Below, piece after piece: positions 1 through 64,000 of a DNA stretch of 64,000 nucleotides (position 1 is its first letter; each line of letters begins with the position of its first letter). A model generated the notes under the pieces. That model was not told where the DNA came from. It was given only the letters and a program-made list of their open reading frames with translations, and did not search any database. This stretch comes from Gammaproteobacteria bacterium (GTDB taxonomy: Bacteria; Pseudomonadota; Gammaproteobacteria; Steroidobacterales; Steroidobacteraceae). The stretch lies in NCBI GenBank assembly GCA_028293745.1, contig JAQGOF010000223.1, positions 1-64,000 on the forward strand. Direction: 5' to 3'. The position numbers and the translations under genes are program-made.

Positions 1-3000
1 TGGCACGGCGTATGCGGCCGGCGCGGCATGTGCGGCCACAGGCGCGGCGGCGCTTGAAGCGACCAGGTCGGCGTTGGCGGCGCACAGGCCCGCAGGGGCG
101 GTCGCTTGCGCGGCAGCGGCGACGCCCAGTCCCTGGAGCACATCGAACTGACGACCGATGATCTGCGACACCGTGTTGAGCTGGTCGCGGAAGAGACTTT
201 CGAGCCCAGCCACAGAGGGGCTTCCAATAATGGGTGACACCGCGCTTACGGCCGCGTGCGTGCGTGCCGCAACAGCAGACGGTGCTGTGGCTATCACCTG
301 CACAGTGGTTGGGGCTGATGTGACAGCATGGGACGTACCAACCGGTGTCATTGCAGCAGGCGCTGCCGCCGCAGTCGGCGCGACCGCCGCGCGAGGTGCC
401 GCTGCACTTGCCGGCACCTTCTCTGCCAGGAAGGCCGCCAACGCCGGGATGGTCGAATACTGTGCCAGCAGTTGCCGGAAGGTGATCTTCACCTTCATCT
501 GGCTTTGAATCTTCTGTGCCACCTGCGTCAGGAACAACGAGTCGTAGCCCATCTCCAGAAAACTGACAGGCGCTGTCGTCGAAGGCGGCGCAGTGCCCGA
601 GAGATTCTCGAGAATGGCTGCAATCGCGGCGGCGAGCTCTTCGATCCGGCCGTCGTTGCGCGGCTGTGATTGAGCAGGCTGCTGCGGGTTGTTCTGCTGT
701 TGAGGCATCGCGGTATCGTCCTGGGAAGCACTGGGTGCCTGCTGGGTTTCGGCAGGAGCCACGGAAACAGGTTGAGGCGCGCGGGCTGCGCGCTCCTTGG
801 GTGGCGCATCGATCCAGAATCGCTTGCGCTCGAAAGGGTAGGTCGGCAATGGCACACGCCGGACCGGCTGCGCATACAGCGCGCTCCAGTTCGGTTCGGC
901 CCCGTGCGTCCAGAGGCGGCCGAGAGCCTCCAACATGCAGGCGCGGTCGGATGACTCGCGAGCCGAATCCTGCAGCGAGGTGACGACGGGGTTGGCCGCG
1001 CCCTGAAGTGCCTGGAATGCCAGCGTGGAGAGTACGTTGCCAGGACCGACTTCCAACAACACGGGAGCCGAATCCATGGCCACCATCGTCTTGATGCCAT
1101 CTGCGAAACGAACGGTTTCGCGGGCGTGCTGCGCCCAATATTGCGCAGAGGTCGCCTCGGACTCGTTGATCCAGGTGCCCGTGACGCAAGATACGTAAGG
1201 CAATGTCGGAGGTGACAAGCGGATTTGCTTCAATCGCTCTCTGAGAGGTTCGACGATGGGCTCGACCATCGACGAGTGAAATGCGTGCGACGTGTGCAGG
1301 TGACGGCACACCACGCCGCGCGCCTGAAGCACCTGTTCGAGCGCATGGATCGCCGCATCAGGTCCGGAGGCCACCGTCAGTGAAGGACCGTTGACAGCCG
1401 CCACCGCAACTTCGGGACTCAACAGAGAACGAAGCTCCCTTTCCGGCAGGCGTACGGAAAGCATCGAGCCGCGGTGCAGCTCTTGCATCAGCCGCCCGCG
1501 CAAGGCGACGACGGGCAGTGCATCCTCCAGCGTCATGACCCCAGCCAGTACCGCGGCGACGAACTCACCCACACTGTGTCCAATCATCGCGTCCGGCTGG
1601 ATACCCCAGCTCATCCAGAGCTTCGCGAGCGAATACTCCACCGCGAATATCGCCGGCTGGGCGAATTTCGTGGCCATGAGACGCTTCGCTGCCTCCGGGG
1701 AGTTGGCAGCTGGATAGACGAGCGCGGCGAGATCCTCGCCGGTGACCGGCCTGCAGATCTGCACGCAACGATCGAAATGCAGCCGGAATTCCGGTTCGCC
1801 CGTGTACAGATCGCGAGCCATGTCCGGATACTGCGAGCCCTGGCCCGGAAACATGAATGCGACGGCCGGTTTGCGGCCGCTGCGGGCTGGCGCCTGCATA
1901 CCCGGCGCGGAGGCAGAGTCGAGTTTCGCCGCGGTCTCCTCAGCGGCATGTCCCACGACGAACGAGCGATGCTCGAACACCCGGCGACCCACCTGCAGCG
2001 AGAAGGCCACATCGCTCAGTGAACCTTGCGGGTTCGCCCGCAGGTAGGTTGCGAGATTGGTGCGCGCGGCCGCCAGTGCTGCGTCGCTTCTGGCCGAGAT
2101 GACCAGCAGCTCGGAACTCCTCGGGGGCGCTTCACGCGCTTCTGTGCCGGGCGGCTCCTCGAGAACCACGTGCACGTTCGTACCGCCAACACCGAATGCG
2201 CTCACGCCCGCGCGCCGCGGGCCGTCCGCACGCGGCCATTCGGTGAGCTTCGAGCTCACATAGAAAGGAGTCGAGGCAAAGTCGATCTGGGGATTGGGTG
2301 CCGTGAAGTGCAGCGTGGCCGGAATGACGCCCTGTTTCAGCGACAGGGCCGTTTTGATCAGGCCAACGACGCCGGCACCCACATCCAGATGCCCGATGTT
2401 TGATTTGACGGAGCCCACGGCGCAGAACTGCCGCTCGCTGGTGCTCGCCTGGAATGCCTTGGTGAGTGCGGCGACCTCGATGGGATCGCCCAACGGAGTG
2501 GCCGTGCCATGGCACTCGACGTAACTGATGGACCGCGCGTCGACGCCGGCGTTGGCATGAGCCATTTCAATGGCTGCCGCCTGACCGTCGATACTCGGAG
2601 CTGTGAAGCCAACCTTCGCGGCTCCATCGTTATTGACGCCGCAGCCGCGAATGACGGCGAATATGTGGTCGCCATCTCGCTGCGCGTCCGACAGGCGCTT
2701 GAGCGCCACGACGCCCGCGCCGCTGCCAAAGATCGTTCCGCTCGCGTTGGCATCGAAGGTCCGGCACGTGCCGTCGGCCGAGACCATGCCGCCTTCCAGG
2801 TGAAGGTAGCCGCGTTTCTGCGGGAAGGTGATCGAGACCCCGCCTGCAAGAGCCATATCCGACTGGCCGAGGATCAGGCTCTGACAGGCCTGGGCAACGG
2901 CGAGCAGCGACGTCGAGCAGGCCGTCGCCAGGGTAACGCTGGGGCCCTTCAAATCCAGTTTGTAGGACACACGCGTCGCGAGAAAATCCTGGTGGGCTCC

Positions 3001-5289
3001 GAGCAACATCGGGTATGAGCCGACCTGGTAGTTGCTGGTGAACTCTTCGATCGTCCGCCGGTCGCGGCAGACGTGCTCGAGGAAGTAGGTGTTGATGCTG
3101 CAACCGGCGAAAACGCCGATCGCGCCGTTGAACGTGCGAGGGTCGCAACCTGCACTCTCGAGCGCCTCCCAGGCACATTCGAGGAATACCCGGTGCTGCG
3201 GATCCGTCAGCTCTGCCTCGCGCGCATACATGCCGAAGAATTCGGCATCGAACTGTTCGACGCCATCGAGAATGGGACGCGCCTTGACGAAGTTGGGCTG
3301 GCGCCGCACCTCATCGCTGAAACTGTCTTCCAGCTCGGCCTCGCTGAAGTGGGTGACGGATTCCACTGCGTCCCGCAGGTTCCGCCAGAACTGTTCGACA
3401 GTACGGGCCCCGGGGAAACGACCGGACATTCCAACGATCGCAACCCGGTTGTCCTCGCCACGCGCGCGCTCCTGTGCGCCGCGTATCGTTCCGCCATGCG
3501 CATGTGTTGCACGAGTAGTCCGCGTCATGCGTTCGGCAAGTGCGCTGATTCGCGGATACTGGAACATCTCAACGACCGTGATGTCGCTGGTCATCGAGCG
3601 TTTTATGTTGGCATGGACCTCCATCAGGCCCAGCGAGGTTCCGCCCAGATCGAAGAAGTTGTCATCCACCCCGACCGCATTCGTTCCAAGCACCTTGCGC
3701 CAGACCTCGCGCAGCGCGGCCTCCGTGGCATTGATGGGCGCGCGGCCTCTCGTGTTCGTATGGACGGTAGCGACCGCAGGCAGCTTGGCGCGATCCACTT
3801 TGCCGTTGGGGGATAGTGGAAACGAGTCCAGTTGATTGATCGAGGAGGGGACCATGTAGTCCGGCAGGTCGTCGCGCAGGACACGGCGAAGACGCTCTGC
3901 ATCAACCGCGTTGTTCGCCGCAGCGGTGACAAATGCGACGATACGCCGCTGGCCCACGGCCCCAGGCGGACATACGACCGCCGCATCTTGCACCAGCCCC
4001 GTGGCACGAATGCGCGCCTCGATCTCGTCCAACTCGACGCGCTTTCCATTGATTTTCACCTGGCGGTCGAGCCGGCCCAGGAACTCGATGTTGCCGTCAG
4101 CCCGCACCCTGACGCGGTCACCCGTCTTGTAGACACGGGCGGTGGAGTTGGGGTCGAGCGGATGAGGAATGAACCGCTCGGCAGTCAGCTCCGGCCGATT
4201 CAGGTACCCGAGCGCAACACCCGCGCCTCCAACATAGAGCTCTCCCTCGGTGCCCGCAGCCACGGGGCGCAGGGACTCATCGAGTATCAGCGCCTCGGTC
4301 TGGCGGATCGGCTTGCCGATCGGAAGGGCGCCCTCGCCGGTGTAATCCCTCGGGACGGTGTAGCAGCAGCTGAACGTCGTGTTTTCCGTCGGGCCGTAGC
4401 CATTGATCAGGCGGCAGCCGGGAAGGGCGCGGAGCGCTTTGACGATGTGCGGCGGGGACAATACATCGCCGCCCGCAAGCAGTTGGCGCAACGGATTCAG
4501 GCCGTCTGGATTGTTGTCCACCATCAAGTGGAACAGTCCGGCAGTGAGCCACAGCGTGGTCACGCCATGGCGCGCAATCTCAGCGGCAATATCATCGAGG
4601 GACGGATAGGCATTGGAGACGACGGCGAGCTTGCCGCCATTCAACAATGCACCCCAGATTTCAAACGTCGATGCGTCGAATGACAGCGGCGCCATCTGCA
4701 AAATGACCTCGTCGGGACCGAGGGTCGCGAAGTCGTTATCGAGCACGAGTCGCAGTACCGCCCTGTGAGGCACGACGACGCCCTTGGGACGTCCCGTGGA
4801 TCCCGATGTATACATGACGTACGCGACGTCGTCCGGAGCGATTTCCGGCCATCTGCAGGCTCCGCCGGCCGATCCGGACGATCCCGTGTCGGCGCCCAGG
4901 GTCAGAGCCTCGCCTTTCCAGAACACGTCCTGCGGCCGGCTCGCGAGGATTGCATCCTGTACCAACATCGCCGAGGGCTTGCTGTCCTCGTAGATGTACT
5001 GCAACAGCTTCGTCGGGTAGGCGGGGTCGAGGGGCACGTAGGCCGCGCCCGCTTTCAGTATCCCTAAGATTGCCGCAATCGTATCCGTGGAGCGCTGCGC
5101 GAACAGGCCGACGGTCTTGCCACGCCCGATGCCGCGAGCGACCAACCAACTTCCGATGCGGTCCGCCCGGGCAGCCAATTGCGCGTACGTGCAGCCCCTG
5201 CCGGCATCGCCCGCAAGGGCGGTCCGTTCGGGATAGCGCGTGGTTGTCTCGTCAAACGCCTCGGAAATCGATGCCGGGAATTTTTTCAT
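1..5289 (-). CDS. Hybrid NRPS-PKS, A-PCP-KS-AT-ACP (3' end outside window)
   Basis: Multimodular synthase read leftward from the ATG at 5289 and still open at base 1, so at least 1763 residues. Domains in order: adenylation (about 1-500; YTSGSTGRPKG near 157, NGYGPTE near 297, NGKVDRAKL near 491), peptidyl carrier (LGGTSL, Ser552), ketosynthase (from about 616; Cys791 in ACSTSL, His927 in ECHGTA, His967 in NIGHLD), acyltransferase (GHSVGE, Ser1239; HAFHS near 1336, the malonyl-type motif), a YPFERKRFW linker and acyl carrier (GYDSL, Ser1584), then an amphipathic linker of the kind that precedes another module. There is no condensation domain before A and no KR, DH or ER between AT and ACP. 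Aligning the A4-A5 region by eye to GrsA gives a pocket of D-A-F-W-L-G-G-T-F, close to a known valine code, so an aliphatic amino acid starter extended by malonate is inferred. The PPTase at 9835 could prime both carriers. No thioesterase is visible, so the release mode is unknown. Confidence 0.95.
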   Translation of the reverse strand, partial: MKKFPASISEAFDETTTRYPERTALAGDAGRGCTYAQLAARADRIGSWLVARGIGRGKTVGLFAQRSTDTIAAILGILKAGAAYVPLDPAYPTKLLQYIYEDSKPSAMLVQDAILASRPQDVFWKGEALTLGADTGSSGSAGGACRWPEIAPDDVAYVMYTSGSTGRPKGVVVPHRAVLRLVLDNDFATLGPDEVILQMAPLSFDASTFEIWGALLNGGKLAVVSNAYPSLDDIAAEIARHGVTTLWLTAGLFHLMVDNNPDGLNPLRQLLAGGDVLSPPHIVKALRALPGCRLINGYGPTENTTFSCCYTVPRDYTGEGALPIGKPIRQTEALILDESLRPVAAGTEGELYVGGAGVALGYLNRPELTAERFIPHPLDPNSTARVYKTGDRVRVRADGNIEFLGRLDRQVKINGKRVELDEIEARIRATGLVQDAAVVCPPGAVGQRRIVAFVTAAANNAVDAERLRRVLRDDLPDYMVPSSINQLDSFPLSPNGKVDRAKLPAVATVHTNTRGRAPINATEAALREVWRKVLGTNAVGVDDNFFDLGGTSLGLMEVHANIKRSMTSDITVVEMFQYPRISALAERMTRTTRATHAHGGTIRGAQERARGEDNRVAIVGMSGRFPGARTVEQFWRNLRDAVESVTHFSEAELEDSFSDEVRRQPNFVKARPILDGVEQFDAEFFGMYAREAELTDPQHRVFLECAWEALESAGCDPRTFNGAIGVFAGCSINTYFLEHVCRDRRTIEEFTSNYQVGSYPMLLGAHQDFLATRVSYKLDLKGPSVTLATACSTSLLAVAQACQSLILGQSDMALAGGVSITFPQKRGYLHLEGGMVSADGTCRTFDANASGTIFGSGAGVVALKRLSDAQRDGDHIFAVIRGCGVNNDGAAKVGFTAPSIDGQAAAIEMAHANAGVDARSISYVECHGTATPLGDPIEVAALTKAFQASTSERQFCAVGSVKSNIGHLDVGAGVVGLIKTALSLKQGVIPATLHFTAPNPQIDFASTPFYVSSKLTEWPRADGPRRAGVSAFGVGGTNVHVVLEEPPGTEAREAPPRSSELLVISARSDAALAAARTNLATYLRANPQGSLSDVAFSLQVGRRVFEHRSFVVGHAAEETAAKLDSASAPGMQAPARSGRKPAVAFMFPGQGSQYPDMARDLYTGEPEFRLHFDRCVQICRPVTGEDLAALVYPAANSPEAAKRLMATKFAQPAIFAVEYSLAKLWMSWGIQPDAMIGHSVGEFVAAVLAGVMTLEDALPVVALRGRLMQELHRGSMLSVRLPERELRSLLSPEVAVAAVNGPSLTVASGPDAAIHALEQVLQARGVVCRHLHTSHAFHSSMVEPIVEPLRERLKQIRLSPPTLPYVSCVTGTWINESEATSAQYWAQHARETVRFADGIKTMVAMDSAPVLLEVGPGNVLSTLAFQALQGAANPVVTSLQDSARESSDRACMLEALGRLWTHGAEPNWSALYAQPVRRVPLPTYPFERKRFWIDAPPKERAARAPQPVSVAPAETQQAPSASQDDTAMPQQQNNPQQPAQSQPRNDGRIEELAAAIAAILENLSGTAPPSTTAPVSFLEMGYDSLFLTQVAQKIQSQMKVKITFRQLLAQYSTIPALAAFLAEKVPASAAAPRAAVAPTAAAAPAAMTPVGTSHAVTSAPTTVQVIATAPSAVAARTHAAVSAVSPIIGSPSVAGLESLFRDQLNTVSQIIGRQFDVLQGLGVAAAAQATAPAGLCAANADLVASSAAAPVAAHAAPAAYAVP

Positions 5290-5462
5290 TGTTGCGTGAG
5301 AGTACGCTCGTACCCATTCCAGGGCGGGAGCATCGCGCAACTCGCATTCGGAATGCTTCGAGACAGTCGCGGTCAGGCGACCTCGGAGCGGGTCTGGCAC
5401 TGGATTTTGCTCAAAGTGTCGATTGAGTCACACTCCACCCCGGCTGATTTACAGGTGCAGGC
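5290..5462. promoter_or_regulatory. Divergent intergenic region, NRPS-PKS / GNAT
   Basis: These 173 bases separate the leftward synthase from the rightward GNAT and must hold both promoters. A TGGCAC...TTTTGC element at 5395-5410 resembles a sigma-54 promoter for the GNAT, but its GG-to-GC spacing is 11 rather than 10, so it is not called as one. No convincing sigma-70 boxes were seen. Confidence 0.4.
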
Positions 5463-6875
5463 GTGGTCTCAGGACTTTCGGTCACTTCCATTGCGGGGAT
5501 TGCGTCTCTGGAGCGCTACGCGGCGCAGATCGACCGGCTGAACGCGCTGTCGGGCCGGTGCAATCCATTCTTATCGGCAGCCTTCTTGCGTTGCTACGCG
5601 TTGCGCGCCGAATACCATGTCCCGGGACGGGAGGAGCGGCTGTACTTGATCTGGGAAGGCGAGCGGCTCATCGGGATTGCGCCGTTGCGCCGTTCGATCG
5701 ATAAGGTAGGGCCCTCTCTCGGACCGCTGCATTGGCGAGGCGTACGGTTGAGAGTGCTCGCTCCGCTGGATACGGAGCGGCCCGGGATCCTTTCGGCGCC
5801 CGAGGACGAGGCGCGTGTGGCGGCCGCGCTCATAGACCATGTCTGCACCCGGGAGCGTGATTGGGGATTGCTCGAATTCGCCGGCCAACTGCCTGGTACC
5901 CCCTTATATGAAGCCGTGCACGCTGCGGCAAACGGCGCCTTCCGGGCACGCGACGTCGAAGTCGAGCCCTATACGGAGATAGCCATCGTCTGGAACGATC
6001 TGTCCGCCTATTTCCGTTCGCTCGTCAAGAAGATGCGCTCCAACATCAGCCGGCAGGCCCGCCGGCTGTTCGCTCAGGGCCAGGTGCACATCGTACTGGC
6101 CGAGGGAGCTCCGGCGGTCACTGCGTGGTTCGAGCCGTATTGTGATCTGGATAGCCGCAGCTGGAAGCACGGTACGCAGTCCTCCATCCAGCGCCATCCG
6201 CGGCGAGTGCGTTTCTACCGCGATATTGCCGCGGGCCGGGCAGGACTCGAGCCGTCCTTCATCGGCATTGTGCTGGACGGCGTTCTGATCGCGGGCCTGC
6301 TGACCGGATCCAACAGCGCCGCGGCGCCCGGCCGGCATGGAGCCTGGTGCCTGGAGATGGCCTACGACGAATCACGCGGCGACCTGGGCCCCGGCCAGCT
6401 GCTGCTGTTGTTTGCCATGGGGGAGGCCATTCGCCGCGGCGACCGGTTTCTCAACTTCATGCAGAACTTCGCGTATTACAAACATCGCTGGGGCGCCGCG
6501 CTCATACCGGTGGTCAATGTTCAGCTCCTGCGCCGTGCCAGTCTGCACAACCTGCGGGCGGCAGTCGGGGAGTGGAGCAAGAGGCTCGCGGCGAGGCGCG
6601 CCGAGATGGCAGAGCGTGCACAGACGCCGGCCCACGCAGCGACTTCGGGCGGCGCGGCCACCCAGGGTGGCGCGGCAATCCCGGGCCGTACAACGACCGC
6701 GGGCCACGCGGACACTGTCGAAGCCGGGAAACGCGCCCCACAGGGCGGCGTCGCGCCGCCCGACCTCACGCGAGCTCGCGAATTGACCGCGGCCGCGCTG
6801 GCCTATGATGGACCGGGGATTCGCCGGCTCGATCGCCAACAGGCCGGCGTGTATCTGCCCTTCGAGATCGAGTAG
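5463..6875 (+). CDS. CelD/BioF2-type GNAT acyltransferase
   Basis: Cytoplasmic GNAT-fold acyltransferase of the CelD/BcsL (Acetyltransf_6) kind often found in exopolysaccharide loci, 470 aa from a GTG start. The typical features are an N-terminal half with FLSAAFLRCY and EGERLIGIAPL, a basic KKMRSNISRQARRL stretch near residue 190, and the C-terminal FLNFMQNFAYYKHRWG signature near 328-343. These proteins probably transfer an acyl group, or an aminoacyl group as in FemAB relatives, to an amino sugar or lipid-linked intermediate; the donor is not known from sequence. The last 85 residues form an unusual low-complexity tail (about 385-420) rich in Gly, Ala and Thr with GGAAT-like repeats, outside the fold. 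It is transcribed divergently from the NRPS-PKS, and a functional link to that enzyme is only inferred from position. Confidence 0.85.
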   Translation: MVSGLSVTSIAGIASLERYAAQIDRLNALSGRCNPFLSAAFLRCYALRAEYHVPGREERLYLIWEGERLIGIAPLRRSIDKVGPSLGPLHWRGVRLRVLAPLDTERPGILSAPEDEARVAAALIDHVCTRERDWGLLEFAGQLPGTPLYEAVHAAANGAFRARDVEVEPYTEIAIVWNDLSAYFRSLVKKMRSNISRQARRLFAQGQVHIVLAEGAPAVTAWFEPYCDLDSRSWKHGTQSSIQRHPRRVRFYRDIAAGRAGLEPSFIGIVLDGVLIAGLLTGSNSAAAPGRHGAWCLEMAYDESRGDLGPGQLLLLFAMGEAIRRGDRFLNFMQNFAYYKHRWGAALIPVVNVQLLRRASLHNLRAAVGEWSKRLAARRAEMAERAQTPAHAATSGGAATQGGAAIPGRTTTAGHADTVEAGKRAPQGGVAPPDLTRARELTAAALAYDGPGIRRLDRQQAGVYLPFEIE

Positions 6876-6877
6876 GA

Positions 6878-6905
6878 CGCCGCGCCCACAAGTGGGCCGC
6901 GCGGC
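6878..6905. terminator. Hairpin between convergent genes
   Basis: GCCCAC-AA-GTGGGC forms a perfect core stem extended by CCGCG/CGCGG-type pairing, directly after the GNAT stop and before the stop of the opposite gene. It lies where a bidirectional terminator would, but has no T-run on either strand. Confidence 0.45.
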
Positions 6906-6908
6906 GGA

Positions 6909-8993
6909 TCAGCGTAGACCGGCGGCTGCGGTGTGGGGGGCTGCCGGCGGATCGATCAGCACGTAACGGTCAAAAGCATCGAAGTGCGCGCTGACGAACG
7001 ATGATCGCAGGTGCGAGTTATCCTTGAGCAGCGGTTTGCCGGCAGAATCCAACACGGGACAGACGCTGGCGGTGCAGAGCGTGTCGAGCGGATCCAGCAC
7101 GATGGCGTGCGCACGCCGGGCAACTTCTATCAGGCGATCGTCGATGAATGCACGTTCCGAAGTCATGGCGCTGCGCGGCACGGCCGGTGGCAGCACGACG
7201 TGGAATCCGAGGCCGTCGCGCCGGGCCATTTCCCGCGGATCGAATTGGTCGCCAAAGGGGGAGGACAACACGATCACCACCTCCTTGCCGGCTGCCACCA
7301 GTTGGGTTACGGCCGCTTCGAATCCCGCCAGCACCCATTCGGTTTGCGGTGTGAGCATCTTCAGTGGCTTCCCGTCTTCGTCGCCGGCCTTGTAGTAGTC
7401 GGTCCGCACCGTGAAGCCGGCCCAGGAGGCACTGATGATGATGGTCTTGACTTCAGGTCGGCGTGCCAGCGCAAACGTCTCGGCAACGAACCGCTCGCAT
7501 CCATAACCCGTGCGCTCGATGCCCGGCACGGGGGCGCATCCGCCGCGCGTCCTGAATATAACGGTGCGGCGGGGTGCATGCTTCTCATGCATCAGGGTTT
7601 CAATGCGCGGCAGAAACTGCTGCATGTGACTGTCGCCGAAGAACAGTACGGCCTGCTGGGTGTCGCCGCGAATCGTGCCGTTTCCGGGGAAGTGCCAGTC
7701 CGAGTAGGCTGCGGAGATCTCTGCCAGGTGCGGCACGGAGTCCGAGCGCGCCTGCGCGAAGTTACCCAACACCAACAGTCCGTAGACGGCCAAAGCGCCG
7801 ACGCAGGCCGCAGAGAGTCCGGCGGCCCGCGGTGCGGCCGCTCCCCGTCCCATGCGGCGTATGGGCTTCTCGACCCACTCGAAGGTCGCGCACGCGAGCA
7901 GGACACTGGCAACCAACGCCCCGATCCGGATACTGACCGGGGGCAGCCCGCCGTTGAGGATCCGCGCAAAACTCAGAATCGGCCAGTGCCACAGGTACAG
8001 CGGATAGCTGATCAGGCCGATGTACACGATCACCCGGTTCGCGAGTATCCGTCGGTTGATCCAGGCTTGCGGGCCGGACAGGATGAGCAACAGCGATCCC
8101 AGTGTCGGCAACAGCGCCCACCATCCGGGGAAACCCCGGCCGTCCCGCACCAACACGAACGCCAGGATCAGCAGTCCCGTGCCGGCGAGTGCGGCCAGGT
8201 TGAGCCACGCGAGTGGCACGTCCGGGGGCTTCGCGCGCCGGCTGTGCAGGTAGGCGACGATACTGCCCAGCATCAGTTCCCAGAAGCGTGTTGCCGGCAG
8301 ATAGAAGGCCGCTTCCGGAAGTCTGCCCACGAGCACGATGTTGAGCGCGAACGAGGCTGCCGCGATCCCGAGAATCAGCCAGAAAATCCGTTCCATATGC
8401 CGCCGCAGCACGAACAGCAACACCGGCCAGACGAGGTAATACTGCTCCTCGACACCCAGCGACCACAGGTGCAGCAGCGGCTTCAGCGCCGAATCGGTGT
8501 CCCAGTAGCCGCTTTCCCGCCAGAGCAGGATGTTTGAAACGAACCCGGCGCCGGCTGCGACGTGCGCTCCGAGCTGGTCATAGTCGTAGGGCGTGAGGGC
8601 CCACCAGCCGAACGCCAGGCACGCGGCGAGAACGAGCGCGAGGGCCGGAAAGATCCGCCGGATGCGGCGCGCGTAGAACTGCGCGAACGTAAATGAGCCG
8701 GCGCGCAGCTCGTGCAGGATGATCCCGGAAATCAGGAATCCTGAAATGACGAAGAATATGTCAACCCCGGTGAAACCTCCGGGAAAGGAGTTGGGGAAAG
8801 CGTGAAACGCCAGAACCGCGGCGACTGCAATGGCGCGCAGGCCGTCTATGTCGGGTCTGTATACGTGGCGGCTCTGGCTTATGATGGGGTCCTTCGGAGA
8901 ATCAGCGACAGTGATACAAACCGTAGCAGCTCCCGCGCAAGAGCGCAGCGACCAGGCCGGCAACCTGCTGGCGCTCGATGAGGATCTGTTCAC
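6909..8993 (-). CDS. Acyltransferase-3 with SGNH domain (OafA-like)
   Basis: Integral membrane O-acetyltransferase of the OafA type. The N-terminal acyltransferase-3 domain starts at YRPDIDGLRA (about residue 45) with the conserved histidine in AFHAFP and the FFVISGFLIS and HLWSLGVEEQYY motifs, giving about ten membrane segments. A C-terminal periplasmic SGNH domain carries GDSH near 455 and the catalytic DxxH pair in DNSHLR near 658. Family members move an acetyl group from the cytoplasm to an exported polysaccharide. The start is a problem: no ATG, GTG or TTG lies between YRPDIDG and the GTG of the divergent gene at 8911. The possible starts are TTG at 8963 or GTG at 8993, both inside the neighbouring coding region. 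The function is secure, the first 40 residues are not. Confidence 0.88.
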   Translation of the reverse strand: MNRSSSSASRLPAWSLRSCAGAATVCITVADSPKDPIISQSRHVYRPDIDGLRAIAVAAVLAFHAFPNSFPGGFTGVDIFFVISGFLISGIILHELRAGSFTFAQFYARRIRRIFPALALVLAACLAFGWWALTPYDYDQLGAHVAAGAGFVSNILLWRESGYWDTDSALKPLLHLWSLGVEEQYYLVWPVLLFVLRRHMERIFWLILGIAAASFALNIVLVGRLPEAAFYLPATRFWELMLGSIVAYLHSRRAKPPDVPLAWLNLAALAGTGLLILAFVLVRDGRGFPGWWALLPTLGSLLLILSGPQAWINRRILANRVIVYIGLISYPLYLWHWPILSFARILNGGLPPVSIRIGALVASVLLACATFEWVEKPIRRMGRGAAAPRAAGLSAACVGALAVYGLLVLGNFAQARSDSVPHLAEISAAYSDWHFPGNGTIRGDTQQAVLFFGDSHMQQFLPRIETLMHEKHAPRRTVIFRTRGGCAPVPGIERTGYGCERFVAETFALARRPEVKTIIISASWAGFTVRTDYYKAGDEDGKPLKMLTPQTEWVLAGFEAAVTQLVAAGKEVVIVLSSPFGDQFDPREMARRDGLGFHVVLPPAVPRSAMTSERAFIDDRLIEVARRAHAIVLDPLDTLCTASVCPVLDSAGKPLLKDNSHLRSSFVSAHFDAFDRYVLIDPPAAPHTAAAGLR

Positions 8994-9834
8994 TGCGCAC
9001 TTTGATCGTTACCCCTTCAAGATTGCCCACAACCTGGCCGGGCATTCTCTGCTGCAAATTCCGCGCCTGGTAGAGCTGGCGCGCTCGCTCGGTCATCCCA
9101 TTCTGTATTTTCGCGGTGATCACGCAATCAACCAGGTGGACGAGGGCAGCGCCGGAAAGCGGACGTTCGTCGATCGTAACCTGGCCCGGCCGGATCTGTC
9201 GCCCGTGGAAACCCTGGCGCAGATCGAGAGCTGCCGCGCCTGGATGCAACTGCGGGACGTGGGCGCAGACCCGGAATACGCGGCTCTGCTCGAGCAAATC
9301 ATCGACGAGTTCAGGGGGCCTGCGGAACGTGTTTCTCCCGGACTATCGGCTCCGCGGGCCGACATCTTCGTGAGCTCGCCCGGTTCGACGACGCCCTTCC
9401 ATCTGGATGAGGAGCACAACTTTCTCCTCCAGATCCGCGGGTCGAAGAAGTTCTCCATTGCCGACGGGTTCAATCCCGCTGTTCTCGAGCCTGAGCGGCT
9501 GCGCGCCTATTTCCACGGCAGTGGCGAGCTCGCACCGTATTCCGGGCACCTGGAACAACATTCGGTGCACGTCGATCTGGGCCCCGGCGAGGGCGTCCAC
9601 ATTCCGCCGTGCCATCCGCACTGGGTACAGAACGGCAACGAGGTGTCTGTCTCGCTGGGCATACTTTGGTTCAGCGACGTCACGGCCCGGCGGCGTCACT
9701 TGTATCGCGTGAATGGTTGGCTCGAGCGCGCGGGACTGCATCCTTCGGTGCCAGGCAGCAGTCCTTTGGGTGATTCCATCAAGGCGTTGCCGCTCGTCAT
9801 GAAGCGGCGCCTGAGGCGCTGGGTATACCGGTAG
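8911..9834 (+). CDS. JmjC/cupin-like Fe(II) oxygenase domain protein
   Basis: Predicted cytoplasmic cupin-fold protein of 307 aa resembling JmjC-type 2-oxoglutarate oxygenases. The metal triad can be read as His164 and Asp166 in TPFHLDEEHN plus a later histidine in HIPPCHPHWVQNG (His235 or His237), with an intervening LLQIRGSKKF typical of the fold. Such enzymes hydroxylate proteins or small molecules; the substrate here is unknown. The GTG at 8911 has GGAGA ten bases upstream; an upstream ATG at 8830 would run far into the opposite gene. It ends directly against the TTG of the PPTase gene, so the two are probably cotranscribed and translationally coupled. A role in tailoring the NRPS-PKS product or the polysaccharide is inference from position. 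Confidence 0.8.
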   Translation: MIQTVAAPAQERSDQAGNLLALDEDLFTAHFDRYPFKIAHNLAGHSLLQIPRLVELARSLGHPILYFRGDHAINQVDEGSAGKRTFVDRNLARPDLSPVETLAQIESCRAWMQLRDVGADPEYAALLEQIIDEFRGPAERVSPGLSAPRADIFVSSPGSTTPFHLDEEHNFLLQIRGSKKFSIADGFNPAVLEPERLRAYFHGSGELAPYSGHLEQHSVHVDLGPGEGVHIPPCHPHWVQNGNEVSVSLGILWFSDVTARRRHLYRVNGWLERAGLHPSVPGSSPLGDSIKALPLVMKRRLRRWVYR

Positions 9835-10521
9835 TTGGAAAATCCAGCAAAGCTATCGGCCGAGCTATCCGGCCTGTTCCCCCCGGGTGTGATCGCAGCC
9901 GAACTGACCGTACCTGCGCCACGCGAGCTGCTGACTGCGGCTGAGCTGCAGTTCATCGCCCATTGCGCCGAGAAACGAATTCAAGACTTCGCCGCGGGCC
10001 GTGCCTGTGCTCATCGGGTACTGGGCGAGCTGGGTCTTCCCGACTTCTCCCTCCTCGCGGGCGGGCACCGTGAACCGATCTGGCCTCCTTCGGTCATCGG
10101 GAGCATTACTCACACCTGCGGCTACGGGGCTGCGGTCGTCGCGCGCCAACGTGATCTGAGAAGCGTTGGCCTGGATTGCGAAGTCATTGACTCGGTCGAC
10201 GAAGAGCTATGGTCGCGCATCTGCACACCCGCCGAGATCGAGCGGCTGGCGCAATTGCCACCGGCCCGGCGAGGCCGCCAGGCAGCCCTGATCTTCGCGG
10301 CCAAGGAAGCTTTCTATAAGTGTCAGTTCCCGCTGACGCGCGAATGGGTCGGGTTCGAGGACGTGGTCATCGAGCCGCTGGAATGGCCCGTAACGACTGG
10401 AAGTCTGCGCATAATCCCCCAGAAGACGCTCCCTTTGGCGGCCGGAGTGGTCGCCGCGCTCGTGAGCCGTTTTCAGTTCCGGGGCCCGTGGGTCATCACC
10501 GCGGTTACGGCACCGAATTAA
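9835..10521 (+). CDS. 4'-phosphopantetheinyl transferase (EntD/Sfp-type)
   Basis: Transfers 4'-phosphopantetheine from CoA to the serine of carrier domains, making them active. The 228-aa protein has the EntD-type layout: LFPPGV near the N-terminus, FAAGRACAHRVL near 54-65, PIWPPSVIGSITH near 80, the metal-binding VGLDCEVID near 110 and FAAKEAFYK near 150. The TTG start follows the TAG of the oxygenase gene without a gap, which suggests re-initiation by the same ribosomes. The two carrier domains of the NRPS-PKS at the left end of the window (Ser552 and Ser1584) are obvious candidate substrates. The family assignment is firm; the partner is inferred. Confidence 0.93.
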   Translation: MENPAKLSAELSGLFPPGVIAAELTVPAPRELLTAAELQFIAHCAEKRIQDFAAGRACAHRVLGELGLPDFSLLAGGHREPIWPPSVIGSITHTCGYGAAVVARQRDLRSVGLDCEVIDSVDEELWSRICTPAEIERLAQLPPARRGRQAALIFAAKEAFYKCQFPLTREWVGFEDVVIEPLEWPVTTGSLRIIPQKTLPLAAGVVAALVSRFQFRGPWVITAVTAPN

Positions 10522-10574
10522 GGGCTTACCGCGCGCCGATTGTGACGTGAGGCACGGAAGAAGTGGCGGCATTC

Positions 10575-10593
10575 TTTACACTTAAGGTGTAAA
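10575..10593. promoter_or_regulatory. Inverted repeat TTTACAC-N5-GTGTAAA
   Basis: Perfect 7-base arms flank TTAAG, 41 bases before the start of the PrsR-like regulator gene. It looks like the operator of a dimeric DNA-binding protein, possibly for autoregulation. It is AT-rich against a G+C-rich background. No T-run follows, so it is unlikely to be a terminator of the PPTase gene. Confidence 0.5.
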
Positions 10594-10634
10594 GTTCTGG
10601 TGTCTTCGCGACGGGTTAGGAGACGGAGGCACGC

Positions 10635-12089
10635 ATGGCACAGGAGCTGTTGCCGGCTGCGCAGATGCAGCGACGCAAGCTTCTCATTCTGGAGAACGAT
10701 CGCAGCTTGCGCCGTGAGCTCGAGCAGATCTTTGCGGATCTGGAGGTCACGTCGACCGAGACTTCAGAGGAGGCCCTCGTCCTGGTGCGCCGCCTGGAGC
10801 CGGACGTGGTCCTGTTCGACCTGGGCGCGGCTCGCGAGCCGGCCGTGGCGGCCCAGAGCCTGGATCTGCTGCGTCAGATCCTGAATCTGTCCCCTGACAC
10901 CAAGATCATCGCCATGACCGAGCATGACGCCCGCGAGCTCGCCGTCGCGGCCGTGGGGCTCGGCGCCGCCGATTTCTATCACAAGCCGCTCGATGGCGGC
11001 GTGTTGTCCATCGTCGTGCGTCGCGCGTTCCGGATTCGCGAGCTGGAGGAGGAGAACTGGCGCCTGCGTGAGCGAACCGGCTCGATGGCGCTCGATGGCA
11101 TCATCGGTGTGAGCGATTCCATGCGCAGCGTGTGCCGCATGATCGAGAAGGTTGCTCCAACCAGCGCGACCGTGCTGCTGCTCGGTGACAGCGGCACGGG
11201 CAAGGAGCTGCTGGCGCGCGCCGTTCACAGGCTTTCCGGCCGTTCACACCTGCAGTTTGTCGCCATCAACTGCGCGGCCATCCCGGACAACCTGCTCGAG
11301 AGCGAGTTGTTCGGTTACGAGAAGGGCGCGTTCACGGGCGCCGCCAGGACAACACCCGGCAAACTCGAAGCGGCCAACGGCGGCACCGTCTTTCTCGATG
11401 AGATCGGGGAGATGCCCGCATCGCTGCAGGCGAAAATGTTGCGCGTACTGCAGGAGCGGACCGTGGAGCGGATCGGGGGGCGCACGCCCATTCCGCTCGA
11501 TCTGCGCATCATCTGCGCAACCAACCGCAAACTCGACGTCCTCATCGGTACCGGCGCGTTCCGCGACGATCTGTTCTACCGTATCAGCGAAGTGGCCATC
11601 CGCATCCCGCCGCTGCGCGAGCGGCAGGGCGACAGCCTGTTGCTCGCACAAGTGCTGGTGCAGGAGATGGCGGCGCGTTTCAACCGGCCCACGCGCGGCC
11701 TTGCGCCCGATGCGATTCGGGCGATCCAGGCACATCGCTGGCCTGGCAACGTGCGCGAGCTGGAAAACCGCATCAAGGGCGCGGTGATCATGGCCGAAGG
11801 CTCGGTGGTCACGGCCAGTGATCTGGGATTGCAGGACCCGGGGGATGATCCCGACTATCTCAATCTGCGCGTTGCACGCCAGCGCGCCGAGGCACAGGCC
11901 GTCAGGCAGTCGCTCGCAGTCGCGAGTGGGAATCTGTCGCGCGCCGCGAAGTTGCTCGGTGTGACTCGTCCAACTCTCTACGATCTGCTCGCGAAGAATC
12001 AGATCGATCCTGCCCAGTTCGGCCGCTCGGCAGCGGCACCCGACGATCCGTCGCTGGGAGACGGATCGCCGGAGCCGCGCGAGGTTTGA
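10635..12089 (+). CDS. prsR: Sigma-54 response regulator, PEP-CTERM-box type (PrsR-like)
   Basis: NtrC-family activator of 484 aa. The receiver domain (about 14-130) has KLLILEND at its start, phospho-acceptor Asp62 in VVLFDLG and Lys117 in FYHKP. The AAA+ domain has Walker A GDSGTGKE (184-191), the sigma-54 contact loop GAFTGA (231-236) and GGTVFLDEIGEMP. A Fis-type helix-turn-helix closes the protein (AAKLLGVTRPTLYDLL). The receiver layout and the RPTLYDL ending match the response regulators that control exosortase A-associated exopolysaccharide genes. The start is supported by GGAGG nine bases before the ATG. No partner histidine kinase is in the window; in related loci a PrsK-type kinase usually lies nearby. 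Likely targets are the sigma-54-like elements at 33482 and 44849, which is inference. Confidence 0.92.
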   Translation: MAQELLPAAQMQRRKLLILENDRSLRRELEQIFADLEVTSTETSEEALVLVRRLEPDVVLFDLGAAREPAVAAQSLDLLRQILNLSPDTKIIAMTEHDARELAVAAVGLGAADFYHKPLDGGVLSIVVRRAFRIRELEEENWRLRERTGSMALDGIIGVSDSMRSVCRMIEKVAPTSATVLLLGDSGTGKELLARAVHRLSGRSHLQFVAINCAAIPDNLLESELFGYEKGAFTGAARTTPGKLEAANGGTVFLDEIGEMPASLQAKMLRVLQERTVERIGGRTPIPLDLRIICATNRKLDVLIGTGAFRDDLFYRISEVAIRIPPLRERQGDSLLLAQVLVQEMAARFNRPTRGLAPDAIRAIQAHRWPGNVRELENRIKGAVIMAEGSVVTASDLGLQDPGDDPDYLNLRVARQRAEAQAVRQSLAVASGNLSRAAKLLGVTRPTLYDLLAKNQIDPAQFGRSAAAPDDPSLGDGSPEPREV

Positions 12090-12097
12090 CCGGCTGC

Positions 12098-12790
12098 TCA
12101 GTCCACCTGCGTGGCTACTTCGCCCGAGAGGGAGCTTTCCTTGCCCGAGGCGTTATAGGCCGTCACGGCAAAGTAGTATGTGCCCGTCGGCAGATTCTGC
12201 ACTACGTACGTTGTGAGTCCGGCATTGGAGACCTGGATGCTGTCCGAGTAGCTCTTGGACGCCGAGCCGTAGTGAACCTTGTACCCCTTGAGGTCCATGA
12301 GCGCCGAGCCGTCCGAATTCTCGGTCGGCGCCTGCCACGACAGTGTCACCGTGTTCGACTTGCTGGTGGCCGCTGCAACTGTGATGGTGAACGCTGGGAG
12401 TGCGACGACGTTGGCGCCGCTCACGAGGTTGATGGTAATCCCGGGATACTGGCCAACGCTGCTGGTGTCGGGAGTGCCCGACAACTGTCCCGTGGAGGTG
12501 TTGAATTTAGCCCACGGCGGTATGTGGGCAATGGTGAATTGAGCCGTACCGCTCGTATTGACGGCCTTGGGCTGAAAAGAGTAGGGCTGGCCCGCAACGG
12601 CCGTGGTGGAAGGGATGCCCGCTACGGTGGGCGTAGTCGTCGGTGAGCGATCGATCGGAGTGGCTCCCGAGCCGGTGCTCACCGCGCTCGACCCCGAGGC
12701 GCTCGCACCACCACATCCGGTCAGGCTCCCCAGAGCCACAACCATCCCCGCAACCAACATCGAATGCAAACCGAAACCCGCTTTCGTCAT
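12098..12790 (-). CDS. Lipoprotein with Ig-like and fibronectin III domains
   Basis: Exported lipoprotein of 230 aa. The signal peptide ends in the lipobox L-T-G-C, then comes a Ser/Thr/Gly-rich linker. The first domain is a putative Ig (He_PIG) domain with AVAGQPYSFQPKA, PPWAKFNTSTGQLSGTP. The second is a fibronectin type III domain with VTLSWQAPTENSDGS, GYKVHYG and GTYYFAVTAYNASGKES at the C-terminus. Such domains bind carbohydrate or mediate adhesion, so a surface or matrix role is likely. The ATG at 12790 is preceded by GGGGG; an upstream extension to 12985 would encode the leader RNA, not protein. The gene sits behind a class I c-di-GMP riboswitch, so its expression should follow c-di-GMP level. 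It converges on the PrsR-like gene with an 8-base gap. Confidence 0.85.
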   Translation of the reverse strand: MTKAGFGLHSMLVAGMVVALGSLTGCGGASASGSSAVSTGSGATPIDRSPTTTPTVAGIPSTTAVAGQPYSFQPKAVNTSGTAQFTIAHIPPWAKFNTSTGQLSGTPDTSSVGQYPGITINLVSGANVVALPAFTITVAAATSKSNTVTLSWQAPTENSDGSALMDLKGYKVHYGSASKSYSDSIQVSNAGLTTYVVQNLPTGTYYFAVTAYNASGKESSLSGEVATQVD

Positions 12791-12794
12791 CTGA

Positions 12795-12941
12795 AAGACC
12801 CCCGGCAACGCCGTAAAAAACAAAATCGGGCGGCGAGCCTCGGGGCGGACACTCTCGAGCCAAAAAGCGGGTTGCCGGACGATGCTGCTGCATCGTCCGT
12901 TAACGAAATCGCGGCTTGATGAGCGATTCCGGCAACCCCGC
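12795..12941 (-). promoter_or_regulatory. Riboswitch expression platform with competing stems
   Basis: Read on the minus strand, the aptamer segment GCGGGGTTGCCGG (12929-12941) can pair with CCGGCAACCCGC (12867-12878), which is followed at once by TTTTT (12862-12866), giving an intrinsic terminator. The same middle segment can instead pair with GTTGCCGG (12802-12809) lying just before the ribosome binding site. A separate perfect 10-bp hairpin with loop AGCA (12876-12899) abuts the middle segment. The three complementary segments show how the aptamer could control termination and/or translation of the lipoprotein gene. Confidence 0.65.
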
Positions 12942-13015
12942 TGTCGTAGGCTCGTGCCGTTAGACCGGAGGTTTTGCGCCCCCATCTTTCGATGGGTTTG
13001 CCCTTATGTGCACTC
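12921..13015 (-). ncRNA. Cyclic di-GMP-I (GEMM) riboswitch aptamer
   Basis: On the minus strand the sequence matches the GEMM-I consensus point by point. The segment AAGGGCAAACC is followed by a CCCATC stem capped by a GAAA tetraloop (12987-12990). Next come GCGCAAAACCTCCGG (12965-12979) and TCTAA, then GCGGGGTTGCCGG (12929-12941) near the 3' side. Closing pairs GAGTG (13011-13015) and CGCTC (12921-12925) form P1. The base equivalent to Vc2 G20 is G, which favours c-di-GMP over cyclic GMP-AMP, and the A of the conserved GCAAA (Vc2 A47) is kept. It lies 130 bases before the ATG of the Ig/FN3 lipoprotein gene, on the same strand. Confidence 0.92.
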
Positions 13016-13249
13016 GCAGGTGCGTTTTCATACATGCACTCACCGTGCCACCCGGTGCAACTCCTTGTATTGCAGGGAATTGGCGGCCTCGGGCACGTGC
13101 GCAGCAGAGTGGGAGGCGCGTTTTTTGTAGCCACCGACCGACAGCTGGAGCGCGTCCGGTGCCCCCGCGGCGACTAAGGAGTTGATTAACAATAAGAAAC
13201 ACCCAGTCGCGAGTTACCGACGCTGCTTCAGCTTCCGGCCGAGGTTGGT
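13016..13249. promoter_or_regulatory. Divergent intergenic region, riboswitch leader / sugar transferase
   Basis: No gene was seen. The region should hold the promoter of the riboswitch RNA (leftward) and that of the sugar transferase gene (rightward). An AT-richer patch at 13176-13203 (GAGTTGATTAACAATAAGAAAC) is the best place for the rightward promoter, but clear paired boxes were not found. Confidence 0.3.
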
Positions 13250-14728
13250 TTGGATAATCGGTGGTCGGTCGCGGGATCTGTGCTGTCCGGGTACGATGAC
13301 GGGATGACCAATCCCGTTGTGTTGAAGCACACGCTACCCATGGTAGCGCTGACGATCGCGCAGGGAATTGCCCTGCCGTGCTTCGCCACCGGCCTGCTGG
13401 CGCTCGAGTGCTGGTATTTCGGCGCGCCCTTCGATCAGCCCTTCGTGCTGCTGCTGACGCTCGTCATGGTGTTGGGAGCGGTGCTGCTGCAGCCGGAGCG
13501 TGGGCTCATGCCGCAGCTGATCGGCGGCCGCCGCAAGCTGGTCACCCGGCTGGCACTGCGCTGGCTGATCCTGCTGTTTGCGCTGCTGACCGTGGGTTAC
13601 GCGACCAAGAGCTCCGAAGATTTCTCGCGCCGGGTGGTGTTGACTTGGGCCGTTACGACGCCGGGATTCCTCGTGGGCATCGCTCTGCTCATCCACGAGG
13701 CTCTCAAGCAGCTCCTCGCGGATCCGGAAAGTGCCCGCCGTGCGATTTTCGCGGGCTACAACGAGATCAGCGTTTCACTCGCGCAGCGTGTCGAGCGCAC
13801 ATCAGCCTCCGCATTGCGGATCGAAGGCTTCTTCGACGACCGCGCCCCGCAGCGTCTGGGCGCGCAGACATCGGAAGCGCTGGCGTTCGAGCCAGCGCTC
13901 AGGGGCGGCCTGAAGGATATCGTCGCCTACGTGCAACAGAATGCGATCGATGTCATTTTCGTTGCGCTGCCGGTCAGCCACATCACCCGGGTCCAAACAC
14001 TGCTCGACGACCTGCGCGATACCACCGTTTCCATCTATTACGTGCCCATGGTGTTTCCGCTCGACTCCATCCAGGGCGGCACCAGCGAGTTCCTGGGAGT
14101 CCCGCTGATCGCGCTGTGCGAGACGCCGTTTCACGGCTCGCGCGGTGTCAGCAAGCGCCTCACGGACCTGACGCTGGCCTCCCTCATACTCATACCGGCC
14201 GCGCCGTTCATGCTGATCATCGCGCTGTTGGTCCGGCTGTCTTCGCCGGGCCCGGTCATTTTCAAACAGCCCCGCTACGGGCTCGATGGCCGGCTGATCA
14301 TCGTGTACAAGTTTCGCACCATGCGGGTGACGGAAGACGGCGATTCGATCCGCCAGGCCACCCAGTCGGACTCCAGGATCACCTCCCTCGGGCGCCTCCT
14401 GCGCCGCACCTCGATCGATGAATTGCCGCAACTGCTCAACGTTCTGCAGGGCCGGATGAGCCTGGTCGGCCCACGGCCACATGCCGTTGCCCACAACGAG
14501 CTGTATCGCAAGTTGATCAAGGGCTACATGCTGCGGCACAAAGTGACCCCGGGCATGACGGGTCTCGCCCAGGTGCACGGCATGCGTGGTGAGACTCAGA
14601 CGCTTGAGCAGATGGAAGCCCGTCTGAAATATGACCTCGATTACCTGCGCAACTGGTCGCCGCTGCTGGACCTGAAGATTCTCTTCAAGACGCTGCTGAT
14701 CGTGGTGCGCGGCGAGAAGGCCTACTGA
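13250..14728 (+). CDS. Polyprenyl glycosylphosphotransferase (WcaJ-like)
   Basis: Initiating enzyme that transfers a sugar 1-phosphate from UDP-sugar to undecaprenyl phosphate at the inner membrane. Up to 492 aa. The N-terminal half has about four membrane helices and a Rossmann-like CoA-binding domain (FAGYNEISVSLAQRV to DVIFVALP). A further helix near 310-330 precedes the catalytic bacterial sugar transferase domain with PGPVIFKQPRYG, YKFRTM, SIDELPQLLNVL, MSLVGPRPHA and PGMTGLAQV. The TTG at 13250 has GAGG five bases upstream; the ATG at 13304 is an alternative start that leaves all domains intact. Its end overlaps the convergent polymerase gene by 7 bases. Glucose-1-phosphate is the usual substrate of the closest kind, but that cannot be read from sequence. 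Confidence 0.92.
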   Translation: MDNRWSVAGSVLSGYDDGMTNPVVLKHTLPMVALTIAQGIALPCFATGLLALECWYFGAPFDQPFVLLLTLVMVLGAVLLQPERGLMPQLIGGRRKLVTRLALRWLILLFALLTVGYATKSSEDFSRRVVLTWAVTTPGFLVGIALLIHEALKQLLADPESARRAIFAGYNEISVSLAQRVERTSASALRIEGFFDDRAPQRLGAQTSEALAFEPALRGGLKDIVAYVQQNAIDVIFVALPVSHITRVQTLLDDLRDTTVSIYYVPMVFPLDSIQGGTSEFLGVPLIALCETPFHGSRGVSKRLTDLTLASLILIPAAPFMLIIALLVRLSSPGPVIFKQPRYGLDGRLIIVYKFRTMRVTEDGDSIRQATQSDSRITSLGRLLRRTSIDELPQLLNVLQGRMSLVGPRPHAVAHNELYRKLIKGYMLRHKVTPGMTGLAQVHGMRGETQTLEQMEARLKYDLDYLRNWSPLLDLKILFKTLLIVVRGEKAY

Positions 14729-16059
14729 GGTACTTGTGAGCGTTGCGCGAGAGGATATGCCGTGCTGCTGCGGCTCACCTCTGCCGCGAGCTGCATCCGC
14801 CGCGCGGCGATGATGCCCGAGAAATACCAGAACATGTAGGAGAGCGAAGCGAACAGGTGGATGGCGCTGTAGAACGTGGCCAACGTGATGACCACGACCA
14901 CGCCGATCCAACCGACGGCCATTGATCCGACGAGTCCCGAGTCCGAGCGTGCCACGGCAATCGCGTCGCGGAATACCAGCCAGTAGAGCAGGAAGACCAG
15001 CGCCGTGCCGAGCAGGCCCACCTCCAGGATGAACACCGTGACGGAGAGGATGACGAAGCTCTTGAAGAGGCCTGCATAGTTGCCGCTGAAGGCCTGTCCC
15101 AGGTTGGATGTCGATGCGTTGCCCAGCCCCAGCCCGAACGCCAAATGGACAGGATCGCGCGACAGATACTGCATGGGGACTTTCAAGGCATCACCGCGGC
15201 GGACCGGAGCCGTGGTTCCCACGCCCACATGCGTGGAATTCATGTACTTGTCCATCTCCTGCTGATTGGTGAAGAAGTCCTCGATGTGCTTGTTGCCCTT
15301 GTAGGGGCTGTACACCTCCATCGCGTCGTAAACCGGTATCAGGATGGCCGCGAATGCGACGAGCAGGCCCGCGCCCGCGGCCAGTACCTTCAGCCGCTTC
15401 CCCGCTGGCGAGCCCGCAGCGATAGTGGTCAGCAGCCCGGCCGGAAGCAGCAGGACCGTTGCCTTGGTCTCATCGATCATGGTCGGGAACAACAGCGCAA
15501 AGAACAGGATCACGAAATGCCACTTGTTCACCCGGTTCTTCATCATGAAGCCGACGGCCAGCAGGGTGCAGCAGATGAGAAAGATCGACAGGACTCCCGA
15601 GTCGACCAGCGTGCCGCGGACGTCGTCGCCGGAGAAGCGTTGCGCGCTGTAAATGACGTAACGCTGATAGACCGTGATTGGAATCTGAATCAGCGCGATC
15701 GCCAGGATGAGCTTGATCTGCTGCTGCAACTGCTTGTCCGTAAACGGATAGACGGCTGGCAGCAGGAATAGGGGAATGGCGCGCAGATACGAGCGCATGC
15801 CCGCAAGGGTAGGGCCGGAGCCGACATCGTTGGTCAGAATCCCACACAGAATGATCACCGACAGCAGGCCGAAGACGAACCAATACTTCGGCGCTACGAA
15901 GGCGAACCCGTAGCGCACGCCACGCATGAGAATCACGATGACGGCGATCAGTGAGAACACCTCGGGGATCAGCCGTAGGTAGCCAACGAGATTGAAGGCC
16001 TGGACGAGGCAATCAACCAGGGTGGCGGCCAGAATCAATATCAGCACTAGTACATGCAT
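14722..16059 (-). CDS. Putative polysaccharide polymerase (Wzy/O-antigen ligase-like)
   Basis: Polytopic inner-membrane protein of 445 aa with about ten to twelve hydrophobic segments and one long periplasmic loop (about 255-315, with the YSPYKGNKHIEDFF and GDALKVPMQYLSRDP stretches). This layout, with a glycine-rich FGLGLGNAS segment after the loop, is that of Wzy-type polymerases and O-antigen ligases, which join lipid-linked repeat units in the periplasm. Sequence conservation in these families is low, so the assignment rests on topology and on its place between the initiating transferase and an acyltransferase. It was checked against the exosortase pattern and lacks the expected Cys/Arg/His arrangement. 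Confidence 0.7.
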   Translation of the reverse strand: MHVLVLILILAATLVDCLVQAFNLVGYLRLIPEVFSLIAVIVILMRGVRYGFAFVAPKYWFVFGLLSVIILCGILTNDVGSGPTLAGMRSYLRAIPLFLLPAVYPFTDKQLQQQIKLILAIALIQIPITVYQRYVIYSAQRFSGDDVRGTLVDSGVLSIFLICCTLLAVGFMMKNRVNKWHFVILFFALLFPTMIDETKATVLLLPAGLLTTIAAGSPAGKRLKVLAAGAGLLVAFAAILIPVYDAMEVYSPYKGNKHIEDFFTNQQEMDKYMNSTHVGVGTTAPVRRGDALKVPMQYLSRDPVHLAFGLGLGNASTSNLGQAFSGNYAGLFKSFVILSVTVFILEVGLLGTALVFLLYWLVFRDAIAVARSDSGLVGSMAVGWIGVVVVITLATFYSAIHLFASLSYMFWYFSGIIAARRMQLAAEVSRSSTAYPLAQRSQVPQ

Positions 16060-16204
16060 TGCTCGCTACCCGACGGCTTGCGTGAAGTCTATGTCATAAC
16101 TTGCGGGATGGCCCACGGATCCGCCCTATGGAGCCCCAACCGCCCAATTGCTGCAGCGTGAGCTCGGCAGCGAGGAAAATCGAGGGTGGCAAGCGAGCTG
16201 GCCA

Positions 16205-17347
16205 TCAGGCTTCGGTGGCTGGAGTGCTCATCGGCGGGTTGCCAGCGGTGCGGCGCGGCTCCCCGACGGCATGCGCCGACAGGCGTTTGCGCAGCCGGCC
16301 CGCCGGCCGTTCGATGGCATAGTAGATGGCGGCCGCCAGCCCGATCGATGCAACCCAGCCGACACACAGCAGCACCCAGATCGAGTGCCCCCAGACGGTG
16401 TAGACCATCTTCAAGACGCTCAGGTGGAGCAGGTAGAGGGAATAGCTGATCAGCCCGATCCAGCTCAGGAGCCTGGAATTGAGTGGCCGCATCGGCCCCC
16501 AGCCCGGGTAGCGGATCGCAACGACAAACACGGCGACGAGGCAAACACCCTGCAGCGTGTAGCGCGCCGTGTCCATGAAAGACGGATTCGCTACGACAAA
16601 GCTCAGTGCGAGGCCGGCGAGTGAGAGCGGGAAGAGAACGTACTTCCAGAGTTTCTCGCTGATCCGGGTCGGATCCAGGACCGGATTACCCCACACGGCC
16701 AGGGTACATCCGAGCAGAATGGAGTCGATGCGGGTATCCGTCGCGCAGTAAGTGCGGTTGTAGGAGGATTGCAGCGCGAATTCCAGATAGCACCGCCACA
16801 GCAGGACGATGGCGCAGACCGCAAGCAACACGGCCGCGCGCTTTCTGGGCTCTTCGAGTCTGACGAGCCACAGGAAGATCCACGGAAAGAGCAGGTAGAA
16901 ATGCTCTTCCACCGCGAGTGACCAGAAGATGTCAGTGCCCGGCGCGAGATGCTCCGTAGGAAAATAGATCTGCAGGTAATTAGTCAGCTGCAGCGCCTGT
17001 CCGAGCACAGATGACCACTCCATGTGGTTGCCCGTGCGTATGAGAACACCGTAGTGTCCGCGCAAGGCCGCGAGCAGCAGAATCAGGAAGAACGGGGGAA
17101 AGATGCGCAACGCCCGCCGCAGGTAGAACTTCCCGAATGCAATGCTGCCGGTGTCCTCCACCTCGACTCGCAGCAGAGTAGTGATCAAATAGCCCGACAG
17201 GAAGAAGAATACCGTCACGCCGAAGCTGCCGGGAATGACATCGCGCAGCTGGGCGGTCTGCATCGTGTGGCTGCTGAGGACGAGCAGCACCGACAATCCC
17301 CGTAAGCCATCCAGGGATGGAATGTGCGAGGCGCCTCTGTGTGCCAT
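16205..17347 (-). CDS. Acyltransferase-3 family membrane protein
   Basis: Membrane O-acyltransferase of 380 aa with the acyltransferase-3 core only and no SGNH domain. It opens with IPSLDGLRGLSVLLVLSSH, carrying the conserved histidine, then FGVTVFFFLSGYLIT, FYLRRALRIFP and FWSLAVEEHFYLLFPW, with about ten membrane helices to the C-terminus. Likely role: acetylation of a sugar in the exopolysaccharide or its lipid-linked precursor. It is downstream of the secreted hydrolase-like gene on the same strand and upstream of the polymerase, separated by 145 bases in which no gene was seen. Confidence 0.88.
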   Translation of the reverse strand: MAHRGASHIPSLDGLRGLSVLLVLSSHTMQTAQLRDVIPGSFGVTVFFFLSGYLITTLLRVEVEDTGSIAFGKFYLRRALRIFPPFFLILLLAALRGHYGVLIRTGNHMEWSSVLGQALQLTNYLQIYFPTEHLAPGTDIFWSLAVEEHFYLLFPWIFLWLVRLEEPRKRAAVLLAVCAIVLLWRCYLEFALQSSYNRTYCATDTRIDSILLGCTLAVWGNPVLDPTRISEKLWKYVLFPLSLAGLALSFVVANPSFMDTARYTLQGVCLVAVFVVAIRYPGWGPMRPLNSRLLSWIGLISYSLYLLHLSVLKMVYTVWGHSIWVLLCVGWVASIGLAAAIYYAIERPAGRLRKRLSAHAVGEPRRTAGNPPMSTPATEA

Positions 17348-17401
17348 GTGGCGTCGAGCTCCCGGTCCGGGTTAGCTCTTCTTCTGAACTACGAGTGCTT
17401 G

Positions 17402-17434
17402 CACGGGGCGGCCATTATACCCAGGCCGCCCCGC
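17402..17434 (-). other. Hairpin with TATAAT in its loop
   Basis: GGGGCGGCC and GGCCGCCCC (17405-17413 and 17424-17432) form a 9-bp stem. On the minus strand the loop reads TGGGTATAAT, an extended -10-like sequence 70 bases upstream of the acyltransferase-3 start. It may be a promoter inside a dyad or a terminator of the preceding gene; the -35 side is weak. Confidence 0.4.
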
Positions 17435-17463
17435 ATGCGGCAGATGCTTTTATCCGGGGTCAT

Positions 17464-17483
17464 GCGGCGGCCGAAGCCGCCGC
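17464..17483 (-). terminator. UUCG-capped hairpin after hydrolase-like gene
   Basis: On the minus strand GCGGCGGC-TTCG-GCCGCCGC is a perfect 8-bp stem with a very stable UUCG tetraloop, 10 bases after the stop of the gene ending at 17494. No T-run follows, so it may stabilise the mRNA end or act with the second hairpin rather than be a classical terminator. Confidence 0.5.
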
Positions 17484-17493
17484 CGCGGATTCC

Positions 17494-18810
17494 CTACTGA
17501 TAAGGGTTTGTGGTGTTGGTCGAGCCAGCGGACTTCACCCAGGGGTACTGTGCCGTCGACCATTGCTGAGCCGGGGTACCGTAGTTCCCCGAGGGTGCCC
17601 AGTTGATGTCGAAGAAGAAGTAGTGACTGCGGTCCAGTTTGGGGCCGCGCACTTCCCATATGTCCGCAAGGGTGGGAATGGGGTTCATGTTCTTGGTGAT
17701 GTAGCCGCCGATATCCGTGATTTCCACGTCCGGTCCGAACAGGATCTTGCCGCGCCAGTCGCTCGAGCCCTTCCACCAGCCGCGATACACCTCATCCGAG
17801 AAGATGCTTCTGCGGTATTCGGGATTGCTGTGACTGCTGGTCCCGGGCCCGGAGACCTGCGCCGCCGAGGCAGTGGGCAGGCTGGGATATACCCAACTCG
17901 CTATGAAGCTGTCCGCGCCACCGAGCACCATGCGGTATTTCTGGATCTGGGTGAACACGGCGGTCCAATTGGCAGCCGAATCCGACCTGATGAACAGGTA
18001 GTTGCCGGCCACCATCACGTTCGAAGTCTTGAAGCCTTTCGTACCGTCGCGCACCCCGGCCATCAGGGCGTACAACTGGTCAAACATGCCTTTTTCGGAG
18101 TAGTCGGCCCCGGGGGTGGCCAGGGTGACGGAGCTGCCGCTGGTATCGATGGCGTAAGCGGTTTCTTCGAACAGCGTGACGCCTTCGAAACTGGGGTCCG
18201 AGTCATAACGCTGTGCCATTGCCTGGAACATGGCTATATAGGCGTTGGTTACGGCTGTGCTGTAGCGCTTGGCCGCAATGCCCCGAGGCGCAGGCTGATG
18301 CGTGTAGTCCACCTGGACGTTCTGCGCACCATACTTCTTGATCAGCCAATCCGGTACGACCGCGCGCCCGTTGGCAGTACTCGCGTTGTTTCCGTAGTAG
18401 GCGTCCTGTACGCGCACCCACAGGCGTTTGTTTACACCCTTCAGGGCCTTCAGATAGGCATCGATGACCGACCAGTCGTAATTCGGGCCGGTCGTGCCGG
18501 TGTCGATGGTGCGCCACATGATCGCAATCGCGATGCCCGCGACGTTGTCATTGGGCTTCAGGCTGTTGATGAGCTGCACATCCCGGTTGAACTTGCTCAT
18601 GTTGGTTCCGCCCGCATAGTTGAAATACGGATAGAACCCGGGATGGAACTTGAGCGCATCCCCCGAGGGCGCCGTCGGTGAGGCGACGCAATCGGCTCCA
18701 ATGCAGACCTGCGGCGGCGGTTGCGGCCGTTTCGTACTCTGCGCCTGCACCGCGCTGGTGCTGAATAATGCGGCAGCGACCGCCAGTGCAAAAAGTCCAC
18801 GTGAATCCAT
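17494..18810 (-). CDS. Secreted glycoside-hydrolase-like protein
   Basis: Exported protein of 438 aa. The ATG at 18810 has AGGAG seven bases upstream and gives a clean Sec signal peptide (LFALAVAAALFSTSAVQAQ). The mature part looks like a TIM-barrel carbohydrate-active enzyme: FHPGFYPYFNYAGGT at the first strand, IAIMWRTID, YLKALKGVNKRLWVRVQDAY, an acidic GVTLFEETAYA near residue 203 that is a candidate catalytic segment, and FFFDINWAP at the C-terminal end. No CAZy family could be named with confidence. Placed among exopolysaccharide genes, it may trim the polymer or release it from the cell, as depolymerases in such loci do. That role is inferred. Confidence 0.72.
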   Translation of the reverse strand: MDSRGLFALAVAAALFSTSAVQAQSTKRPQPPPQVCIGADCVASPTAPSGDALKFHPGFYPYFNYAGGTNMSKFNRDVQLINSLKPNDNVAGIAIAIMWRTIDTGTTGPNYDWSVIDAYLKALKGVNKRLWVRVQDAYYGNNASTANGRAVVPDWLIKKYGAQNVQVDYTHQPAPRGIAAKRYSTAVTNAYIAMFQAMAQRYDSDPSFEGVTLFEETAYAIDTSGSSVTLATPGADYSEKGMFDQLYALMAGVRDGTKGFKTSNVMVAGNYLFIRSDSAANWTAVFTQIQKYRMVLGGADSFIASWVYPSLPTASAAQVSGPGTSSHSNPEYRRSIFSDEVYRGWWKGSSDWRGKILFGPDVEITDIGGYITKNMNPIPTLADIWEVRGPKLDRSHYFFFDINWAPSGNYGTPAQQWSTAQYPWVKSAGSTNTTNPYQ

Positions 18811-19046
18811 CAGTTGCTCCTGCCAATCAAACGAGGGGTTAGCCATCGACCATAATCTAGGCCGGGAACGTAGCGCTGGGACCTTTGTCCGTCAAACTGT
18901 GGACACCCGGCGACACTTCCCAGTGAGATAATCGAAATCTTCGGCAGTGCCGCAGCGCGGGGCCTGGTGGGCGGCGCAGCGCTGAGGTCAGCTGCGTGTG
19001 TACGAACCGCAATATGACACCTTCCTTGACAAATTACCGGGAACCA
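18811..19046. promoter_or_regulatory. Divergent intergenic region
   Basis: These 236 bases separate the secreted hydrolase-like gene (leftward) and an acyltransferase gene (rightward) and must hold both promoters. TGTCC...GGACA (18886-18904) is a short imperfect dyad. No clear -35/-10 pair or riboswitch was seen. Confidence 0.3.
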
Positions 19047-20147
19047 ATGCACGAATCCGCTCCTGTCCAACCGAACAGCGCGCGCCCCGCGCCGCGGCAG
19101 CCCACCGTCGCAACGCGGCTACAGTGGGTAGACCAGGCGAAAGGCATAGGCATCGTTCTCGTTGTCTTCGGACACGTCCTCGACGGTGTGCACAACGCCG
19201 GCATCCCCATCGATGCATTCACCTTCCGGTTAACCTGGGATGCCCTCTATTCGTTCCACATCCCGCTGTTTTTCTTCCTGTCAGGGTTGTTTTTCCCACA
19301 CTCCTGGCAGCAGCGTGGCCTGCGCGGAGTGATGCTCAACAAAGTGGACACGCTCGTGTATCCCTACCTCCTGTGGTCGTTGCTGCAGGGATTTACCCAG
19401 GTCGCGCTGTCCCAGCACGTCAACAATCCCGTCACGGCCGGCGAGGTGTTGTCGCTGTTGTGGCATCCACGCCAGGAGTTCTGGTTCCTGTACGCGCTGT
19501 TTTTCACGTACCTGATTGCGTGCGTGCTGTACTTTTTCGTGCCCGCCCGGCAGCGCTGGATGTTGCTGCTCGGCGCGGTCGCGCTGTACTTCCTTCGGAC
19601 CGACATCCCGCATGTTGCCGCCATCTGGTATCCGGCGTGGTACCTGGTTTATTTCCTGGCCGGCGCTGCGTTGCAGCGGGTTGCCCGGCTCATAACCGAG
19701 CGGACCGCGATCTCGTTGCCGGTGGCTGCGTTGGTGTTCGGTGGCGCAGTCGCGGCGTTGCACCAACTTTCCGGCCAGCTCGCGGGTGGCCAGTCGAATC
19801 CGGTGATCTCGGCGGCCAACATCGTGGCCGCCGGCGCCGGCACAGCGATGACCCTTGCGGTCAGTGCCCTCCTGGCGCGCCACGGTTGGAGCTCCATGGC
19901 CTATCTGGGCCGCATGTCCCTGCAGGTCTACCTCCTGCACACCACGGCCGCGGGCTTCACGCGCATCGTGTTGCAGAAGGTGTTGGGAGTGCACAACCTC
20001 CAGGTGCACCTGGTGTTGGGAACCGCCGTGGGTGTCGGCGCGCCGCTGCTGTTCGCGTACCTGGTGGAGCGGTGGAAAATTCCCGGGCTCTTCTCGCTGC
20101 CCCCGAAACTGCAGTTGCGCAGGAGTGCCGCTCCTGCGCCTTCCTAG
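19047..20147 (+). CDS. Acyltransferase-3 family protein (WecH/fucose acetylase-like)
   Basis: Membrane acyltransferase of 366 aa. After a 30-residue polar N-terminus the core starts at RLQWVDQAKGIGIVLVVFGH, whose histidine is the conserved catalytic one. It continues with YSFHIPLFFFLSGLFF, VYPYLLWSLLQG and FWFLYALFFTYL, giving about ten helices. The WVDQAKG and YSFHIPLFF motifs are those of the WecH and fucose 4-O-acetylase branch, distinct from the OafA branch of the neighbours. Likely role: O-acetylation of a sugar. ATG at 19047 is chosen because it is preceded by GGGAA; ATG at 19014 would add 11 residues. Its 3' end overlaps the convergent radical SAM gene by 4 bases. Confidence 0.87.
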   Translation: MHESAPVQPNSARPAPRQPTVATRLQWVDQAKGIGIVLVVFGHVLDGVHNAGIPIDAFTFRLTWDALYSFHIPLFFFLSGLFFPHSWQQRGLRGVMLNKVDTLVYPYLLWSLLQGFTQVALSQHVNNPVTAGEVLSLLWHPRQEFWFLYALFFTYLIACVLYFFVPARQRWMLLLGAVALYFLRTDIPHVAAIWYPAWYLVYFLAGAALQRVARLITERTAISLPVAALVFGGAVAALHQLSGQLAGGQSNPVISAANIVAAGAGTAMTLAVSALLARHGWSSMAYLGRMSLQVYLLHTTAAGFTRIVLQKVLGVHNLQVHLVLGTAVGVGAPLLFAYLVERWKIPGLFSLPPKLQLRRSAAPAPS

Positions 20148-21277
20148 TTGTTCTGGAAGCTCTTCAGCGGATAGCGCGCATCAGGCGTAGCACGTCCGCG
20201 CACCAGCGCTGCCTTGGCCTTCGTGCCAAGGAAGGAGGTGCGTTGCTTGAACGGGGAGGGCTCGACCCGCGAGTAGTCGATGTACCGGTCGAAGGCGATC
20301 GCGCCTCCCATGGACACCTTGAGTTTGTTCTTCAGCACCCACATCAGCGGCCCGATCTTGGGTACCTGCGGGATCAAGGCCGAACGCATGGCCGTGCGGG
20401 CGGTGGTCACCATCCAACAGTTCTGCTCGCAGGCGTGAACTTTCTGTATGGCCTTGTGCGCATCGGCGCTGGCCTTGATCTCTTCCCAGGACTGGCGCGC
20501 CAGGTTGCCCATCAACAGGTCCGAGCGGACGTTGCAGGTCCAGACATCGGACCACGGGTCGATGAAGGCGAAATCGGTTCCCGCCGTGCAGCGGATCAGC
20601 CGCGGATGTCCCAGGATTTTCTCTATCAGGCCGAGATTCAGGTATGCGCGGAACCAGTTCTTCGGCTTACCGCTGCCGAGCATCGAGGTGATCAGGCCCT
20701 CGACCTTGCGGGCCACTGTCACGCGGTCGTAAAAGTAGTTGTCGTTCTTGTAGAACTGCCATGCGTTGTGCAGCGTGGAGGTGGACAGTTCCACACCCAT
20801 GGAGCGCGCCATTTCGTACACCTTGACGAGCTGATCGACGTTCTCGTCCTGGATCACGAAGGCGAACCCGAGATCCTCACCGCCCGCTTCCTGCAGCGCG
20901 CGCATGCCGGCCATCTTGGTGGCGTAGCCGTCCTTCTCGCCGCGGATGGCATTGCTCGTGGCCTCATCGCCCTCCAGGCTGAGGCGGACCTTGATCTTCG
21001 GATATTTCTTGATGATGGGGACCAGCTTTTCCGGATGCAGACCGTTCGAGCTGATCTCCAGAATGCGTGCCTTGGGGTAGAGCAGATCGACGAGATCAGG
21101 CAGATCGCGCCGCAGTGTCGGCTCGCCGCCCGACACGTTCAGGTTGTCAAAGCCGCCCGGCAGCTTCGACAATGTTTCCAGGCTCACTTCCTCTTTCTGG
21201 TCGGTCGGATTCTTCCAGATGTAGCACATCTGGCATTTCGAGTTGCAGCGGTAGGTCGATATGATCGTCAGGTCCAT
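20144..21277 (-). CDS. Radical SAM protein with SPASM-like C-terminus
   Basis: Iron-sulfur enzyme of 377 aa that would cleave S-adenosylmethionine to start radical chemistry. The 4Fe-4S binding motif CxxxCxxC is Cys11, Cys15 and Cys18 (CNSKCQMC), followed by NVSGGEPTLR (the GGE motif) and ISSNGLHPEKL. A C-terminal cysteine cluster (RCTAGTDFAFIDPWSDVWTC and later CEQNCW) resembles a SPASM or twitch domain holding extra clusters. Such proteins modify peptides, nucleosides or sugars; in polysaccharide loci they are found without assigned substrates. No precursor peptide was recognised next to it. It is read divergently from the MBOAT gene across 392 bases. Confidence 0.88.
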   Translation of the reverse strand: MDLTIISTYRCNSKCQMCYIWKNPTDQKEEVSLETLSKLPGGFDNLNVSGGEPTLRRDLPDLVDLLYPKARILEISSNGLHPEKLVPIIKKYPKIKVRLSLEGDEATSNAIRGEKDGYATKMAGMRALQEAGGEDLGFAFVIQDENVDQLVKVYEMARSMGVELSTSTLHNAWQFYKNDNYFYDRVTVARKVEGLITSMLGSGKPKNWFRAYLNLGLIEKILGHPRLIRCTAGTDFAFIDPWSDVWTCNVRSDLLMGNLARQSWEEIKASADAHKAIQKVHACEQNCWMVTTARTAMRSALIPQVPKIGPLMWVLKNKLKVSMGGAIAFDRYIDYSRVEPSPFKQRTSFLGTKAKAALVRGRATPDARYPLKSFQNN

Positions 21278-21669
21278 GGGTCACTCTTGTTTTGCACGGG
21301 CCCGCGGTAAAACGCGGGGCGAGTGGGCGAGTTCCCACGAAAAGCGCGAGCTTCAGCGTGATTATCGCCTGGTCGCTTGCGGCTTCAGCCGGAAATGCGG
21401 CCGGCGCAGACAGGCGAAAGTATGTGCGTAGCAGGGCCAAAAGTCGATGAGTTCCAGATGCCATAATCCGCAAGCGGATAAAAGCTGTGCAGCGGCGCAG
21501 CAGGCGCCTGGCAGGCGGTGTGACGGTGCCTCAGGGCGGCAGTACAGGGGGGTATATGTAAAACTAGGTGACCATCGATTTCCGCGGCTGCACCTTGGCG
21601 GCCTTCCCTCAAAAACAATTTCAACTTTTTTGCACCCGGCAATAGCGATGTTCCGGGGCCGGGGCAGAC
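21278..21669. promoter_or_regulatory. 392-base divergent intergenic region with dyads
   Basis: No gene was seen. CCCGCG-GTAAAA-CGCGGG (21301-21318) is a perfect dyad in the leader of the radical SAM gene. A second dyad, T-A-ATCCGC-AA-GCGGATAA (21464-21481), lies in the middle and looks like an operator. An AT-rich block at 21610-21632 with two A/T runs precedes the MBOAT start and may carry its promoter. No GEMM-type or other known riboswitch pattern was found here. Confidence 0.4.
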
Positions 21670-23097
21670 GTGCTCTTCAACTCGATCCAGTTCCTGGTTT
21701 TCTTCCCGTTGGTAGCCGCCGCGTATTTCGCGGCTCCGCAGCGCCTGCGCTGGGCGCTGCTGCTCGGCGCGAGCTGCTACTTCTACATGGCCTTCATCCC
21801 CGTCTATATCCTCATCCTCGTGCTGACCATCCTGGTCGACTACTTCGCAGCGCTGTATATCGAGTCAGCCACCGGTGCCCGCCGGCGCATGGGCCTGGTG
21901 GTCAGCATCGTAAGCACGTGTCTCATACTGTTCTTCTTCAAGTACTACGACTTCGTCATTTCCAACATCAATACGGTGGCGGCCGCAACCGGTATCGGCC
22001 TGGCGCTCACCCCCCTTGGGCTGATCCTGCCGATCGGGCTGTCGTTTCATACTTTCCAGAGCCTGTCGTACGTCATCGAGGTGTACTGGGGCAAGCAGCG
22101 TGCGCAGCGGCACTTCGGCATCTATGCGCTCTACGTGATGTTCTTTCCGCAACTGGTCGCAGGTCCCATCGAGCGGCCGCAGAATCTTCTGCATCAGTTC
22201 TATGAGCGCCACGATCTCGATTACGTGCGCATCCGGGACGGCCTGCGGCAGATGCTGTGGGGATTCTTCAAGAAGCTGGTGGTCGCCGACCGCCTGGCGA
22301 TATACGTCAACACCATCTACGGCAACCTGGAGCACCACACCGGTCCCACGATTGCGCTGGCCACGGTGTTCTTTGCTTTTCAGATCTACTGTGACTTCTC
22401 CGCGTACTCGGACATCGCGATTGGAGCCGCCAGGGTGCTGGGCTTCTCGCTGATGACCAATTTCCATAAGCCGTATTTTTCACGCAGCATCAGCGAGTTC
22501 TGGCGTCGCTGGCATATCTCCCTGTCTACGTGGTTCAAGGACTACGTCTACGTGCCCTTGGGCGGCAACAGGGTGCCGCGCCCCAGGTGGGCTTTCAACA
22601 TCCTGTTCACCTTCACCATCAGCGGGTTGTGGCATGGAGCGGCCTGGACGTACATCATCTGGGGCGCGCTGAACGGAGTTTACCTGGTGGCCTCCACGAG
22701 CCTGCAGGGCACTCGCGAGGCAGTGGCGCGGGCGATTGGCCTGTTACGCTGGCCCCGCCTGCACCAGTTCCTGAAGATCGCCGTGACGTTCGGTCTGACA
22801 TGCATCGCGTGGGTGTTCTTCCGGGCCCCCGGTTTCGATGAGGCGCTGGCGGCGTTGCATCACATGCTGTGGAATTGGGGCCCGGTGTTTACGGGAGGGG
22901 CGAAGGAGTTGATCTACGGGGCCCTGGGTATTGCTGTCGTATTGGCCGTGGACGCGTGGAGCGGCGAGCGTCACTTCCATGAAGCCGTCGGCGCCCGGCC
23001 GCAGGTAGAGCGCTGGGCGATCTACCTGGTGCTGATTCTCTGGATCTTGAGTGCAGGTGTATTCAATGCCTCTCAGTTCATCTACTTCCAGTTCTAA
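21670..23097 (+). CDS. MBOAT O-acyltransferase (AlgI-like), copy 1
   Basis: Polytopic membrane O-acyltransferase of 475 aa, GTG start. It shows the AlgI pattern: MLFNSIQFLVFFPLV at the N-terminus, FFKYYDF, LPIGLSFHTFQSLSYVIEVY, FFPQLVAGPIERP, the SEFWRRWHISLSTWFKDYVY signature split around residues 280-297, and the catalytic histidine in SGLWHGAAWTYIIWG near 320. AlgI passes acetyl groups across the inner membrane to a periplasmic partner that acetylates the exported polymer. The SGNH gene overlapping its 3' end is the expected partner. A second such pair lies at 61254-63729. Confidence 0.94.
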   Translation: MLFNSIQFLVFFPLVAAAYFAAPQRLRWALLLGASCYFYMAFIPVYILILVLTILVDYFAALYIESATGARRRMGLVVSIVSTCLILFFFKYYDFVISNINTVAAATGIGLALTPLGLILPIGLSFHTFQSLSYVIEVYWGKQRAQRHFGIYALYVMFFPQLVAGPIERPQNLLHQFYERHDLDYVRIRDGLRQMLWGFFKKLVVADRLAIYVNTIYGNLEHHTGPTIALATVFFAFQIYCDFSAYSDIAIGAARVLGFSLMTNFHKPYFSRSISEFWRRWHISLSTWFKDYVYVPLGGNRVPRPRWAFNILFTFTISGLWHGAAWTYIIWGALNGVYLVASTSLQGTREAVARAIGLLRWPRLHQFLKIAVTFGLTCIAWVFFRAPGFDEALAALHHMLWNWGPVFTGGAKELIYGALGIAVVLAVDAWSGERHFHEAVGARPQVERWAIYLVLILWILSAGVFNASQFIYFQF

Positions 23098-24073
23098 CGC
23101 TGGGGCTTGCGGCGGTTCCGGTGCCCGCGCCTTTTGGAAGCTGCTCCGCAACGGCTTGCTGTTGCTCGTGCTGCTCTTCGTGTTGGACCGTGCCCTAGGT
23201 GCGCTGGCGGAGCATTGGTTCTTGAAGACGCGCGACGGGGACACCGGCGAGACGACCAATGCGCTGCTCGAAAACAAGAGCGCAGTGGTCGTCTTCGGCG
23301 ATTCGCGGGCCGAGAGTCACTACGTTCCGGCGAAAATCAGCGCGGCGCTCGCAGCTTCCGCGTTCAATGCCGGCTTCAAGGGATCCAACACCATCTACGA
23401 TTTCGGCCTGCAGCAGCTCATTTTCGACCACTACACTCCGAGGCTCATCATCCTGGACTTCTCCGCGTACAGCCTGATGAAGACCCGCGACAACCCGTAT
23501 AACCGGCTCGAGCCGCTGTATCCGTACTGGCGCGACCCGGCGGTGTGGCGGGTCATCGACTCCGGGGACTGGAAGCAGCGGCTGACTTTCTTCTCCCGCC
23601 TGTATCCGTACAACTCGAAGATTCATTCCATCGTGATGTTCAATTTCATGGCGCACCGCCCTCATGCGGCCGACGGCTTCGAGCCGCAGTTTGGTGTCAT
23701 GGGGAATCGGCCGTTGGAGCCGCTCGATCGCCGGCCCGTGACCTACAGTGATGATCTAACGGCATACCTGGAGCGATTTCTCGTATCGGCGCACGATCAC
23801 GGCGTGCCTGTGGTAATCGTGCAGTCGCCGCGGCACGCGCCCGGGTCGTTTGCCCTGCCGCTGCTGATCAAGCAGCGTGTCGACGAGTTTGCGATTCCTG
23901 TCATTGACTTCGACATCGCAACGTACCCGCAGTTTGCCGACCACCGGCTGTACCGCGATCCGAGTCATCTCAATGACACTGGAGCCGAGCAGTTCTCCGA
24001 GCTGCTCGGCTCCAAGCTCTGCGAGATGTATTGCGAGGCACTGCGGCAGCCGCCTGAGACGGCTGCGCGGTAG
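23066..24073 (+). CDS. Membrane-anchored SGNH hydrolase-like acyltransferase partner, copy 1
   Basis: Protein of 335 aa with one N-terminal membrane anchor (about 26-46) and a periplasmic SGNH-fold domain. The nucleophile is Ser80 in VVFGDSRAESH, and the DxxH dyad is in YRDPSHLNDTGAEQF near the C-terminus. It belongs with the DltD/AlgJ/AlgX group that receives acyl groups from an MBOAT protein and transfers them to the polymer. ATG at 23066 is preferred and overlaps the MBOAT coding region by 32 bases, showing tight translational coupling; GTG at 23051 would also be in frame. Polymer and acyl identity are unknown. Confidence 0.86.
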   Translation: MPLSSSTSSSNAGACGGSGARAFWKLLRNGLLLLVLLFVLDRALGALAEHWFLKTRDGDTGETTNALLENKSAVVVFGDSRAESHYVPAKISAALAASAFNAGFKGSNTIYDFGLQQLIFDHYTPRLIILDFSAYSLMKTRDNPYNRLEPLYPYWRDPAVWRVIDSGDWKQRLTFFSRLYPYNSKIHSIVMFNFMAHRPHAADGFEPQFGVMGNRPLEPLDRRPVTYSDDLTAYLERFLVSAHDHGVPVVIVQSPRHAPGSFALPLLIKQRVDEFAIPVIDFDIATYPQFADHRLYRDPSHLNDTGAEQFSELLGSKLCEMYCEALRQPPETAAR

Positions 24074-24131
24074 GGCACCAGCGCCCCGCGTCGGCCGCGG
24101 CGTTTGGGTCCGCGCGTATGCGGGTCTGCGC

Positions 24132-25265
24132 CTAAATGACGCTTCTACCCAGAAGCTTCGGCTCGCGAACCACCCGGTGATAGACCGCGTACGTCTGCTT
24201 GGCGATACGCGCCCAGTCGTATTGCTCGGTGACCCAATGCCTGCGTGACTCACGGGCTGCTTCGTCGAGCGGTGCCCTCGCAACAGCGAGGAGCCTCGCT
24301 GCAAGCGCCTTCACATCTCCGACGGGGAAATAGCTCGTGGACGGAAGACCGATCTCCAGGTTGGCCGGAATGGCGCTGGCGAGGACCGGCAGTCCGTAGG
24401 TCAGCGCTTCCAACAGCGCGATAGGCAGTCCTTCGTGGGAAGAGGGCAGCACGAATACACCGGCATGCGTGTAGAACTGTGCGAGCGCCGTTCCGTGTTG
24501 ATAGCCAGCCAGGACTACGCCTGCTTCCCTGGCCGCTGCCTGAACTTTACCGGTGTAGTCGCCTGCACCTGAGCCCACCAGCACGACTTTCCAACCAGGC
24601 GGCCGCGCCAGCGCGAAAGCCCGGATCAGGTCGAGCTGGCGTTTCTCTGCAACGATGCGTCCCACCTGGAGGAAATAACGCCCGGGTTGCACCCCGAAAC
24701 GCTCGATTTCGTTCGAGTCGGTTTGCAGATTGACCGGTACGGCACCGTTCGGGATGACATCGGAGTCTCGGCCGTACCGCGCGTGAATCACCTGCTCGAT
24801 GACCCTCGAGATCGCGATACGTGCATTGGCGCAGCGCATTCCGAAGCTCTCGCCCGTGCGCAGCACCCATTTGGCGAAGGGACCCCATTTGTCGCGGTCA
24901 TAGTCGGGCCCATGGTTCGTCACGACCACGCGCAACCCCAATAGACGCGCGAGTGGCGTCACGATGGCGGGGCCGATGGCGTGTATGTGCAGAATGTCGG
25001 GCCGCACCACGGCCGCGTACACGACACCCAGCAGCGAATGGATCACCGCCTCGAATCCCGATGTGCGCGGCGACCAGATACGGCGTATACGAATGGATCC
25101 GAATGAACGTCGGTCGGATGGAACGAACGGAGTTCGCACCAGAACCTCGACATCGCAGCCCAGGTGCGCAAGGCGCTCATACAGCTGTTCGGCGTGCGTC
25201 TCGACGCCGCCTTGCACTGAGGGTATCCCGCGGATGCCCAAAACCATGATTCTTACGGGGCGCAC
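24132..25265 (-). CDS. GT4 glycosyltransferase
   Basis: GT-B fold glycosyltransferase of 377 aa with the family 4 pattern. The N-terminal glycine-rich loop is GIRGIPSVQGGVETHAEQLY, then ILHIHAIGP. The C-terminal donor-binding half has LQVGRIVAEKRQLDLIRAF and SSHEGLPIALLEALTYGLPV, whose two glutamates are the E-x7-E pair. The QGGVETH start is like that of rhamnosyl and related transferases with a DUF1972-type N-terminus. The GTG start has GGGAG five bases upstream. It is the last gene of the leftward operon that starts near 33181. Donor and acceptor are not known. Confidence 0.9.
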   Translation of the reverse strand: MRPVRIMVLGIRGIPSVQGGVETHAEQLYERLAHLGCDVEVLVRTPFVPSDRRSFGSIRIRRIWSPRTSGFEAVIHSLLGVVYAAVVRPDILHIHAIGPAIVTPLARLLGLRVVVTNHGPDYDRDKWGPFAKWVLRTGESFGMRCANARIAISRVIEQVIHARYGRDSDVIPNGAVPVNLQTDSNEIERFGVQPGRYFLQVGRIVAEKRQLDLIRAFALARPPGWKVVLVGSGAGDYTGKVQAAAREAGVVLAGYQHGTALAQFYTHAGVFVLPSSHEGLPIALLEALTYGLPVLASAIPANLEIGLPSTSYFPVGDVKALAARLLAVARAPLDEAARESRRHWVTEQYDWARIAKQTYAVYHRVVREPKLLGRSVI

Positions 25266-25275
25266 TCAGACTCCC

Positions 25276-26538
25276 TCATGACGACGCGCTCAAGGGCAAC
25301 GGGCTTGCGGTTGTCACGTGCACTCCCAGGTCGCGGTACACCGCCATGATTCTCTGGCGATACATCGCGACCGTGAACTCTTCGGCAACCCACCGTCGCC
25401 CGGCCCTGCCCATCGCCTGAATCTGCGCACCAGGACGCGAATCGAAATCCTCCAGTGCCCTCTGCAGCGAGCTGACATTGCCGCTTTCGAAACACACTCC
25501 GGTCTCGTTCTCGCGGATCAGCTCGGGAATGCCACCGATGCGCGCCCCGATCACGGGTTTGCCCAGAGCGTATGCCTCGAGCAGGCTCACCGGGGCGTTC
25601 TCGTACCATTCGGAAGGTAACACCACCGCACGGCAGCTTCCAATAACATGACGCAGTTGTTGTCCCCCGAGGTGTCCCAGGAAAGTGACATCCGCGTTCA
25701 ACCCGGCGGCCAGCGCCCGCATTTCTTCCAGCTCCGGGCCTGTGCCCGCGATCAGCAGCTTCTTGCGTGCCCCGGCCACCGCACGAATGAGCGTTGCGAC
25801 GCCTTTCTGCCGGATGACCCGGCCGAAATACAGGAAGGCATCTCCCGGCTCGTAGCGTGGCTCATAGCGCGGCACGTCGACAAAATTGGGCACATGCCTG
25901 AACAGGGACGCCGGCATTCCCCATTCGCTGAATTTGTCGATGTAGAAGCGGCTCGGAACGACGAAGCAATCCACGTGCCGCCGATATGAGCCGAGGAGCT
26001 TATGTACTACCGCTTCCATCATGACAACCAGGCTCATCGCCGCGGACCCGCCGATGCAACGGTTGCGGACCACGTTGTACACCTTGCCCCCCTTGCAGCG
26101 CTCGCAAATGCCATCGGGCGCGAGCATGTTGTAGGCGGGGCAGGCGATCTTCAGGTCATGGAGCGTCAGCACTGTCGGGATGCCGCGCCCTTTCAACAAT
26201 CCGAGGATGGAGGGTGAAATGTGATGATAGATGTTGTGGGCATGGGCGATGTCCGGGCGAACCCGGCCCAGCAGCTCGCCCAGGCGGCGGCGTGCCTCGA
26301 ACGAATAGATGACTTTCGGCAGGCGCACCAGTTTCTGCGTCAGCGAATAATCGCCATGCATCTCCAGGTCGTCGATGAAATACTTCGACCACGGCGTGGC
26401 GTGATTCCCGGAATGCTGCATCGAGAACGGGACGACGTTCCAGCCAAGCTCTTCGAACATACGATTGTGCGCGAAGAAGATGGCCTCCGACCCGCCGCGG
26501 TCGTAGTAGTAGTTGTTGATGGCGATCAGCGTGCTCAA
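25276..26538 (-). CDS. GT4 glycosyltransferase with cysteine cluster
   Basis: Cytoplasmic family 4 glycosyltransferase of 420 aa. N-terminal acceptor domain: NNYYYDRGGSEAIFF, AHAHNIYHHISPSIL, then HDLKIACPAYN. Four cysteines (133, 145, 148, 161; CERCKGG in the middle) form a probable structural metal site that is usual for this subgroup. C-terminal donor domain: YFGRVIRQKGVATLIRA, LLIAGTGPE, then EWYENAPVSLLEAYALGKPV. The start is the TTG at 26538, inside the stop region of the preceding gene (4-base overlap), so the two are translationally coupled. Sugar specificity cannot be told. Confidence 0.9.
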   Translation of the reverse strand: MSTLIAINNYYYDRGGSEAIFFAHNRMFEELGWNVVPFSMQHSGNHATPWSKYFIDDLEMHGDYSLTQKLVRLPKVIYSFEARRRLGELLGRVRPDIAHAHNIYHHISPSILGLLKGRGIPTVLTLHDLKIACPAYNMLAPDGICERCKGGKVYNVVRNRCIGGSAAMSLVVMMEAVVHKLLGSYRRHVDCFVVPSRFYIDKFSEWGMPASLFRHVPNFVDVPRYEPRYEPGDAFLYFGRVIRQKGVATLIRAVAGARKKLLIAGTGPELEEMRALAAGLNADVTFLGHLGGQQLRHVIGSCRAVVLPSEWYENAPVSLLEAYALGKPVIGARIGGIPELIRENETGVCFESGNVSSLQRALEDFDSRPGAQIQAMGRAGRRWVAEEFTVAMYRQRIMAVYRDLGVHVTTASPLPLSASS

Positions 26539-27677
26539 TGTCGCAGCCCACCCGTGTCAATGAGCTCGGCCAGGCCCGCGGCGTTTGCCATCGAATGCCG
26601 CGCCATGGCGTATTCATGCGCCCTGCGCGCCAACCCCGCGCGCTTATCTGTGTCAGCAATGAGGCTTCGCACTGCCGCGGTGAGCTGTTGCTCGGAATCC
26701 TCACACACGACACCCAGGCCTTGCTGTTCCAGCAGGCGGTCGGGATCCACCTGCAGGCTGACCACCGGAACTTCCCGCATCCACGCCTGAATGAAGGTGT
26801 TGGGGAAACCTTCGTAGCGGCTCGTGTTGACGAAGACGTGGCTGCGCGCGAGCAGCTCGTTGACTTCGGACTGGCTGCGCGTACCGAGGTACTGCAGGTT
26901 GGGCGTCTGCCCGATCCGGCGCAAAAGAGCCTCCGCCCAGGGTTTTTCGCCCTTGCCGGTGGCATCGGCGCCAACCATCACGAAGCGGACGTCCGCCACG
27001 TCGCGCAGCGACTCCGCCAGGTTCACGAACGCCTCGGGACGTTTCCACGGCTTCAGGCCCGCAATCCAGGCCACGGTGAGCTGGCCGGACTTGTCGATCT
27101 TCTCACACGGGCTGGGGTGAAAATTGGGAATGACCGCGTCGGCCTTGCGCCGATAGTTGCGCTCGAGCAGAGCGGCCTGGTCCGTCGTCTGAGTCACGAT
27201 GCGGCTTGCACGCCGTATACCATATTCGACGCTGCGCTTTTCCAGGAAGCGGCGGACTGGATTGCGCCCATCGAGCGACATGTCCGGCGAAACATCGCTG
27301 TCATGCGCAACATGCCACACCAGATTGGCCCCATGCCGCTGCGCGTAGTAGGCGCAGACGCCGGTGTATCCGCACGCAACCCGCTGGTAGATCGCATGAG
27401 GTTGAATTTCCTCCAGCGCCTTGTACAGCGGCAGGGCCTGGCACAGATACCCGAATCGGGGCGGCCGCGGATCGCTGCCGACCCGCACGACACGGTATCG
27501 ATCCGAACTGTCATCGCCGTCGGAAACGCTGTTCAGGTAATAGATCTCGTACCGTCCCGTGGAGTTGAGCACGTCCACGAGACGCTCGATCTGGTACTCG
27601 GCGCCGCCTGACTGGGTCGCCGAGTGCATCGGTGTCACGATGCACAGCCGGTTGCTTTCCACTGCCCGGGTGCTCAC
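26535..27677 (-). CDS. GT4 glycosyltransferase
   Basis: Family 4 glycosyltransferase of 380 aa, GTG start. Signature pieces are SATQSGGAEYQIERLVDVL at the N-terminus (GGAE loop), HAIYQRVACGYTGV, then VAWIAGLKPWKRPEAFVNLAE and TSRYEGFPNTFIQAWMREVPVVSL at the donor site. The second part of the usual E-x7-E pair is replaced: the segment reads EGFPNTFIQAW, with Gln where the second Glu normally stands, which is a known variant in some GT4 members. It overlaps both neighbours by 4 bases (GTGA and TTGA), so the three GT4 genes form one coupled unit. Confidence 0.88.
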   Translation of the reverse strand: MSTRAVESNRLCIVTPMHSATQSGGAEYQIERLVDVLNSTGRYEIYYLNSVSDGDDSSDRYRVVRVGSDPRPPRFGYLCQALPLYKALEEIQPHAIYQRVACGYTGVCAYYAQRHGANLVWHVAHDSDVSPDMSLDGRNPVRRFLEKRSVEYGIRRASRIVTQTTDQAALLERNYRRKADAVIPNFHPSPCEKIDKSGQLTVAWIAGLKPWKRPEAFVNLAESLRDVADVRFVMVGADATGKGEKPWAEALLRRIGQTPNLQYLGTRSQSEVNELLARSHVFVNTSRYEGFPNTFIQAWMREVPVVSLQVDPDRLLEQQGLGVVCEDSEQQLTAAVRSLIADTDKRAGLARRAHEYAMARHSMANAAGLAELIDTGGLRH

Positions 27678-28900
27678 GTGGGCGAGCTCGCGAGAATGCT
27701 GACCATCTGGCGCTCGACGATGTCCGCGATCGTGCCATAGGTTCGATGCTTCAAGGCATAGCGCTTGCCGCGCTCACCCATCGTCCGCGCCAGGTCAGGA
27801 GCATGCAGCAGCGCGAGGATCGCTTTCGCGAACGCTTCCTCCTCGTAGGGGACGCAATAACCGCCGCCGCTTTCGTCAATCAGAAACTGCTGGTCCGGAT
27901 GGGTGTTGGCTACGACTGCCTTGCCCATGGCCATGTATTCCACCAGCTTCGTGGGCGAGGCAACGTTGAATACGGGAGTTGGATACAGCGGTGAAACACA
28001 GACATCGGCATCCTGTACGTATTGGAGAGCCTTCGACTGTGGAAGCTGTCCGACGAACACGACGGATTCGGCCACCCCGAGTCGCTGCGCCTCACGCTTC
28101 AGGAAGTCCTCGTCTGCGGCGTCTTCGGCCTTGCCAACGAGGTAGAGCCTGGCCTCCGGAAGCTCGGCGCGGACTTTCACGAGCACGCGCACAAGAAAGT
28201 CGATGTACCGCGAGCGCGCAAGGGAACCGAGATACAGGAAGGAGGGCACGTTGCGTGGTATGACGCTGCGTCCCGTATCTGAGCCGGCGAACTGCGGTGC
28301 CTTGATCCCCATCGGCACGGCAGTCATTTTCTCCAGCGGAATTCCTTTGCGGGCGACTTCACGGCGCATGGCCTCGCTCTGCACGAACACGTGATCTGCG
28401 AATCGCAGCAGCACGCGGTAGAGGAGCAAACCGAATGTGGCGCCGCGGATCCGGTACAGAAACGGATACCTCGCCGTCCCGTCGCCCGCCCGGCGCAGGT
28501 ACTCCTCCGGGAAGGGATAAGACAGCCAGTAGATGAACTTCTTCCCGTGCAACCGCGCGGCCAGCAGTGCAAACACGGCGGATAAGAATTTGTCTTTGAC
28601 CTCCACGCCGTCGTACTGATCACCCTTCAACAGGCCAAACACCCGCGTGTCGTTCCAGATGCCCGCGAAATGCTTGTGAAGGCGGCTGAAAAGGGAAGGC
28701 CGGTGATTGGCGGAAGCCACCCAGGCGCGTCCGCCGCCCCACGAGGCCACGTAGGAGCGGGTGCAGTGCTCCTCGCTCTGCAGGATCCAGTCGATCTTGT
28801 GACCGCGTCCGGCGAGCTCCTCCCCGAACAATACCGACACATCCACGCGGGTGGGCGGATACGGGTCGGAAGAGATTACCAGCAGGCGGAACTTGTTCAC
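27674..28900 (-). CDS. GT4-like glycosyltransferase
   Basis: Glycosyltransferase of 408 aa, GTG start. N-terminus: LVISSDPYPPTRVDVSVLFGEELA; middle: KDKFLSAVFALLAARLHGKKFIYWLSYPFPEEYLRR, an extended acceptor domain; donor half: FLYLGSLARSRYIDFLVRVL and VSPLYPTPVFNVASPTKLVEYMAMGKAVV, in which the SPTKLVEYMA motif is that of GT4 enzymes close to ExpE7 and to GT94-like mannosyltransferases. It is directly downstream of the autokinase gene and upstream of three other GT4 genes in the same operon. Confidence 0.87.
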   Translation of the reverse strand: MNKFRLLVISSDPYPPTRVDVSVLFGEELAGRGHKIDWILQSEEHCTRSYVASWGGGRAWVASANHRPSLFSRLHKHFAGIWNDTRVFGLLKGDQYDGVEVKDKFLSAVFALLAARLHGKKFIYWLSYPFPEEYLRRAGDGTARYPFLYRIRGATFGLLLYRVLLRFADHVFVQSEAMRREVARKGIPLEKMTAVPMGIKAPQFAGSDTGRSVIPRNVPSFLYLGSLARSRYIDFLVRVLVKVRAELPEARLYLVGKAEDAADEDFLKREAQRLGVAESVVFVGQLPQSKALQYVQDADVCVSPLYPTPVFNVASPTKLVEYMAMGKAVVANTHPDQQFLIDESGGGYCVPYEEEAFAKAILALLHAPDLARTMGERGKRYALKHRTYGTIADIVERQMVSILASSPT

Positions 28901-28912
28901 CTTTGCGGTCGC

Positions 28913-29785
28913 TTAGGCCGGAGTCTGACCGTCTCCATATCCGTACCCATAACCGTACTTCTGGGATGCGTCCGAGGAACGGTTGAGCACCAGGCCCGCA
29001 ATCGGAAAGTCCGCCAACAGCTCGGCCGCCTGCTGCAGGTCTGCGCGTGGAGTGATCCCCTCGGAGGCGACCAGCACGATTGCATCGATGCGGGGTGCGA
29101 CCACCAGCGCATCATCCGGACTCAACACCGGCGGCAGATCGATGAGGATGAGCGGATTCGTCGTTGACGAATTGATGAATTGCAGCAACTCCTCGAGGCG
29201 GCTCGAGGCGAGCAACTCGGCCGAGTGCTGCGTGGCGGTCGCGTTGCCGGCGATCACCAGGTTCTCGATGCCGATGGACATGAACAGGTCATTGGGCGTT
29301 TCGACCCGTAGCTCGAAGAAATCGCGTAGTTCGTTTTGGGGGGTGATGCCAAGCGTGCGGCACACACTCGGATTGCGCATGTCCAGGTCAAGCAGTACCA
29401 CCACGCTGTTGGCTTCGCGCGCCAGGCTCAAGGCGAGATTCACAGCCGTGAGCGACTTGCCATCCTTCGGCGCGGCACTCGTTATGCCGATGGTCTGCCA
29501 ACCCTTCGACCGCACGCGGTGCAGGATTCGGGTTCGAAGCATTCCATAGGCCGCAACCGTACCCCGGTCTTCAGCGACTGATGCGCTCAAGAGCAGGCGA
29601 TTCTCGCGAGCCACATGCGGGTCAAACGCAACGCGGCGAGCCTGAATCTGGGTCGTAGGCAGAACTCCCGGCTCGACCGGGCGTCGGGAATAGGACTGCG
29701 CCGCCGTTGCGGGTTGACCCACCATCCCCGGACGGTTACCGCGGAGGGATTTCGTTTTCTCGAGAGCTGCTTCGATGATAGTCAT
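28913..29785 (-). CDS. epsG: Exopolysaccharide tyrosine autokinase (BY-kinase, XrtA-associated type)
   Basis: Cytoplasmic bacterial tyrosine kinase of 290 aa. The P-loop is in TSAAPKDGKSLTAVNLA (about 102-116), Walker A' is VVLLDLDMRNP (129-138), and Walker B is in PLILIDLPP. The C-terminus carries a cluster of four alternating tyrosines (Tyr277, 279, 281, 283), the autophosphorylation tail. These kinases work with the chain-length determinant; cycles of tail phosphorylation control polymerisation and export. It starts 34 bases downstream of the chain-length gene's stop, as expected for the split two-protein version of Wzc. The gene symbol follows the usual name in related eps operons. Confidence 0.92.
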   Translation of the reverse strand: MTIIEAALEKTKSLRGNRPGMVGQPATAAQSYSRRPVEPGVLPTTQIQARRVAFDPHVARENRLLLSASVAEDRGTVAAYGMLRTRILHRVRSKGWQTIGITSAAPKDGKSLTAVNLALSLAREANSVVVLLDLDMRNPSVCRTLGITPQNELRDFFELRVETPNDLFMSIGIENLVIAGNATATQHSAELLASSRLEELLQFINSSTTNPLILIDLPPVLSPDDALVVAPRIDAIVLVASEGITPRADLQQAAELLADFPIAGLVLNRSSDASQKYGYGYGYGDGQTPA

Positions 29786-29819
29786 AGTGGAATCCGTGGG
29801 TCGGCGACAAAACGAGGTC

Positions 29820-31331
29820 TCATCTCAGGGCCGAAACGACCACGGTGCCGACAATGAAAAGCGCCGCCGCATACGCGGCAGCCCATGATACGAACACGAG
29901 CCTGCGCCGCCGCCGGTCGCGTGTGTTGGAAATATGCGGGATTGCAGCAAGTACCTGCGCGTCGCCGAATATGGGCAGATCGCGCGCGCTGCGGATATTC
30001 GAATCGCTGGCCTCGGCAATCGCTACCGCGATACCGGAGAACAGGCCTCCCAGCACCACGCCGAGCAGGATCAGCCCTACCCGGTTGGGATACACGGGCA
30101 GCCGGGGCGGATAGGGTGCCCGGATCAGCGTGAACCGCTCGCCGCCCTGCTCGGTCTCGAAGTTCTGCGCAATATTGGCGTTCTGCAGCTTGTCCTGGAT
30201 GCCCTGGTAGGTGGTCTGCAGGCTGTTGCGGCGCCGCTGGATCTCCGAGTATTCGCGCTCGACGCCGGGAGTCCTGCGCAGCATCTGCTCGTACGAGTCG
30301 ATCAGGGCGGTCTTTCTGGCGGCCTCGGCGCGCAGCGTAGTCAACTCCTTGCGCGCGGACTGCAGCTGGTTGGCGGTTGTCAGATACAGCGGATTGTTCG
30401 CGTTCGCGGCGATTCCGTTGCGGCTCACCGCCGCCTGCCCGTCACTGAGCTGTTGCAATGCCTGCTTGAGCCGCTTGACCTCCGGGTGATCGGGGGTGTA
30501 CCGCTGCTGCGCCTCCGCCAGTTTGGCCCGCACGGTGGGCAGGTCGGTCATGTCACCGGAGTTCGTGATCATGTTGGCACTGGTCTGGCTGAGCTGCACG
30601 GCCAGCAGCGATTCCTTCTCTTCGGCGCGCAGGATCTCCTGTTGGATGTTCTCCAGGTCATGCTGCTGGCGGTCGATGGAGGCCTCGTTGCGCGCGACGT
30701 ACTCGGGCAGGGCATCTCCATGCTGGTTCTTGAAACCCTTGATCTCCTCGTCGATGGCGCGCATCTGGCGGCTGACGTCCTCGGCCTGCTTGGCCAGGAA
30801 TTGGGCCGCGCCTGCGGCGGCCTGCTGACGGCTCTTCTGATTGTAGGTCAGGAACAGCGCCGCCAGGCGTTTCGTGACCTCGGCAGCGCGGTCATTGTCG
30901 GAGTTACGGTAGTGCAGCGAGAAGGCATTCGATTCCTGCAGCGGCTTCAGCGTGACAGGGTCCACCCGCTCGACCGAGGTCTCCTCGAGAACCTTCTGTG
31001 CCTTCTCGTGCGGGCTCAACGCGGTTCCCGGGTAGGGGTCGTACTCTTTGACCAGGTCTTTCAGGGGCTCGATGGTCATCACCCGGCCCTGCACGAGTTC
31101 GATCTGCTGGTTCGAGTAGCTCATGACGGTGGTCGTGACCACCTTCGGATCGACGGACGAGGGCTCGAGCAGAATCGTCGCAGTGGCCTGGTACAGCGGG
31201 GTCAGCGCAAACGCGAGGTAGACCGCAAGCAGGATGAAGACGGGGGCGATGATCGCAATGTATGCGGCCCGCCGCCGCAAAATGGGCGTGTATGCGCCAA
31301 GTCCTGACTCTGTCTGGGCTGCTGTGTTCAT
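29820..31331 (-). CDS. epsF: Polysaccharide chain-length determinant (Wzz-type, XrtA-associated)
   Basis: Inner-membrane polysaccharide co-polymerase of 503 aa. Two membrane segments frame the protein: residues about 22-42 (IAIIAPVFILLAVYLAFAL) and one near the end (AAAYAAALFIVGTVVV). A third hydrophobic stretch (VGLILLGVVLGGLFSG) follows the proline-rich PYPPRLPVYPNR motif. The periplasmic part is mainly long coiled coil (about 165-390, with RQMRAIDEEIKGFK and LRAEAARKTALID). Length and the RRRNSLQTTYQGI segment fit the GNVR-domain chain-length proteins of exosortase A-type loci. The start at 31331 is chosen because the next upstream start at 31394 lies inside the barrel gene. It pairs with the autokinase just downstream. 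Confidence 0.9.
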   Translation of the reverse strand: MNTAAQTESGLGAYTPILRRRAAYIAIIAPVFILLAVYLAFALTPLYQATATILLEPSSVDPKVVTTTVMSYSNQQIELVQGRVMTIEPLKDLVKEYDPYPGTALSPHEKAQKVLEETSVERVDPVTLKPLQESNAFSLHYRNSDNDRAAEVTKRLAALFLTYNQKSRQQAAAGAAQFLAKQAEDVSRQMRAIDEEIKGFKNQHGDALPEYVARNEASIDRQQHDLENIQQEILRAEEKESLLAVQLSQTSANMITNSGDMTDLPTVRAKLAEAQQRYTPDHPEVKRLKQALQQLSDGQAAVSRNGIAANANNPLYLTTANQLQSARKELTTLRAEAARKTALIDSYEQMLRRTPGVEREYSEIQRRRNSLQTTYQGIQDKLQNANIAQNFETEQGGERFTLIRAPYPPRLPVYPNRVGLILLGVVLGGLFSGIAVAIAEASDSNIRSARDLPIFGDAQVLAAIPHISNTRDRRRRRLVFVSWAAAYAAALFIVGTVVVSALR

Positions 31332-31371
31332 CGCAACTGGCTCGTATGTATGTCCATCTATGGCGCGGGTT

Positions 31372-32607
31372 CTAACGCTGGCGCTCGAGGCCACGGTAGC
31401 CGAAGGAGACGGATACGATATTCGCCTCGGCCGAGTTCACCTCGACACGATACTTCTGATAGTTGGACGAGAAGTTACCGGCGACAAAAAAGGTCGGGGT
31501 CATCATATATCGCAGGCTCACGATCCCGGTCGCGTAGTCGCGCGTATTGTCGCCAACCACCCCTGTGGTCGTTCTGTCACGGAAGTAGCGCACCGCGCCA
31601 GTGAAATGCAGACGCTGTGTCAAGTCCCGATCATACTGCCCGCGTACCTGGTCGGTCGTATACAGGCCGCCGGCGCTGCTGGGATAGATCGTCCGTCCGA
31701 TGGAAAAAGTGTAGCTGCTGATCTGTTCCTTGTAGACGGTCGTGAAATTGGCTGCCCAGGGATTGGTGGTCACATCGAAAATGTGACCTTGGTTCTGCAC
31801 GAACTTCGTACGCTGCCATTGGACGCTGAGAGTACTGCGCAGCACCTCGGTCCAGTTGTACCCGCCGTTCAGCTGCAGGCCGCCCGAGGTGGAGTGCGAG
31901 TCGATGGCCTTGGCCTGGTATCTCGAGCCATACGCGCCGATCGAAAAGTCAGTGCGCAGGTCGATGGTCTTCGCGTAATAGACCTTGCCCTGGTAGTAGT
32001 TGAAGTCGAGGTGCCCCGTCGTGTTCGCGGGGCTCCAGTCCATGCGCTGATACTCGGCCGCGACCCCGATGCTCGAGAGCGGCGTCAGCAGGTGCGTGAA
32101 AGTCGGGTCGAGGATCAGGTAGTTGCGCGTGGTGCCGACCAGCACCGTTCCGGTGGTGGGACTGGTGTTGCCCAAATCCGGATTCACGGGGTTCACCACG
32201 GCGCCTGGCTGTTCCGCGTTGACATCGTCGCGGTGATCGAAGAAGCCGACCAGGGTGAACCGGTCCCGCTGCCACGAGTAGCGGGTGTTCATGTTGAGGA
32301 ACTCTTCCAGCCGGTTGCGGTTCGCAAGGCTCGGGTAGTAGTTGTACAGCAGGCGCGGCTGCAGGTTGGTTTCCGATTGCGGTGTTGCAATGCCGATGTT
32401 CGTCGCCGCATCCGCGAAATAACCTACCGCCCTCGTCCGCGTGACCGGATCGAGATCGATGTTGGTGTTGTAGGCGCTCGAGAGCGTGACGATCGGCTGA
32501 TAGTAGACATCGGCCGCCCCGGCAGCCGTGGCGAGTGCCGCGGCCGCAGCTCCTGCCGCAGCGGCGGTCCAGGCAGCGCGCCTGTGCCTACGGGACGACG
32601 ACGACAT
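31372..32607 (-). CDS. Outer-membrane beta-barrel, exopolysaccharide-associated
   Basis: Exported protein of 411 aa. An Arg-rich start (SSSSRRHRRAA) and an alanine-rich signal segment end at ATAAGAADVYYQ. The rest alternates polar and hydrophobic residues with many aromatics at strand ends (FNYYQGKVYYAKTID, SYTFSIGRTIYP, FFVAGNFSSNYQKYRVE) and closes on SVSFGYRGLERQR, the pattern of an outer-membrane barrel. Size and gene order, between the export protein and the chain-length determinant, match the outer-membrane proteins annotated as PEP-CTERM system-associated. The ATG at 32607 overlaps the upstream gene by 20 bases. It may form the outer-membrane exit together with the short export protein. 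Confidence 0.82.
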   Translation of the reverse strand: MSSSSRRHRRAAWTAAAAGAAAAALATAAGAADVYYQPIVTLSSAYNTNIDLDPVTRTRAVGYFADAATNIGIATPQSETNLQPRLLYNYYPSLANRNRLEEFLNMNTRYSWQRDRFTLVGFFDHRDDVNAEQPGAVVNPVNPDLGNTSPTTGTVLVGTTRNYLILDPTFTHLLTPLSSIGVAAEYQRMDWSPANTTGHLDFNYYQGKVYYAKTIDLRTDFSIGAYGSRYQAKAIDSHSTSGGLQLNGGYNWTEVLRSTLSVQWQRTKFVQNQGHIFDVTTNPWAANFTTVYKEQISSYTFSIGRTIYPSSAGGLYTTDQVRGQYDRDLTQRLHFTGAVRYFRDRTTTGVVGDNTRDYATGIVSLRYMMTPTFFVAGNFSSNYQKYRVEVNSAEANIVSVSFGYRGLERQR

Positions 32608-33181
32608 CGCCACTCTCCAGTTGCACGTTCTGTTCCAGGCTCTTGCCGGAGGCGACCTGGCCATAGTGGAAGCTCATGATCCGCTGGCCGCCCACCGAGT
32701 TGCGGATGACGATGATGCTGTCCATCTTCGCGTACGGGTTGCCCCCACCGGCGATGCTCAGTGCCTGCAGGACGTTGATGGCAGGATTCATGACAATCAA
32801 GCCTGGCTTGCTGACCTGGCCGATGACGTACGCCACGTTCCCCTTGACCTCGGTTATCGAGACCGTCACGACCGGCTCGGCGACGAATTTGCGCAGCTTG
32901 TTCTCCATTTCGACACGCAGCTGTTCCGGCGTCTTGCCACCCGCGACCAGGATGCCGATCAGGGGAAACGAGAACTTGCCGTCCGGGGTGACCGTGATAG
33001 TGATGGGCGGCATCTTCGGATCGTCGTAGACGCCCACCAGCATCTGATCGCCGGCATGGATCTTGTAGTCGGTTTGAGTGGCGACCATCGCCGGCGGGTC
33101 GGCGGCCACGGCCGGCGTGGCGGCTGCCATGCCCGTTAATACTGCCAAAAGCGCAAATCGCACGGCACCCAGATCACCCAT
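32588..33181 (-). CDS. epsE: Polysaccharide export protein (Wza-like, short form)
   Basis: Periplasmic/outer-membrane export protein of 197 aa. The signal peptide runs to TPAVA; there is no lipobox cysteine, unlike Wza. The polysaccharide export domain is DYKIHAGDQMLVGVYDD to VVTVSITE, followed by one SLBB-type domain (NVAYVIGQVSKPGLIV, ALSIAGGGNPYAK). The protein ends at SGDVVVVP and so lacks the C-terminal amphipathic helix with which Wza crosses the outer membrane. This short form is typical of exosortase A-type loci, where a separate barrel is encoded next door. ATG at 33181 has GGGGG eight bases upstream; ATG at 33211 would add ten residues without a ribosome binding site. It is the first gene of the operon running to 24132. 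Confidence 0.9.
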   Translation of the reverse strand: MGDLGAVRFALLAVLTGMAAATPAVAADPPAMVATQTDYKIHAGDQMLVGVYDDPKMPPITITVTPDGKFSFPLIGILVAGGKTPEQLRVEMENKLRKFVAEPVVTVSITEVKGNVAYVIGQVSKPGLIVMNPAINVLQALSIAGGGNPYAKMDSIIVIRNSVGGQRIMSFHYGQVASGKSLEQNVQLESGDVVVVP

Positions 33182-33481
33182 GGTTAGCCCCCATACCTTC
33201 CCGTTGGACATTAAGTAGCCATCTTAGCAAGAGATATGCCCAGGCGGGGGGAGGCGAGGTGGCCCGCGGCCGCGCCCCATGCGTAGCTCCGTGCCTGAGG
33301 CGCGGTCGAGCGCTGGTTCATCGTATCCCCGTTCATGTTCGCGGCAGGCCGGGCATGCCACTTTATTATTCATTTGCATACTTCCATGTTGAACATATGT
33401 CAGGAAGCATGCATCACACGTCAGCATCAAACCGAAACGGCCAGGCGAAAGCAAGCTGGATTTGACAAGGCTCCGCCGCAA

Positions 33482-33498
33482 AACAGCATGGGTGCCAA
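33482..33498 (-). promoter_or_regulatory. Sigma-54-like promoter element
   Basis: On the minus strand TTGGCACCCATGCTGTT matches the consensus TTGGCACG-N4-TTGC fully at the -24 box, with correct spacing and one deviation at -12 (GT for GC). It faces the export operon 300 bases downstream. A dedicated sigma-54 activator is encoded at 10635, which makes this plausible. Confidence 0.45.
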
Positions 33499-33500
33499 AC

Positions 33501-33519
33501 CGCTGTGATCAACACAGCG
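33501..33519. promoter_or_regulatory. Inverted repeat CGCTGTG-N5-CACAGCG
   Basis: Perfect 7-base arms around ATCAA, just upstream of the sigma-54-like box and 13 bases after the stop of the GT39-type gene. It could be an activator site or the hairpin of a terminator for that gene; there is no T-run. Confidence 0.4.
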
Positions 33520-33531
33520 CGTATAACTCAG

Positions 33532-35556
33532 TCAACTCTCTGGGCCACTCACGCGCAGCGGCGCCTGCTGCGGGGACTCGTGGACGGATACGATCGAGAT
33601 GTCGTGTGCGCGCGACGTCCACTCCAATGTCCACGCGCCGGGTGGAAATTTCGCCAGTATCCGCGGCAGTCCGCTGGTCTCCAGGACCATCCAGACACGG
33701 CGTCCCGTTGCAGCTTTTGCAACGAGGGTGGCATAGGAGTGGATCATGGGGAGGTTGCTCCAGCGCTGGATGGTGCCGCTGCGGCACGACCAGACTTCGA
33801 AGCGGGGATCCGTGTCGGCCACAAAGTAGAAATCGCTTTGCCGATAGTAGAAGTCGACGCCCGGGAAGCTGTCTATGACGATGTCGCCCGGGGTCGCATG
33901 CGCCTGCAGCCACGTGGCGGCCGCGCGAACGTCACTGCGCGGGTGGTAATGGCCTGCCAGGCGGCCACTCATGCCGATGCGGAAGTTGACCATCTCGGTA
34001 CCGATGTTCCACAGATGCCCGGGGCGGAAATCCTCACTCAACACGAACGCGGCAATGCAGGCTAGAGCAGCCGTTGCGGCGGCCATCGGCGTCTGCCCCA
34101 GCAGTGCACGGACCACGCGCTGGATCGTGATGATCGAGAAGATGACAGCCAGGGGGTAGAGAAAGAAAACGTAGCGCGTTTCGTGGCGTGGCGGGTTCGA
34201 CGCACTCGCCGCCAGCAACAGGATGACAAACAACGCGAGCAGGACGCGCTCGATGAGTGAAGTGTCCTCGAAACGCACGACGGCGCGCAGACAACAGGCA
34301 CCGGCCAGGATGAACAGCCCGAGCGCGAGCAGGGGCACCGTGCGCGCCCAGGGCATTGCAACTTGTCGTACAGTGTCAGGAAGACGCACGAACTCGTAGC
34401 CGAGCAGAAAGACCTTGTGCGCGAGGGACAGTCCCGGTGTATGCCAATCGTGGGTGCTCAGTGCGAATGTGCTCCAGAAGAGCACGCAGGCAAGCAATGC
34501 AACATGCAATGGCCGGGACGAAGGGCTGACGAGCGCACGTCCTTCCAGTATCCCGAGCAGGATGAATACGACGAGCAGGCCCGCCGCCAGCTCGAATTGG
34601 TGCAGCGCAGCGCACGCCAGTATCAAGAGCACACTCAGCGCAGCTAGAGGTTTAGCTGGAGGTTTGAGCTGGGCCTGCACCTGGCGCACGGCCGCGTACA
34701 CCACGAGGGCGGCCGGCAATATTGCCGCAATCGCCCACGCGACATGCGAGGGCAGCCTGGTCCACGGCATGACGGCTGCATCCAGGCGGCTCAGCGACGG
34801 GGTGTCCGGCGGTTCGACGTAGTCAGGCGGAAGACTCGGCTCGCCGCCAGTGAAGCGCAGGTCCGCCATTGTTAGCACGTAAGCTGGAATGAGGAGCAGG
34901 GAGCAGCCCGCCAGATACAACCAGTCACGCCGCGACAGCCGGCCGTCGGGGTGGGCGATGAAGGGCGGCAGGAGGTTGGTGAGCGCCAGGAAGATGCCCC
35001 CCTCCCAAACTGCGAATCCCAGCGCCGACAGGATGAGCATCGGCGCGAGGGCCCGCCGCTTGCGGTCGATCACGTACTCGAGAAAGAAGACGGCATACCA
35101 GGTGAAAAGCGCCTGAAACGGCGCATACATCCGCCCAAAGCGGCCGATCTCGATCTCCCACACCGAAAGCGCCAGAACGGCAACTGCGAGGAGGCCGGTC
35201 TCGGGTCCGCCGAGGCGGCGGCCGAGCTTGTACGCGGCCGGAAGCGCGACCACGCTCGAAACCGCTGCGATCAGCCTGGGCGCAAGCTCGGCAGATAGTC
35301 CGGCCCATTGCAACAGCGCCGCGGCGTATTGCAGCAACAGCCCGCGCACATACAGACCGCCGCAGGGAAATTCGGGTATCCCGAAATGCAGGACGTTTTG
35401 AACGGACTGTGCGAAGTAATACTCGTCAATGGCCAGTGGCCATCTGCCGAGTCCCCAGAAGCGCGCCAAGACCCCTGCGGCGATGCAGACCGCAGTGAAC
35501 AGCGCGAGCGGCGTACGCCACGCCGCGGGTGGGCCGGAAGACCTGGCGCCAGTCAC
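33532..35556 (-). CDS. GT39-type (ArnT/PMT-like) membrane glycosyltransferase
   Basis: Large polytopic inner-membrane protein of 674 aa, GTG start, about twelve to fourteen helices. The first periplasmic loop carries LGRWPLAIDEYYFAQS, whose Asp-Glu pair is the catalytic signature of the PMT/ArnT (GT-C) family. Further on are RLGGPETGLLAVAVLALS and the basic FGRMYAPF loop. The last 150 residues form a soluble periplasmic domain (DFRPGHLWNIGTEM to SIVSVHESPQQ). Such enzymes use polyprenyl-phosphate sugars, here possibly made by the two GT2 enzymes encoded just upstream (35560 and 36570). The protein would add a side sugar in the periplasm. Substrate not known. Confidence 0.85.
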   Translation of the reverse strand: MTGARSSGPPAAWRTPLALFTAVCIAAGVLARFWGLGRWPLAIDEYYFAQSVQNVLHFGIPEFPCGGLYVRGLLLQYAAALLQWAGLSAELAPRLIAAVSSVVALPAAYKLGRRLGGPETGLLAVAVLALSVWEIEIGRFGRMYAPFQALFTWYAVFFLEYVIDRKRRALAPMLILSALGFAVWEGGIFLALTNLLPPFIAHPDGRLSRRDWLYLAGCSLLLIPAYVLTMADLRFTGGEPSLPPDYVEPPDTPSLSRLDAAVMPWTRLPSHVAWAIAAILPAALVVYAAVRQVQAQLKPPAKPLAALSVLLILACAALHQFELAAGLLVVFILLGILEGRALVSPSSRPLHVALLACVLFWSTFALSTHDWHTPGLSLAHKVFLLGYEFVRLPDTVRQVAMPWARTVPLLALGLFILAGACCLRAVVRFEDTSLIERVLLALFVILLLAASASNPPRHETRYVFFLYPLAVIFSIITIQRVVRALLGQTPMAAATAALACIAAFVLSEDFRPGHLWNIGTEMVNFRIGMSGRLAGHYHPRSDVRAAATWLQAHATPGDIVIDSFPGVDFYYRQSDFYFVADTDPRFEVWSCRSGTIQRWSNLPMIHSYATLVAKAATGRRVWMVLETSGLPRILAKFPPGAWTLEWTSRAHDISIVSVHESPQQAPLRVSGPES

Positions 35557-35559
35557 GTC

Positions 35560-36573
35560 TTACAGAGCAGCCGTTTTCTCGGCCCTGGCTTCGCGCGCCG
35601 CCCGCGGCAGCTCGGCCTTCGGATAGTGGATGACCTGCGCGCCCTGGTAATCCTTCAGGTGGCGGGCGTGGGTGAAGATGATCAACTCCGCCAACAGTCC
35701 GAGCGCGAACAGTTGCAGGCCGAGAACGACCACCAGTGCCGACAGCAGCAGCGCGGGCCGGTCCGCCAGACTCGCCTGGAAGGCAATGCGCTCGATCACC
35801 AGGTACAGCACGACGAGCGCCCCGATTGCAAACATGGTGGCGCCCAGCATGCCGAAGAAGCGCAGCGGCTTCTTCGTGAAGCGCACCAGGAAGAACACGG
35901 TGAATACATCCAACACGAAGTGGGCGTATTCGCGCGGCCGGTAGACGCCTTCGAAGCGGTCACGCTCGGACTGGCGCACTTCGATTTCGGCAACACTGAA
36001 TCCCTGCCGGTGCGCAAGCACTGCAAGCAGCCGGTGCTGGTCGCCGTACAGTGACAGTTCCTGCAACACTGCGCGTTTCAGCGCGCGCGCGCCGCAACCG
36101 AGGTCATGCAACCGCATCCCCGTGACCCGCGATACGAGCCCGTGGAAGGCGGCGCGGCGGAATTTCTCGAATACGCCCCCCGCGCGCGGCCAACGCCATC
36201 CCACGGCGACGTCCTTGCGCTCCAGGGCAGTCACGAGCTTGCCGATATCCTCGGGGTTGATCTGATGATAGGCCGGCAGAGTCAGGATCAGCTCGCCGCT
36301 GCAGCGCTCGAAGCCCGCCATGATGGCCGTGGACTCCCCGAAGCTGCGATTCAGGACCACCATGATGATGTTGCCGGCACCGGAGTTGATCAGCGCCTGC
36401 AACCCCTGGATGACGTCGCGGTGCGGTCCGTCCACCACAAACACGAACTCGTAAGGAGTGCGCAGGGGATCCAGTCCCCGGCAGTATTCCGCATACAGCT
36501 CGCTGATGTCCTCGTGGCGCGGGCCCACGGGTACGATCACCGAAAGCCGGATGCCTGGGTTGCGTTCAGTCAT
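35560..36573 (-). CDS. GT2 membrane glycosyltransferase with altered DXD motif
   Basis: GT-A glycosyltransferase of 337 aa related to dolichyl-phosphate mannose synthase and ArnC. The nucleotide-binding part reads SVIVPVGPRHEDISELY and FVFVVDGPHRD, and two membrane helices lie near the C-terminus (about 227-255 and 265-300). The segment expected to hold the metal-binding DXD, normally of the form LDADLQ, reads TLPAYHQINPED here, so both aspartates are absent. This may be a conserved variant or may mean metal-independent or non-catalytic action. It overlaps the upstream GT2 gene by 4 bases and is followed after 3 bases by the GT39-type gene, a typical sugar-carrier plus GT-C arrangement. Confidence 0.86.
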   Translation of the reverse strand: MTERNPGIRLSVIVPVGPRHEDISELYAEYCRGLDPLRTPYEFVFVVDGPHRDVIQGLQALINSGAGNIIMVVLNRSFGESTAIMAGFERCSGELILTLPAYHQINPEDIGKLVTALERKDVAVGWRWPRAGGVFEKFRRAAFHGLVSRVTGMRLHDLGCGARALKRAVLQELSLYGDQHRLLAVLAHRQGFSVAEIEVRQSERDRFEGVYRPREYAHFVLDVFTVFFLVRFTKKPLRFFGMLGATMFAIGALVVLYLVIERIAFQASLADRPALLLSALVVVLGLQLFALGLLAELIIFTHARHLKDYQGAQVIHYPKAELPRAAREARAEKTAAL

Positions 36574-37571
36574 TGAGTTTGTGTCTCGACACGCGTCACC
36601 TGCAGGTGCTCGGTGAGGCGTGCAAATTCATGGTCGCGCATATCACCGAGATTATAGATCAGCTCGCCGAGGGCTCCGGCGAACACCAGCATGAACGCGG
36701 CAGCGATGAAAATGATCCCGCAACCGGCTATCGGCAGTGACAAGGGGTCGCCTCGCAGGGCCGACTCGAGCAGCTCGTAGCCGATCAGCCCCGTGCCGAG
36801 AAACAGGATGGGCATGGCGAGGAGGCCGAACCACAGCAGCGGGCGCGCGGCAAACGAGGCGAGCGTCTTGATGACCAGCAGGTCCAGCAGCACCTTGTAA
36901 ACACGTGACAGCCCGTACTTGGATTTGCCGAAACGGCGGGCGTGGTGCCTGGCCTTGACCTCGGCAATCCGTGGGGCCGCGATGGAGGCCATGGCGGGGA
37001 TGAAGCGGTGCATTTCCGAATACAGCGGAATCTGCTTGATGAGTGCGGCGCGGTAGGCCTTCAGCGAGCAGCCGTTGTCCTTGATGGGGACCCGGGTCAC
37101 CTTGCCGATCAGCCAATTGGCAATTTTCGACGGAATCTTGCGCGAAATGAGCTTGTCCTGGCGCTTGAAGCGCCAGCCGACGACGATGTCATAGCCTGAC
37201 TCGATCGTCTCCAGGAACATGGGGATATCGAGCGGGTCGTTCTGCAGGTCGCCATCCATGGTCACCAGGACCTCGCCGCTGGCGAATTCGATCCCGGCCG
37301 CCATGGCCGCGGTCTGGCCACAGTTGCGGCGGAACTTGACCACCTTGAGTCGAGGGTCGCCCTGCGCGAGATCGACAGCCCTGGCAAGGGTCGCGTCCCT
37401 GCTGCCATCGTCGACGAACAGCATCTCGTAATCGAGGCCTGTCGGATCCAACGCGCGCGTCAACGCTGCGTACAGCGGACGGACGTTGTCCTCCTCGTTG
37501 TAGAGAGGCGCAATCACTGAAAGCCGCGGGTGTCCGCCCGGTGGGGCAGTTATTGGATGGTCGATCGGCAT
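36570..37571 (-). CDS. GT2 polyprenyl-phosphate glycosyltransferase (GtrB/DPM1-like)
   Basis: Family 2 glycosyltransferase of 333 aa likely to make an undecaprenyl-phosphate sugar at the inner membrane. It has SVIAPLYNEEDNV, MLFVDDGSRD, an intact DXD in TMDGDLQNDP, and VVGWRFKRQDK, then KDNGCSLKAYRA. Two C-terminal membrane helices follow (about 228-258 and 268-305), as in GtrB. The ATG at 37571 has GGGGA eleven bases upstream; the GTG at 37592 is an alternative start. It is the first of three coupled genes with the variant GT2 and the GT39-type transferase, so the product is probably passed to the latter. Confidence 0.9.
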   Translation of the reverse strand: MPIDHPITAPPGGHPRLSVIAPLYNEEDNVRPLYAALTRALDPTGLDYEMLFVDDGSRDATLARAVDLAQGDPRLKVVKFRRNCGQTAAMAAGIEFASGEVLVTMDGDLQNDPLDIPMFLETIESGYDIVVGWRFKRQDKLISRKIPSKIANWLIGKVTRVPIKDNGCSLKAYRAALIKQIPLYSEMHRFIPAMASIAAPRIAEVKARHHARRFGKSKYGLSRVYKVLLDLLVIKTLASFAARPLLWFGLLAMPILFLGTGLIGYELLESALRGDPLSLPIAGCGIIFIAAAFMLVFAGALGELIYNLGDMRDHEFARLTEHLQVTRVETQTQ

Positions 37572-37652
37572 CGTTAGTTTATTCCCCAGCACATAGCATA
37601 CCGGTGACGGTGCCCCACGTCACACAAACCTGCACCATTTGGGAACAGGGCG

Positions 37653-38462
37653 TTATGTTGCGTTCGGCCACGCGATGGTCTCGCCTCCCTGACGCGCCTC
37701 GTACCACAACATCATGCGCAGCCGGAGGTGACCGACTCCCGTGTGCAGCAAACGCAGTCCGCGAAGCTGGGATTCATACTGCTTCACCGCCTGCAACTTC
37801 ATGTGCCGATGTCTGCCATGTGCAGCGGAACGCTGCCAGGTGAAACCACTCGCGGCGCGCTGCAAGCTGAAGGCATCCGCGGCGCGCTGCCAGGGTAACC
37901 TGCCACTTCCGGCAGATGCAGCCGGCAGCGCTTCGACCGGGCCGCGCAGCGCCAATCGATGCTCGAACGTATGGGGCTGCTCCGCATAGAGTCCGAGCCA
38001 GCGGCATTTCAAGTCCTGACATAACAATTCGTTGCCGAGCGCGGCGTCATCGGCATGCGCGAGCGGATAGCCCGGTATCAGGACGGTGTCCGCGCCCGCG
38101 GTCGCGGCCCTGACGGCGGCAATGATTTCCTCCATGCTGCCGCGACGCTCGTAGGGTTGCGCTCCGAAGTCGAACCAACGGGGCGCCACTCCGAGGATGG
38201 AGCAGGCCTTGCGGTCTTCGATGCGCCGTTGTTTTGCGGCTTCGCCTTCGCTGACGAAGCCTGACTTGCGGTCCCAGTCGCCGGTGGGCGCGTTGGAGGT
38301 GGGCTCGCATCCGAAAACTGTCAGGACTTCGACCTGGGTCCCGGCTTCGGCGGCACGCGCCATGGTCGCACCCAATGACAAGACGGCAGCATCCAGATGC
38401 GGTGACACCACCACTACGCGGCCCAGGAAGCGTTCGTCGAATTCGTCGCTGACAGGCCGCAA
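37653..38462 (-). CDS. PIG-L/LmbE-like protein with degenerate metal site
   Basis: Protein of 269 aa of the PIG-L (LmbE) deacetylase family, which removes acetyl from N-acetylated sugars with zinc. The metal site is changed. The N-terminal motif reads SPHLDAAVLSLGA (His22, Asp24, Ala25), where the family has an Asp ligand at the Ala position. The second motif reads YPLAHADDAAL, where the ligand His is replaced by Asp. The close relative at 49069 keeps both (HLDD and HPDH). An insert of three 9-residue units (WQRAA-like) encoded by a 27-base repeat sits near residue 190-215. The TTG start has AGGGG five bases upstream. It may be inactive or have a new role; the fold assignment is firm. Confidence 0.85.
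   Translation of the reverse strand: MRPVSDEFDERFLGRVVVVSPHLDAAVLSLGATMARAAEAGTQVEVLTVFGCEPTSNAPTGDWDRKSGFVSEGEAAKQRRIEDRKACSILGVAPRWFDFGAQPYERRGSMEEIIAAVRAATAGADTVLIPGYPLAHADDAALGNELLCQDLKCRWLGLYAEQPHTFEHRLALRGPVEALPAASAGSGRLPWQRAADAFSLQRAASGFTWQRSAAHGRHRHMKLQAVKQYESQLRGLRLLHTGVGHLRLRMMLWYEARQGGETIAWPNAT
37825..37905 (-). repeat. 27-base tandem repeat, three copies
   Basis: Three imperfect units of 27 bases (starting at 37825, 37852 and 37879), each with GC(G)GC..CGCTGC, in frame inside the PIG-L-like gene. They encode 9-residue units of the form xWQRAAxxF. The paralogue at 49069 has no such repeat, so this is a local expansion. Confidence 0.8.
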
Positions 38463-38470
38463 TTAGACCC

Positions 38471-40036
38471 CTAGGTTGATTTTTCGCCCAGCATCGGAAA
38501 GAACAATGCCAGTGCGGCGCGCACTCCGAGTTGCAGCGGCCGATCGGCCAGCCACACGAGCAGCAGATAGATGCCACCTCCTGCGACGAGCCCCGCTGCG
38601 ACACCCGCCGTGCCGGGCACGATCGACGCGCCAAACCAGGCTGCAGCGCCCGCCAGGCACGACGCGGCGATGATCGCAAGCGCGGTGCGGGACACTCTGC
38701 GCAGTATCGTACCAAACATCGGCGGTGCCGCCTTGTAGCCGGCGAATGTCACCACGATGGCTGTCATGATGCGGGCCGCGCCGATGCCGATCAATCCGAA
38801 CGGCCCGGTCAGCAAGCTCACGGCGGTGATCAGAACGATGTACTGAGTCAGCTCCGCGGCAAACAGCCGTGCTCCCCATCCCAGGGCCTGCAAGAGGTAA
38901 TACACGACATTGAAGGCCACTTCGGTCGCACTGGCGAGCGTCAGCAATATGATCACGGGAGAAGTCCCCACCCAGGCAGCACCGAGCACTCGCTGCTCGA
39001 GCGGCTGTGCCAGACCGATGAGCAGCGCGCAGGCGGGCAGCAGCAGGAACAGGAGTCCTGTCAGATGTGCCTGCACCGCCATCTCGAGTCGCGGCGGATC
39101 GTCTCTGAGCCGGGCATACAACGGAAACGCCACGGCGCCGATAGTTTCGTTCGCCATCTGCAGCGGCGTATCGGCGAGCCGGCCACCGAGCGAGAACAGT
39201 CCCAGCCCCCCGACACTCAACCGCCTGGCGACCAACACCTTGATGAGGAAGTCCGAAATGACCGCGGTCAGGCCGATTGCAAACAACCAGCGTCCGAACG
39301 CAATCAACTGCCGGGCCGAAGCGTAGCTCGGGCGGAACTTCGGCCTGTAGGGAGCGACCATGTAGCTTGCGATGGCGGTCGTTGCCGCGCCCGCCAGCTT
39401 GCCCAGAATGATCGCCGCACCCCCGAGTGACGCTGCCGTTGCAACCGCCAGCCCAACCTCCATCAGGACCGCGACGATGGCCACGGCCGCGAGGCGCGAG
39501 AACTTCAAATCGCGCATGAGATCCGCCAGGCGTGGGCTGTTGACGGAATTGAGCAGCGGCAGGAATGCCATCATCCGGACGAGCGGCGTGGCTCGGGCGT
39601 CGCCAAATATCTGTGAGACGAACGGGGCAGCGAGACACAGTACGGCGCACACCAGCGAGCCGCGCAGCAGTCCGATCGTCCAGGCGACATCGTAGTGCTC
39701 ACGGTCGCGCGTGGAGGCCTGCACGAGCGCGTTAGTCATGCCGGTCTCGGTTGCGGTCATCACTGTCGTGACCGCGACAGTTGCAATCGCTACGAGGCCG
39801 AAATCATTCGGAGTGAGAAGACGGCCGAGGACCAGCGTGCCGAGCAGGTACACCACTTTGCTCGTGCCCAGCTGCGCGCCTTTCCACAACAGAGCGCGTC
39901 CCGCGCGCTTCTCGTCGTTTCCGCCGGTAGTCGTGGCGGCCCCCGTAGTGCCGGCCCCTGTAGTGTCGTTGGCGGGAGCGGTCGTGGCGCCGGCGATCGA
40001 ATCCTGGGGGGCGGTAGCAGCTGCCTTATTGTCCAT
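38471..40036 (-). CDS. Polysaccharide flippase (Wzx-like, MOP family)
   Basis: Integral membrane protein of 521 aa with a polar Thr/Ala/Gly-rich N-terminus of about 45 residues and then about fourteen helices. Start of the core: GRALLWKGAQLGTSKVVYLLGTLVLGRLLTPNDFG in two adjoining motifs, the usual opening of the polysaccharide_synt/MviN-like lipid-carrier flippases. FSLGGRLADTPLQMANETIGAVAFPLYARL lies near residue 290, as in WzxC/AmsL proteins. It would move the lipid-linked repeat unit to the periplasm. The ATG at 40036 has AGGGTGG upstream and overlaps the preceding GT2 gene by 11 bases. Confidence 0.9.
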   Translation of the reverse strand: MDNKAAATAPQDSIAGATTAPANDTTGAGTTGAATTTGGNDEKRAGRALLWKGAQLGTSKVVYLLGTLVLGRLLTPNDFGLVAIATVAVTTVMTATETGMTNALVQASTRDREHYDVAWTIGLLRGSLVCAVLCLAAPFVSQIFGDARATPLVRMMAFLPLLNSVNSPRLADLMRDLKFSRLAAVAIVAVLMEVGLAVATAASLGGAAIILGKLAGAATTAIASYMVAPYRPKFRPSYASARQLIAFGRWLFAIGLTAVISDFLIKVLVARRLSVGGLGLFSLGGRLADTPLQMANETIGAVAFPLYARLRDDPPRLEMAVQAHLTGLLFLLLPACALLIGLAQPLEQRVLGAAWVGTSPVIILLTLASATEVAFNVVYYLLQALGWGARLFAAELTQYIVLITAVSLLTGPFGLIGIGAARIMTAIVVTFAGYKAAPPMFGTILRRVSRTALAIIAASCLAGAAAWFGASIVPGTAGVAAGLVAGGGIYLLLVWLADRPLQLGVRAALALFFPMLGEKST

Positions 40037-40898
40037 TCCACCCTGCCGCGACACCTCGAAGAAGGTCAACCACGTAAGCCCGGCCGTTGACCTTGCGCAG
40101 CAGATCGCCCCTGAGCGAACCGAGACACCACCGCTTGCCGCCGCGTGTCAGCTCATACAGCAGCCTGACGATGAACGACCCGTCGAAGTGCCGGATGCGG
40201 CGGCCGAACCACCCACCCGTGGAGTAGGCGTACTGCGAATAGACCTGGGTCATGTCCGCGGCGTCGCGCCAGTGCAGATGAGTGACGGTGATTTCGGGGA
40301 TGAAGCGGATCTGGTAGCCCTTTACGAGCGCGCGATAGGACCATTCCGGATCTTCGCAGTAGCGCAGCAGCTCGGTTTCGTCGAACGGGCCGGCATCGTT
40401 GAAAACGGCCACGGCCGTGCCGAAATTGCCGCCGGCGAAATGATCGCCTTTGAGCGGCAATGACTTGAAAACGCGGGTCGCAGTCGAATTGTTGATGGAC
40501 GGTGCGCCGGCCTCGCTGGCGAGGACGCGGCCTGTGACGATGGCGCGCGGATGCTGGGTGAGAGCCAGAACGATCTCCTCCAGCCAGCGCGGCGCGACGT
40601 TGCAGTCATCATCGGTTGAAGCGAAAAATTCGGTTGTCACCTGCCGGATGCCCGTGTTGCGTCCCGCAGCCGCCCCGCGTTGGTCGGAGTGTATGTAGCG
40701 GACCTCCACGTCCAGCTGACCGAATTCGCGCATCATGGCATCCATGCTGCCGGCGGCGCCCTGGTGTGACAGGATGATTTCGGCGGGCAGGACGGTGCCC
40801 CCGGCGATGGCCAGGACGGAGTCCCTGAGGCAGGGTCGCCCCAGCGTAGGTATGACTACCGTAAAGTTGCTGGCAATGGGCTTGTCCGTCATCGGCAT
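40026..40898 (-). CDS. GT2 glycosyltransferase
   Basis: Soluble GT-A glycosyltransferase of 290 aa. FTVVIPTLGRPCLRDSVLAI opens the Rossmann-like half, GAAAGRNTGI is the conserved donor loop, FASTDDDCNVAP carries the DXD metal site, and GGNFGTAVAVF plus YCEDPEWSYRALVKGYQIRF hold the acceptor-side motifs including the ED pair that usually includes the catalytic base. Likely adds one sugar to the lipid-linked repeat unit in the cytoplasm. It is translationally coupled to the flippase gene. Sugar not known. Confidence 0.9.
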   Translation of the reverse strand: MPMTDKPIASNFTVVIPTLGRPCLRDSVLAIAGGTVLPAEIILSHQGAAGSMDAMMREFGQLDVEVRYIHSDQRGAAAGRNTGIRQVTTEFFASTDDDCNVAPRWLEEIVLALTQHPRAIVTGRVLASEAGAPSINNSTATRVFKSLPLKGDHFAGGNFGTAVAVFNDAGPFDETELLRYCEDPEWSYRALVKGYQIRFIPEITVTHLHWRDAADMTQVYSQYAYSTGGWFGRRIRHFDGSFIVRLLYELTRGGKRWCLGSLRGDLLRKVNGRAYVVDLLRGVAAGWNGQ

Positions 40899-40934
40899 CC
40901 GGGGGCTGTTCCTTCGGTTCGGCGGGGCCGAATA

Positions 40935-42569
40935 TTACCGGTCGGCGCGCGGCCCGCCCAGGGCTGTCCCCGGAATCAGGCGGACGCTGACCAGGTTGAA
41001 GGAGTCCATCGGTGTTCCTTCCGGGGGAAACGAGGCGCCCGGTGGGGCCGTCCCGTCTGCCGAGTATGTCAACCACAGAGTCAGGCCATCCGCGCTCGTC
41101 CATGCATTGACCACATGCACGCCCAGGGACCCGCCGCTGGCTGTTCCCAGATTGGCCCATCCTCCGGTCCCGGTTTTCGCATCGATGTTGTTGTAGGAAA
41201 TCGTCGTAAACGGACCCCATGGGTGCGGCGCGTCATAGAATGAGGTCTGGCCAATAGAGTCACCTTGCGCAATGCCGATGTAACGCTGGATGCCCGGGTC
41301 ATAGACGACCTCGCCGAGCGGGATCGTCATGTTGCACTGACCACGGCAGCCCGGACGGCTGGCATTGTGGTCGGTAAAAATAGGGCGCATCTGTGTCTCA
41401 TCGGAGCTCCAGATCGGCCGGCCCTCCGGGTCGAGTCCCGCAAAATATCGATAGGCTTCGCGTTGCAACACCTGCCCGTTCGGGACTCGCGCCAGATACG
41501 TGGCCGCGCCCGTGTCAGGGACATCCGTGTCGGGTCCTGTCTTGGCTGCCGCCTGTTCGGATACAGCGATCGGCTGCTTTCCCGCGCGCAGGCGCTCGGC
41601 GACGACCTCCGCGCCCTCATCTTCGTCCCAATATCGGGCCGAGTTGGCAATGCCCAGCACATAAACGCAGTCATCCGGCGCTCCGGCATTGCCACGGCCG
41701 TAGTTGACGAAGCGAGTGGGGCAGAAGGCACCGGGCGGCGTAGCGCCGACACTGCAGAATATCCACGGGGCGGCCCGCCAGGAATAGGCGTTTCCCTTGG
41801 AATACGCGAGCTGAATTCGTTTGGGCGCGCCGGATTTGTGGCCTGAAATCCCGCGGAGCTCTGCCTCGTTGTACACCCCGCCCGTGGTGTAGAAGTCGCT
41901 TCCCACGGCAATGATTGTGCCGGCCTTGCCCTCCAGCGTCGATGGATGCAATGAGTTGTAACCACCATATACATTGCGGACGGAGGCAGGCTTCGGTGGC
42001 GGCAGGCCGGTCATGATTGCGATGCCGAAGCTGGTCCGGCCGCGATGGTTGTCGCCCCCGAATCCGCCGCCGTCACCGAAAAAAGTGTATATCTGGCCAT
42101 CCTGGCCCCAGGTCACCGGCCACAGGTCGCTGCCGTTGGGCTCCGTGTAACCTGTGGCCCAATCCCAACTCAGCGCCTCGATGTGTTTGCTTTTGCAGTA
42201 GGGAGCATCCCCGTTTGGCGAGGCAGCCGGGGTGGTGACTTCCGTTGCTACCTCGGCGGCCGACTCGCCGGAGGCGAGGATTGTGCTCACGGAGTAGGAG
42301 TAGTGGCTCGATTCGGCGACCGTGGTATCGGCGAAGTAGGCTTCGGCCGTCGTGTCGAGCAGGGAGCCGTTTCTCGTTATGCGGTAGCGGGCGCCTCGCG
42401 CACCGCTTGGAGGCTCCCAGCGCAAACCGACCACCGCGGCGGTCACGCAGTCTGTATGCAACCGGGGCGATGCCCGCAGTGCTGTTCCTGACCGATCGGA
42501 ACGGCCGCGCGGCGAGGCGCATCCGACCAGCACCGCGATGCACGCCGCGCACAGTAGAGCTCGGCTCAT
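40935..42569 (-). CDS. Lipoprotein with FN3 and DUF4185-like beta-propeller domains
   Basis: Exported lipoprotein of 544 aa; the signal peptide ends in the lipobox L-V-G-C (about residue 17). A fibronectin-type segment (VVGLRWEPPSGARGARYRITRNG to STILASGESAAEVATEV) is followed by a large domain with the hallmarks of a five-bladed propeller of the DUF4185 kind: GSDLWPVTWGQDGQIYTFFGDGGG split around residue 160, FGIAIMTGLP, YGGYNSLHPSTLEGKAG, and DAPHPWGPFTTISYNN. Several cysteines (in IFCSVGA, GAFCPTRF, GCRGQC) may form disulfides. Such proteins are seen in polysaccharide loci but have no settled function; glycan binding or hydrolysis is plausible. Its ATG overlaps the stop of the upstream GT39-type gene (ATGA). 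Confidence 0.78.
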   Translation of the reverse strand: MSRALLCAACIAVLVGCASPRGRSDRSGTALRASPRLHTDCVTAAVVGLRWEPPSGARGARYRITRNGSLLDTTAEAYFADTTVAESSHYSYSVSTILASGESAAEVATEVTTPAASPNGDAPYCKSKHIEALSWDWATGYTEPNGSDLWPVTWGQDGQIYTFFGDGGGFGGDNHRGRTSFGIAIMTGLPPPKPASVRNVYGGYNSLHPSTLEGKAGTIIAVGSDFYTTGGVYNEAELRGISGHKSGAPKRIQLAYSKGNAYSWRAAPWIFCSVGATPPGAFCPTRFVNYGRGNAGAPDDCVYVLGIANSARYWDEDEGAEVVAERLRAGKQPIAVSEQAAAKTGPDTDVPDTGAATYLARVPNGQVLQREAYRYFAGLDPEGRPIWSSDETQMRPIFTDHNASRPGCRGQCNMTIPLGEVVYDPGIQRYIGIAQGDSIGQTSFYDAPHPWGPFTTISYNNIDAKTGTGGWANLGTASGGSLGVHVVNAWTSADGLTLWLTYSADGTAPPGASFPPEGTPMDSFNLVSVRLIPGTALGGPRADR

Positions 42570-44119
42570 TTCAACGCTGATGTGCCGATCGGGACCATGA
42601 GGGGTCCGAAGCTGGATTCCCGGATCAGTCTGTAGTTGGATGTGATCATCTCGTTGCAATATTCGGGCAGCAGTCGCTGGCGGGCTTTGGGTTTTGGATC
42701 GAGCTGCACCAGTGGAATCATGCCGCTACCGAAGACTGTTGCACAGGTGCCCGCCGGAATGATGCCGGTCTTCAGCCTTTGCCCGAAAAAGAAGAAATCG
42801 ACCATGAACTGGCTCTTCGCCCAATAGCACAGGCCGGGCAGCTCACAGGCGGCTCGGCCGTGACCTTGGGCGCGGATCACGTCGATGTCTTCGAGCGCCG
42901 CCTGCTCGAGCGCGCCCACATTCTCGATCTGCTCCAACTGGGGGCGCGCCAGGCTGGCTGCATAGGCTACGAGGCAGGCTGCCAATGCCACTGCTGCGGC
43001 CGGACCCCGCGCTGCCCGCAGGGTCCCTGTCTCCGCATGCAGGGTCGCATTGCCGTCTTGCCGCGATTCGCCTGCGGCGGGCCGATCCCAGAGTGCTTCC
43101 ACTGCCAATGCCGAGATTAAGCTTCCGGCGATCATCGCGTCAAAAAATGCGTTGGTGTCGACGCCCTCGCCACCCGACGCGGCGATTCCTATGACACCCG
43201 AGATGAGCAGATAGAGCGAAACGAACCCGACTCGCTCGTTGAAACGGCTCCTGACCAGCGTGATCAGCCAGAGCACGATCAGCGGGGCGAAGCATTTCAG
43301 CGCGCCAGCGGTTGTCGAGATCGCCTGGCGTCGCAGGTATTGACGCGGCGCGAGCAGGCTATCGTAGAACGGAGCGCCGTAGAGCCACCAGACCAATCCG
43401 GCAGACGCCGCAAGCACGAGGGTCGAGCACACCGCCCAGGTTGCGAATGCAGGCCTCGAACGCCACAGTAACCACAGAGTCGCGGCGAGCGGCAGCGGGA
43501 CCAACAAGTGCTTGGTCCAGCCTCCTGCCATCATCAGAATCGAGGCGGCGACGATGTGGCGCGTGCTGTTCGGCCATTCCAGGTGGACCAGCCGCCACAG
43601 GACGAGCAGCCCGCACATCATGATGGCGTGAGCGAGCCACTGCGGATCGTTCATCGCAACGTAGTCGCGCCCGTAGGTCACGGCATACGCGAGGAAGACG
43701 GCGGCTCCCAGCAGTCCGATTTTCACGGCTGAGCCGGTCAGGCGCAGCCATGAGTAGATGCTCCACGACACGCACAACAGGCTGAGCAGGGCGATCACCC
43801 TGCCTGCGAAAATGTTGTCTCCCGTGAGGCGGCCCACTCCGCCGACGATGTAGAACGACAGCGGCGGATAGTTGTTGGTGAGCAGAGAGGCTGCGGGCGG
43901 ATACAACTGTCCGCCATCGATTGCCCGCAAACCGAAGTAGGCGTTCCAACCCTCGTTCGGGTCGAGAGGTATGAAGCGCCCCAACATCAGCAATGGCTTC
44001 ACGAGTCCACAGAAGACCACGCCCGCCAGCAGCGCGAGCGCGCACCAGTACAGCGCTATGTTGAGGCCGGTCGCCTGTGTCCCTGGCCTGATTGCAGGGC
44101 TACTTTCTGTAGAAAGCAT
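42566..44119 (-). CDS. GT39-type membrane glycosyltransferase
   Basis: Polytopic inner-membrane protein of 517 aa with about eleven helices and a soluble C-terminal region. FIPLDPNEGWNAYF in the first periplasmic loop supplies the acidic pair expected of PMT/ArnT-like GT-C enzymes, and NNYPPLSFYIVGG follows at the usual distance. DYVAMNDPQWLAHAIM and GGWTKHLLVPLP are other conserved pieces of the family. It would transfer a sugar from a polyprenyl-phosphate donor in the periplasm. It overlaps the methyltransferase gene by 20 bases and the lipoprotein gene by 4, so the three are one unit. Confidence 0.8.
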   Translation of the reverse strand: MLSTESSPAIRPGTQATGLNIALYWCALALLAGVVFCGLVKPLLMLGRFIPLDPNEGWNAYFGLRAIDGGQLYPPAASLLTNNYPPLSFYIVGGVGRLTGDNIFAGRVIALLSLLCVSWSIYSWLRLTGSAVKIGLLGAAVFLAYAVTYGRDYVAMNDPQWLAHAIMMCGLLVLWRLVHLEWPNSTRHIVAASILMMAGGWTKHLLVPLPLAATLWLLWRSRPAFATWAVCSTLVLAASAGLVWWLYGAPFYDSLLAPRQYLRRQAISTTAGALKCFAPLIVLWLITLVRSRFNERVGFVSLYLLISGVIGIAASGGEGVDTNAFFDAMIAGSLISALAVEALWDRPAAGESRQDGNATLHAETGTLRAARGPAAAVALAACLVAYAASLARPQLEQIENVGALEQAALEDIDVIRAQGHGRAACELPGLCYWAKSQFMVDFFFFGQRLKTGIIPAGTCATVFGSGMIPLVQLDPKPKARQRLLPEYCNEMITSNYRLIRESSFGPLMVPIGTSALK

Positions 44120-44774
44120 AGGTATGGCGGTATGGTGTGTCAGTCACATAGCGCGAGGTGCGCAGGGCAGGGAAGGTGTACTGGCGGAAGCGGGCGAGAC
44201 TGGAAATCGTCTCGAGTGCAACCGGCGTACGCCGCGCAACATCGTCCCAACCGAAGAGGAAATGCCCGTCGTTTACGAGGCGCGAATGGCATTGCGCGAA
44301 GGCCGCCTCGCATTGATCGTGTCGATCCAACCCCCAGCCGAACACACCGTTGCAGATGATCAGATCGAAGTGGTTGGCAGGAAAATGCCGCTCGAGCTCT
44401 TCCAGGGGCGCGATGATGTGCTGCCGCGCTCCGTGGCGGGCCGCGGCCGGATCGGGCTCGATGGTCCAGAAATTTTTATGCGGAAAGAAACGCCGCTGAT
44501 AGTGGGCCGTGTACGTGCCGCAGCCCACGAACAGCATGGTCTTGATCGCGGGGTCCTGCGAATAGTGTGGAAATATGGCCTGTTCGAGGACGATGCGGTC
44601 AGTGGTATTGAGGGGCGTGGGCAGGCCCAGCCGCTTGCGCAGAACCCGGGCAGCGAAGCCGTGTTCCGTGAAAAACGGCACGAGCATTTTCCACTTTTCG
44701 CCCGGCGGCTCCCCGATCGCATCCTGATAGATGCGCGCCTCGATCCGGCGCCTCGCTCGCTCGACCCTCGTCAT
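44100..44774 (-). CDS. SAM-dependent methyltransferase
   Basis: Class I methyltransferase of 224 aa. SAM-binding motif I is TMLFVGCGTYTAHY near residue 80, with an acidic residue after the second strand (FWTIEPDP), then LIICNGVFGWGLD as motif IV. The N-terminal 70 residues are helical and basic. It probably methylates a sugar hydroxyl or carboxyl in the polysaccharide precursor; the target cannot be read. ATG at 44774 has CAGGAGCC upstream. It is the first gene of the leftward block that includes the GT39-type enzyme and the large lipoprotein. Confidence 0.84.
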   Translation of the reverse strand: MTRVERARRRIEARIYQDAIGEPPGEKWKMLVPFFTEHGFAARVLRKRLGLPTPLNTTDRIVLEQAIFPHYSQDPAIKTMLFVGCGTYTAHYQRRFFPHKNFWTIEPDPAAARHGARQHIIAPLEELERHFPANHFDLIICNGVFGWGLDRHDQCEAAFAQCHSRLVNDGHFLFGWDDVARRTPVALETISSLARFRQYTFPALRTSRYVTDTPYRHTYAFYRK

Positions 44775-44799
44775 ATCGGCTCCTGGGCATACTGTGCAG

Positions 44800-44820
44800 C
44801 CAGAACCAATGGGGTTCTGG
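44800..44820. promoter_or_regulatory. Inverted repeat CCAGAACC-N5-GGTTCTGG
   Basis: Perfect 8-base arms around AATGG in the 139-base divergent region, 26 bases before the methyltransferase start. It is probably an operator or a leader hairpin. A second dyad (GAACGAC...GTCGTTC, 44866-44892) lies closer to the other gene. Confidence 0.45.
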
Positions 44821-44848
44821 TGTCTTTAGGTGTCCGCGGCGCATACTT

Positions 44849-44864
44849 TGCCTGACACGGGCCA
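44849..44864 (-). promoter_or_regulatory. Weak sigma-54-like element
   Basis: On the minus strand TGGCCCGTGTCAGGCA keeps GG and GC ten bases apart and TGGC at -24, but deviates at -12 (AGGC for TTGC). It faces the methyltransferase gene 75 bases away. It is listed because a sigma-54 activator is encoded in the window. Confidence 0.3.
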
Positions 44865-44913
44865 GAACGACCATTAAAGCAAAAGTCGTTCGGCGCAAAC
44901 AACCGGACGATAT

Positions 44914-46659
44914 GTGAAGACAGTTGACGGCGGCCGCGAGTCGCAGCTTCGTTTCGGAATACTCTGTGACGGAAAGCAGTTGCAACTCTGGCAGCTCGAG
45001 TGCCTGCAGCAGTTGCGCGCGCTGCCGGCTGTAGTGCCCACAGTGTTGCTCGTCAGACAGCCTGCCGCCACGGCGGCGCCGGCCGGTGCACTGTTTCGCT
45101 ACCTGAGCAGGCTCGAGCCAGGCAGCCCGGCATGCACTGCCGAGCTTCCGCAGGCTTTGGCGAGTTTGCCTGTCATTGACATACAGGCGAGGAGCGGCGC
45201 GCGCGGTGGGATGGAGCCGCAGTCCGCCGCCGCAGCTCGTGCGTGTCAGTTGCATTTCATATTGAGCTTCGACGCGGCTCCCGCTCATGCGCTCATCGAG
45301 CTCGCAACCTATGGAGTGTGGGTGTTCGAGTTCGGTGACTGGCAACACTTGCGCGGCTCACCGCCCGGATTCTGGGAGGTCTACCGCAACGCGAAGGTGT
45401 CGGGAGCGATGCTCGCCCGGTTGACACCGGATCACGATGTGGCGATTCCCCTGCGCCGCGGAAATCTGCGCACCAGTCAATTCTCGTACCAACAGAACCG
45501 TGATCAGTTGCTGCGACGGTTTACACATTGGCCGGCGCAGGTATGCAGAGAAATACTGCACGCCGATGGCGCGTGCCTCGAAGCCGCGCCGGTCCGCGGC
45601 AGTGAAGCGATCAATACGATCCCCTGCAACGCGGGCGTCATGCGTTTCGCGTGCAGGATGATGTGGTACATCGTCACACGCGGCGTACGCTCGTGGCTCG
45701 AGCAGGACCATTGGAACATCGGCATCATCGAGCAGCCCATCGAGGACTTCGTCAATCCCGGGCGCGAGCGACGGCCCGTCAGGTGGCTGCCGGCACCTGG
45801 AAAGGGCCGGTTCGTCGCCGACCCGTTCGGGCTCGTTCGCGACGGCAAGCTCACTATCTTCTGCGAGTACCTCGATTACCGCGATGGAATCGGTACGATC
45901 GCTGCGATCCAACCTTTCGAGTCGCCACCCCAGGCGTCCGCGCCGCGCATACCGGTGACAATCGGACCCAACCCGCCGGTGCATCTTTCGTATCCAGCGG
46001 TGTTCGAGCACCAGGGGAAGATACTGTGCATTCCCGAAACCCAGGGTGCGCGGGAAGTTGCCCTATACGTCATGGAGCGATTTCCTGACAGGTGGAGCAA
46101 GCTTGCTACATTGATCGAGGACGCCGCCATCGTCGATGCGACGTTGTTTCGTCATGGCGGCCTGTGGTGGCTCGCCGGCGCGTCCGACCCGCAAGCAGCG
46201 CAGGCGGGCGCCGATCTGCACCTGTGGTACGCCAACGAAATCACCGGGCCGTGGAGCTCTCATCCTGACAACCCGGTGAAGACCGACGTGTGCTCCGCGC
46301 GGCCGGCGGGTACACCCTTTGTCTCAGACGGGGTCCTCTATCGCCCGGCGCAGGATTCCTCGCACACATACGGATCACGAGTAGTGATCAATCGTGTGCT
46401 GACTCTGACTACAACTGCGTTTCGCGAAGAGCCGGCTGCGTTCGTCGAGCCGGATGTCAACGGGCCGTACCCGGATGGCCTGCATACTCTGTCCGCGGTA
46501 GGCGGAATGACGTTGATCGACGGCAAACGCCTGCAACTCGCGCCCGCGGAATTTCGCCGGGTGATCGGTCGAATGTTGCTACGCAGGCTGCGCAAGCTGG
46601 CCTATCGATTGCTGCCGGGGCCGCGCCCATCCAACAGCGAGCGGCATAACTCGGCGTAA
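44914..46659 (+). CDS. GINT1-like protein: formyltransferase-like plus beta-propeller
   Basis: Protein of 581 aa, GTG start, in two parts. The N-terminal third (about 10-200; RFGILCDGKQLQLWQLECLQQL, FILSFDAAPAHALIEL, GVWVFEFGDWQHLRGSPPGFWEVY in pieces) resembles a formyltransferase fold of the kind seen in sugar N-formyltransferases. The rest (about 275-560) is a five-bladed propeller like that of plant glucosamine inositolphosphorylceramide transferase: GRFVADPFGLVRDGK, FCEYLDYRDGIGT, HLSYPAVFEHQGKILCIPE, DATLFRHGGLWWLAG, LHLWYANEITGPWSSHPDNP. Bacterial members lie in polysaccharide loci and probably act on amino sugars; the reaction is not proved. Its last 58 bases overlap the convergent GT4 gene. 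Confidence 0.75.
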   Translation: MKTVDGGRESQLRFGILCDGKQLQLWQLECLQQLRALPAVVPTVLLVRQPAATAAPAGALFRYLSRLEPGSPACTAELPQALASLPVIDIQARSGARGGMEPQSAAAARACQLHFILSFDAAPAHALIELATYGVWVFEFGDWQHLRGSPPGFWEVYRNAKVSGAMLARLTPDHDVAIPLRRGNLRTSQFSYQQNRDQLLRRFTHWPAQVCREILHADGACLEAAPVRGSEAINTIPCNAGVMRFACRMMWYIVTRGVRSWLEQDHWNIGIIEQPIEDFVNPGRERRPVRWLPAPGKGRFVADPFGLVRDGKLTIFCEYLDYRDGIGTIAAIQPFESPPQASAPRIPVTIGPNPPVHLSYPAVFEHQGKILCIPETQGAREVALYVMERFPDRWSKLATLIEDAAIVDATLFRHGGLWWLAGASDPQAAQAGADLHLWYANEITGPWSSHPDNPVKTDVCSARPAGTPFVSDGVLYRPAQDSSHTYGSRVVINRVLTLTTTAFREEPAAFVEPDVNGPYPDGLHTLSAVGGMTLIDGKRLQLAPAEFRRVIGRMLLRRLRKLAYRLLPGPRPSNSERHNSA

Positions 46660-47870
46660 CGGGTGGCGATGAGGTCGAGGTCGTATTGCGACACCGCCTC
46701 GCGCGCCGCAGCGCCGATCGCGGGCCACTGGTCGCGCACCTTCAGTGCCGCCTCGAAGACGTCGATGACTGCCTGGGTGTCCAGCGGTGGAAACAGGAAG
46801 CCATTGCGGCCTTGTTGAATCAACTGGGGCGCGGCCCCCACGGAGGTCGCCAGGACCGTCAGAGCGCAGCCCATCGCCTCCGCGAGGGCGAGGCTGAAGC
46901 CTTCGTATTCCGTCGGAAAGACCCACAGATCGGCCGCCTGCAGATACTCCACCACCGCTTCTGTCTCCGGGAAGAACGCGATGTCACGCTCCAGCCCCAA
47001 TTGTTTCACCCGCTCCTTCACCTGGGCTTCGCAATCGTCGAACGAGCGATTGCCGGATCCCACCAGGACCAGGTAGAGCTCGGGATGATTCGCAAACAGG
47101 GTCGGCCAGGCCTCGATCAGCAGCGGAACGCCTTTGGCTCGCGCCATCCTTCCCGCGTACAACACGATGGGCCGCCCATCGTCAGGCAGGGACAGCCGGG
47201 CACGAAGGGCACTTCGCTCGGCCGCCGTCACCGGCCGGAACTTTCGCAGGCTGACACCGTTTGGCAACGGGACAATCTTCGCAGGTGCAACGCCACGTTT
47301 GAGAAGCTCCGCGTTGATTTGCGCCGAGATCGCTATCACCGCGTGGGCGTTACGCAGCGCGCGGTTACGTGCGCTCTCGAGCAGGCTGAACAGAAAGCGC
47401 CCACGGCGCGAGCCCATGGTGCGCATGCTCTCCGTCGAGATGGTTTCATGCAGCTCGAAGTAGGATTCCACCCGCAGTACACACTTCTTGCGCAGCAGCG
47501 CGCATAGCGGGATCACCACCAGGGGCATGATTTTCGCGCCCGATACCACCACGACGTCGTAGCGCGCTGCATCCTTGATCAGCATCCAGGCCAGGCGGAC
47601 CATGAAGCCCAGCACCGGCAGGATCGCTCCGAAGCCCTTGCCTTTGAGCATGCCGGGCGGATTGATTCTGCGGACGGCGACACCCTGGATGTTCTCGCGC
47701 GCAGGGCTCGCCGGGAGGGTCTGCCGCGTGATGACCTGGACCTGGAGGCCGCGTGCGTACAGTCCCTGGGCAAGGTACGAAGCGATCAACTCCTGGCCGC
47801 CGACCAGCGGTGGGAAAAACGCCTCGGTAAGCCAGTACACCACCGGCGCGCGGCGTGTTGAATCCTGCAT
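46602..47870 (-). CDS. GT4 glycosyltransferase
   Basis: Family 4 glycosyltransferase of 422 aa. YWLTEAFFPPLVGGQELIASYLA is the glycine-rich start, a hydrophobic patch (VLGFMVRLAWMLIK, VVIPLCALL) suggests membrane contact, then LRVESYFELHETIS. The donor half has VLYAGRMARAKGVPLLIEAW, LVLVGSGNRS and PTEYEGFSLALAEAMGCALTV with the E-x7-E glutamates. Its C-terminal codons overlap the convergent GINT1-like gene by 58 bases, so any change there affects both. Start is ATG at 47870, 76 bases from the divergent GT4 gene. Confidence 0.9.
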   Translation of the reverse strand: MQDSTRRAPVVYWLTEAFFPPLVGGQELIASYLAQGLYARGLQVQVITRQTLPASPARENIQGVAVRRINPPGMLKGKGFGAILPVLGFMVRLAWMLIKDAARYDVVVVSGAKIMPLVVIPLCALLRKKCVLRVESYFELHETISTESMRTMGSRRGRFLFSLLESARNRALRNAHAVIAISAQINAELLKRGVAPAKIVPLPNGVSLRKFRPVTAAERSALRARLSLPDDGRPIVLYAGRMARAKGVPLLIEAWPTLFANHPELYLVLVGSGNRSFDDCEAQVKERVKQLGLERDIAFFPETEAVVEYLQAADLWVFPTEYEGFSLALAEAMGCALTVLATSVGAAPQLIQQGRNGFLFPPLDTQAVIDVFEAALKVRDQWPAIGAAAREAVSQYDLDLIATRYAELCRSLLDGRGPGSNR

Positions 47871-47932
47871 GAGTCAGATGAAAGCGGGTGGTTTTGTTGG
47901 TAACGAGCGCTGTTGCCGGCAGCGAATCAATC

Positions 47933-47938
47933 TATAAT
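47933..47938 (+). promoter_or_regulatory. -10 box TATAAT giving a leaderless transcript
   Basis: A perfect TATAAT ends only eight bases before the ATG at 47947. With usual spacing transcription would begin at about 47945, leaving a leader of about two bases and no ribosome binding site. The -35 side is weak (TTGCCG, 14 bases upstream). Confidence 0.5.
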
Positions 47939-47946
47939 GCCACACC

Positions 47947-49074
47947 ATGAACATCGGCATCATGCTCCGGAGCCTGAGTGACGTCGGCGGACCGGGCGAA
48001 TACAGCCGCAGCCTGGTGAGTGCGCTGCTGCGGATTGACCGAGTCAACGAGTATTACCTGTTTCTGCCCAATGCCGCCCTGGCCGGGCGCTACCGGGAGT
48101 TCCCGAACGCCCATCCGGTTGTGTTGACGACCCGCTCGAAACTCCTCTTCGACCAGGTAGCGATTCCGCGCGCCGTTCGCAAGTACGGCTGTGACGTAGT
48201 CATCAATCTCAAACACTCGGTGCCGCTGTTCACGGGCGCGCCGGCGATCCTGGTGATGCATGGCGCCGACTGGCTCGCGTTTCCCCAGAACTACTACCTG
48301 TTCGACAGGCTGTATCACAAGGTGTCGCTGCCGCTGTTTTGCCGCAAGGCCGCCAGGATCATCTCGGTGTCACACGATGCCACGCGGATTGCCGTGGACC
48401 GGCTGAATTTGCCGCCCTCGAAAGTCGCTACCGTCTATCACGGCTTTCGAACCGACTTCAAGCGTGTCGAGGATCCGGAGCGCCTGGCGCGTGCGCGTGC
48501 GCGGTACAAGCTTCCCGAACGATTCATCCTGTATGTCGGGCGCATCTATCCGATGAAGAACGTTCGCGGGCTCGTCGAAGCGTTCGCGAAGTTGCGCGAC
48601 CGCATTCCGCACAGTCTCGTCATCTGCGGCATCAAGCACTACAAGACGGAGCCGGACTTCGCTGCAATCGACCAGCACTCGCTGCACGACCGCGTGATTC
48701 CTACGGGCTTCGTCGAGGAGGAAGATCTTCCTGCTCTGTACAGCATGGCCGACGCCTTCGTGTTGCCTTCGCTGTATGAAGGATTTGGTATTCCCCTGTT
48801 GGAAGCCATGGCGTGCGGCTGCCCCATCGTCACGTCGACGCAGGGGTCCTGCCCCGAAGTGGTGGATGGCGCCGGCGTGCTGGTCAATCCGCGCGATTCG
48901 GCGGATATCGCTGAAGGCATATACAAAGTTGTCACCGATCGCGAGATCGCTGCCGGGTTGGTAGCCAAGGGTTATCAGCGGGTCGCGCAGTTCAGCTGGG
49001 AGAAGTGTGCGGGCGAGACATTGGATGTCATTGCCTCCGTTGCGCGGACGGGTCACGCGGCCCGTGCCTCATGA
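47947..49074 (+). CDS. GT4 glycosyltransferase
   Basis: Family 4 glycosyltransferase of 375 aa. IGIMLRSLSDVGGPGEYSRSLV is the opening with a GGPGEY loop, then HGADWLAFPQNY and ISVSHDATRIAVDRL. The donor half has FILYVGRIYPMKNVRGLVEAF, YSMADAFVLPSLYEGFGIPLLEAMACGCPIV with E-x7-E, and TSTQGSCPEVVDGAGVLVNP. These pieces are close to the mannosyl/rhamnosyl transferases of capsule loci (MtfB-like). A TATAAT just before the ATG suggests a leaderless mRNA. The stop overlaps the convergent PIG-L gene by 6 bases. Confidence 0.9.
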   Translation: MNIGIMLRSLSDVGGPGEYSRSLVSALLRIDRVNEYYLFLPNAALAGRYREFPNAHPVVLTTRSKLLFDQVAIPRAVRKYGCDVVINLKHSVPLFTGAPAILVMHGADWLAFPQNYYLFDRLYHKVSLPLFCRKAARIISVSHDATRIAVDRLNLPPSKVATVYHGFRTDFKRVEDPERLARARARYKLPERFILYVGRIYPMKNVRGLVEAFAKLRDRIPHSLVICGIKHYKTEPDFAAIDQHSLHDRVIPTGFVEEEDLPALYSMADAFVLPSLYEGFGIPLLEAMACGCPIVTSTQGSCPEVVDGAGVLVNPRDSADIAEGIYKVVTDREIAAGLVAKGYQRVAQFSWEKCAGETLDVIASVARTGHAARAS

Positions 49075-49815
49075 CAGCCAGGCCACGGCTTCACCGCCCC
49101 GTGCAGCCTCATGCCACAGCAGATACCGCAGTCGGAAAAAGCCGATTCCAGACTCTCCCAACCCGAGATGCCGAAGCTGGGAGCGGTAGGCGCGCACTGC
49201 CTCGAGCTTGGTCCGGCGGTGCGCGCGGCTGGCATTTACGCGTGTCCAGACGAGCGGCTTGTCGGCCACTGCCTGAAGCGCACGTACGGGCGCCGGGCCC
49301 GGAGGTTTGCTGCGGTGGTCGAATGAGTAAGGCTGCTCGGCGTACAGGCCGATGGCCCCGCAGCTCAAGCCGCGGGTCAGCAGCAGCTGAGTGAGCTCTG
49401 CGTGGTCGGGATGCTCGAGCGGGTAGCCGGGCAGCAGAACCAGGTCCGCGCCGCGGGTCGCGGAGTCCACTGCCGACCAGATTTCATCGTTGCTGGCCCC
49501 GCGTTGGTAAGGCTCGGCGCCAAAACTCATCCAGTGCGGCTCGGCACCGAGAGCCAGGCAGGCCTGGCGGTCCTCGGCGCGGCGCGAGTCCGCAGCCTGT
49601 CCTTCGGTCTGGTAACCGCAAGAGGTGTCCCAGGGACCCGCAGGCTCGCTGGAAGCGGGTTTGTAAGCGAACACAGTCAGCACTTCGATCCGGGTGCCCG
49701 ACTGCACGGCTTTCGCAATGGTCGCGCCCAGCGACATGACTGCATCGTCCAGGTGGGGGGATACGATGACGACGCGGCCAGCAAAGCGTGGATCCGAACC
49801 ATTGCTCGTCTTCAA
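49069..49815 (-). CDS. PIG-L/LmbE N-acetyl-sugar deacetylase
   Basis: Zinc-dependent deacetylase of 248 aa from the TTG at 49815, which has GGGAG eight bases upstream; an earlier TTG at 49851 is less likely. The metal site is complete: SPHLDDAVMSLGAT (His21, Asp23, Asp24) and YPLEHPDHAEL with the ligand His. The family removes acetyl from N-acetylglucosamine-like groups, so it may create free amino groups on precursor sugars for N-acylation or other steps. It is the intact paralogue of the altered protein at 37653, with which it shares layout throughout, including the C-terminal RLRYLLWHEAARGGEAVAW. Confidence 0.9.
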   Translation of the reverse strand: MKTSNGSDPRFAGRVVIVSPHLDDAVMSLGATIAKAVQSGTRIEVLTVFAYKPASSEPAGPWDTSCGYQTEGQAADSRRAEDRQACLALGAEPHWMSFGAEPYQRGASNDEIWSAVDSATRGADLVLLPGYPLEHPDHAELTQLLLTRGLSCGAIGLYAEQPYSFDHRSKPPGPAPVRALQAVADKPLVWTRVNASRAHRRTKLEAVRAYRSQLRHLGLGESGIGFFRLRYLLWHEAARGGEAVAWLS

Positions 49816-49985
49816 TACAGGTCTCCCTTCAAAGCGGTCTGCTGTGGCCAAGTCTGCCGAAATTGGCAGCTTAGCTGCGCCGCAGCAATAGGCGTGCCCG
49901 CAACTGCAATCCTGACGCTGATCAGCGACATCCGACCACGTTAGCGCTGTCCCTGCGGAACAGCCCGGGGGTCAATGAGCGCGGC
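49816..49985. promoter_or_regulatory. Intergenic region with several inverted repeats
   Basis: These 170 bases lie between two leftward genes. Dyads: CTGCCGAAATTGGCAG (49854-49869), GCAGCTTAGCTGC (49866-49878), CGCTGATCAGCG (49916-49927) and a bulged hairpin GCTGTCC...GGAACAGC (49946-49964). The last may end the PhyH transcript; the others could be operators for the PIG-L gene. No coding sequence seen. Confidence 0.4.
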
Positions 49986-50795
49986 TTACGTCTGAGGATC
50001 GGGCCGAAACCGGGAGCGAAGTCTTGCAGCCAGGACTTTCGGATGCAGGCGCAACCTGACCCAGCCATAGGCGCCGAAGTGCAGGATCCACACCTTGCGG
50101 TAACCGTCGGACTGGTTGGCGCCCGTGTAGTGGAGGGTCAGGGGGTGGTGAATCGTGGCACCGCCGACGGGCAGCGGACAGGCGATCGCCGTTGAGTCAT
50201 CGACGGTGTCCGCGGCAATTGTCGCACCTTTGTTGCCTGCAACGGGTCCGTTGAACCTGCGGCTGGCGACATGGTGAGGCAGCAGCCCGGTGCGATTTGA
50301 ACCGGGAATGAACCACATGCATCCGTTCTGGACCGTCACCGGCTGCAGCGGAATCCAGAAATGGATCGACCGCAACGGAATCGGCCCGGCCGAATACGCC
50401 TCATCCTGATGCCAGGCGGTGGGTGTCTTGTTGTGCGGCGGCTTGAAGATACAGTGATCGAACTGGTATCCCACAGGAACGCCGAGCAGCTTGCGTGCAA
50501 CTTCCCGGCAGCGCTTGTAGGTCAGCGTCTGACGCAGTCGCGGCTCGAGGATGACTGCCTCGTTGACTTCCGGGGAGCGCGGTGGAACGCCCGGCTGGCG
50601 GGGTCCGGCAAGATCCACCGCCCGTTCCCCCAGCGAGTCGAACCTCTCGAACAATGGGTCGAGCAGGGAGCGGATCCGCTCAATGTCCTCAGCGGTGGTG
50701 AGCGAGTCGATCGCCAGGAATCCGTCGCGATTGAAAGCCTCGCTGGATACGGTGGACAGCGCCCGATCGGGGGAAGCTGTCAGTGTCACGGTCAT
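49986..50795 (-). CDS. PhyH-family Fe(II)/2-oxoglutarate dioxygenase
   Basis: Phytanoyl-CoA dioxygenase-like protein of 269 aa. The iron site is visible as TAWHQDEAY (His-x-Asp) and, further on, IHHPLTLHYTGAN with the distal histidine; an arginine for 2-oxoglutarate is expected about ten residues later (DGYRKVWILHF). Members hydroxylate lipids, amino acids and natural products. In this locus the substrate could be an acyl chain or amino acid unit of the NRPS-PKS product, or a sugar substituent; nothing in the sequence decides this. ATG at 50795; the neighbour upstream is divergent. Confidence 0.87.
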   Translation of the reverse strand: MTVTLTASPDRALSTVSSEAFNRDGFLAIDSLTTAEDIERIRSLLDPLFERFDSLGERAVDLAGPRQPGVPPRSPEVNEAVILEPRLRQTLTYKRCREVARKLLGVPVGYQFDHCIFKPPHNKTPTAWHQDEAYSAGPIPLRSIHFWIPLQPVTVQNGCMWFIPGSNRTGLLPHHVASRRFNGPVAGNKGATIAADTVDDSTAIACPLPVGGATIHHPLTLHYTGANQSDGYRKVWILHFGAYGWVRLRLHPKVLAARLRSRFRPDPQT

Positions 50796-51007
50796 AAGCA
50801 GGTTGTCCCCGTAGCTGCATGGTGCTTGCAGTGAGGCTGATGCGTCGTGCCGGCAGCGCCCAACAGCACCTTAGTTGTCGCCATATTGTAACACGTGTGG
50901 GGTTCGATTTTGCTATCCCGCTCTCGCTTTGGTTGCCGCTCGTTTCCTGGCGGCGGCCGTGCATACCCGTGACATAATGACGCACGGCAAACTGCAAAGA
51001 TCCGCTG
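50796..51007. promoter_or_regulatory. Divergent intergenic region, PhyH / GDSL hydrolase
   Basis: 212 bases with no gene. CATAAT at 50973-50978 is a possible -10 box for the rightward hydrolase gene. TGGCGGCGGCCGTGCA (50948-50963) has sigma-54-like spacing but is so G+C-rich that chance is likely. Leftward promoter not recognised. Confidence 0.3.
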
Positions 51008-51769
51008 ATGAGCCACGCAATATCGCCTGCAATCAGGCGCGTTCCCGTATTTCTGCTCCTCCTGTGGTCCGTGCCCCTTGCGGCCGGTGCGCATTCGGCG
51101 GTCGAGCCGGTCCAGCGGGATGACCCGGCACCGAAGGAACGACAGGAGCTTCTCAATCAGCGCGTGGCCGGCGCGGGCAAGGCAGCGCAGGTCATCTTCA
51201 TCGGCGACTCGATCACGCAACACTGGGAGTCCGATGGCAAGGAAGTGTGGGCGCAGTACTACGCACGCCGCGACGCGCTGAACCTGGGACTGAGCGGCGA
51301 TCGGACGCAGCACGTCCTATGGCGTCTCGACAATGGCAATCTCGACGGGCTGGATCCCAAAGTCATCGTGTTGATGATTGGCACCAACAACATCACGGAG
51401 GAAGCAACCAGCGTTGCGCAGGTTGCCGACGGAGTGGCGGCTATCGTGAAGAAGCTGCGTGACCGGCTGCCACGCGCCCGGGTGTTGTTGCTGGCCATTC
51501 TGCCCAGAGAGGAGAACCCGGGACCCAGGCGCGGCAACATCCTGCAGGTCAACCAGATAATCCGCAGGCTGGCCGATGAGCAGCATGTGTTCTGGCTCGA
51601 CTTCGGCTACCGCTTCGTGGCCAGTGACGGCACCATCTCGCGGGATGTGATGCATGACTATCTGCATTTGACGCCGCAGGGTTATCAGATCTGGGCTGCG
51701 GCAATGGAGGACGAGCTCGCCGTTCTCCTGCACGACTCTCACCCTGGTCGCGCGAGCGGGCGCGAGTGA
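51008..51769 (+). CDS. Secreted GDSL/SGNH esterase
   Basis: Exported SGNH hydrolase of 253 aa with a Sec signal peptide (VFLLLLWSVPLAAGA, cleavage near 28). All blocks are present: block I VIFIGDSITQHWE with Ser68, block II glycine in LNLGLSGDRTQ, block III IGTNN, and block V DYLHLTPQGY with the Asp/His pair. It resembles platelet-activating factor acetylhydrolase-like and acetylxylan-type esterases. It may remove O-acetyl groups from the polysaccharide in the periplasm, balancing the many acetyltransferases here; that is inference. Confidence 0.9.
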   Translation: MSHAISPAIRRVPVFLLLLWSVPLAAGAHSAVEPVQRDDPAPKERQELLNQRVAGAGKAAQVIFIGDSITQHWESDGKEVWAQYYARRDALNLGLSGDRTQHVLWRLDNGNLDGLDPKVIVLMIGTNNITEEATSVAQVADGVAAIVKKLRDRLPRARVLLLAILPREENPGPRRGNILQVNQIIRRLADEQHVFWLDFGYRFVASDGTISRDVMHDYLHLTPQGYQIWAAAMEDELAVLLHDSHPGRASGRE

Positions 51770-51841
51770 GCTTGACCGGCACAATCCCTGTGCTGTGTAC
51801 TGCCACCAGCAGCACGAGCCGTGTGAGCATCAGGGGGTCGA

Positions 51842-52222
51842 GTGAATAGAACCCAGCTCATTTGTCTGACCCTGTTTTGCGTATTCCTGAGCTCATCGGC
51901 GCAGATCGCGCTGAAGCGGGGAGTATCCAGCGGGCCCATTCAGGCACTTCTGAAGACCAGGGCGGCTGCGCCCGAATTCATCCTGCACGCCGCGCTCGCA
52001 CCACTCGTGATTCTCGGACTCGCTCTATATGCCATCAGCACGCTGCTGTGGCTTCTGGTGCTGGCCAAAGCTGACGTGAGCTTCGCCTATCCATTCGTCA
52101 GCCTCGGATTCGTCGTAATAGCGCTGTACGCGCATTTTGCGATGACCGAACCGTTGTCCACGCTGAAGATGGGCGGAATCGCGCTCATCACGGCCGGCGT
52201 TTTTTGCCTTGCGAGATCCTGA
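51842..52222 (+). CDS. SMR/EamA-like small membrane protein (ArnE-like)
   Basis: Four-helix membrane protein of 126 aa, GTG start. Pattern: LFCVFLSSSAQIALKRGV for helix 1, LVILGLALYAISTLLWLLVLA for helix 2, ADVSFAYPFVSLGFVVIALYAH for helix 3 (in parts) and MGGIALITAGVFCLA for helix 4. It lacks the catalytic membrane glutamate of drug exporters in helix 1 (Ala-Gln there) and fits the ArnE/ArnF branch thought to flip undecaprenyl-phosphate sugars. It could serve the GT39-type enzymes. It follows the esterase gene by 72 bases and nearly touches the convergent gene at 52227. Confidence 0.8.
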   Translation: MNRTQLICLTLFCVFLSSSAQIALKRGVSSGPIQALLKTRAAAPEFILHAALAPLVILGLALYAISTLLWLLVLAKADVSFAYPFVSLGFVVIALYAHFAMTEPLSTLKMGGIALITAGVFCLARS

Positions 52223-52226
52223 GGCA

Positions 52227-53417
52227 TCAGGTTGTGTTGGATGCCAGCAGCGCCAGGGTGGCTTGCAACTGCTGGGCGTTGTGTATGCCCGCCGTGACGG
52301 CGAAGATCGCGGCGAGCGTCAGGACGATCCATCGCGGGCGACCGAGGCTCGCTAAAGCTGCAGCCGTGACAAACAGCGGTACCCAATCGAGCGCGTATAA
52401 AAACGTCTCGTTTCCGAAGACGATATGCAACGCAACCTGTCCCGCGATCGACAGTGCGAGCATGGCTCGAAACCGCGGATACTGCGGCAGGCGCGCCAAC
52501 GCCCAGCCTGCTGCACACAGCAGACAAAGCCATGAGGCGATGGCGATGGCCTTCAGCACGCAGATCTGTCCGAGCGCTGTATGCTGAAAGCTGAATATTG
52601 GCCAAAACCCGCTCTCGTTCGGCAAGCTCCAGGGCTCTGGCGCCACCATGCTATGCAGAAAGATGACCACCAGCGCGCTGCCCGGAGGCGGCGCGCCGGT
52701 CCTTTCGTGGCCACCCAGGAAGAACTGCGCCGAAGGCAGGAAATACTTCTCGATTGCCCATAACAGCACGACGGCAACGAACGCGTTGCACGCGAGTTGG
52801 ACCGCACGCCGAAGGCTATGACGGGAAACCAGTGAAGCCAGCCAGACCATGAAGTTGGTGACCAGCATGCTGAGGGAGGCCGCGCCTGTCACCACGTCGA
52901 GCCACGCGGGTACCGGCCTTCTCTCCGCGAGCGCAGCGACAATCAGGACTGCGATGATCGTGACGGATCCGAACAGGTAAGTTTCGGGAATGGCGCTCCA
53001 GAACATTGCCGCGGCGCTCGAGGCCGCGACCAGACTGAATATCACGGCATCGAGACGCCGGCAGCGCAGCAGCCTGAGCAGGGTATAGAACAGCCCGATC
53101 CATACAGCCGCGGTGGCGGCGATCACGACGCGGGCCGCTTGCATCTTGTCGAGGCCGAACACCTTGACGCAGACGCCGACCAACGGAATCGTGACCAGCG
53201 GAAAGAGCGGGTGCACATTGGTGCGCTTGTGGTTGGCCCCAGGGCTCGTCATATCCCTGTAGACGCGCGCCACGTCGGCCTCGAACCACACATCATCCGC
53301 GCGCGTGTCGGTCAGTGTCTGAATATGCTCATTCAACCCTGTGACCCACCAGACGCAGAGTGCCGCGGCCAGCATCAGCACCAGACAAATTCCCACATCG
53401 GGTGCGTGTCGCTCCAC
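52227..53417 (-). CDS. Polytopic membrane protein, probable GT-C glycosyltransferase
   Basis: About ten membrane helices in 396 aa. After the first helix a periplasmic loop carries TRADDVWFEADVARVYRDM, an acidic stretch placed like the catalytic loop of GT-C enzymes, followed by HPLFPLVTIPLVGVCVKVFG, which is typical of the GT39/GT87 group. The GTG at 53417 is chosen because the TTG at 53495 would overlap the upstream gene by 68 bases. No donor or acceptor can be named. It is the last gene of the leftward block 60268-52227. Confidence 0.68.
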   Translation of the reverse strand: MERHAPDVGICLVLMLAAALCVWWVTGLNEHIQTLTDTRADDVWFEADVARVYRDMTSPGANHKRTNVHPLFPLVTIPLVGVCVKVFGLDKMQAARVVIAATAAVWIGLFYTLLRLLRCRRLDAVIFSLVAASSAAAMFWSAIPETYLFGSVTIIAVLIVAALAERRPVPAWLDVVTGAASLSMLVTNFMVWLASLVSRHSLRRAVQLACNAFVAVVLLWAIEKYFLPSAQFFLGGHERTGAPPPGSALVVIFLHSMVAPEPWSLPNESGFWPIFSFQHTALGQICVLKAIAIASWLCLLCAAGWALARLPQYPRFRAMLALSIAGQVALHIVFGNETFLYALDWVPLFVTAAALASLGRPRWIVLTLAAIFAVTAGIHNAQQLQATLALLASNTT

Positions 53418-53427
53418 GGCTAGCCAG

Positions 53428-55089
53428 TCATGGCGAGCGTGGTTTGCACAGCCGCTTGTCGATGGCCAGAAGCGTTGCAGCCTCGTTCGCGGCAACTGTC
53501 ACGGTCGGCACGCCGATGAGATGGGGGTCAAACGGCATTGTGACCAGGAGGAAATCGTAGTCACAGTCAACTTGATTCCAGCTCACCGCGGCGTCCGTCG
53601 CTGCCCCGGCGCCGCGCTGCGCCGCCCTGTACCACTGGTGGTCGGGCGCATACCGCGGATGCTTGTAGTTGAAATAGGTCATCGGCGCGCCACTCTCCAG
53701 ACTGAAGAGGTAGGGGATGACCGCGCCACGGTCGAGCACGATGTTCGAGGCCACGTGCAGGAGATGCGGTTGCCTGGTCTCCGTGTGGACGGGGAGTACA
53801 TACGAGCCTTTGGGAATGGATGCCGCGACCTCACGATAGCGGTTGATCCAGGCGTTGTTGCTGACCAATGGTCGCGCCACGTAGACGAGATTGGTGACGG
53901 CCAACAGCGCTGCGAGCCCGACTACCCCGAGGTTGCCGAGGGTGCGCCCGGCCGAGCCTTCCGCCGGCAGTCGCAAGCTCGCCAACAGCAGCATCAAGCT
54001 GATCATCGGCAGCGCCCGAATGTCCACGTAACTCGAATTCACGTAGTCGGTCGGTAGTACGAAGTAGATACCGAGAAACGCTGCAGCAAGCATGAGCTGC
54101 TCGACTACGGCGGGTCTCCTGAGTCCGGCGCTGGTTAACTCGCGGCGTACCGGCAAAAGGAGGCATGCGGCGAACAGGAGCAGGGGGAGTGTTGCCAGAT
54201 GCCAGTCGAAGGTTAGAAATTCAGCGGGCAGACCGCGGATCTTCATGCCCGCCAACTGTCGCAAGGTAGGCCCTGCCGATTGGTATTGCCAGGCATCGGC
54301 AGCTTCGTGGGGCCGCGCCATGAGTGCGAAGTACAACGCGAACAGCACGGCAATGGGGCCGCAGAGGGCGATCTCCCGGCGCAAAGTGGTGGTCCTGAAC
54401 CACAGCCGCACCAGGGCTGATACGCCGATCGCCGCGCCTATGAACACGGGCGCCGACAGGTGTGTCAGGAATCCCAGTGCGAGCACCGCGATGTATGCGA
54501 TGTACGCCGGCAGCGACCAGCGCCTGCGAAGTATTTCGGCAATCGCAAGAGTTACGACGAACAGTGCCAGTGCGAGCCGGAATGCGAGGAAACCCACGAG
54601 GAAGAACCAGTCGGTCGAAAGATACAGGCCGACCAGCAGGACGAACGGGCGTGCGCGCCGGGGAAGGTTGATTACATGTGCATAGAACAGCAGCGCGCAC
54701 GGCAGCGCGAGTATCACCAGGCCCGTAAACAAACCGGCCCCGACGTTCGGGCCGAAAAGCTCTACTGCGCCCATGAGTATCAAGTCAGGCAGCACGTAGG
54801 GCACCGGCGCAAGGTGCACCTCGAAGAAGCGGCCGAAATCGGCACCGTGATGGAAAAAGAGATCCGCCATGATCTGGGCACGAGCCACATGATTGGCGTA
54901 GTCCTGCATTGGGAACGACGTGAGCGGGACAATGAGGGCAAGGTAGGCCGCGCAGATCACGGCGGCGGCAAGCCAGCCCGCCTTGTCGCCGAAGGTATCG
55001 ATCAGGCGCGGCGCGGCGCGGCGCCCTGCGGGCAGCAGGGCCGCGTCGGCGCTCGAACTGCCATCATTGGATGAAGCTGTCACCAACAC
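53428..55089 (-). CDS. Large polytopic membrane protein of unknown function
   Basis: Membrane protein of 553 aa, GTG start, with about ten to twelve helices and a soluble C-terminal domain of about 130 residues (NRYREVAASIPKGSYVLPV to LLAIDKRLCKP). The first loop after helix 1 reads LTSFPMQDYANHVARAQIM; an aspartate at this place would fit a GT-C enzyme. The arrangement is like uncharacterised membrane proteins near PMT-like enzymes in polysaccharide loci. No clear family motif was recognised, so the function is left open. It ends 10 bases before the next gene's start. Confidence 0.72.
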   Translation of the reverse strand: MLVTASSNDGSSSADAALLPAGRRAAPRLIDTFGDKAGWLAAAVICAAYLALIVPLTSFPMQDYANHVARAQIMADLFFHHGADFGRFFEVHLAPVPYVLPDLILMGAVELFGPNVGAGLFTGLVILALPCALLFYAHVINLPRRARPFVLLVGLYLSTDWFFLVGFLAFRLALALFVVTLAIAEILRRRWSLPAYIAYIAVLALGFLTHLSAPVFIGAAIGVSALVRLWFRTTTLRREIALCGPIAVLFALYFALMARPHEAADAWQYQSAGPTLRQLAGMKIRGLPAEFLTFDWHLATLPLLLFAACLLLPVRRELTSAGLRRPAVVEQLMLAAAFLGIYFVLPTDYVNSSYVDIRALPMISLMLLLASLRLPAEGSAGRTLGNLGVVGLAALLAVTNLVYVARPLVSNNAWINRYREVAASIPKGSYVLPVHTETRQPHLLHVASNIVLDRGAVIPYLFSLESGAPMTYFNYKHPRYAPDHQWYRAAQRGAGAATDAAVSWNQVDCDYDFLLVTMPFDPHLIGVPTVTVAANEAATLLAIDKRLCKPRSP

Positions 55090-55114
55090 ACCCCTGTAGG
55101 TTTCGGCGGCGATT

Positions 55115-57127
55115 CTAACGAGGCCGGGCCAGGATTGCGACGAGCACTCCGGTCAGCCCCGAGTTGGCCGCAAACAACCGCGCGCCCGCGGGGCTCAGGT
55201 GCAGCTCATCGCTGTAGATGATGGCACCGGACTGCAGCCGCTGTGAGCACGAACTGGGACCGCACAGGATCGGAATCGAATCGAGCACGCGCAGCGCCGG
55301 GAATTCGCGTTGGATCTCGTCCAACGCATGGTTGTATGGAGCCATGTCGCTCTCGACCGTGCTGCGAGGCATTTCGGGCGCGCATCCGCCGCCTGGAAGC
55401 GTGATTCGCCGCAGAAAGCACGCCGGCGCGCTGCCGTATCCGGGGATCTCCCGCACGTAGATCACCTGTGAGGTGCGTGGGAGCGCAGCGATCAGATTTC
55501 TCAGGCCCTGCTTGAAGGCGCGCTCGTGGCTTGCGGATGCGCTCAGGTAGCTCGAGCCGCCACCCACCAGCACGACTACCCTGGGTTGCGTCTGACGGAC
55601 ATACTTCACCAGCTGATTCCAGGTGTCGTTGCAGCTTCTCTCCCGGGCGTCGAAATCGATCGCGACGTTCAGCAGCGGAGGGCAGCCGCCGCGGCCGAGA
55701 AGCATGAGCGGATAGCCACGCCCCAGCACCGCGACACTCCCATCGTAGAGTGCCTGTGATCGCGAGTCGCCCATGAACAGCACCGCGGGATGGGACGATA
55801 CGGTCGTCTTGCAGTAGTTGACCACACCGGTTTTTGCGCCGGGAAAGCTGTCGAGACACAGGGAGTCGGTCCTGGGTCCCTGGCGGATTGCCCGGATATC
55901 GAGATCGAAGCGACTGTTGATTCCCGCGGCCGCGTAGACACTGAGGCCGGCGATGCCGAGAGTTGCCAGTCCCGCGACGAGCCCCAGAGCTACGCGCGGC
56001 CGACGCTGCCTGCGTATTGGCAACTCGACGAGAAGATACGTAAGCGCTGCCAGGGCGACGCTGAGCGCTACGGCTACGATACGTACCGTCGTCGACGGGG
56101 CTTCCGACTGCAGAATCGTCGCAAACGACAGCAGCGGCCAATGCCACAGGTACAGCGGGTAACTGATGAGGCCGATGAATACGATGACGGGATTCCCCAT
56201 TACCCGTCTCTGAAACCAGGTATTCCCCGGTGTTGCAAGCAAACACAACGCTCCGCACGTGGGCAGCAGCGCCGCCCACCCCGGAAATGGCGTGCGCGAA
56301 TCGAACGCGAACAACGCGATGATGATCAACGCGAAACCCGCGACGGGCAGCGCGGAGTACATGCGCGACCTCGGCCCGGTGTTGGTTGCGTGCGGCGGAC
56401 TGCCGGCAGATTGTGCCGCCGCCGCGGATGATTCCCGGTAATGAGCCAGCAGACAGCCCAGGCCGAGCTCCCAGAAGCGTGACAGCGGGAAGTAGTAGTT
56501 TGCGGTGGGGTTGCGGTACAGGAGAGCGATATTCAACGCGAACGACGCGGCCGTGAGCAGTGCGATCGTGATGCCGGTGCCCTTGCGATTCTTGAGCAAC
56601 AGCAGCAGCAGCGGCCATACGAGGTAGAATTGCTCCTCGATGCCCAAAGACCACAGATGCAGCAGCGGTTTCAGCGCGGCTTCGCGATCGAAATACCCGA
56701 CCTCGCGCCACGAGACGAAATTCGAGACGAACACCGCGGCTGCGGCGACATGTTTGCCGAGCAGCTCGAATTCGTCAGGCAGCAACGCGTACCAGCCGAA
56801 CAGCAGACAGGCCGCCAGCACGACCGCCAGCGCCGGGAATATCCGCCGCACGCGCCGCCGGTAGAAATTCGCCAACGTGAATGTCGAGCGCCGCAGCTGC
56901 TTGAGAATGATGGTCGAAATCAGAAAGCCGGAAATGACGAAAAATACGTCGACACCGATGAACCCGCCCGGGAAGTACGTGGGGAAGGCATGGAATGCAA
57001 CCACTGCGATTACGGCAACGGCCCGCAGTCCATCCACGTCGGGACGGTAGTCGAGCTCGTGCACGCGCTGGTCCGTCTGCGCAGTTGCACTGACAGTGCG
57101 GCTTGCTGCCAGGTTGGCGAGTGTCAT
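55115..57127 (-). CDS. Acyltransferase-3 with SGNH domain (OafA-like)
   Basis: Membrane O-acetyltransferase of 670 aa, the close relative of the protein at 6909. The acyltransferase-3 core begins at YRPDVDGLRAVAVIAVVAFHAFP with the conserved histidine, then FFVISGFLIS, RRVRRIFPALAVVLAACL and HLWSLGIEEQFYLVWP. The periplasmic C-terminal SGNH domain shows MGDSRSQAL near 454 and the Asp/His pair in SDELHLSPAGARLF near 641. It would acetylate an exported sugar. ATG at 57127 is well placed. It is separated from the amidotransferase gene by 20 bases, in one operon. Confidence 0.92.
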   Translation of the reverse strand: MTLANLAASRTVSATAQTDQRVHELDYRPDVDGLRAVAVIAVVAFHAFPTYFPGGFIGVDVFFVISGFLISTIILKQLRRSTFTLANFYRRRVRRIFPALAVVLAACLLFGWYALLPDEFELLGKHVAAAAVFVSNFVSWREVGYFDREAALKPLLHLWSLGIEEQFYLVWPLLLLLLKNRKGTGITIALLTAASFALNIALLYRNPTANYYFPLSRFWELGLGCLLAHYRESSAAAAQSAGSPPHATNTGPRSRMYSALPVAGFALIIIALFAFDSRTPFPGWAALLPTCGALCLLATPGNTWFQRRVMGNPVIVFIGLISYPLYLWHWPLLSFATILQSEAPSTTVRIVAVALSVALAALTYLLVELPIRRQRRPRVALGLVAGLATLGIAGLSVYAAAGINSRFDLDIRAIRQGPRTDSLCLDSFPGAKTGVVNYCKTTVSSHPAVLFMGDSRSQALYDGSVAVLGRGYPLMLLGRGGCPPLLNVAIDFDARERSCNDTWNQLVKYVRQTQPRVVVLVGGGSSYLSASASHERAFKQGLRNLIAALPRTSQVIYVREIPGYGSAPACFLRRITLPGGGCAPEMPRSTVESDMAPYNHALDEIQREFPALRVLDSIPILCGPSSCSQRLQSGAIIYSDELHLSPAGARLFAANSGLTGVLVAILARPR

Positions 57128-57147
57128 TTATTCTTTTTCACTTTCAA

Positions 57148-59088
57148 TCACGCAACGGAGGCCAGAGTGCCCGGCACAGATCCGAATTGAAGTGCCTCGC
57201 GCGGCTGCCCGAGGATCATCATGCGATACCACAATTCGGCGTTGATCAGCAGCCAGAGGCGATTGCCATGATCTGCGCGGCGGGCGAGGTGCTCGCCCAG
57301 GAGCGCATGGATGGGCTCCCGGCGTAACACGCCTGCCGCCACCAGCTTTGAGTCCGGCAGGAAGCGTTCGTACAGTGCACGGTATTCGTGCTGGAGCAGG
57401 TAGGGCAGGGCTGACGAGAAGCCTTGTTTCGGCCGATCGAGAATCTCGCGGGGCAGATAGCGGGCGGCGAGCTTGCGCTGTGCCCAGCGAAGCGAGCGGC
57501 CCCTGATTTTCATGCTGGAGGGCAGGCGCGCGGCGAACTGCGCCAGCCGGTGATCCATGAACGGGCTGCGCGCCTCGAGGCCATGACTCATCGACATGCG
57601 ATCGGTGATCATCACGGGATGATCGGGGAGGCGTACCTGACTGTCCGCGGCCAGCATGTGGTCCAGAGGATCGCCGCTGGCCGCATCGTATGGGGCCCGT
57701 ATCGCGTCTTCCGCATGGGTGCCCTGCAGCTGGCTCAGCGCATCGGCGGTGAATAGCGCCTCGCGCATCGGTGCGTCGAAATAGAAATAGCTGAGGCTGG
57801 CCGCGTAGCGAGCGGAGCCCGACAGGAACGAGAGGCGCTGCAGCCACCGAAGTTGGTGTCCCACACTCTTGTACCAGCCTGCCTCCGGAATCAACGCCAG
57901 GGCCGGGCCGAACACGTGACGCCGCAGCGCTGCGGGCACCCGCGCATAGTGGTTTGCGTACAGATTGCCGTAGTAGCGGTCATAGCCCCCGAACAGCTCA
58001 TCGCCGCCATCGCCGCCGATGACGACCTTCACCGACCGGCTGGCAAGCTCGGCAACGTGATAGGTGCACAACGACAGCGGGTCGGAGGGCTCATCGAGGT
58101 GGTAGATGAGATCCGGCAACAGCGAAACCAGTGACGGCGACAGGCTGCGCTCATGATGGTTTGTAGCAAACATCCGGGCGACCGCGCGGGCATGCGGCGC
58201 CTCATCGAAGCGTTGATGCGGCAGTCCCACCGTGAACGTTGCAAGGTCCTTGACACCGATGCGCTTGACCAGCATTGCAACCAGCAGGCTCGAGTCGAGT
58301 CCGCCGCTCAACAGGGCACCGACCGGAACGTCGCTGACCAGGTGCAGGCGCAACGACTCATCGATCTGGGCCTCGAGCTCATCCAGCAGCTGCTCGTCCG
58401 AGCCCTCGAGCTTCGGCTGGTAGCTCAGGCTCCAGAAGCGGCTGATCACGGGTGAGCTGCCGGACTCCAGGACCAGCAAATGGGCCGGCGGCAGTTTGTG
58501 TATGCCGCGAAACATGGACAGGGGCGGGGCGATGAGCCGCAACCCCAGGTATTGATCCAGCGCCGCCAGGCTCAGCTCGCGCAGGCCTGGATCGAACGCC
58601 AGCAGTGCCTTGATCTCCGAGGCGAATGCGAAGCCGCGCGCGGTCCTGGCATAGTACAGGGGCTTCTGGCCCAGATGATCGCGGCCGATGAGCAGGCGCC
58701 GCTTGCGCGCATCCCACAGGCCGAAGGCGAACATGCCGCGCAGATGATCGACCAGCCGGTCGCCATACTCGACATACAAGCCGATGATGACCTCACAGTC
58801 GCTGTGCGTCAGAAAGCGATGGCCGCGCGCCTCGAGGCCGGCCCGCAGCTCCTTGTAGTTGTAGATCTCGCCATTGCAGACCAGCCAGATGGATTTGTCC
58901 GCGTTCGTGAGCGGCTGGCGTCCACCCTCGAGGTCGATGATGGACAGACGGCGATGCCCGAAGATCGCGTCGGCGTTGTGTTCCGTACCCTCGCCGTCGG
59001 GTCCGCGGTGGCGCAGGGCCGTGAGCATGCTGCGCATGCCTTCCAACAACACCGATGTATTGCCCACTATTCCGGCAATTCCACACAT
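57148..59088 (-). CDS. Glutamine-dependent amidotransferase (asparagine synthase-like, XrtA-associated type)
   Basis: Protein of 646 aa with the two domains of asparagine synthetase B. The class II glutaminase domain starts at MCGIAGIVG with Cys2 as nucleophile, and has RHRGPDGEG, HRRLSIIDLEGGRQP and NGEIYNYKELR. The synthetase domain has the PP-loop LLSGGLDSSLLVAML near 265 and VVIGGDGGDELFGGYDRYY near 355. In exosortase A-type loci such enzymes are common and thought to amidate sugar carboxyl groups rather than make asparagine. It lies between an acyltransferase gene and a GT4 gene with gaps of 20 and 1 bases. Confidence 0.93.
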   Translation of the reverse strand: MCGIAGIVGNTSVLLEGMRSMLTALRHRGPDGEGTEHNADAIFGHRRLSIIDLEGGRQPLTNADKSIWLVCNGEIYNYKELRAGLEARGHRFLTHSDCEVIIGLYVEYGDRLVDHLRGMFAFGLWDARKRRLLIGRDHLGQKPLYYARTARGFAFASEIKALLAFDPGLRELSLAALDQYLGLRLIAPPLSMFRGIHKLPPAHLLVLESGSSPVISRFWSLSYQPKLEGSDEQLLDELEAQIDESLRLHLVSDVPVGALLSGGLDSSLLVAMLVKRIGVKDLATFTVGLPHQRFDEAPHARAVARMFATNHHERSLSPSLVSLLPDLIYHLDEPSDPLSLCTYHVAELASRSVKVVIGGDGGDELFGGYDRYYGNLYANHYARVPAALRRHVFGPALALIPEAGWYKSVGHQLRWLQRLSFLSGSARYAASLSYFYFDAPMREALFTADALSQLQGTHAEDAIRAPYDAASGDPLDHMLAADSQVRLPDHPVMITDRMSMSHGLEARSPFMDHRLAQFAARLPSSMKIRGRSLRWAQRKLAARYLPREILDRPKQGFSSALPYLLQHEYRALYERFLPDSKLVAAGVLRREPIHALLGEHLARRADHGNRLWLLINAELWYRMMILGQPREALQFGSVPGTLASVA

Positions 59089-59089
59089 G

Positions 59090-60268
59090 CTACTCGTGCT
59101 CCAGTCGCGCCACGGTTGCCGCCCGGTCCGCTATGGCGGCCTCGAACACTTCTTCATACCGTTCGGCGCAGCGCTCGATGAAGAAATTTTCCACCTTCGC
59201 CAGGTTGTGACGGCCGACGGCGGCGCAACGCTCGGGCGAGTCGCGCAGCGCGCGCACCGCATCGTTGAATGCCTGAAGGTCGTTCAACTGAATGACATTT
59301 CCGGTATCGGGAGTCGACAGGAAGTCCGTTTGGCCGCCGCGGTTGTAACACACCACCGGCAACGCGAACGACATCGCCTCCAGAAACACCAACCCGAAGC
59401 CCTCATGTTGAGCGGTGGATACGAACACGTCGGAGACAGCGTAGGCGCTGTACTTCACCTCGTCAGGCACATAACCGAGTATGCGCAGCCGGTTTTCAAC
59501 GCCCAGCTCGGCTGCCCGTTGTTTCACTGCTCCGAGCTCCGGCCCGTCGCCGACGATGACCAGAAACACGTCCTGCAACACGGCAAGTGTTTCGATCAGT
59601 TGCGTGCTCGCCTTGCGGGGAACGACGCGGCCTGCTGTCACCAGTACGAACGCATCCTCCGGCAGATTGAAGTCCGAGCGCTGCGCCCGAACGTTTTGCG
59701 GAGGCCTGTCAATCCCCAGCGGTATCAAGTCCACCTTGCGATCGACACCGTAGATCTGTTCGACGTTGCGCGCCGTATCGCGGGACTGGGCTACGACACA
59801 ATCCGCAGCCCGCAACAGGCGAGCCACGGCGCGGCGCAGAAATGCATGCCGGTGGGGCGAGCTCTTTTTCGACGGGTCGTAGAGATCGCCGCCGTGCACC
59901 GACAGGACGTTGGGAACGTCCAGGCGGGCCGAGAGCCAGTCCCCGAGCGGTCCGGTGGGCACTGCAAAATGGGTATTGATGATGTCGAAGCGACGCTCCC
60001 GGCCCAGCTTCAGACCACGTAACAGGCCCATTGGCAGGTAGGCTGCCATGGAGGGCATATTGGCGACGGCGAGATGGCGCCGGAAAAACACGGGGACGCG
60101 CACAACCTTGACGTTGGCATCCAGCGCTTCCGCCGGCAGGCCCGCAGCCCGGGAAGTCAGAACCGTAACGTCGTGTCGCTGCGCGAGCGCGCGGGCCATG
60201 GCTGCCATCACCACGCCGCCGCCGCCGCCCAGGGGCGGGTACTCGTAGTTACAGAATAGAATCCTCAA
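59090..60268 (-). CDS. GT4 glycosyltransferase
   Basis: Family 4 glycosyltransferase of 392 aa, TTG start. ILFCNYEYPPLGGGGGVVMAAMA has a five-glycine loop, then INTHFAVPTGPLG and LSVHGGDLYDPSKK. Donor half: LVTAGRVVPRKASTQLIETL, LVIVGDGPELGAVK, and TAQHEGFGLVFLEAMSFALPVV with the E-x7-E pair. It is the first gene of the leftward block that includes the amidotransferase and the OafA-like protein. The intergenic region to the divergent methyltransferase is about 110 bases. Confidence 0.9.
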   Translation of the reverse strand: MRILFCNYEYPPLGGGGGVVMAAMARALAQRHDVTVLTSRAAGLPAEALDANVKVVRVPVFFRRHLAVANMPSMAAYLPMGLLRGLKLGRERRFDIINTHFAVPTGPLGDWLSARLDVPNVLSVHGGDLYDPSKKSSPHRHAFLRRAVARLLRAADCVVAQSRDTARNVEQIYGVDRKVDLIPLGIDRPPQNVRAQRSDFNLPEDAFVLVTAGRVVPRKASTQLIETLAVLQDVFLVIVGDGPELGAVKQRAAELGVENRLRILGYVPDEVKYSAYAVSDVFVSTAQHEGFGLVFLEAMSFALPVVCYNRGGQTDFLSTPDTGNVIQLNDLQAFNDAVRALRDSPERCAAVGRHNLAKVENFFIERCAERYEEVFEAAIADRAATVARLEHE

Positions 60269-60323
60269 TGTGTAATGCAGGTCCCGCGTTGCCCCGGCAG
60301 CGTGTATTCTGCCCGGTGACGCT

Positions 60324-60338
60324 GCGCTTTATAAGCGC
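60324..60338. promoter_or_regulatory. Dyad GCGCTT-TAT-AAGCGC with -10-like core
   Basis: A perfect 15-base dyad whose centre holds TATAAG, a -10-like box for the rightward methyltransferase gene. A dimeric repressor binding here would cover the promoter. Just downstream is a direct repeat TTTTGGG(A/G)ATGCAGGG (60342-60357 and 60364-60379). Confidence 0.45.
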
Positions 60339-60380
60339 TAATTTTGGGAATGCAGGGTACTCATTTTGGGGATGCAGGGG

Positions 60381-61193
60381 ATGAACGCGAACTTTCGACA
60401 ATCGCCGCCGGCCACCAACGTCGCCGATAGGGGCCGTAATCGCACGGACTCAGAAGGCCGCACCACGGGCGGCAGGTCAGAGCAGTTGGCGGCCCGCCTG
60501 GAGCCATTCGATTCGTACTGGCAGGCGCCGAAGGATGTCGAGAAGGGTTTCAGCTCGTTTACAGCTTACTACCGCGCCAACTACCTGCCGCACATGCCCG
60601 CGGACCGGCAGGCGCGGATCCTGGTCATCAGCTGCGGTCCCGGTTACCTGGTCAAGATGTTGCGCGACCGCGGCTACAGCGCCGTTCTCGGCATAGATTC
60701 CGATGCGGCCAAGGTGGACATCGCGCGCAACCATCAACTTCCCTGCGAAGTCGCGCGGGCATTCGAGTTCCTGGAGGACAAACAGGCCGAGTACGACGTC
60801 ATCATTCCGGAGCAGGAGCTGAACCATCTGACTCTGGATGAGACCGTCGAGTTCCTCGCGCTGTGCCGGCGGGCATTGCGCCCCGGCGGGCGCGTGGTCG
60901 TGTACGCCATGAACGGCGCGAACCCGCTCGTGGGCTCCGAGAACCTTTCACATAATATCGATCACTTCTATAACGTGACCGATTACAGCCTGGGGCAGAT
61001 CCTGCAGCTCGCGGGCTTCGCGCAGGTGCGCACCTTCGCGTTGAAGTTGTATGTCTTCTGGAAGAATCCGCTGAATTACGTGGGCCTGGCGGTGACCGCC
61101 ACACTCGAGGGAATCTTCCGTGTTATCTTCGTGCTCTACGGCAAGAAGGTCAGAATCCTCAGCAAGAAGGTGGCCGCCGTCGCGAGTGTCTGA
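60381..61193 (+). CDS. SAM-dependent methyltransferase
   Basis: Class I methyltransferase of 270 aa. After a polar N-terminus of about 35 residues come RILVISCGPGYLVKML (motif I), LGIDSDAAKVDIARN with the acidic residue for the ribose, DVIIPEQELNHLTLDETVEFL (motif IV) and LRPGGRVVVYAMNGANP. A hydrophobic C-terminal stretch (YVGLAVTATLEGIFRVIFVLYG) may bind the membrane or a lipid-linked substrate. Starts at 60372 or 60366 are also in frame; 60381 is preferred because GGGGA lies eight bases upstream. It is followed by the second MBOAT/SGNH pair on the same strand. Confidence 0.84.
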   Translation: MNANFRQSPPATNVADRGRNRTDSEGRTTGGRSEQLAARLEPFDSYWQAPKDVEKGFSSFTAYYRANYLPHMPADRQARILVISCGPGYLVKMLRDRGYSAVLGIDSDAAKVDIARNHQLPCEVARAFEFLEDKQAEYDVIIPEQELNHLTLDETVEFLALCRRALRPGGRVVVYAMNGANPLVGSENLSHNIDHFYNVTDYSLGQILQLAGFAQVRTFALKLYVFWKNPLNYVGLAVTATLEGIFRVIFVLYGKKVRILSKKVAAVASV

Positions 61194-61253
61194 GTTCGCG
61201 CATGACCGCGGCACGGCGTGCGCGCAGCGCGCGCCGCGCGGATAGTCCAGTCG

Positions 61254-62714
61254 ATGCTGTTCAACTCTGCAGATTACGCATTGTTTCTGCCGCTCGTGCT
61301 GCTCGTGTACGCGTTACTGCGGCGAGCCGGGCTGCGCGCGCAGAATGCCTGGCTGCTGACGGCCAGCTATGTGTTCTACGGGTGGTGGGACTGGCGGTTT
61401 CTCGGCCTGTTGTTCGGCACCACGCTGAACGATTACCTCGTAGGTCTCGGGCTCGAGCGGACCACGCAGCCGAGCCGGCGGCGCGCGCTGATCCTTCTGA
61501 GCATCGGCGTCAACCTCGGCGTCCTCGGTTTCTTCAAGTACTACAACTTCTTCGTGGCTTCCCTGATCGATGCGTTCGCCGGCATAGGCGTGCAGCTGCA
61601 GGCGCCCACGCTCAAGGTGATACTGCCGGTTGGAATCAGCTTTTATACCTTTCAGGCGCTTACCTACACCATCGCGGTCTATCGGCGCGAGATCCGGGCC
61701 ACGCGCGATGCGATCGGTTTCTTCGCCTACGTCGCGTTCTTTCCGCAGCTGGTTGCAGGTCCGATCGAGCGCGCGCGGCATCTGCTGCCGCAATTCTTCA
61801 CTCCCAGAGTCATCGAGCCCGAAGCATTTGCCAGCGGGCTGCGCCAGATGTTGTGGGGATTCTTCTGCAAGCTGGTCGTCGCGGACAACTGCGCGACGGT
61901 GGTCAACGGAATCTTCAATCACGCAGCTCCACTGCCCGGCAGCATCATGCTGCTGGGCTCCGTGTTGTTTGCGTTCCAGATCTACGCGGATTTCTCCGGG
62001 TACTCGCACATAGCGCTCGGCACGGCCCGGTTGTTCGGATTCGAGCTCATGCAGAACTTCGCGACACCTTATTTCTCGCAGAGCCACCCCGAATTCTGGC
62101 GGCGCTGGCACATTTCGCTGTCAACATGGTTTCGCGACTACGTCTACATCCCGCTGGGCGGCAACCGGGCCTCAAAGCCGCGCCAGGCGCTCAATCTGCT
62201 GGTCACGTTCACGTTGAGCGGCCTGTGGCACGGCGCAAACTGGACCTTCATCGTGTGGGGAGTCCTCAACGGACTGTATGTCATCCCGCGTGTCTTCATC
62301 GGCGAGCCATTGGCGCGGCCCGCCAGCTCGCCCAGGTTCTTTGTCAGGGCGCCGACGATCGCGCTACGGATCGTGGTGACATTCGCGCTGACCGTGGTTG
62401 CCTGGATTTTCTTCCGCTCGCCGACCATTGCCGGCGCGTGGACCGTGTTGCGGGAAATCGCATCGCCCTCACTGTTCAGCAGTCCGCTGGCAGGGCTGCG
62501 TTCCATGTACCTGCTCAGCACCGTTGGCTATGCGGGTGTCGCGATTGCCTTCCTGCTGGCGATGGAATGGTGGCAGCGTGACAAGAAGTACGCGCTCGAG
62601 CTCGGCGAGCGGGCGGCGCTGCTCACCTGGCCGGCGTGCGCGCTCGTATTCGTGCTCACGTTGTTGTTCCGCTACACCGGCGCGTCGCTGGATTTCATCT
62701 ACTTCCAGTTCTGA
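61254..62714 (+). CDS. MBOAT O-acyltransferase (AlgI-like), copy 2
   Basis: Membrane O-acyltransferase of 486 aa beginning MLFNSADYALFLPLVLLVY. AlgI motifs in order: FFKYYNFF, LPVGISFYTFQALTYTIAVY, FFPQLVAGPIERARHLLPQF, the HPEFWRRWHISLSTWFRDYV signature and the catalytic histidine in SGLWHGANWTFIVWG. It passes acyl groups across the membrane for the adjacent SGNH protein. It is clearly related to the copy at 21670 but has diverged, so the two may act on different positions of the polymer. The ATG at 61254 is chosen over the GTG-region start at 61218 because it aligns with copy 1. Confidence 0.93.
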   Translation: MLFNSADYALFLPLVLLVYALLRRAGLRAQNAWLLTASYVFYGWWDWRFLGLLFGTTLNDYLVGLGLERTTQPSRRRALILLSIGVNLGVLGFFKYYNFFVASLIDAFAGIGVQLQAPTLKVILPVGISFYTFQALTYTIAVYRREIRATRDAIGFFAYVAFFPQLVAGPIERARHLLPQFFTPRVIEPEAFASGLRQMLWGFFCKLVVADNCATVVNGIFNHAAPLPGSIMLLGSVLFAFQIYADFSGYSHIALGTARLFGFELMQNFATPYFSQSHPEFWRRWHISLSTWFRDYVYIPLGGNRASKPRQALNLLVTFTLSGLWHGANWTFIVWGVLNGLYVIPRVFIGEPLARPASSPRFFVRAPTIALRIVVTFALTVVAWIFFRSPTIAGAWTVLREIASPSLFSSPLAGLRSMYLLSTVGYAGVAIAFLLAMEWWQRDKKYALELGERAALLTWPACALVFVLTLLFRYTGASLDFIYFQF

Positions 62715-62715
62715 T

Positions 62716-63729
62716 ATGTCTGCTCCCGATATCACCGCCGCCGGGATGACGAGATCGTTCTCGTGGCTGCGGCTGTGCTCGCAGTGCCTGGTGGCGCTCG
62801 CGTTGTTTGTCGGCGCCAACGTCTATACGTACGAGACATCGGGCTTCTTCCAACGCGAGCACGAGTACACGGGAATCGTCAGTAGAATCGCCGACCACAA
62901 GAACGTCCGGGTCGTGTTTGCCGGCGACTCGCATTTCGCCGTGCCGCTCAACGTATATCTCAATAACGACCCGGCCGGGCCCGCGTACAGCGTTGCTTAC
63001 GCTGGTGACTCGCTCAGGGAGTGCTTTGCGAAGTTACGTCACGTTCTCGCGACTACGCCGGGCATCGACACACTGATCGTGACCGCGGATCCTCACATGT
63101 TTGCCAAGGGCCGGCTCGAGTCATCCAACCGGTCCTTCGCAGATCGGTATTTCATCGAGGCCTGGGACCGCTCCGGCGTGCAGCACAACTTGTGGTCGGC
63201 GATGCTGCAGCAGGTGCCGTTGTTCAGCGAGGATTATCTGCAGTACTTCCGGAGGGACCTGGGTGCCCTGCTCACGCATTCGACGCGAGACGCCAGAGCC
63301 GGGGGCGACCCGCTGGCCTGGAGCCGCCTCACCGACGCAGAGCGGATGATGGAGGCTGTGGAGACGGGACGGGGCGACCACGACGGGATTGGAACCGTTG
63401 CGCAGCCGTTCACGTGGTACGCACGAATTCTCGATCTGGCGCGCGCCAGGCACGTGCGGGTCATCGCGGCGCGTTTCCCGGTTCATCCGGGCTACGCCGC
63501 GCAAGCGCCCGCGGCGAAGGTGGCAGAGATTGATTCGTTCCTGCTGAAGTCGGGCGTAGCCCAGATCATCGATCTTCGGGATGCGTTGACCGACCCGAAG
63601 GACTTCGGGGATCCGGATCACGTCAACGAGGCCGGTGCGGCGCCGCTCGTGAAGATCCTGGAGCAGAAGCTGCAGCAGCCGCTGATTTTGCGGCAACCGG
63701 CCGTGGTAGTTCAACGGTTCGACCGTTAA
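62716..63729 (+). CDS. Membrane-anchored SGNH hydrolase-like acyltransferase partner, copy 2
   Basis: Protein of 337 aa with one membrane segment (about 17-38) and a periplasmic SGNH-like domain: VVFAGDSHFAVPL with Ser72, VTADPHMFAKG, and FGDPDHVNEAGAAPL with the Asp/His pair near the C-terminus. The likely role is to accept acyl groups from the MBOAT protein, whose stop is one base before this ATG, and to pass them to the polysaccharide. Sequence similarity to copy 1 (23066) is limited to the catalytic blocks. Its stop codon overlaps that of the convergent epimerase gene by 4 bases. Confidence 0.85.
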   Translation: MSAPDITAAGMTRSFSWLRLCSQCLVALALFVGANVYTYETSGFFQREHEYTGIVSRIADHKNVRVVFAGDSHFAVPLNVYLNNDPAGPAYSVAYAGDSLRECFAKLRHVLATTPGIDTLIVTADPHMFAKGRLESSNRSFADRYFIEAWDRSGVQHNLWSAMLQQVPLFSEDYLQYFRRDLGALLTHSTRDARAGGDPLAWSRLTDAERMMEAVETGRGDHDGIGTVAQPFTWYARILDLARARHVRVIAARFPVHPGYAAQAPAAKVAEIDSFLLKSGVAQIIDLRDALTDPKDFGDPDHVNEAGAAPLVKILEQKLQQPLILRQPAVVVQRFDR

Positions 63730-64000
63730 AGGAACCCGTTCGCTGCGTACCACTGCGAGGTCTTGCGCGCGCCTTCGCGGAATCCAACCTGCGGCTTGAA
63801 CCCAAGAAGCTTTTGCGCCTGGGCAGTCGAGAAGCTGAATGACTTGCGGAAGAAGTCGAGCCGCCGCCGGTGCAACGGCGGTTTCAGGCCGAGGGGGCTG
63901 AACGTCGACTCGAACGCGAACGCCGCCAGCACGAATGGCCACATCGGCGCGCGAAGCACGCTCTTCTTGCTACCCAGGGCCTCGCTCACAGCCGACACCA
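63726..64000 (-). CDS. NAD-dependent epimerase/dehydratase, C-terminal part (5' end outside window)
   Basis: The open frame continues beyond base 64000, so only the last 91 or so residues are seen. The segment FSTAQAQKLLGFKPQVGFREG followed by ARKTSQWYAANGFL is the standard C-terminal pattern of extended short-chain dehydrogenase/reductases that interconvert nucleotide sugars, where a helix with the K-x-LG-(F/Y)-x-P motif precedes the end. LRRAPMWPFVLAAFAFE-like helices before it fit the 3-beta-HSD/epimerase branch with a membrane-associated helix. Substrate cannot be told from this piece. Confidence 0.75.
   Translation of the reverse strand, partial: VSAVSEALGSKKSVLRAPMWPFVLAAFAFESTFSPLGLKPPLHRRRLDFFRKSFSFSTAQAQKLLGFKPQVGFREGARKTSQWYAANGFL

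Follow-up and report, generated by a model that had tools for sequence, protein, structure and literature searches.

The leader of a lipoprotein gene on the minus strand of the window (the whole stretch of DNA that was analysed, 64,000 nucleotides) appears to be a c-di-GMP-I riboswitch that works mainly as a translational OFF switch, a reading to which we give a probability of a little under one half (about 0.48). According to this reading, the 3' arm of the aptamer, segment A, would leave the aptamer when no ligand is bound, pair with a downstream segment, B, and close a three-way junction that carries two side hairpins. With the junction formed, B would be occupied and the start region of the gene would be easier to open. 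With c-di-GMP, A would stay in the aptamer and B would be free. Free B, together with part of the U-run that follows it, would then pair with codons 3-6 of the gene, and the ribosome binding site and the start would be folded into a long hairpin. The reading presumes that the predicted folds are those followed in the cell, that the outcome for protein is repression, and that the U-run, a possible terminator tail, is not dominant.

Aptamer and target gene

The aptamer is found at positions 13012-12928 of the minus strand, where cmscan matched the c-di-GMP-I (GEMM-I) family RF01051 with 82 bits (E 1.4e-14) against a gathering score of 35. The initial annotation had recognized a GEMM-I aptamer, a GAAA loop and the G that selects c-di-GMP, and the Infernal match and the alignment bear out all three. 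The selecting G occupies aptamer position 12 (window 13001) and is the equivalent of G20 in Vc2 and G12 in Vc1. By alignment, the ligand-contact residues correspond to G12 at 13001, A39 at 12974 and the first C of GCC at 12932 (G20, A47 and C92 in Vc2 numbering, with roles described in the accessible part of PMC4744006), and each is the same residue in all 26 aligned aptamers, the window copy counted. Within the 64-kb window the aptamer is the sole RNA-family match at gathering threshold; the source genome (6.9 Mb) holds seven RF01051 aptamers including this one, and at least one GEMM-I aptamer was found in 105 of the 147 genomes searched across the order. 3',3'-cGAMP (GEMM-Ib) riboswitches carry A rather than G at the specificity position, as presumably does the pilM riboswitch of Geobacter metallireducens. 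This class is ruled out for the window aptamer by the G at 13001. The aptamer is, by its sequence, an ordinary member of the c-di-GMP-I family, and binding of the ligand is predicted.

The gene behind the leader (12098-12790, minus strand) encodes a protein of 230 amino acids with a lipobox, LTGC, read from the sequence, and with matches to the domains He_PIG (E 1.4e-9) and fn3 (E 7.5e-8), in agreement with the Ig/FN3 lipoprotein that had been proposed as the target. A likely Shine-Dalgarno (SD) sequence, GGGGG (12799-12803, minus strand), was read 8 nt 5' of the AUG. The gene adjoins a WcaJ-type undecaprenyl-phosphate glucose phosphotransferase (13250-14728, plus strand) and a PEP-CTERM-box response regulator (10635-12089; TIGR02915, 595 bits), two neighbors that make an exopolysaccharide locus probable. 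The partnership of riboswitch and lipoprotein is recurrent and not the rule, since 25 of the 146 leaders obtained by the riboswitch/leader search have a He_PIG/fn3 lipoprotein homolog on the same strand within at most 1.5 kb; a further 19 leaders, from loci found by protein, all have the homolog by selection. In one case (L005 and L006, G000:C70:20754-20841 and 21827-21914) two closely similar aptamers, separated by about 1 kb, each precede their own fn3-type lipoprotein gene, apparently a duplicated riboswitch-gene unit.

A predicted three-way junction and a candidate terminator

Segment A (GCGGGGUUGC, 12932-12941, minus strand) holds the ligand-pairing C and lies, depending on the fold, in P3 and the ligand site of the aptamer or in the alternative junction. 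Segment B (GCAACCCGC, 12867-12875, minus strand) is predicted to pair with A in the open state of the aptamer and, once the aptamer is held, with codons 3-6. The A:B pairing closes a three-way junction around hairpin 1 (12904-12931; 9 bp, CGGAAUCGC / GCGAUUUCG), a UUAA linker (12900-12903) and hairpin 2 (12876-12899; 10 bp with a 4-nt loop, CGGACGAUGC AGCA GCAUCGUCCG), all on the minus strand, and in the fold there are zero unpaired bases at the borders between A and hairpin 1 and between hairpin 2 and B. In the initial annotation the leader had been described in terms of three 8-mers. These are present at 12936-12929, 12878-12871 and 12809-12802, and competition of the middle one for the 3' arm of the aptamer holds up, but the competing unit is really GCAACCCGC:GCGGGGUUGC in a three-way junction, and the outer ends of the 8-mers fall in the two side hairpins. 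Vc1 and Vc2 (RF01051) are like the window aptamer in sequence, structure and ligand-contact residues, as far as the accessible part of PMC4744006 goes; the window platform differs from theirs by its three-way junction and by the predicted pairing with the coding sequence. The same source, in that part, describes Vc1 as an ON switch with no apparent Rho-independent terminator or anti-SD.

When the segment from A to B is folded by itself, the junction is the best fold in three sequences: the window copy (L002), the leader of its ortholog (L176) and a second GEMM-I leader of the source genome (L007), which precedes a different gene. All three form an outer stem of 9 bp, a hairpin 1 of 9 bp, in L176 with one internal mismatch, and a hairpin 2 of 10 bp, and the UUAA linker is identical in them. 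In hairpin 2 all 30 of the 30 cells across the three sequences are standard pairs, with one bulge in L007, and by a count of the pair lists each of the ten pairs has both letters replaced in one sequence or more. At full length L176 has the junction in its best fold as well; the best fold of full-length L007 keeps the aptamer, and the junction is the likeliest pairing of A in the ensemble. The pattern made up of the end of A, hairpin 1 and UUAA occurs at three places in 58 genomes, two in the source genome and one in genome G009, and the reversed control pattern gave zero matches in the same 58 genomes. There is good evidence, drawn from these three sequences, that the alternative junction has been kept by selection.

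The ortholog in G009 (58% identity; the next protein has 45%) is the one close ortholog of the lipoprotein gene among the 58 genomes of the genus, the source genome included. Its leader, L176, contains a GEMM-I aptamer that scores 90.8 bits with model R1, and the gene adjoins an apparently equivalent divergent gene, whose antisense frame resembles that of the window sugar transferase. A scan of contigs for further orthologs yielded 14 loci, mostly from gammaproteobacterial or unassigned proteobacterial metagenome assemblies. Thirteen have 30-51% identity; the other, L213 (JAFEDS010000013.1, isolate SZAS-87), is by its coordinates apparently the same locus as G009/L176. A search of the 58 genus genomes with the platform and early coding DNA returned the own locus and eight short matches of 28-49 bases in other genomes, and no close copy.

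B is followed by UUUUU (12862-12866, minus strand), a possible terminator tail seen in the sequence and the folds. The run had been placed directly after CCGGCAAC, the middle 8-mer; CCGC (12870-12867) intervenes. What defines a terminator riboswitch, a stem that excludes the aptamer and a U-run directly behind it, is found in A:B and UUUUU, and the leader could accordingly be read as a transcriptional ON switch in which A:B and the U-run would terminate transcription at low c-di-GMP and the ligand, by keeping A in the aptamer, would allow read-through. We regard this as unlikely in spite of several features in its favor. When the platform was dinucleotide-shuffled 3,000 times, 0.27% of the shuffles reached an A:B pairing this strong before a U-run (p 0.0027), and the pairing is the strongest among 158 leaders (-27.0; next -21.9). 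A classical terminator formula gives the U-run a positive score of 22. Nascent RNA ending at the U-run has -63.9 kcal/mol in the free and -60.5 kcal/mol in the aptamer-held state, values (ligand energy excluded) that lie so close that ligand binding could decide between terminator and aptamer. No more than five U make up the run, GG comes next, and roughly three of these U are accounted for by pairing with the AAA of codon 3 while the aptamer is held. A simple terminator scan found none here, although its limit to loops of 3-8 would miss this shape. The U-run is absent after B in both L176 and L007; the terminator is thus without conservation in the one ortholog, and the junction is probably kept for a reason other than termination. 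To judge from these sequences, termination would be at best a local addition.

Two published systems bear on the transcriptional ON reading. In the pilM riboswitch of Geobacter metallireducens the terminator also removes the ligand-pairing C, in that, as in the window, a downstream strand takes the 3' arm of the aptamer in which that C resides, according to the text available of PMC9262584; aptamer and alternative fold are mutually exclusive because of this strand exchange. The Geobacter riboswitch differs from the window leader in that it responds to cGAMP, turns pilM ON and does so by means of a terminator (same part of PMC9262584). Bc2, in the portion of PMC4933901 that was accessible, is a switch turned ON by antitermination for a collagen adhesion protein. 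It has in common with the window leader a GEMM-I aptamer before a surface adhesion-type gene and a possible terminator; for the window leader, by contrast, translational OFF is what the class-level computation suggests.

Three observations touch the same region. A general terminator of this kind in the order was rejected, as just 7 of 158 leaders have an A:B-type energy below -18 before a U-run. CGAGCC of the aptamer (12954-12949) can pair in the free fold with GGCUCG past the U-run (12861-12856), which would lengthen the A:B structure beyond the U-run and could be due to chance. A second U-rich run, UUUUGUUUUUU (12825-12815, minus strand), lies 3' of the junction and 5' of the SD, and no stem was detected ahead of it by the terminator scan.

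Predicted pairing with the coding sequence and access to the start

The translational OFF reading turns on what B would pair with once the aptamer is held. Codons 3-6 contain segment C' (AAAGCGGGTT, 12775-12784, minus strand), the exact 10-nt complement of AACCCGCTTT (12873-12864), which spans B and part of the U-run. We take the complementarity as moderate evidence: against 5,000 shuffles an exact match of 10 nt has a p of 0.001, whereas B:C' does not stand out by its duplex energy (p 0.11 across the region downstream, 0.066 for the start region). The pair probabilities between C' and B plus the U-run add up to 9.7 pairs in the aptamer-held and 0.6 in the free state. Opening of the region from -15 to +5 around the AUG is predicted to cost 14.5 kcal/mol with the aptamer held versus 8.6 kcal/mol free, a shift of 5.9 kcal/mol; these and all other energies are equilibrium predictions. 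The direction of the predicted change is constant: however upstream length, coding length and temperature were set, the window copy gave a positive shift (30 of 30 settings, 2.5 to 7.6 kcal/mol).

The initial annotation had assigned the block of translation to pairing of the middle segment with an SD-proximal 8-mer, GTTGCCGG (12802-12809, minus strand). This pairing is not predicted, the summed pair probability with B being 0.0 in the free and in the aptamer-held state; on this ground GTTGCCGG was rejected as a third partner of B. As an 8-nt repeat the third copy has a p of 0.024 in 5,000 shuffles, weaker evidence than that for A:B before the U-run. The predicted partner of GTTGCCGG in both states is segment D (CCGCCCCGAG, 12839-12848, minus strand), which in the folds of both states pairs with the SD region. 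The shift of 5.9 kcal/mol falls to 0.0 when B is kept single-stranded, to 0.7 with C', 1.5 with the U-run and 1.4 with the GTTGCCGG segment, and to -2.7 kcal/mol with D. Because most of the shift is lost whichever of these segments is masked, we take B:C' and the D hairpin to close the start together.

Since the pairing of D with the SD is predicted in both states, translation may be low regardless of the ligand. When a slightly longer stretch was folded, the SD in the free state was partly open and in the best fold partnered elsewhere. The occupied SD would also fit a further explanation, which we consider quite improbable, namely that the aptamer binds c-di-GMP with little regulatory consequence and the alternative folds are by-products of a G+C-rich leader. 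That leaders of the order vary widely 3' of the aptamer agrees with this explanation, whereas the retention of the junction with changed letters in three leaders, the z-score of -3.57 of the leader fold, and a class-level shift that is absent in shuffles and rare in pilM and M23 leaders argue against it.

The two other leaders with the junction were treated in the same way. In the ortholog leader L176 the shift is positive in 60 of 60 settings over two candidate starts (1.4 to 10.1 kcal/mol), and it arises there without B:C' pairing: with B masked, +6.5 of the +8.6 remains, and a CACCC stretch is needed for closure. L007 shows a shift of +0.2 at the likely start and of -2.3 at an alternative start.

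The initial annotation had suggested two routes at once. Terminator and start-block could indeed coexist; it had not mentioned that their predicted signs are opposite, the terminator route being a c-di-GMP ON signal and the start-block route an OFF signal. If both operated, the leader would be an incoherent dual switch: at low c-di-GMP most transcripts would stop and those that pass would be translatable, while at high c-di-GMP transcripts would pass with their start closed, so that little protein would be made at either extreme, or output would be buffered against changes in c-di-GMP. The presence of both elements in one leader speaks for such a switch, and the lack of conservation of its terminator half makes it rather unlikely. 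There is a precedent in Bc1 of Bacillus thuringiensis, for which this behavior was proposed from experiments, with terminators and an open ribosome binding site at low c-di-GMP and a closed site at high c-di-GMP, as reported in the accessible part of PMC11218506. Bc1 and the window leader are alike in the terminator at low ligand, the closed start at high ligand and the long platform. They differ in that Bc1 has two terminators (PMC11218506, same part) and a chemotaxis-receptor target (PMC4933901, portion available), whereas the window leader has a single short U-run, precedes a lipoprotein gene and can form a three-way junction. The SAM-II metA riboswitch of Sinorhizobium meliloti is likewise a single riboswitch with incoherent dual regulation, according to the available text of PMC9373788; its ligand, aptamer and gene all differ from those of the window riboswitch. 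In the window leader a terminator and a start-block that act in opposite directions would share one short segment, which makes the leader a natural test of the question raised by Bc1.

Leaders across the order

Support for the translational OFF switch was sought in other GEMM-I leaders. Model R1 gave 87 plus 80 matches, reduced to 158 leaders by dropping those with less than 150 nt downstream and identical copies; 7 more brought the number to 165, of which 19 belong to loci found by protein and not by riboswitch, and two weak matches (19.8 and 18.6 bits) were left out. The loci of the order were drawn from the best matches listed and comprise 79 distinct new loci plus others already found. Gene starts were chosen by script. 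For each leader the change in opening of the start region on holding the aptamer was compared with that of leaders shuffled between the aptamer and position -18.

Among the leaders with a lipoprotein-like first gene, 20 of 38 have a shift above +2 kcal/mol and one of 38 has a shift below -2, in comparison with 13% and 5% of 456 shuffles (Mann-Whitney p 7e-7). Related leaders are not independent, and genus means, which are positive in 16 of 18 genera (Wilcoxon p 0.003), address kinship only in part. With three other settings 17, 15 and 21 of the 38 were above +2 and 3, 2 and 2 below -2, and 15, 17 and 16 of the 18 genera were positive (Wilcoxon p 0.0003 to 0.006). Before exclusions the counts were 20 of 40 and 2 of 40; the two leaders dropped, L068 (with a truncated aptamer and a value of -2.5; its locus is that of L133) and L126 (M23-like, -1.5), were both negative. 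Eight of the 40 come from loci found by protein. The shift is not confined to the He_PIG/fn3 family, because leaders with no detectable homolog also exceed +2 (11 of 18, L068 excluded; with He_PIG/fn3 homology 9 of 21). The control leaders behave differently from the lipoprotein leaders: 1 of 25 pilM leaders is above +2 and 2 of 25 are below -2, and for M23 peptidase leaders the numbers are 1 of 16 and 1 of 16. LNLC leaders are mixed (5 of 10 above +2, 2 of 10 below -2, p 0.24). When the SD window only was evaluated, with lipoprotein and M23 leaders taken together, 13 of 49 were above +2 and 4 of 49 below -2.

The OFF reading of the window leader is favored because its sign is shared by the ortholog and by these 20 lipoprotein leaders and is rare in pilM and M23 leaders. 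It is weakened by L007, which has the junction and no shift, and by the leaders of the same genus, where five of six lie below +2 and the sixth is the window copy itself. A wider generalization seems doubtful to us: the lipoprotein GEMM-I leaders of the order might form a class in which translation is OFF at high c-di-GMP, each with its own anti-start pairing, from which pilM and peptidase leaders are excluded, and to which the window copy would add a terminator of opposite sign on the same segment and an extension into the coding sequence, such that protein would be made only at intermediate or falling c-di-GMP.

High c-di-GMP is usually a signal to stick and to build matrix. Surface lipoproteins, many of the Ig/FN3 type, that are apparently switched OFF by c-di-GMP would then be proteins for the low-c-di-GMP or a transition state, and in the window such a lipoprotein would adjoin a probable exopolysaccharide locus. 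The aptamer belongs to a known family; the platform and a lipoprotein class with a common predicted sign are apparently new in the literature searched (titles and openings of abstracts, subscription papers being outside), in which no description of the junction platform or of a lipoprotein OFF class was found.

Duplex profiles compared with shuffles, from which leaders with less than 70 nt before the start were omitted, led to the rejection of a general rule that would place the anti-aptamer pairing at one set distance from the start codon. In the 40 lipoprotein leaders the excess is only mild and diffuse, upstream of about -30, and there is less pairing than in shuffles around the SD; nine M23 leaders show a local excess near -24 to -11 (z -4.1). 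In 20 pilM leaders there is an excess near -28 to -15 (z -3.9) and another inside the first pilM codons, at +14 to +29 (z -7 to -8). The pilM leaders, 25 of which were collected, one of them in the source genome (L003, 1501-1588), are very long (about 280-390 nt). Tandem GEMM-I aptamers 120-159 nt apart were observed at eight loci (L039, L046, L045, L044, L048, L038, L042 and L132), seven of which precede a lipoprotein-like gene. A further GEMM-I target has the motif G-P-F-V-L-N-L-C near its N-terminus (L001, L054, L065, L149, L139 and L150) and is preceded by short leaders of about 60-110 nt.
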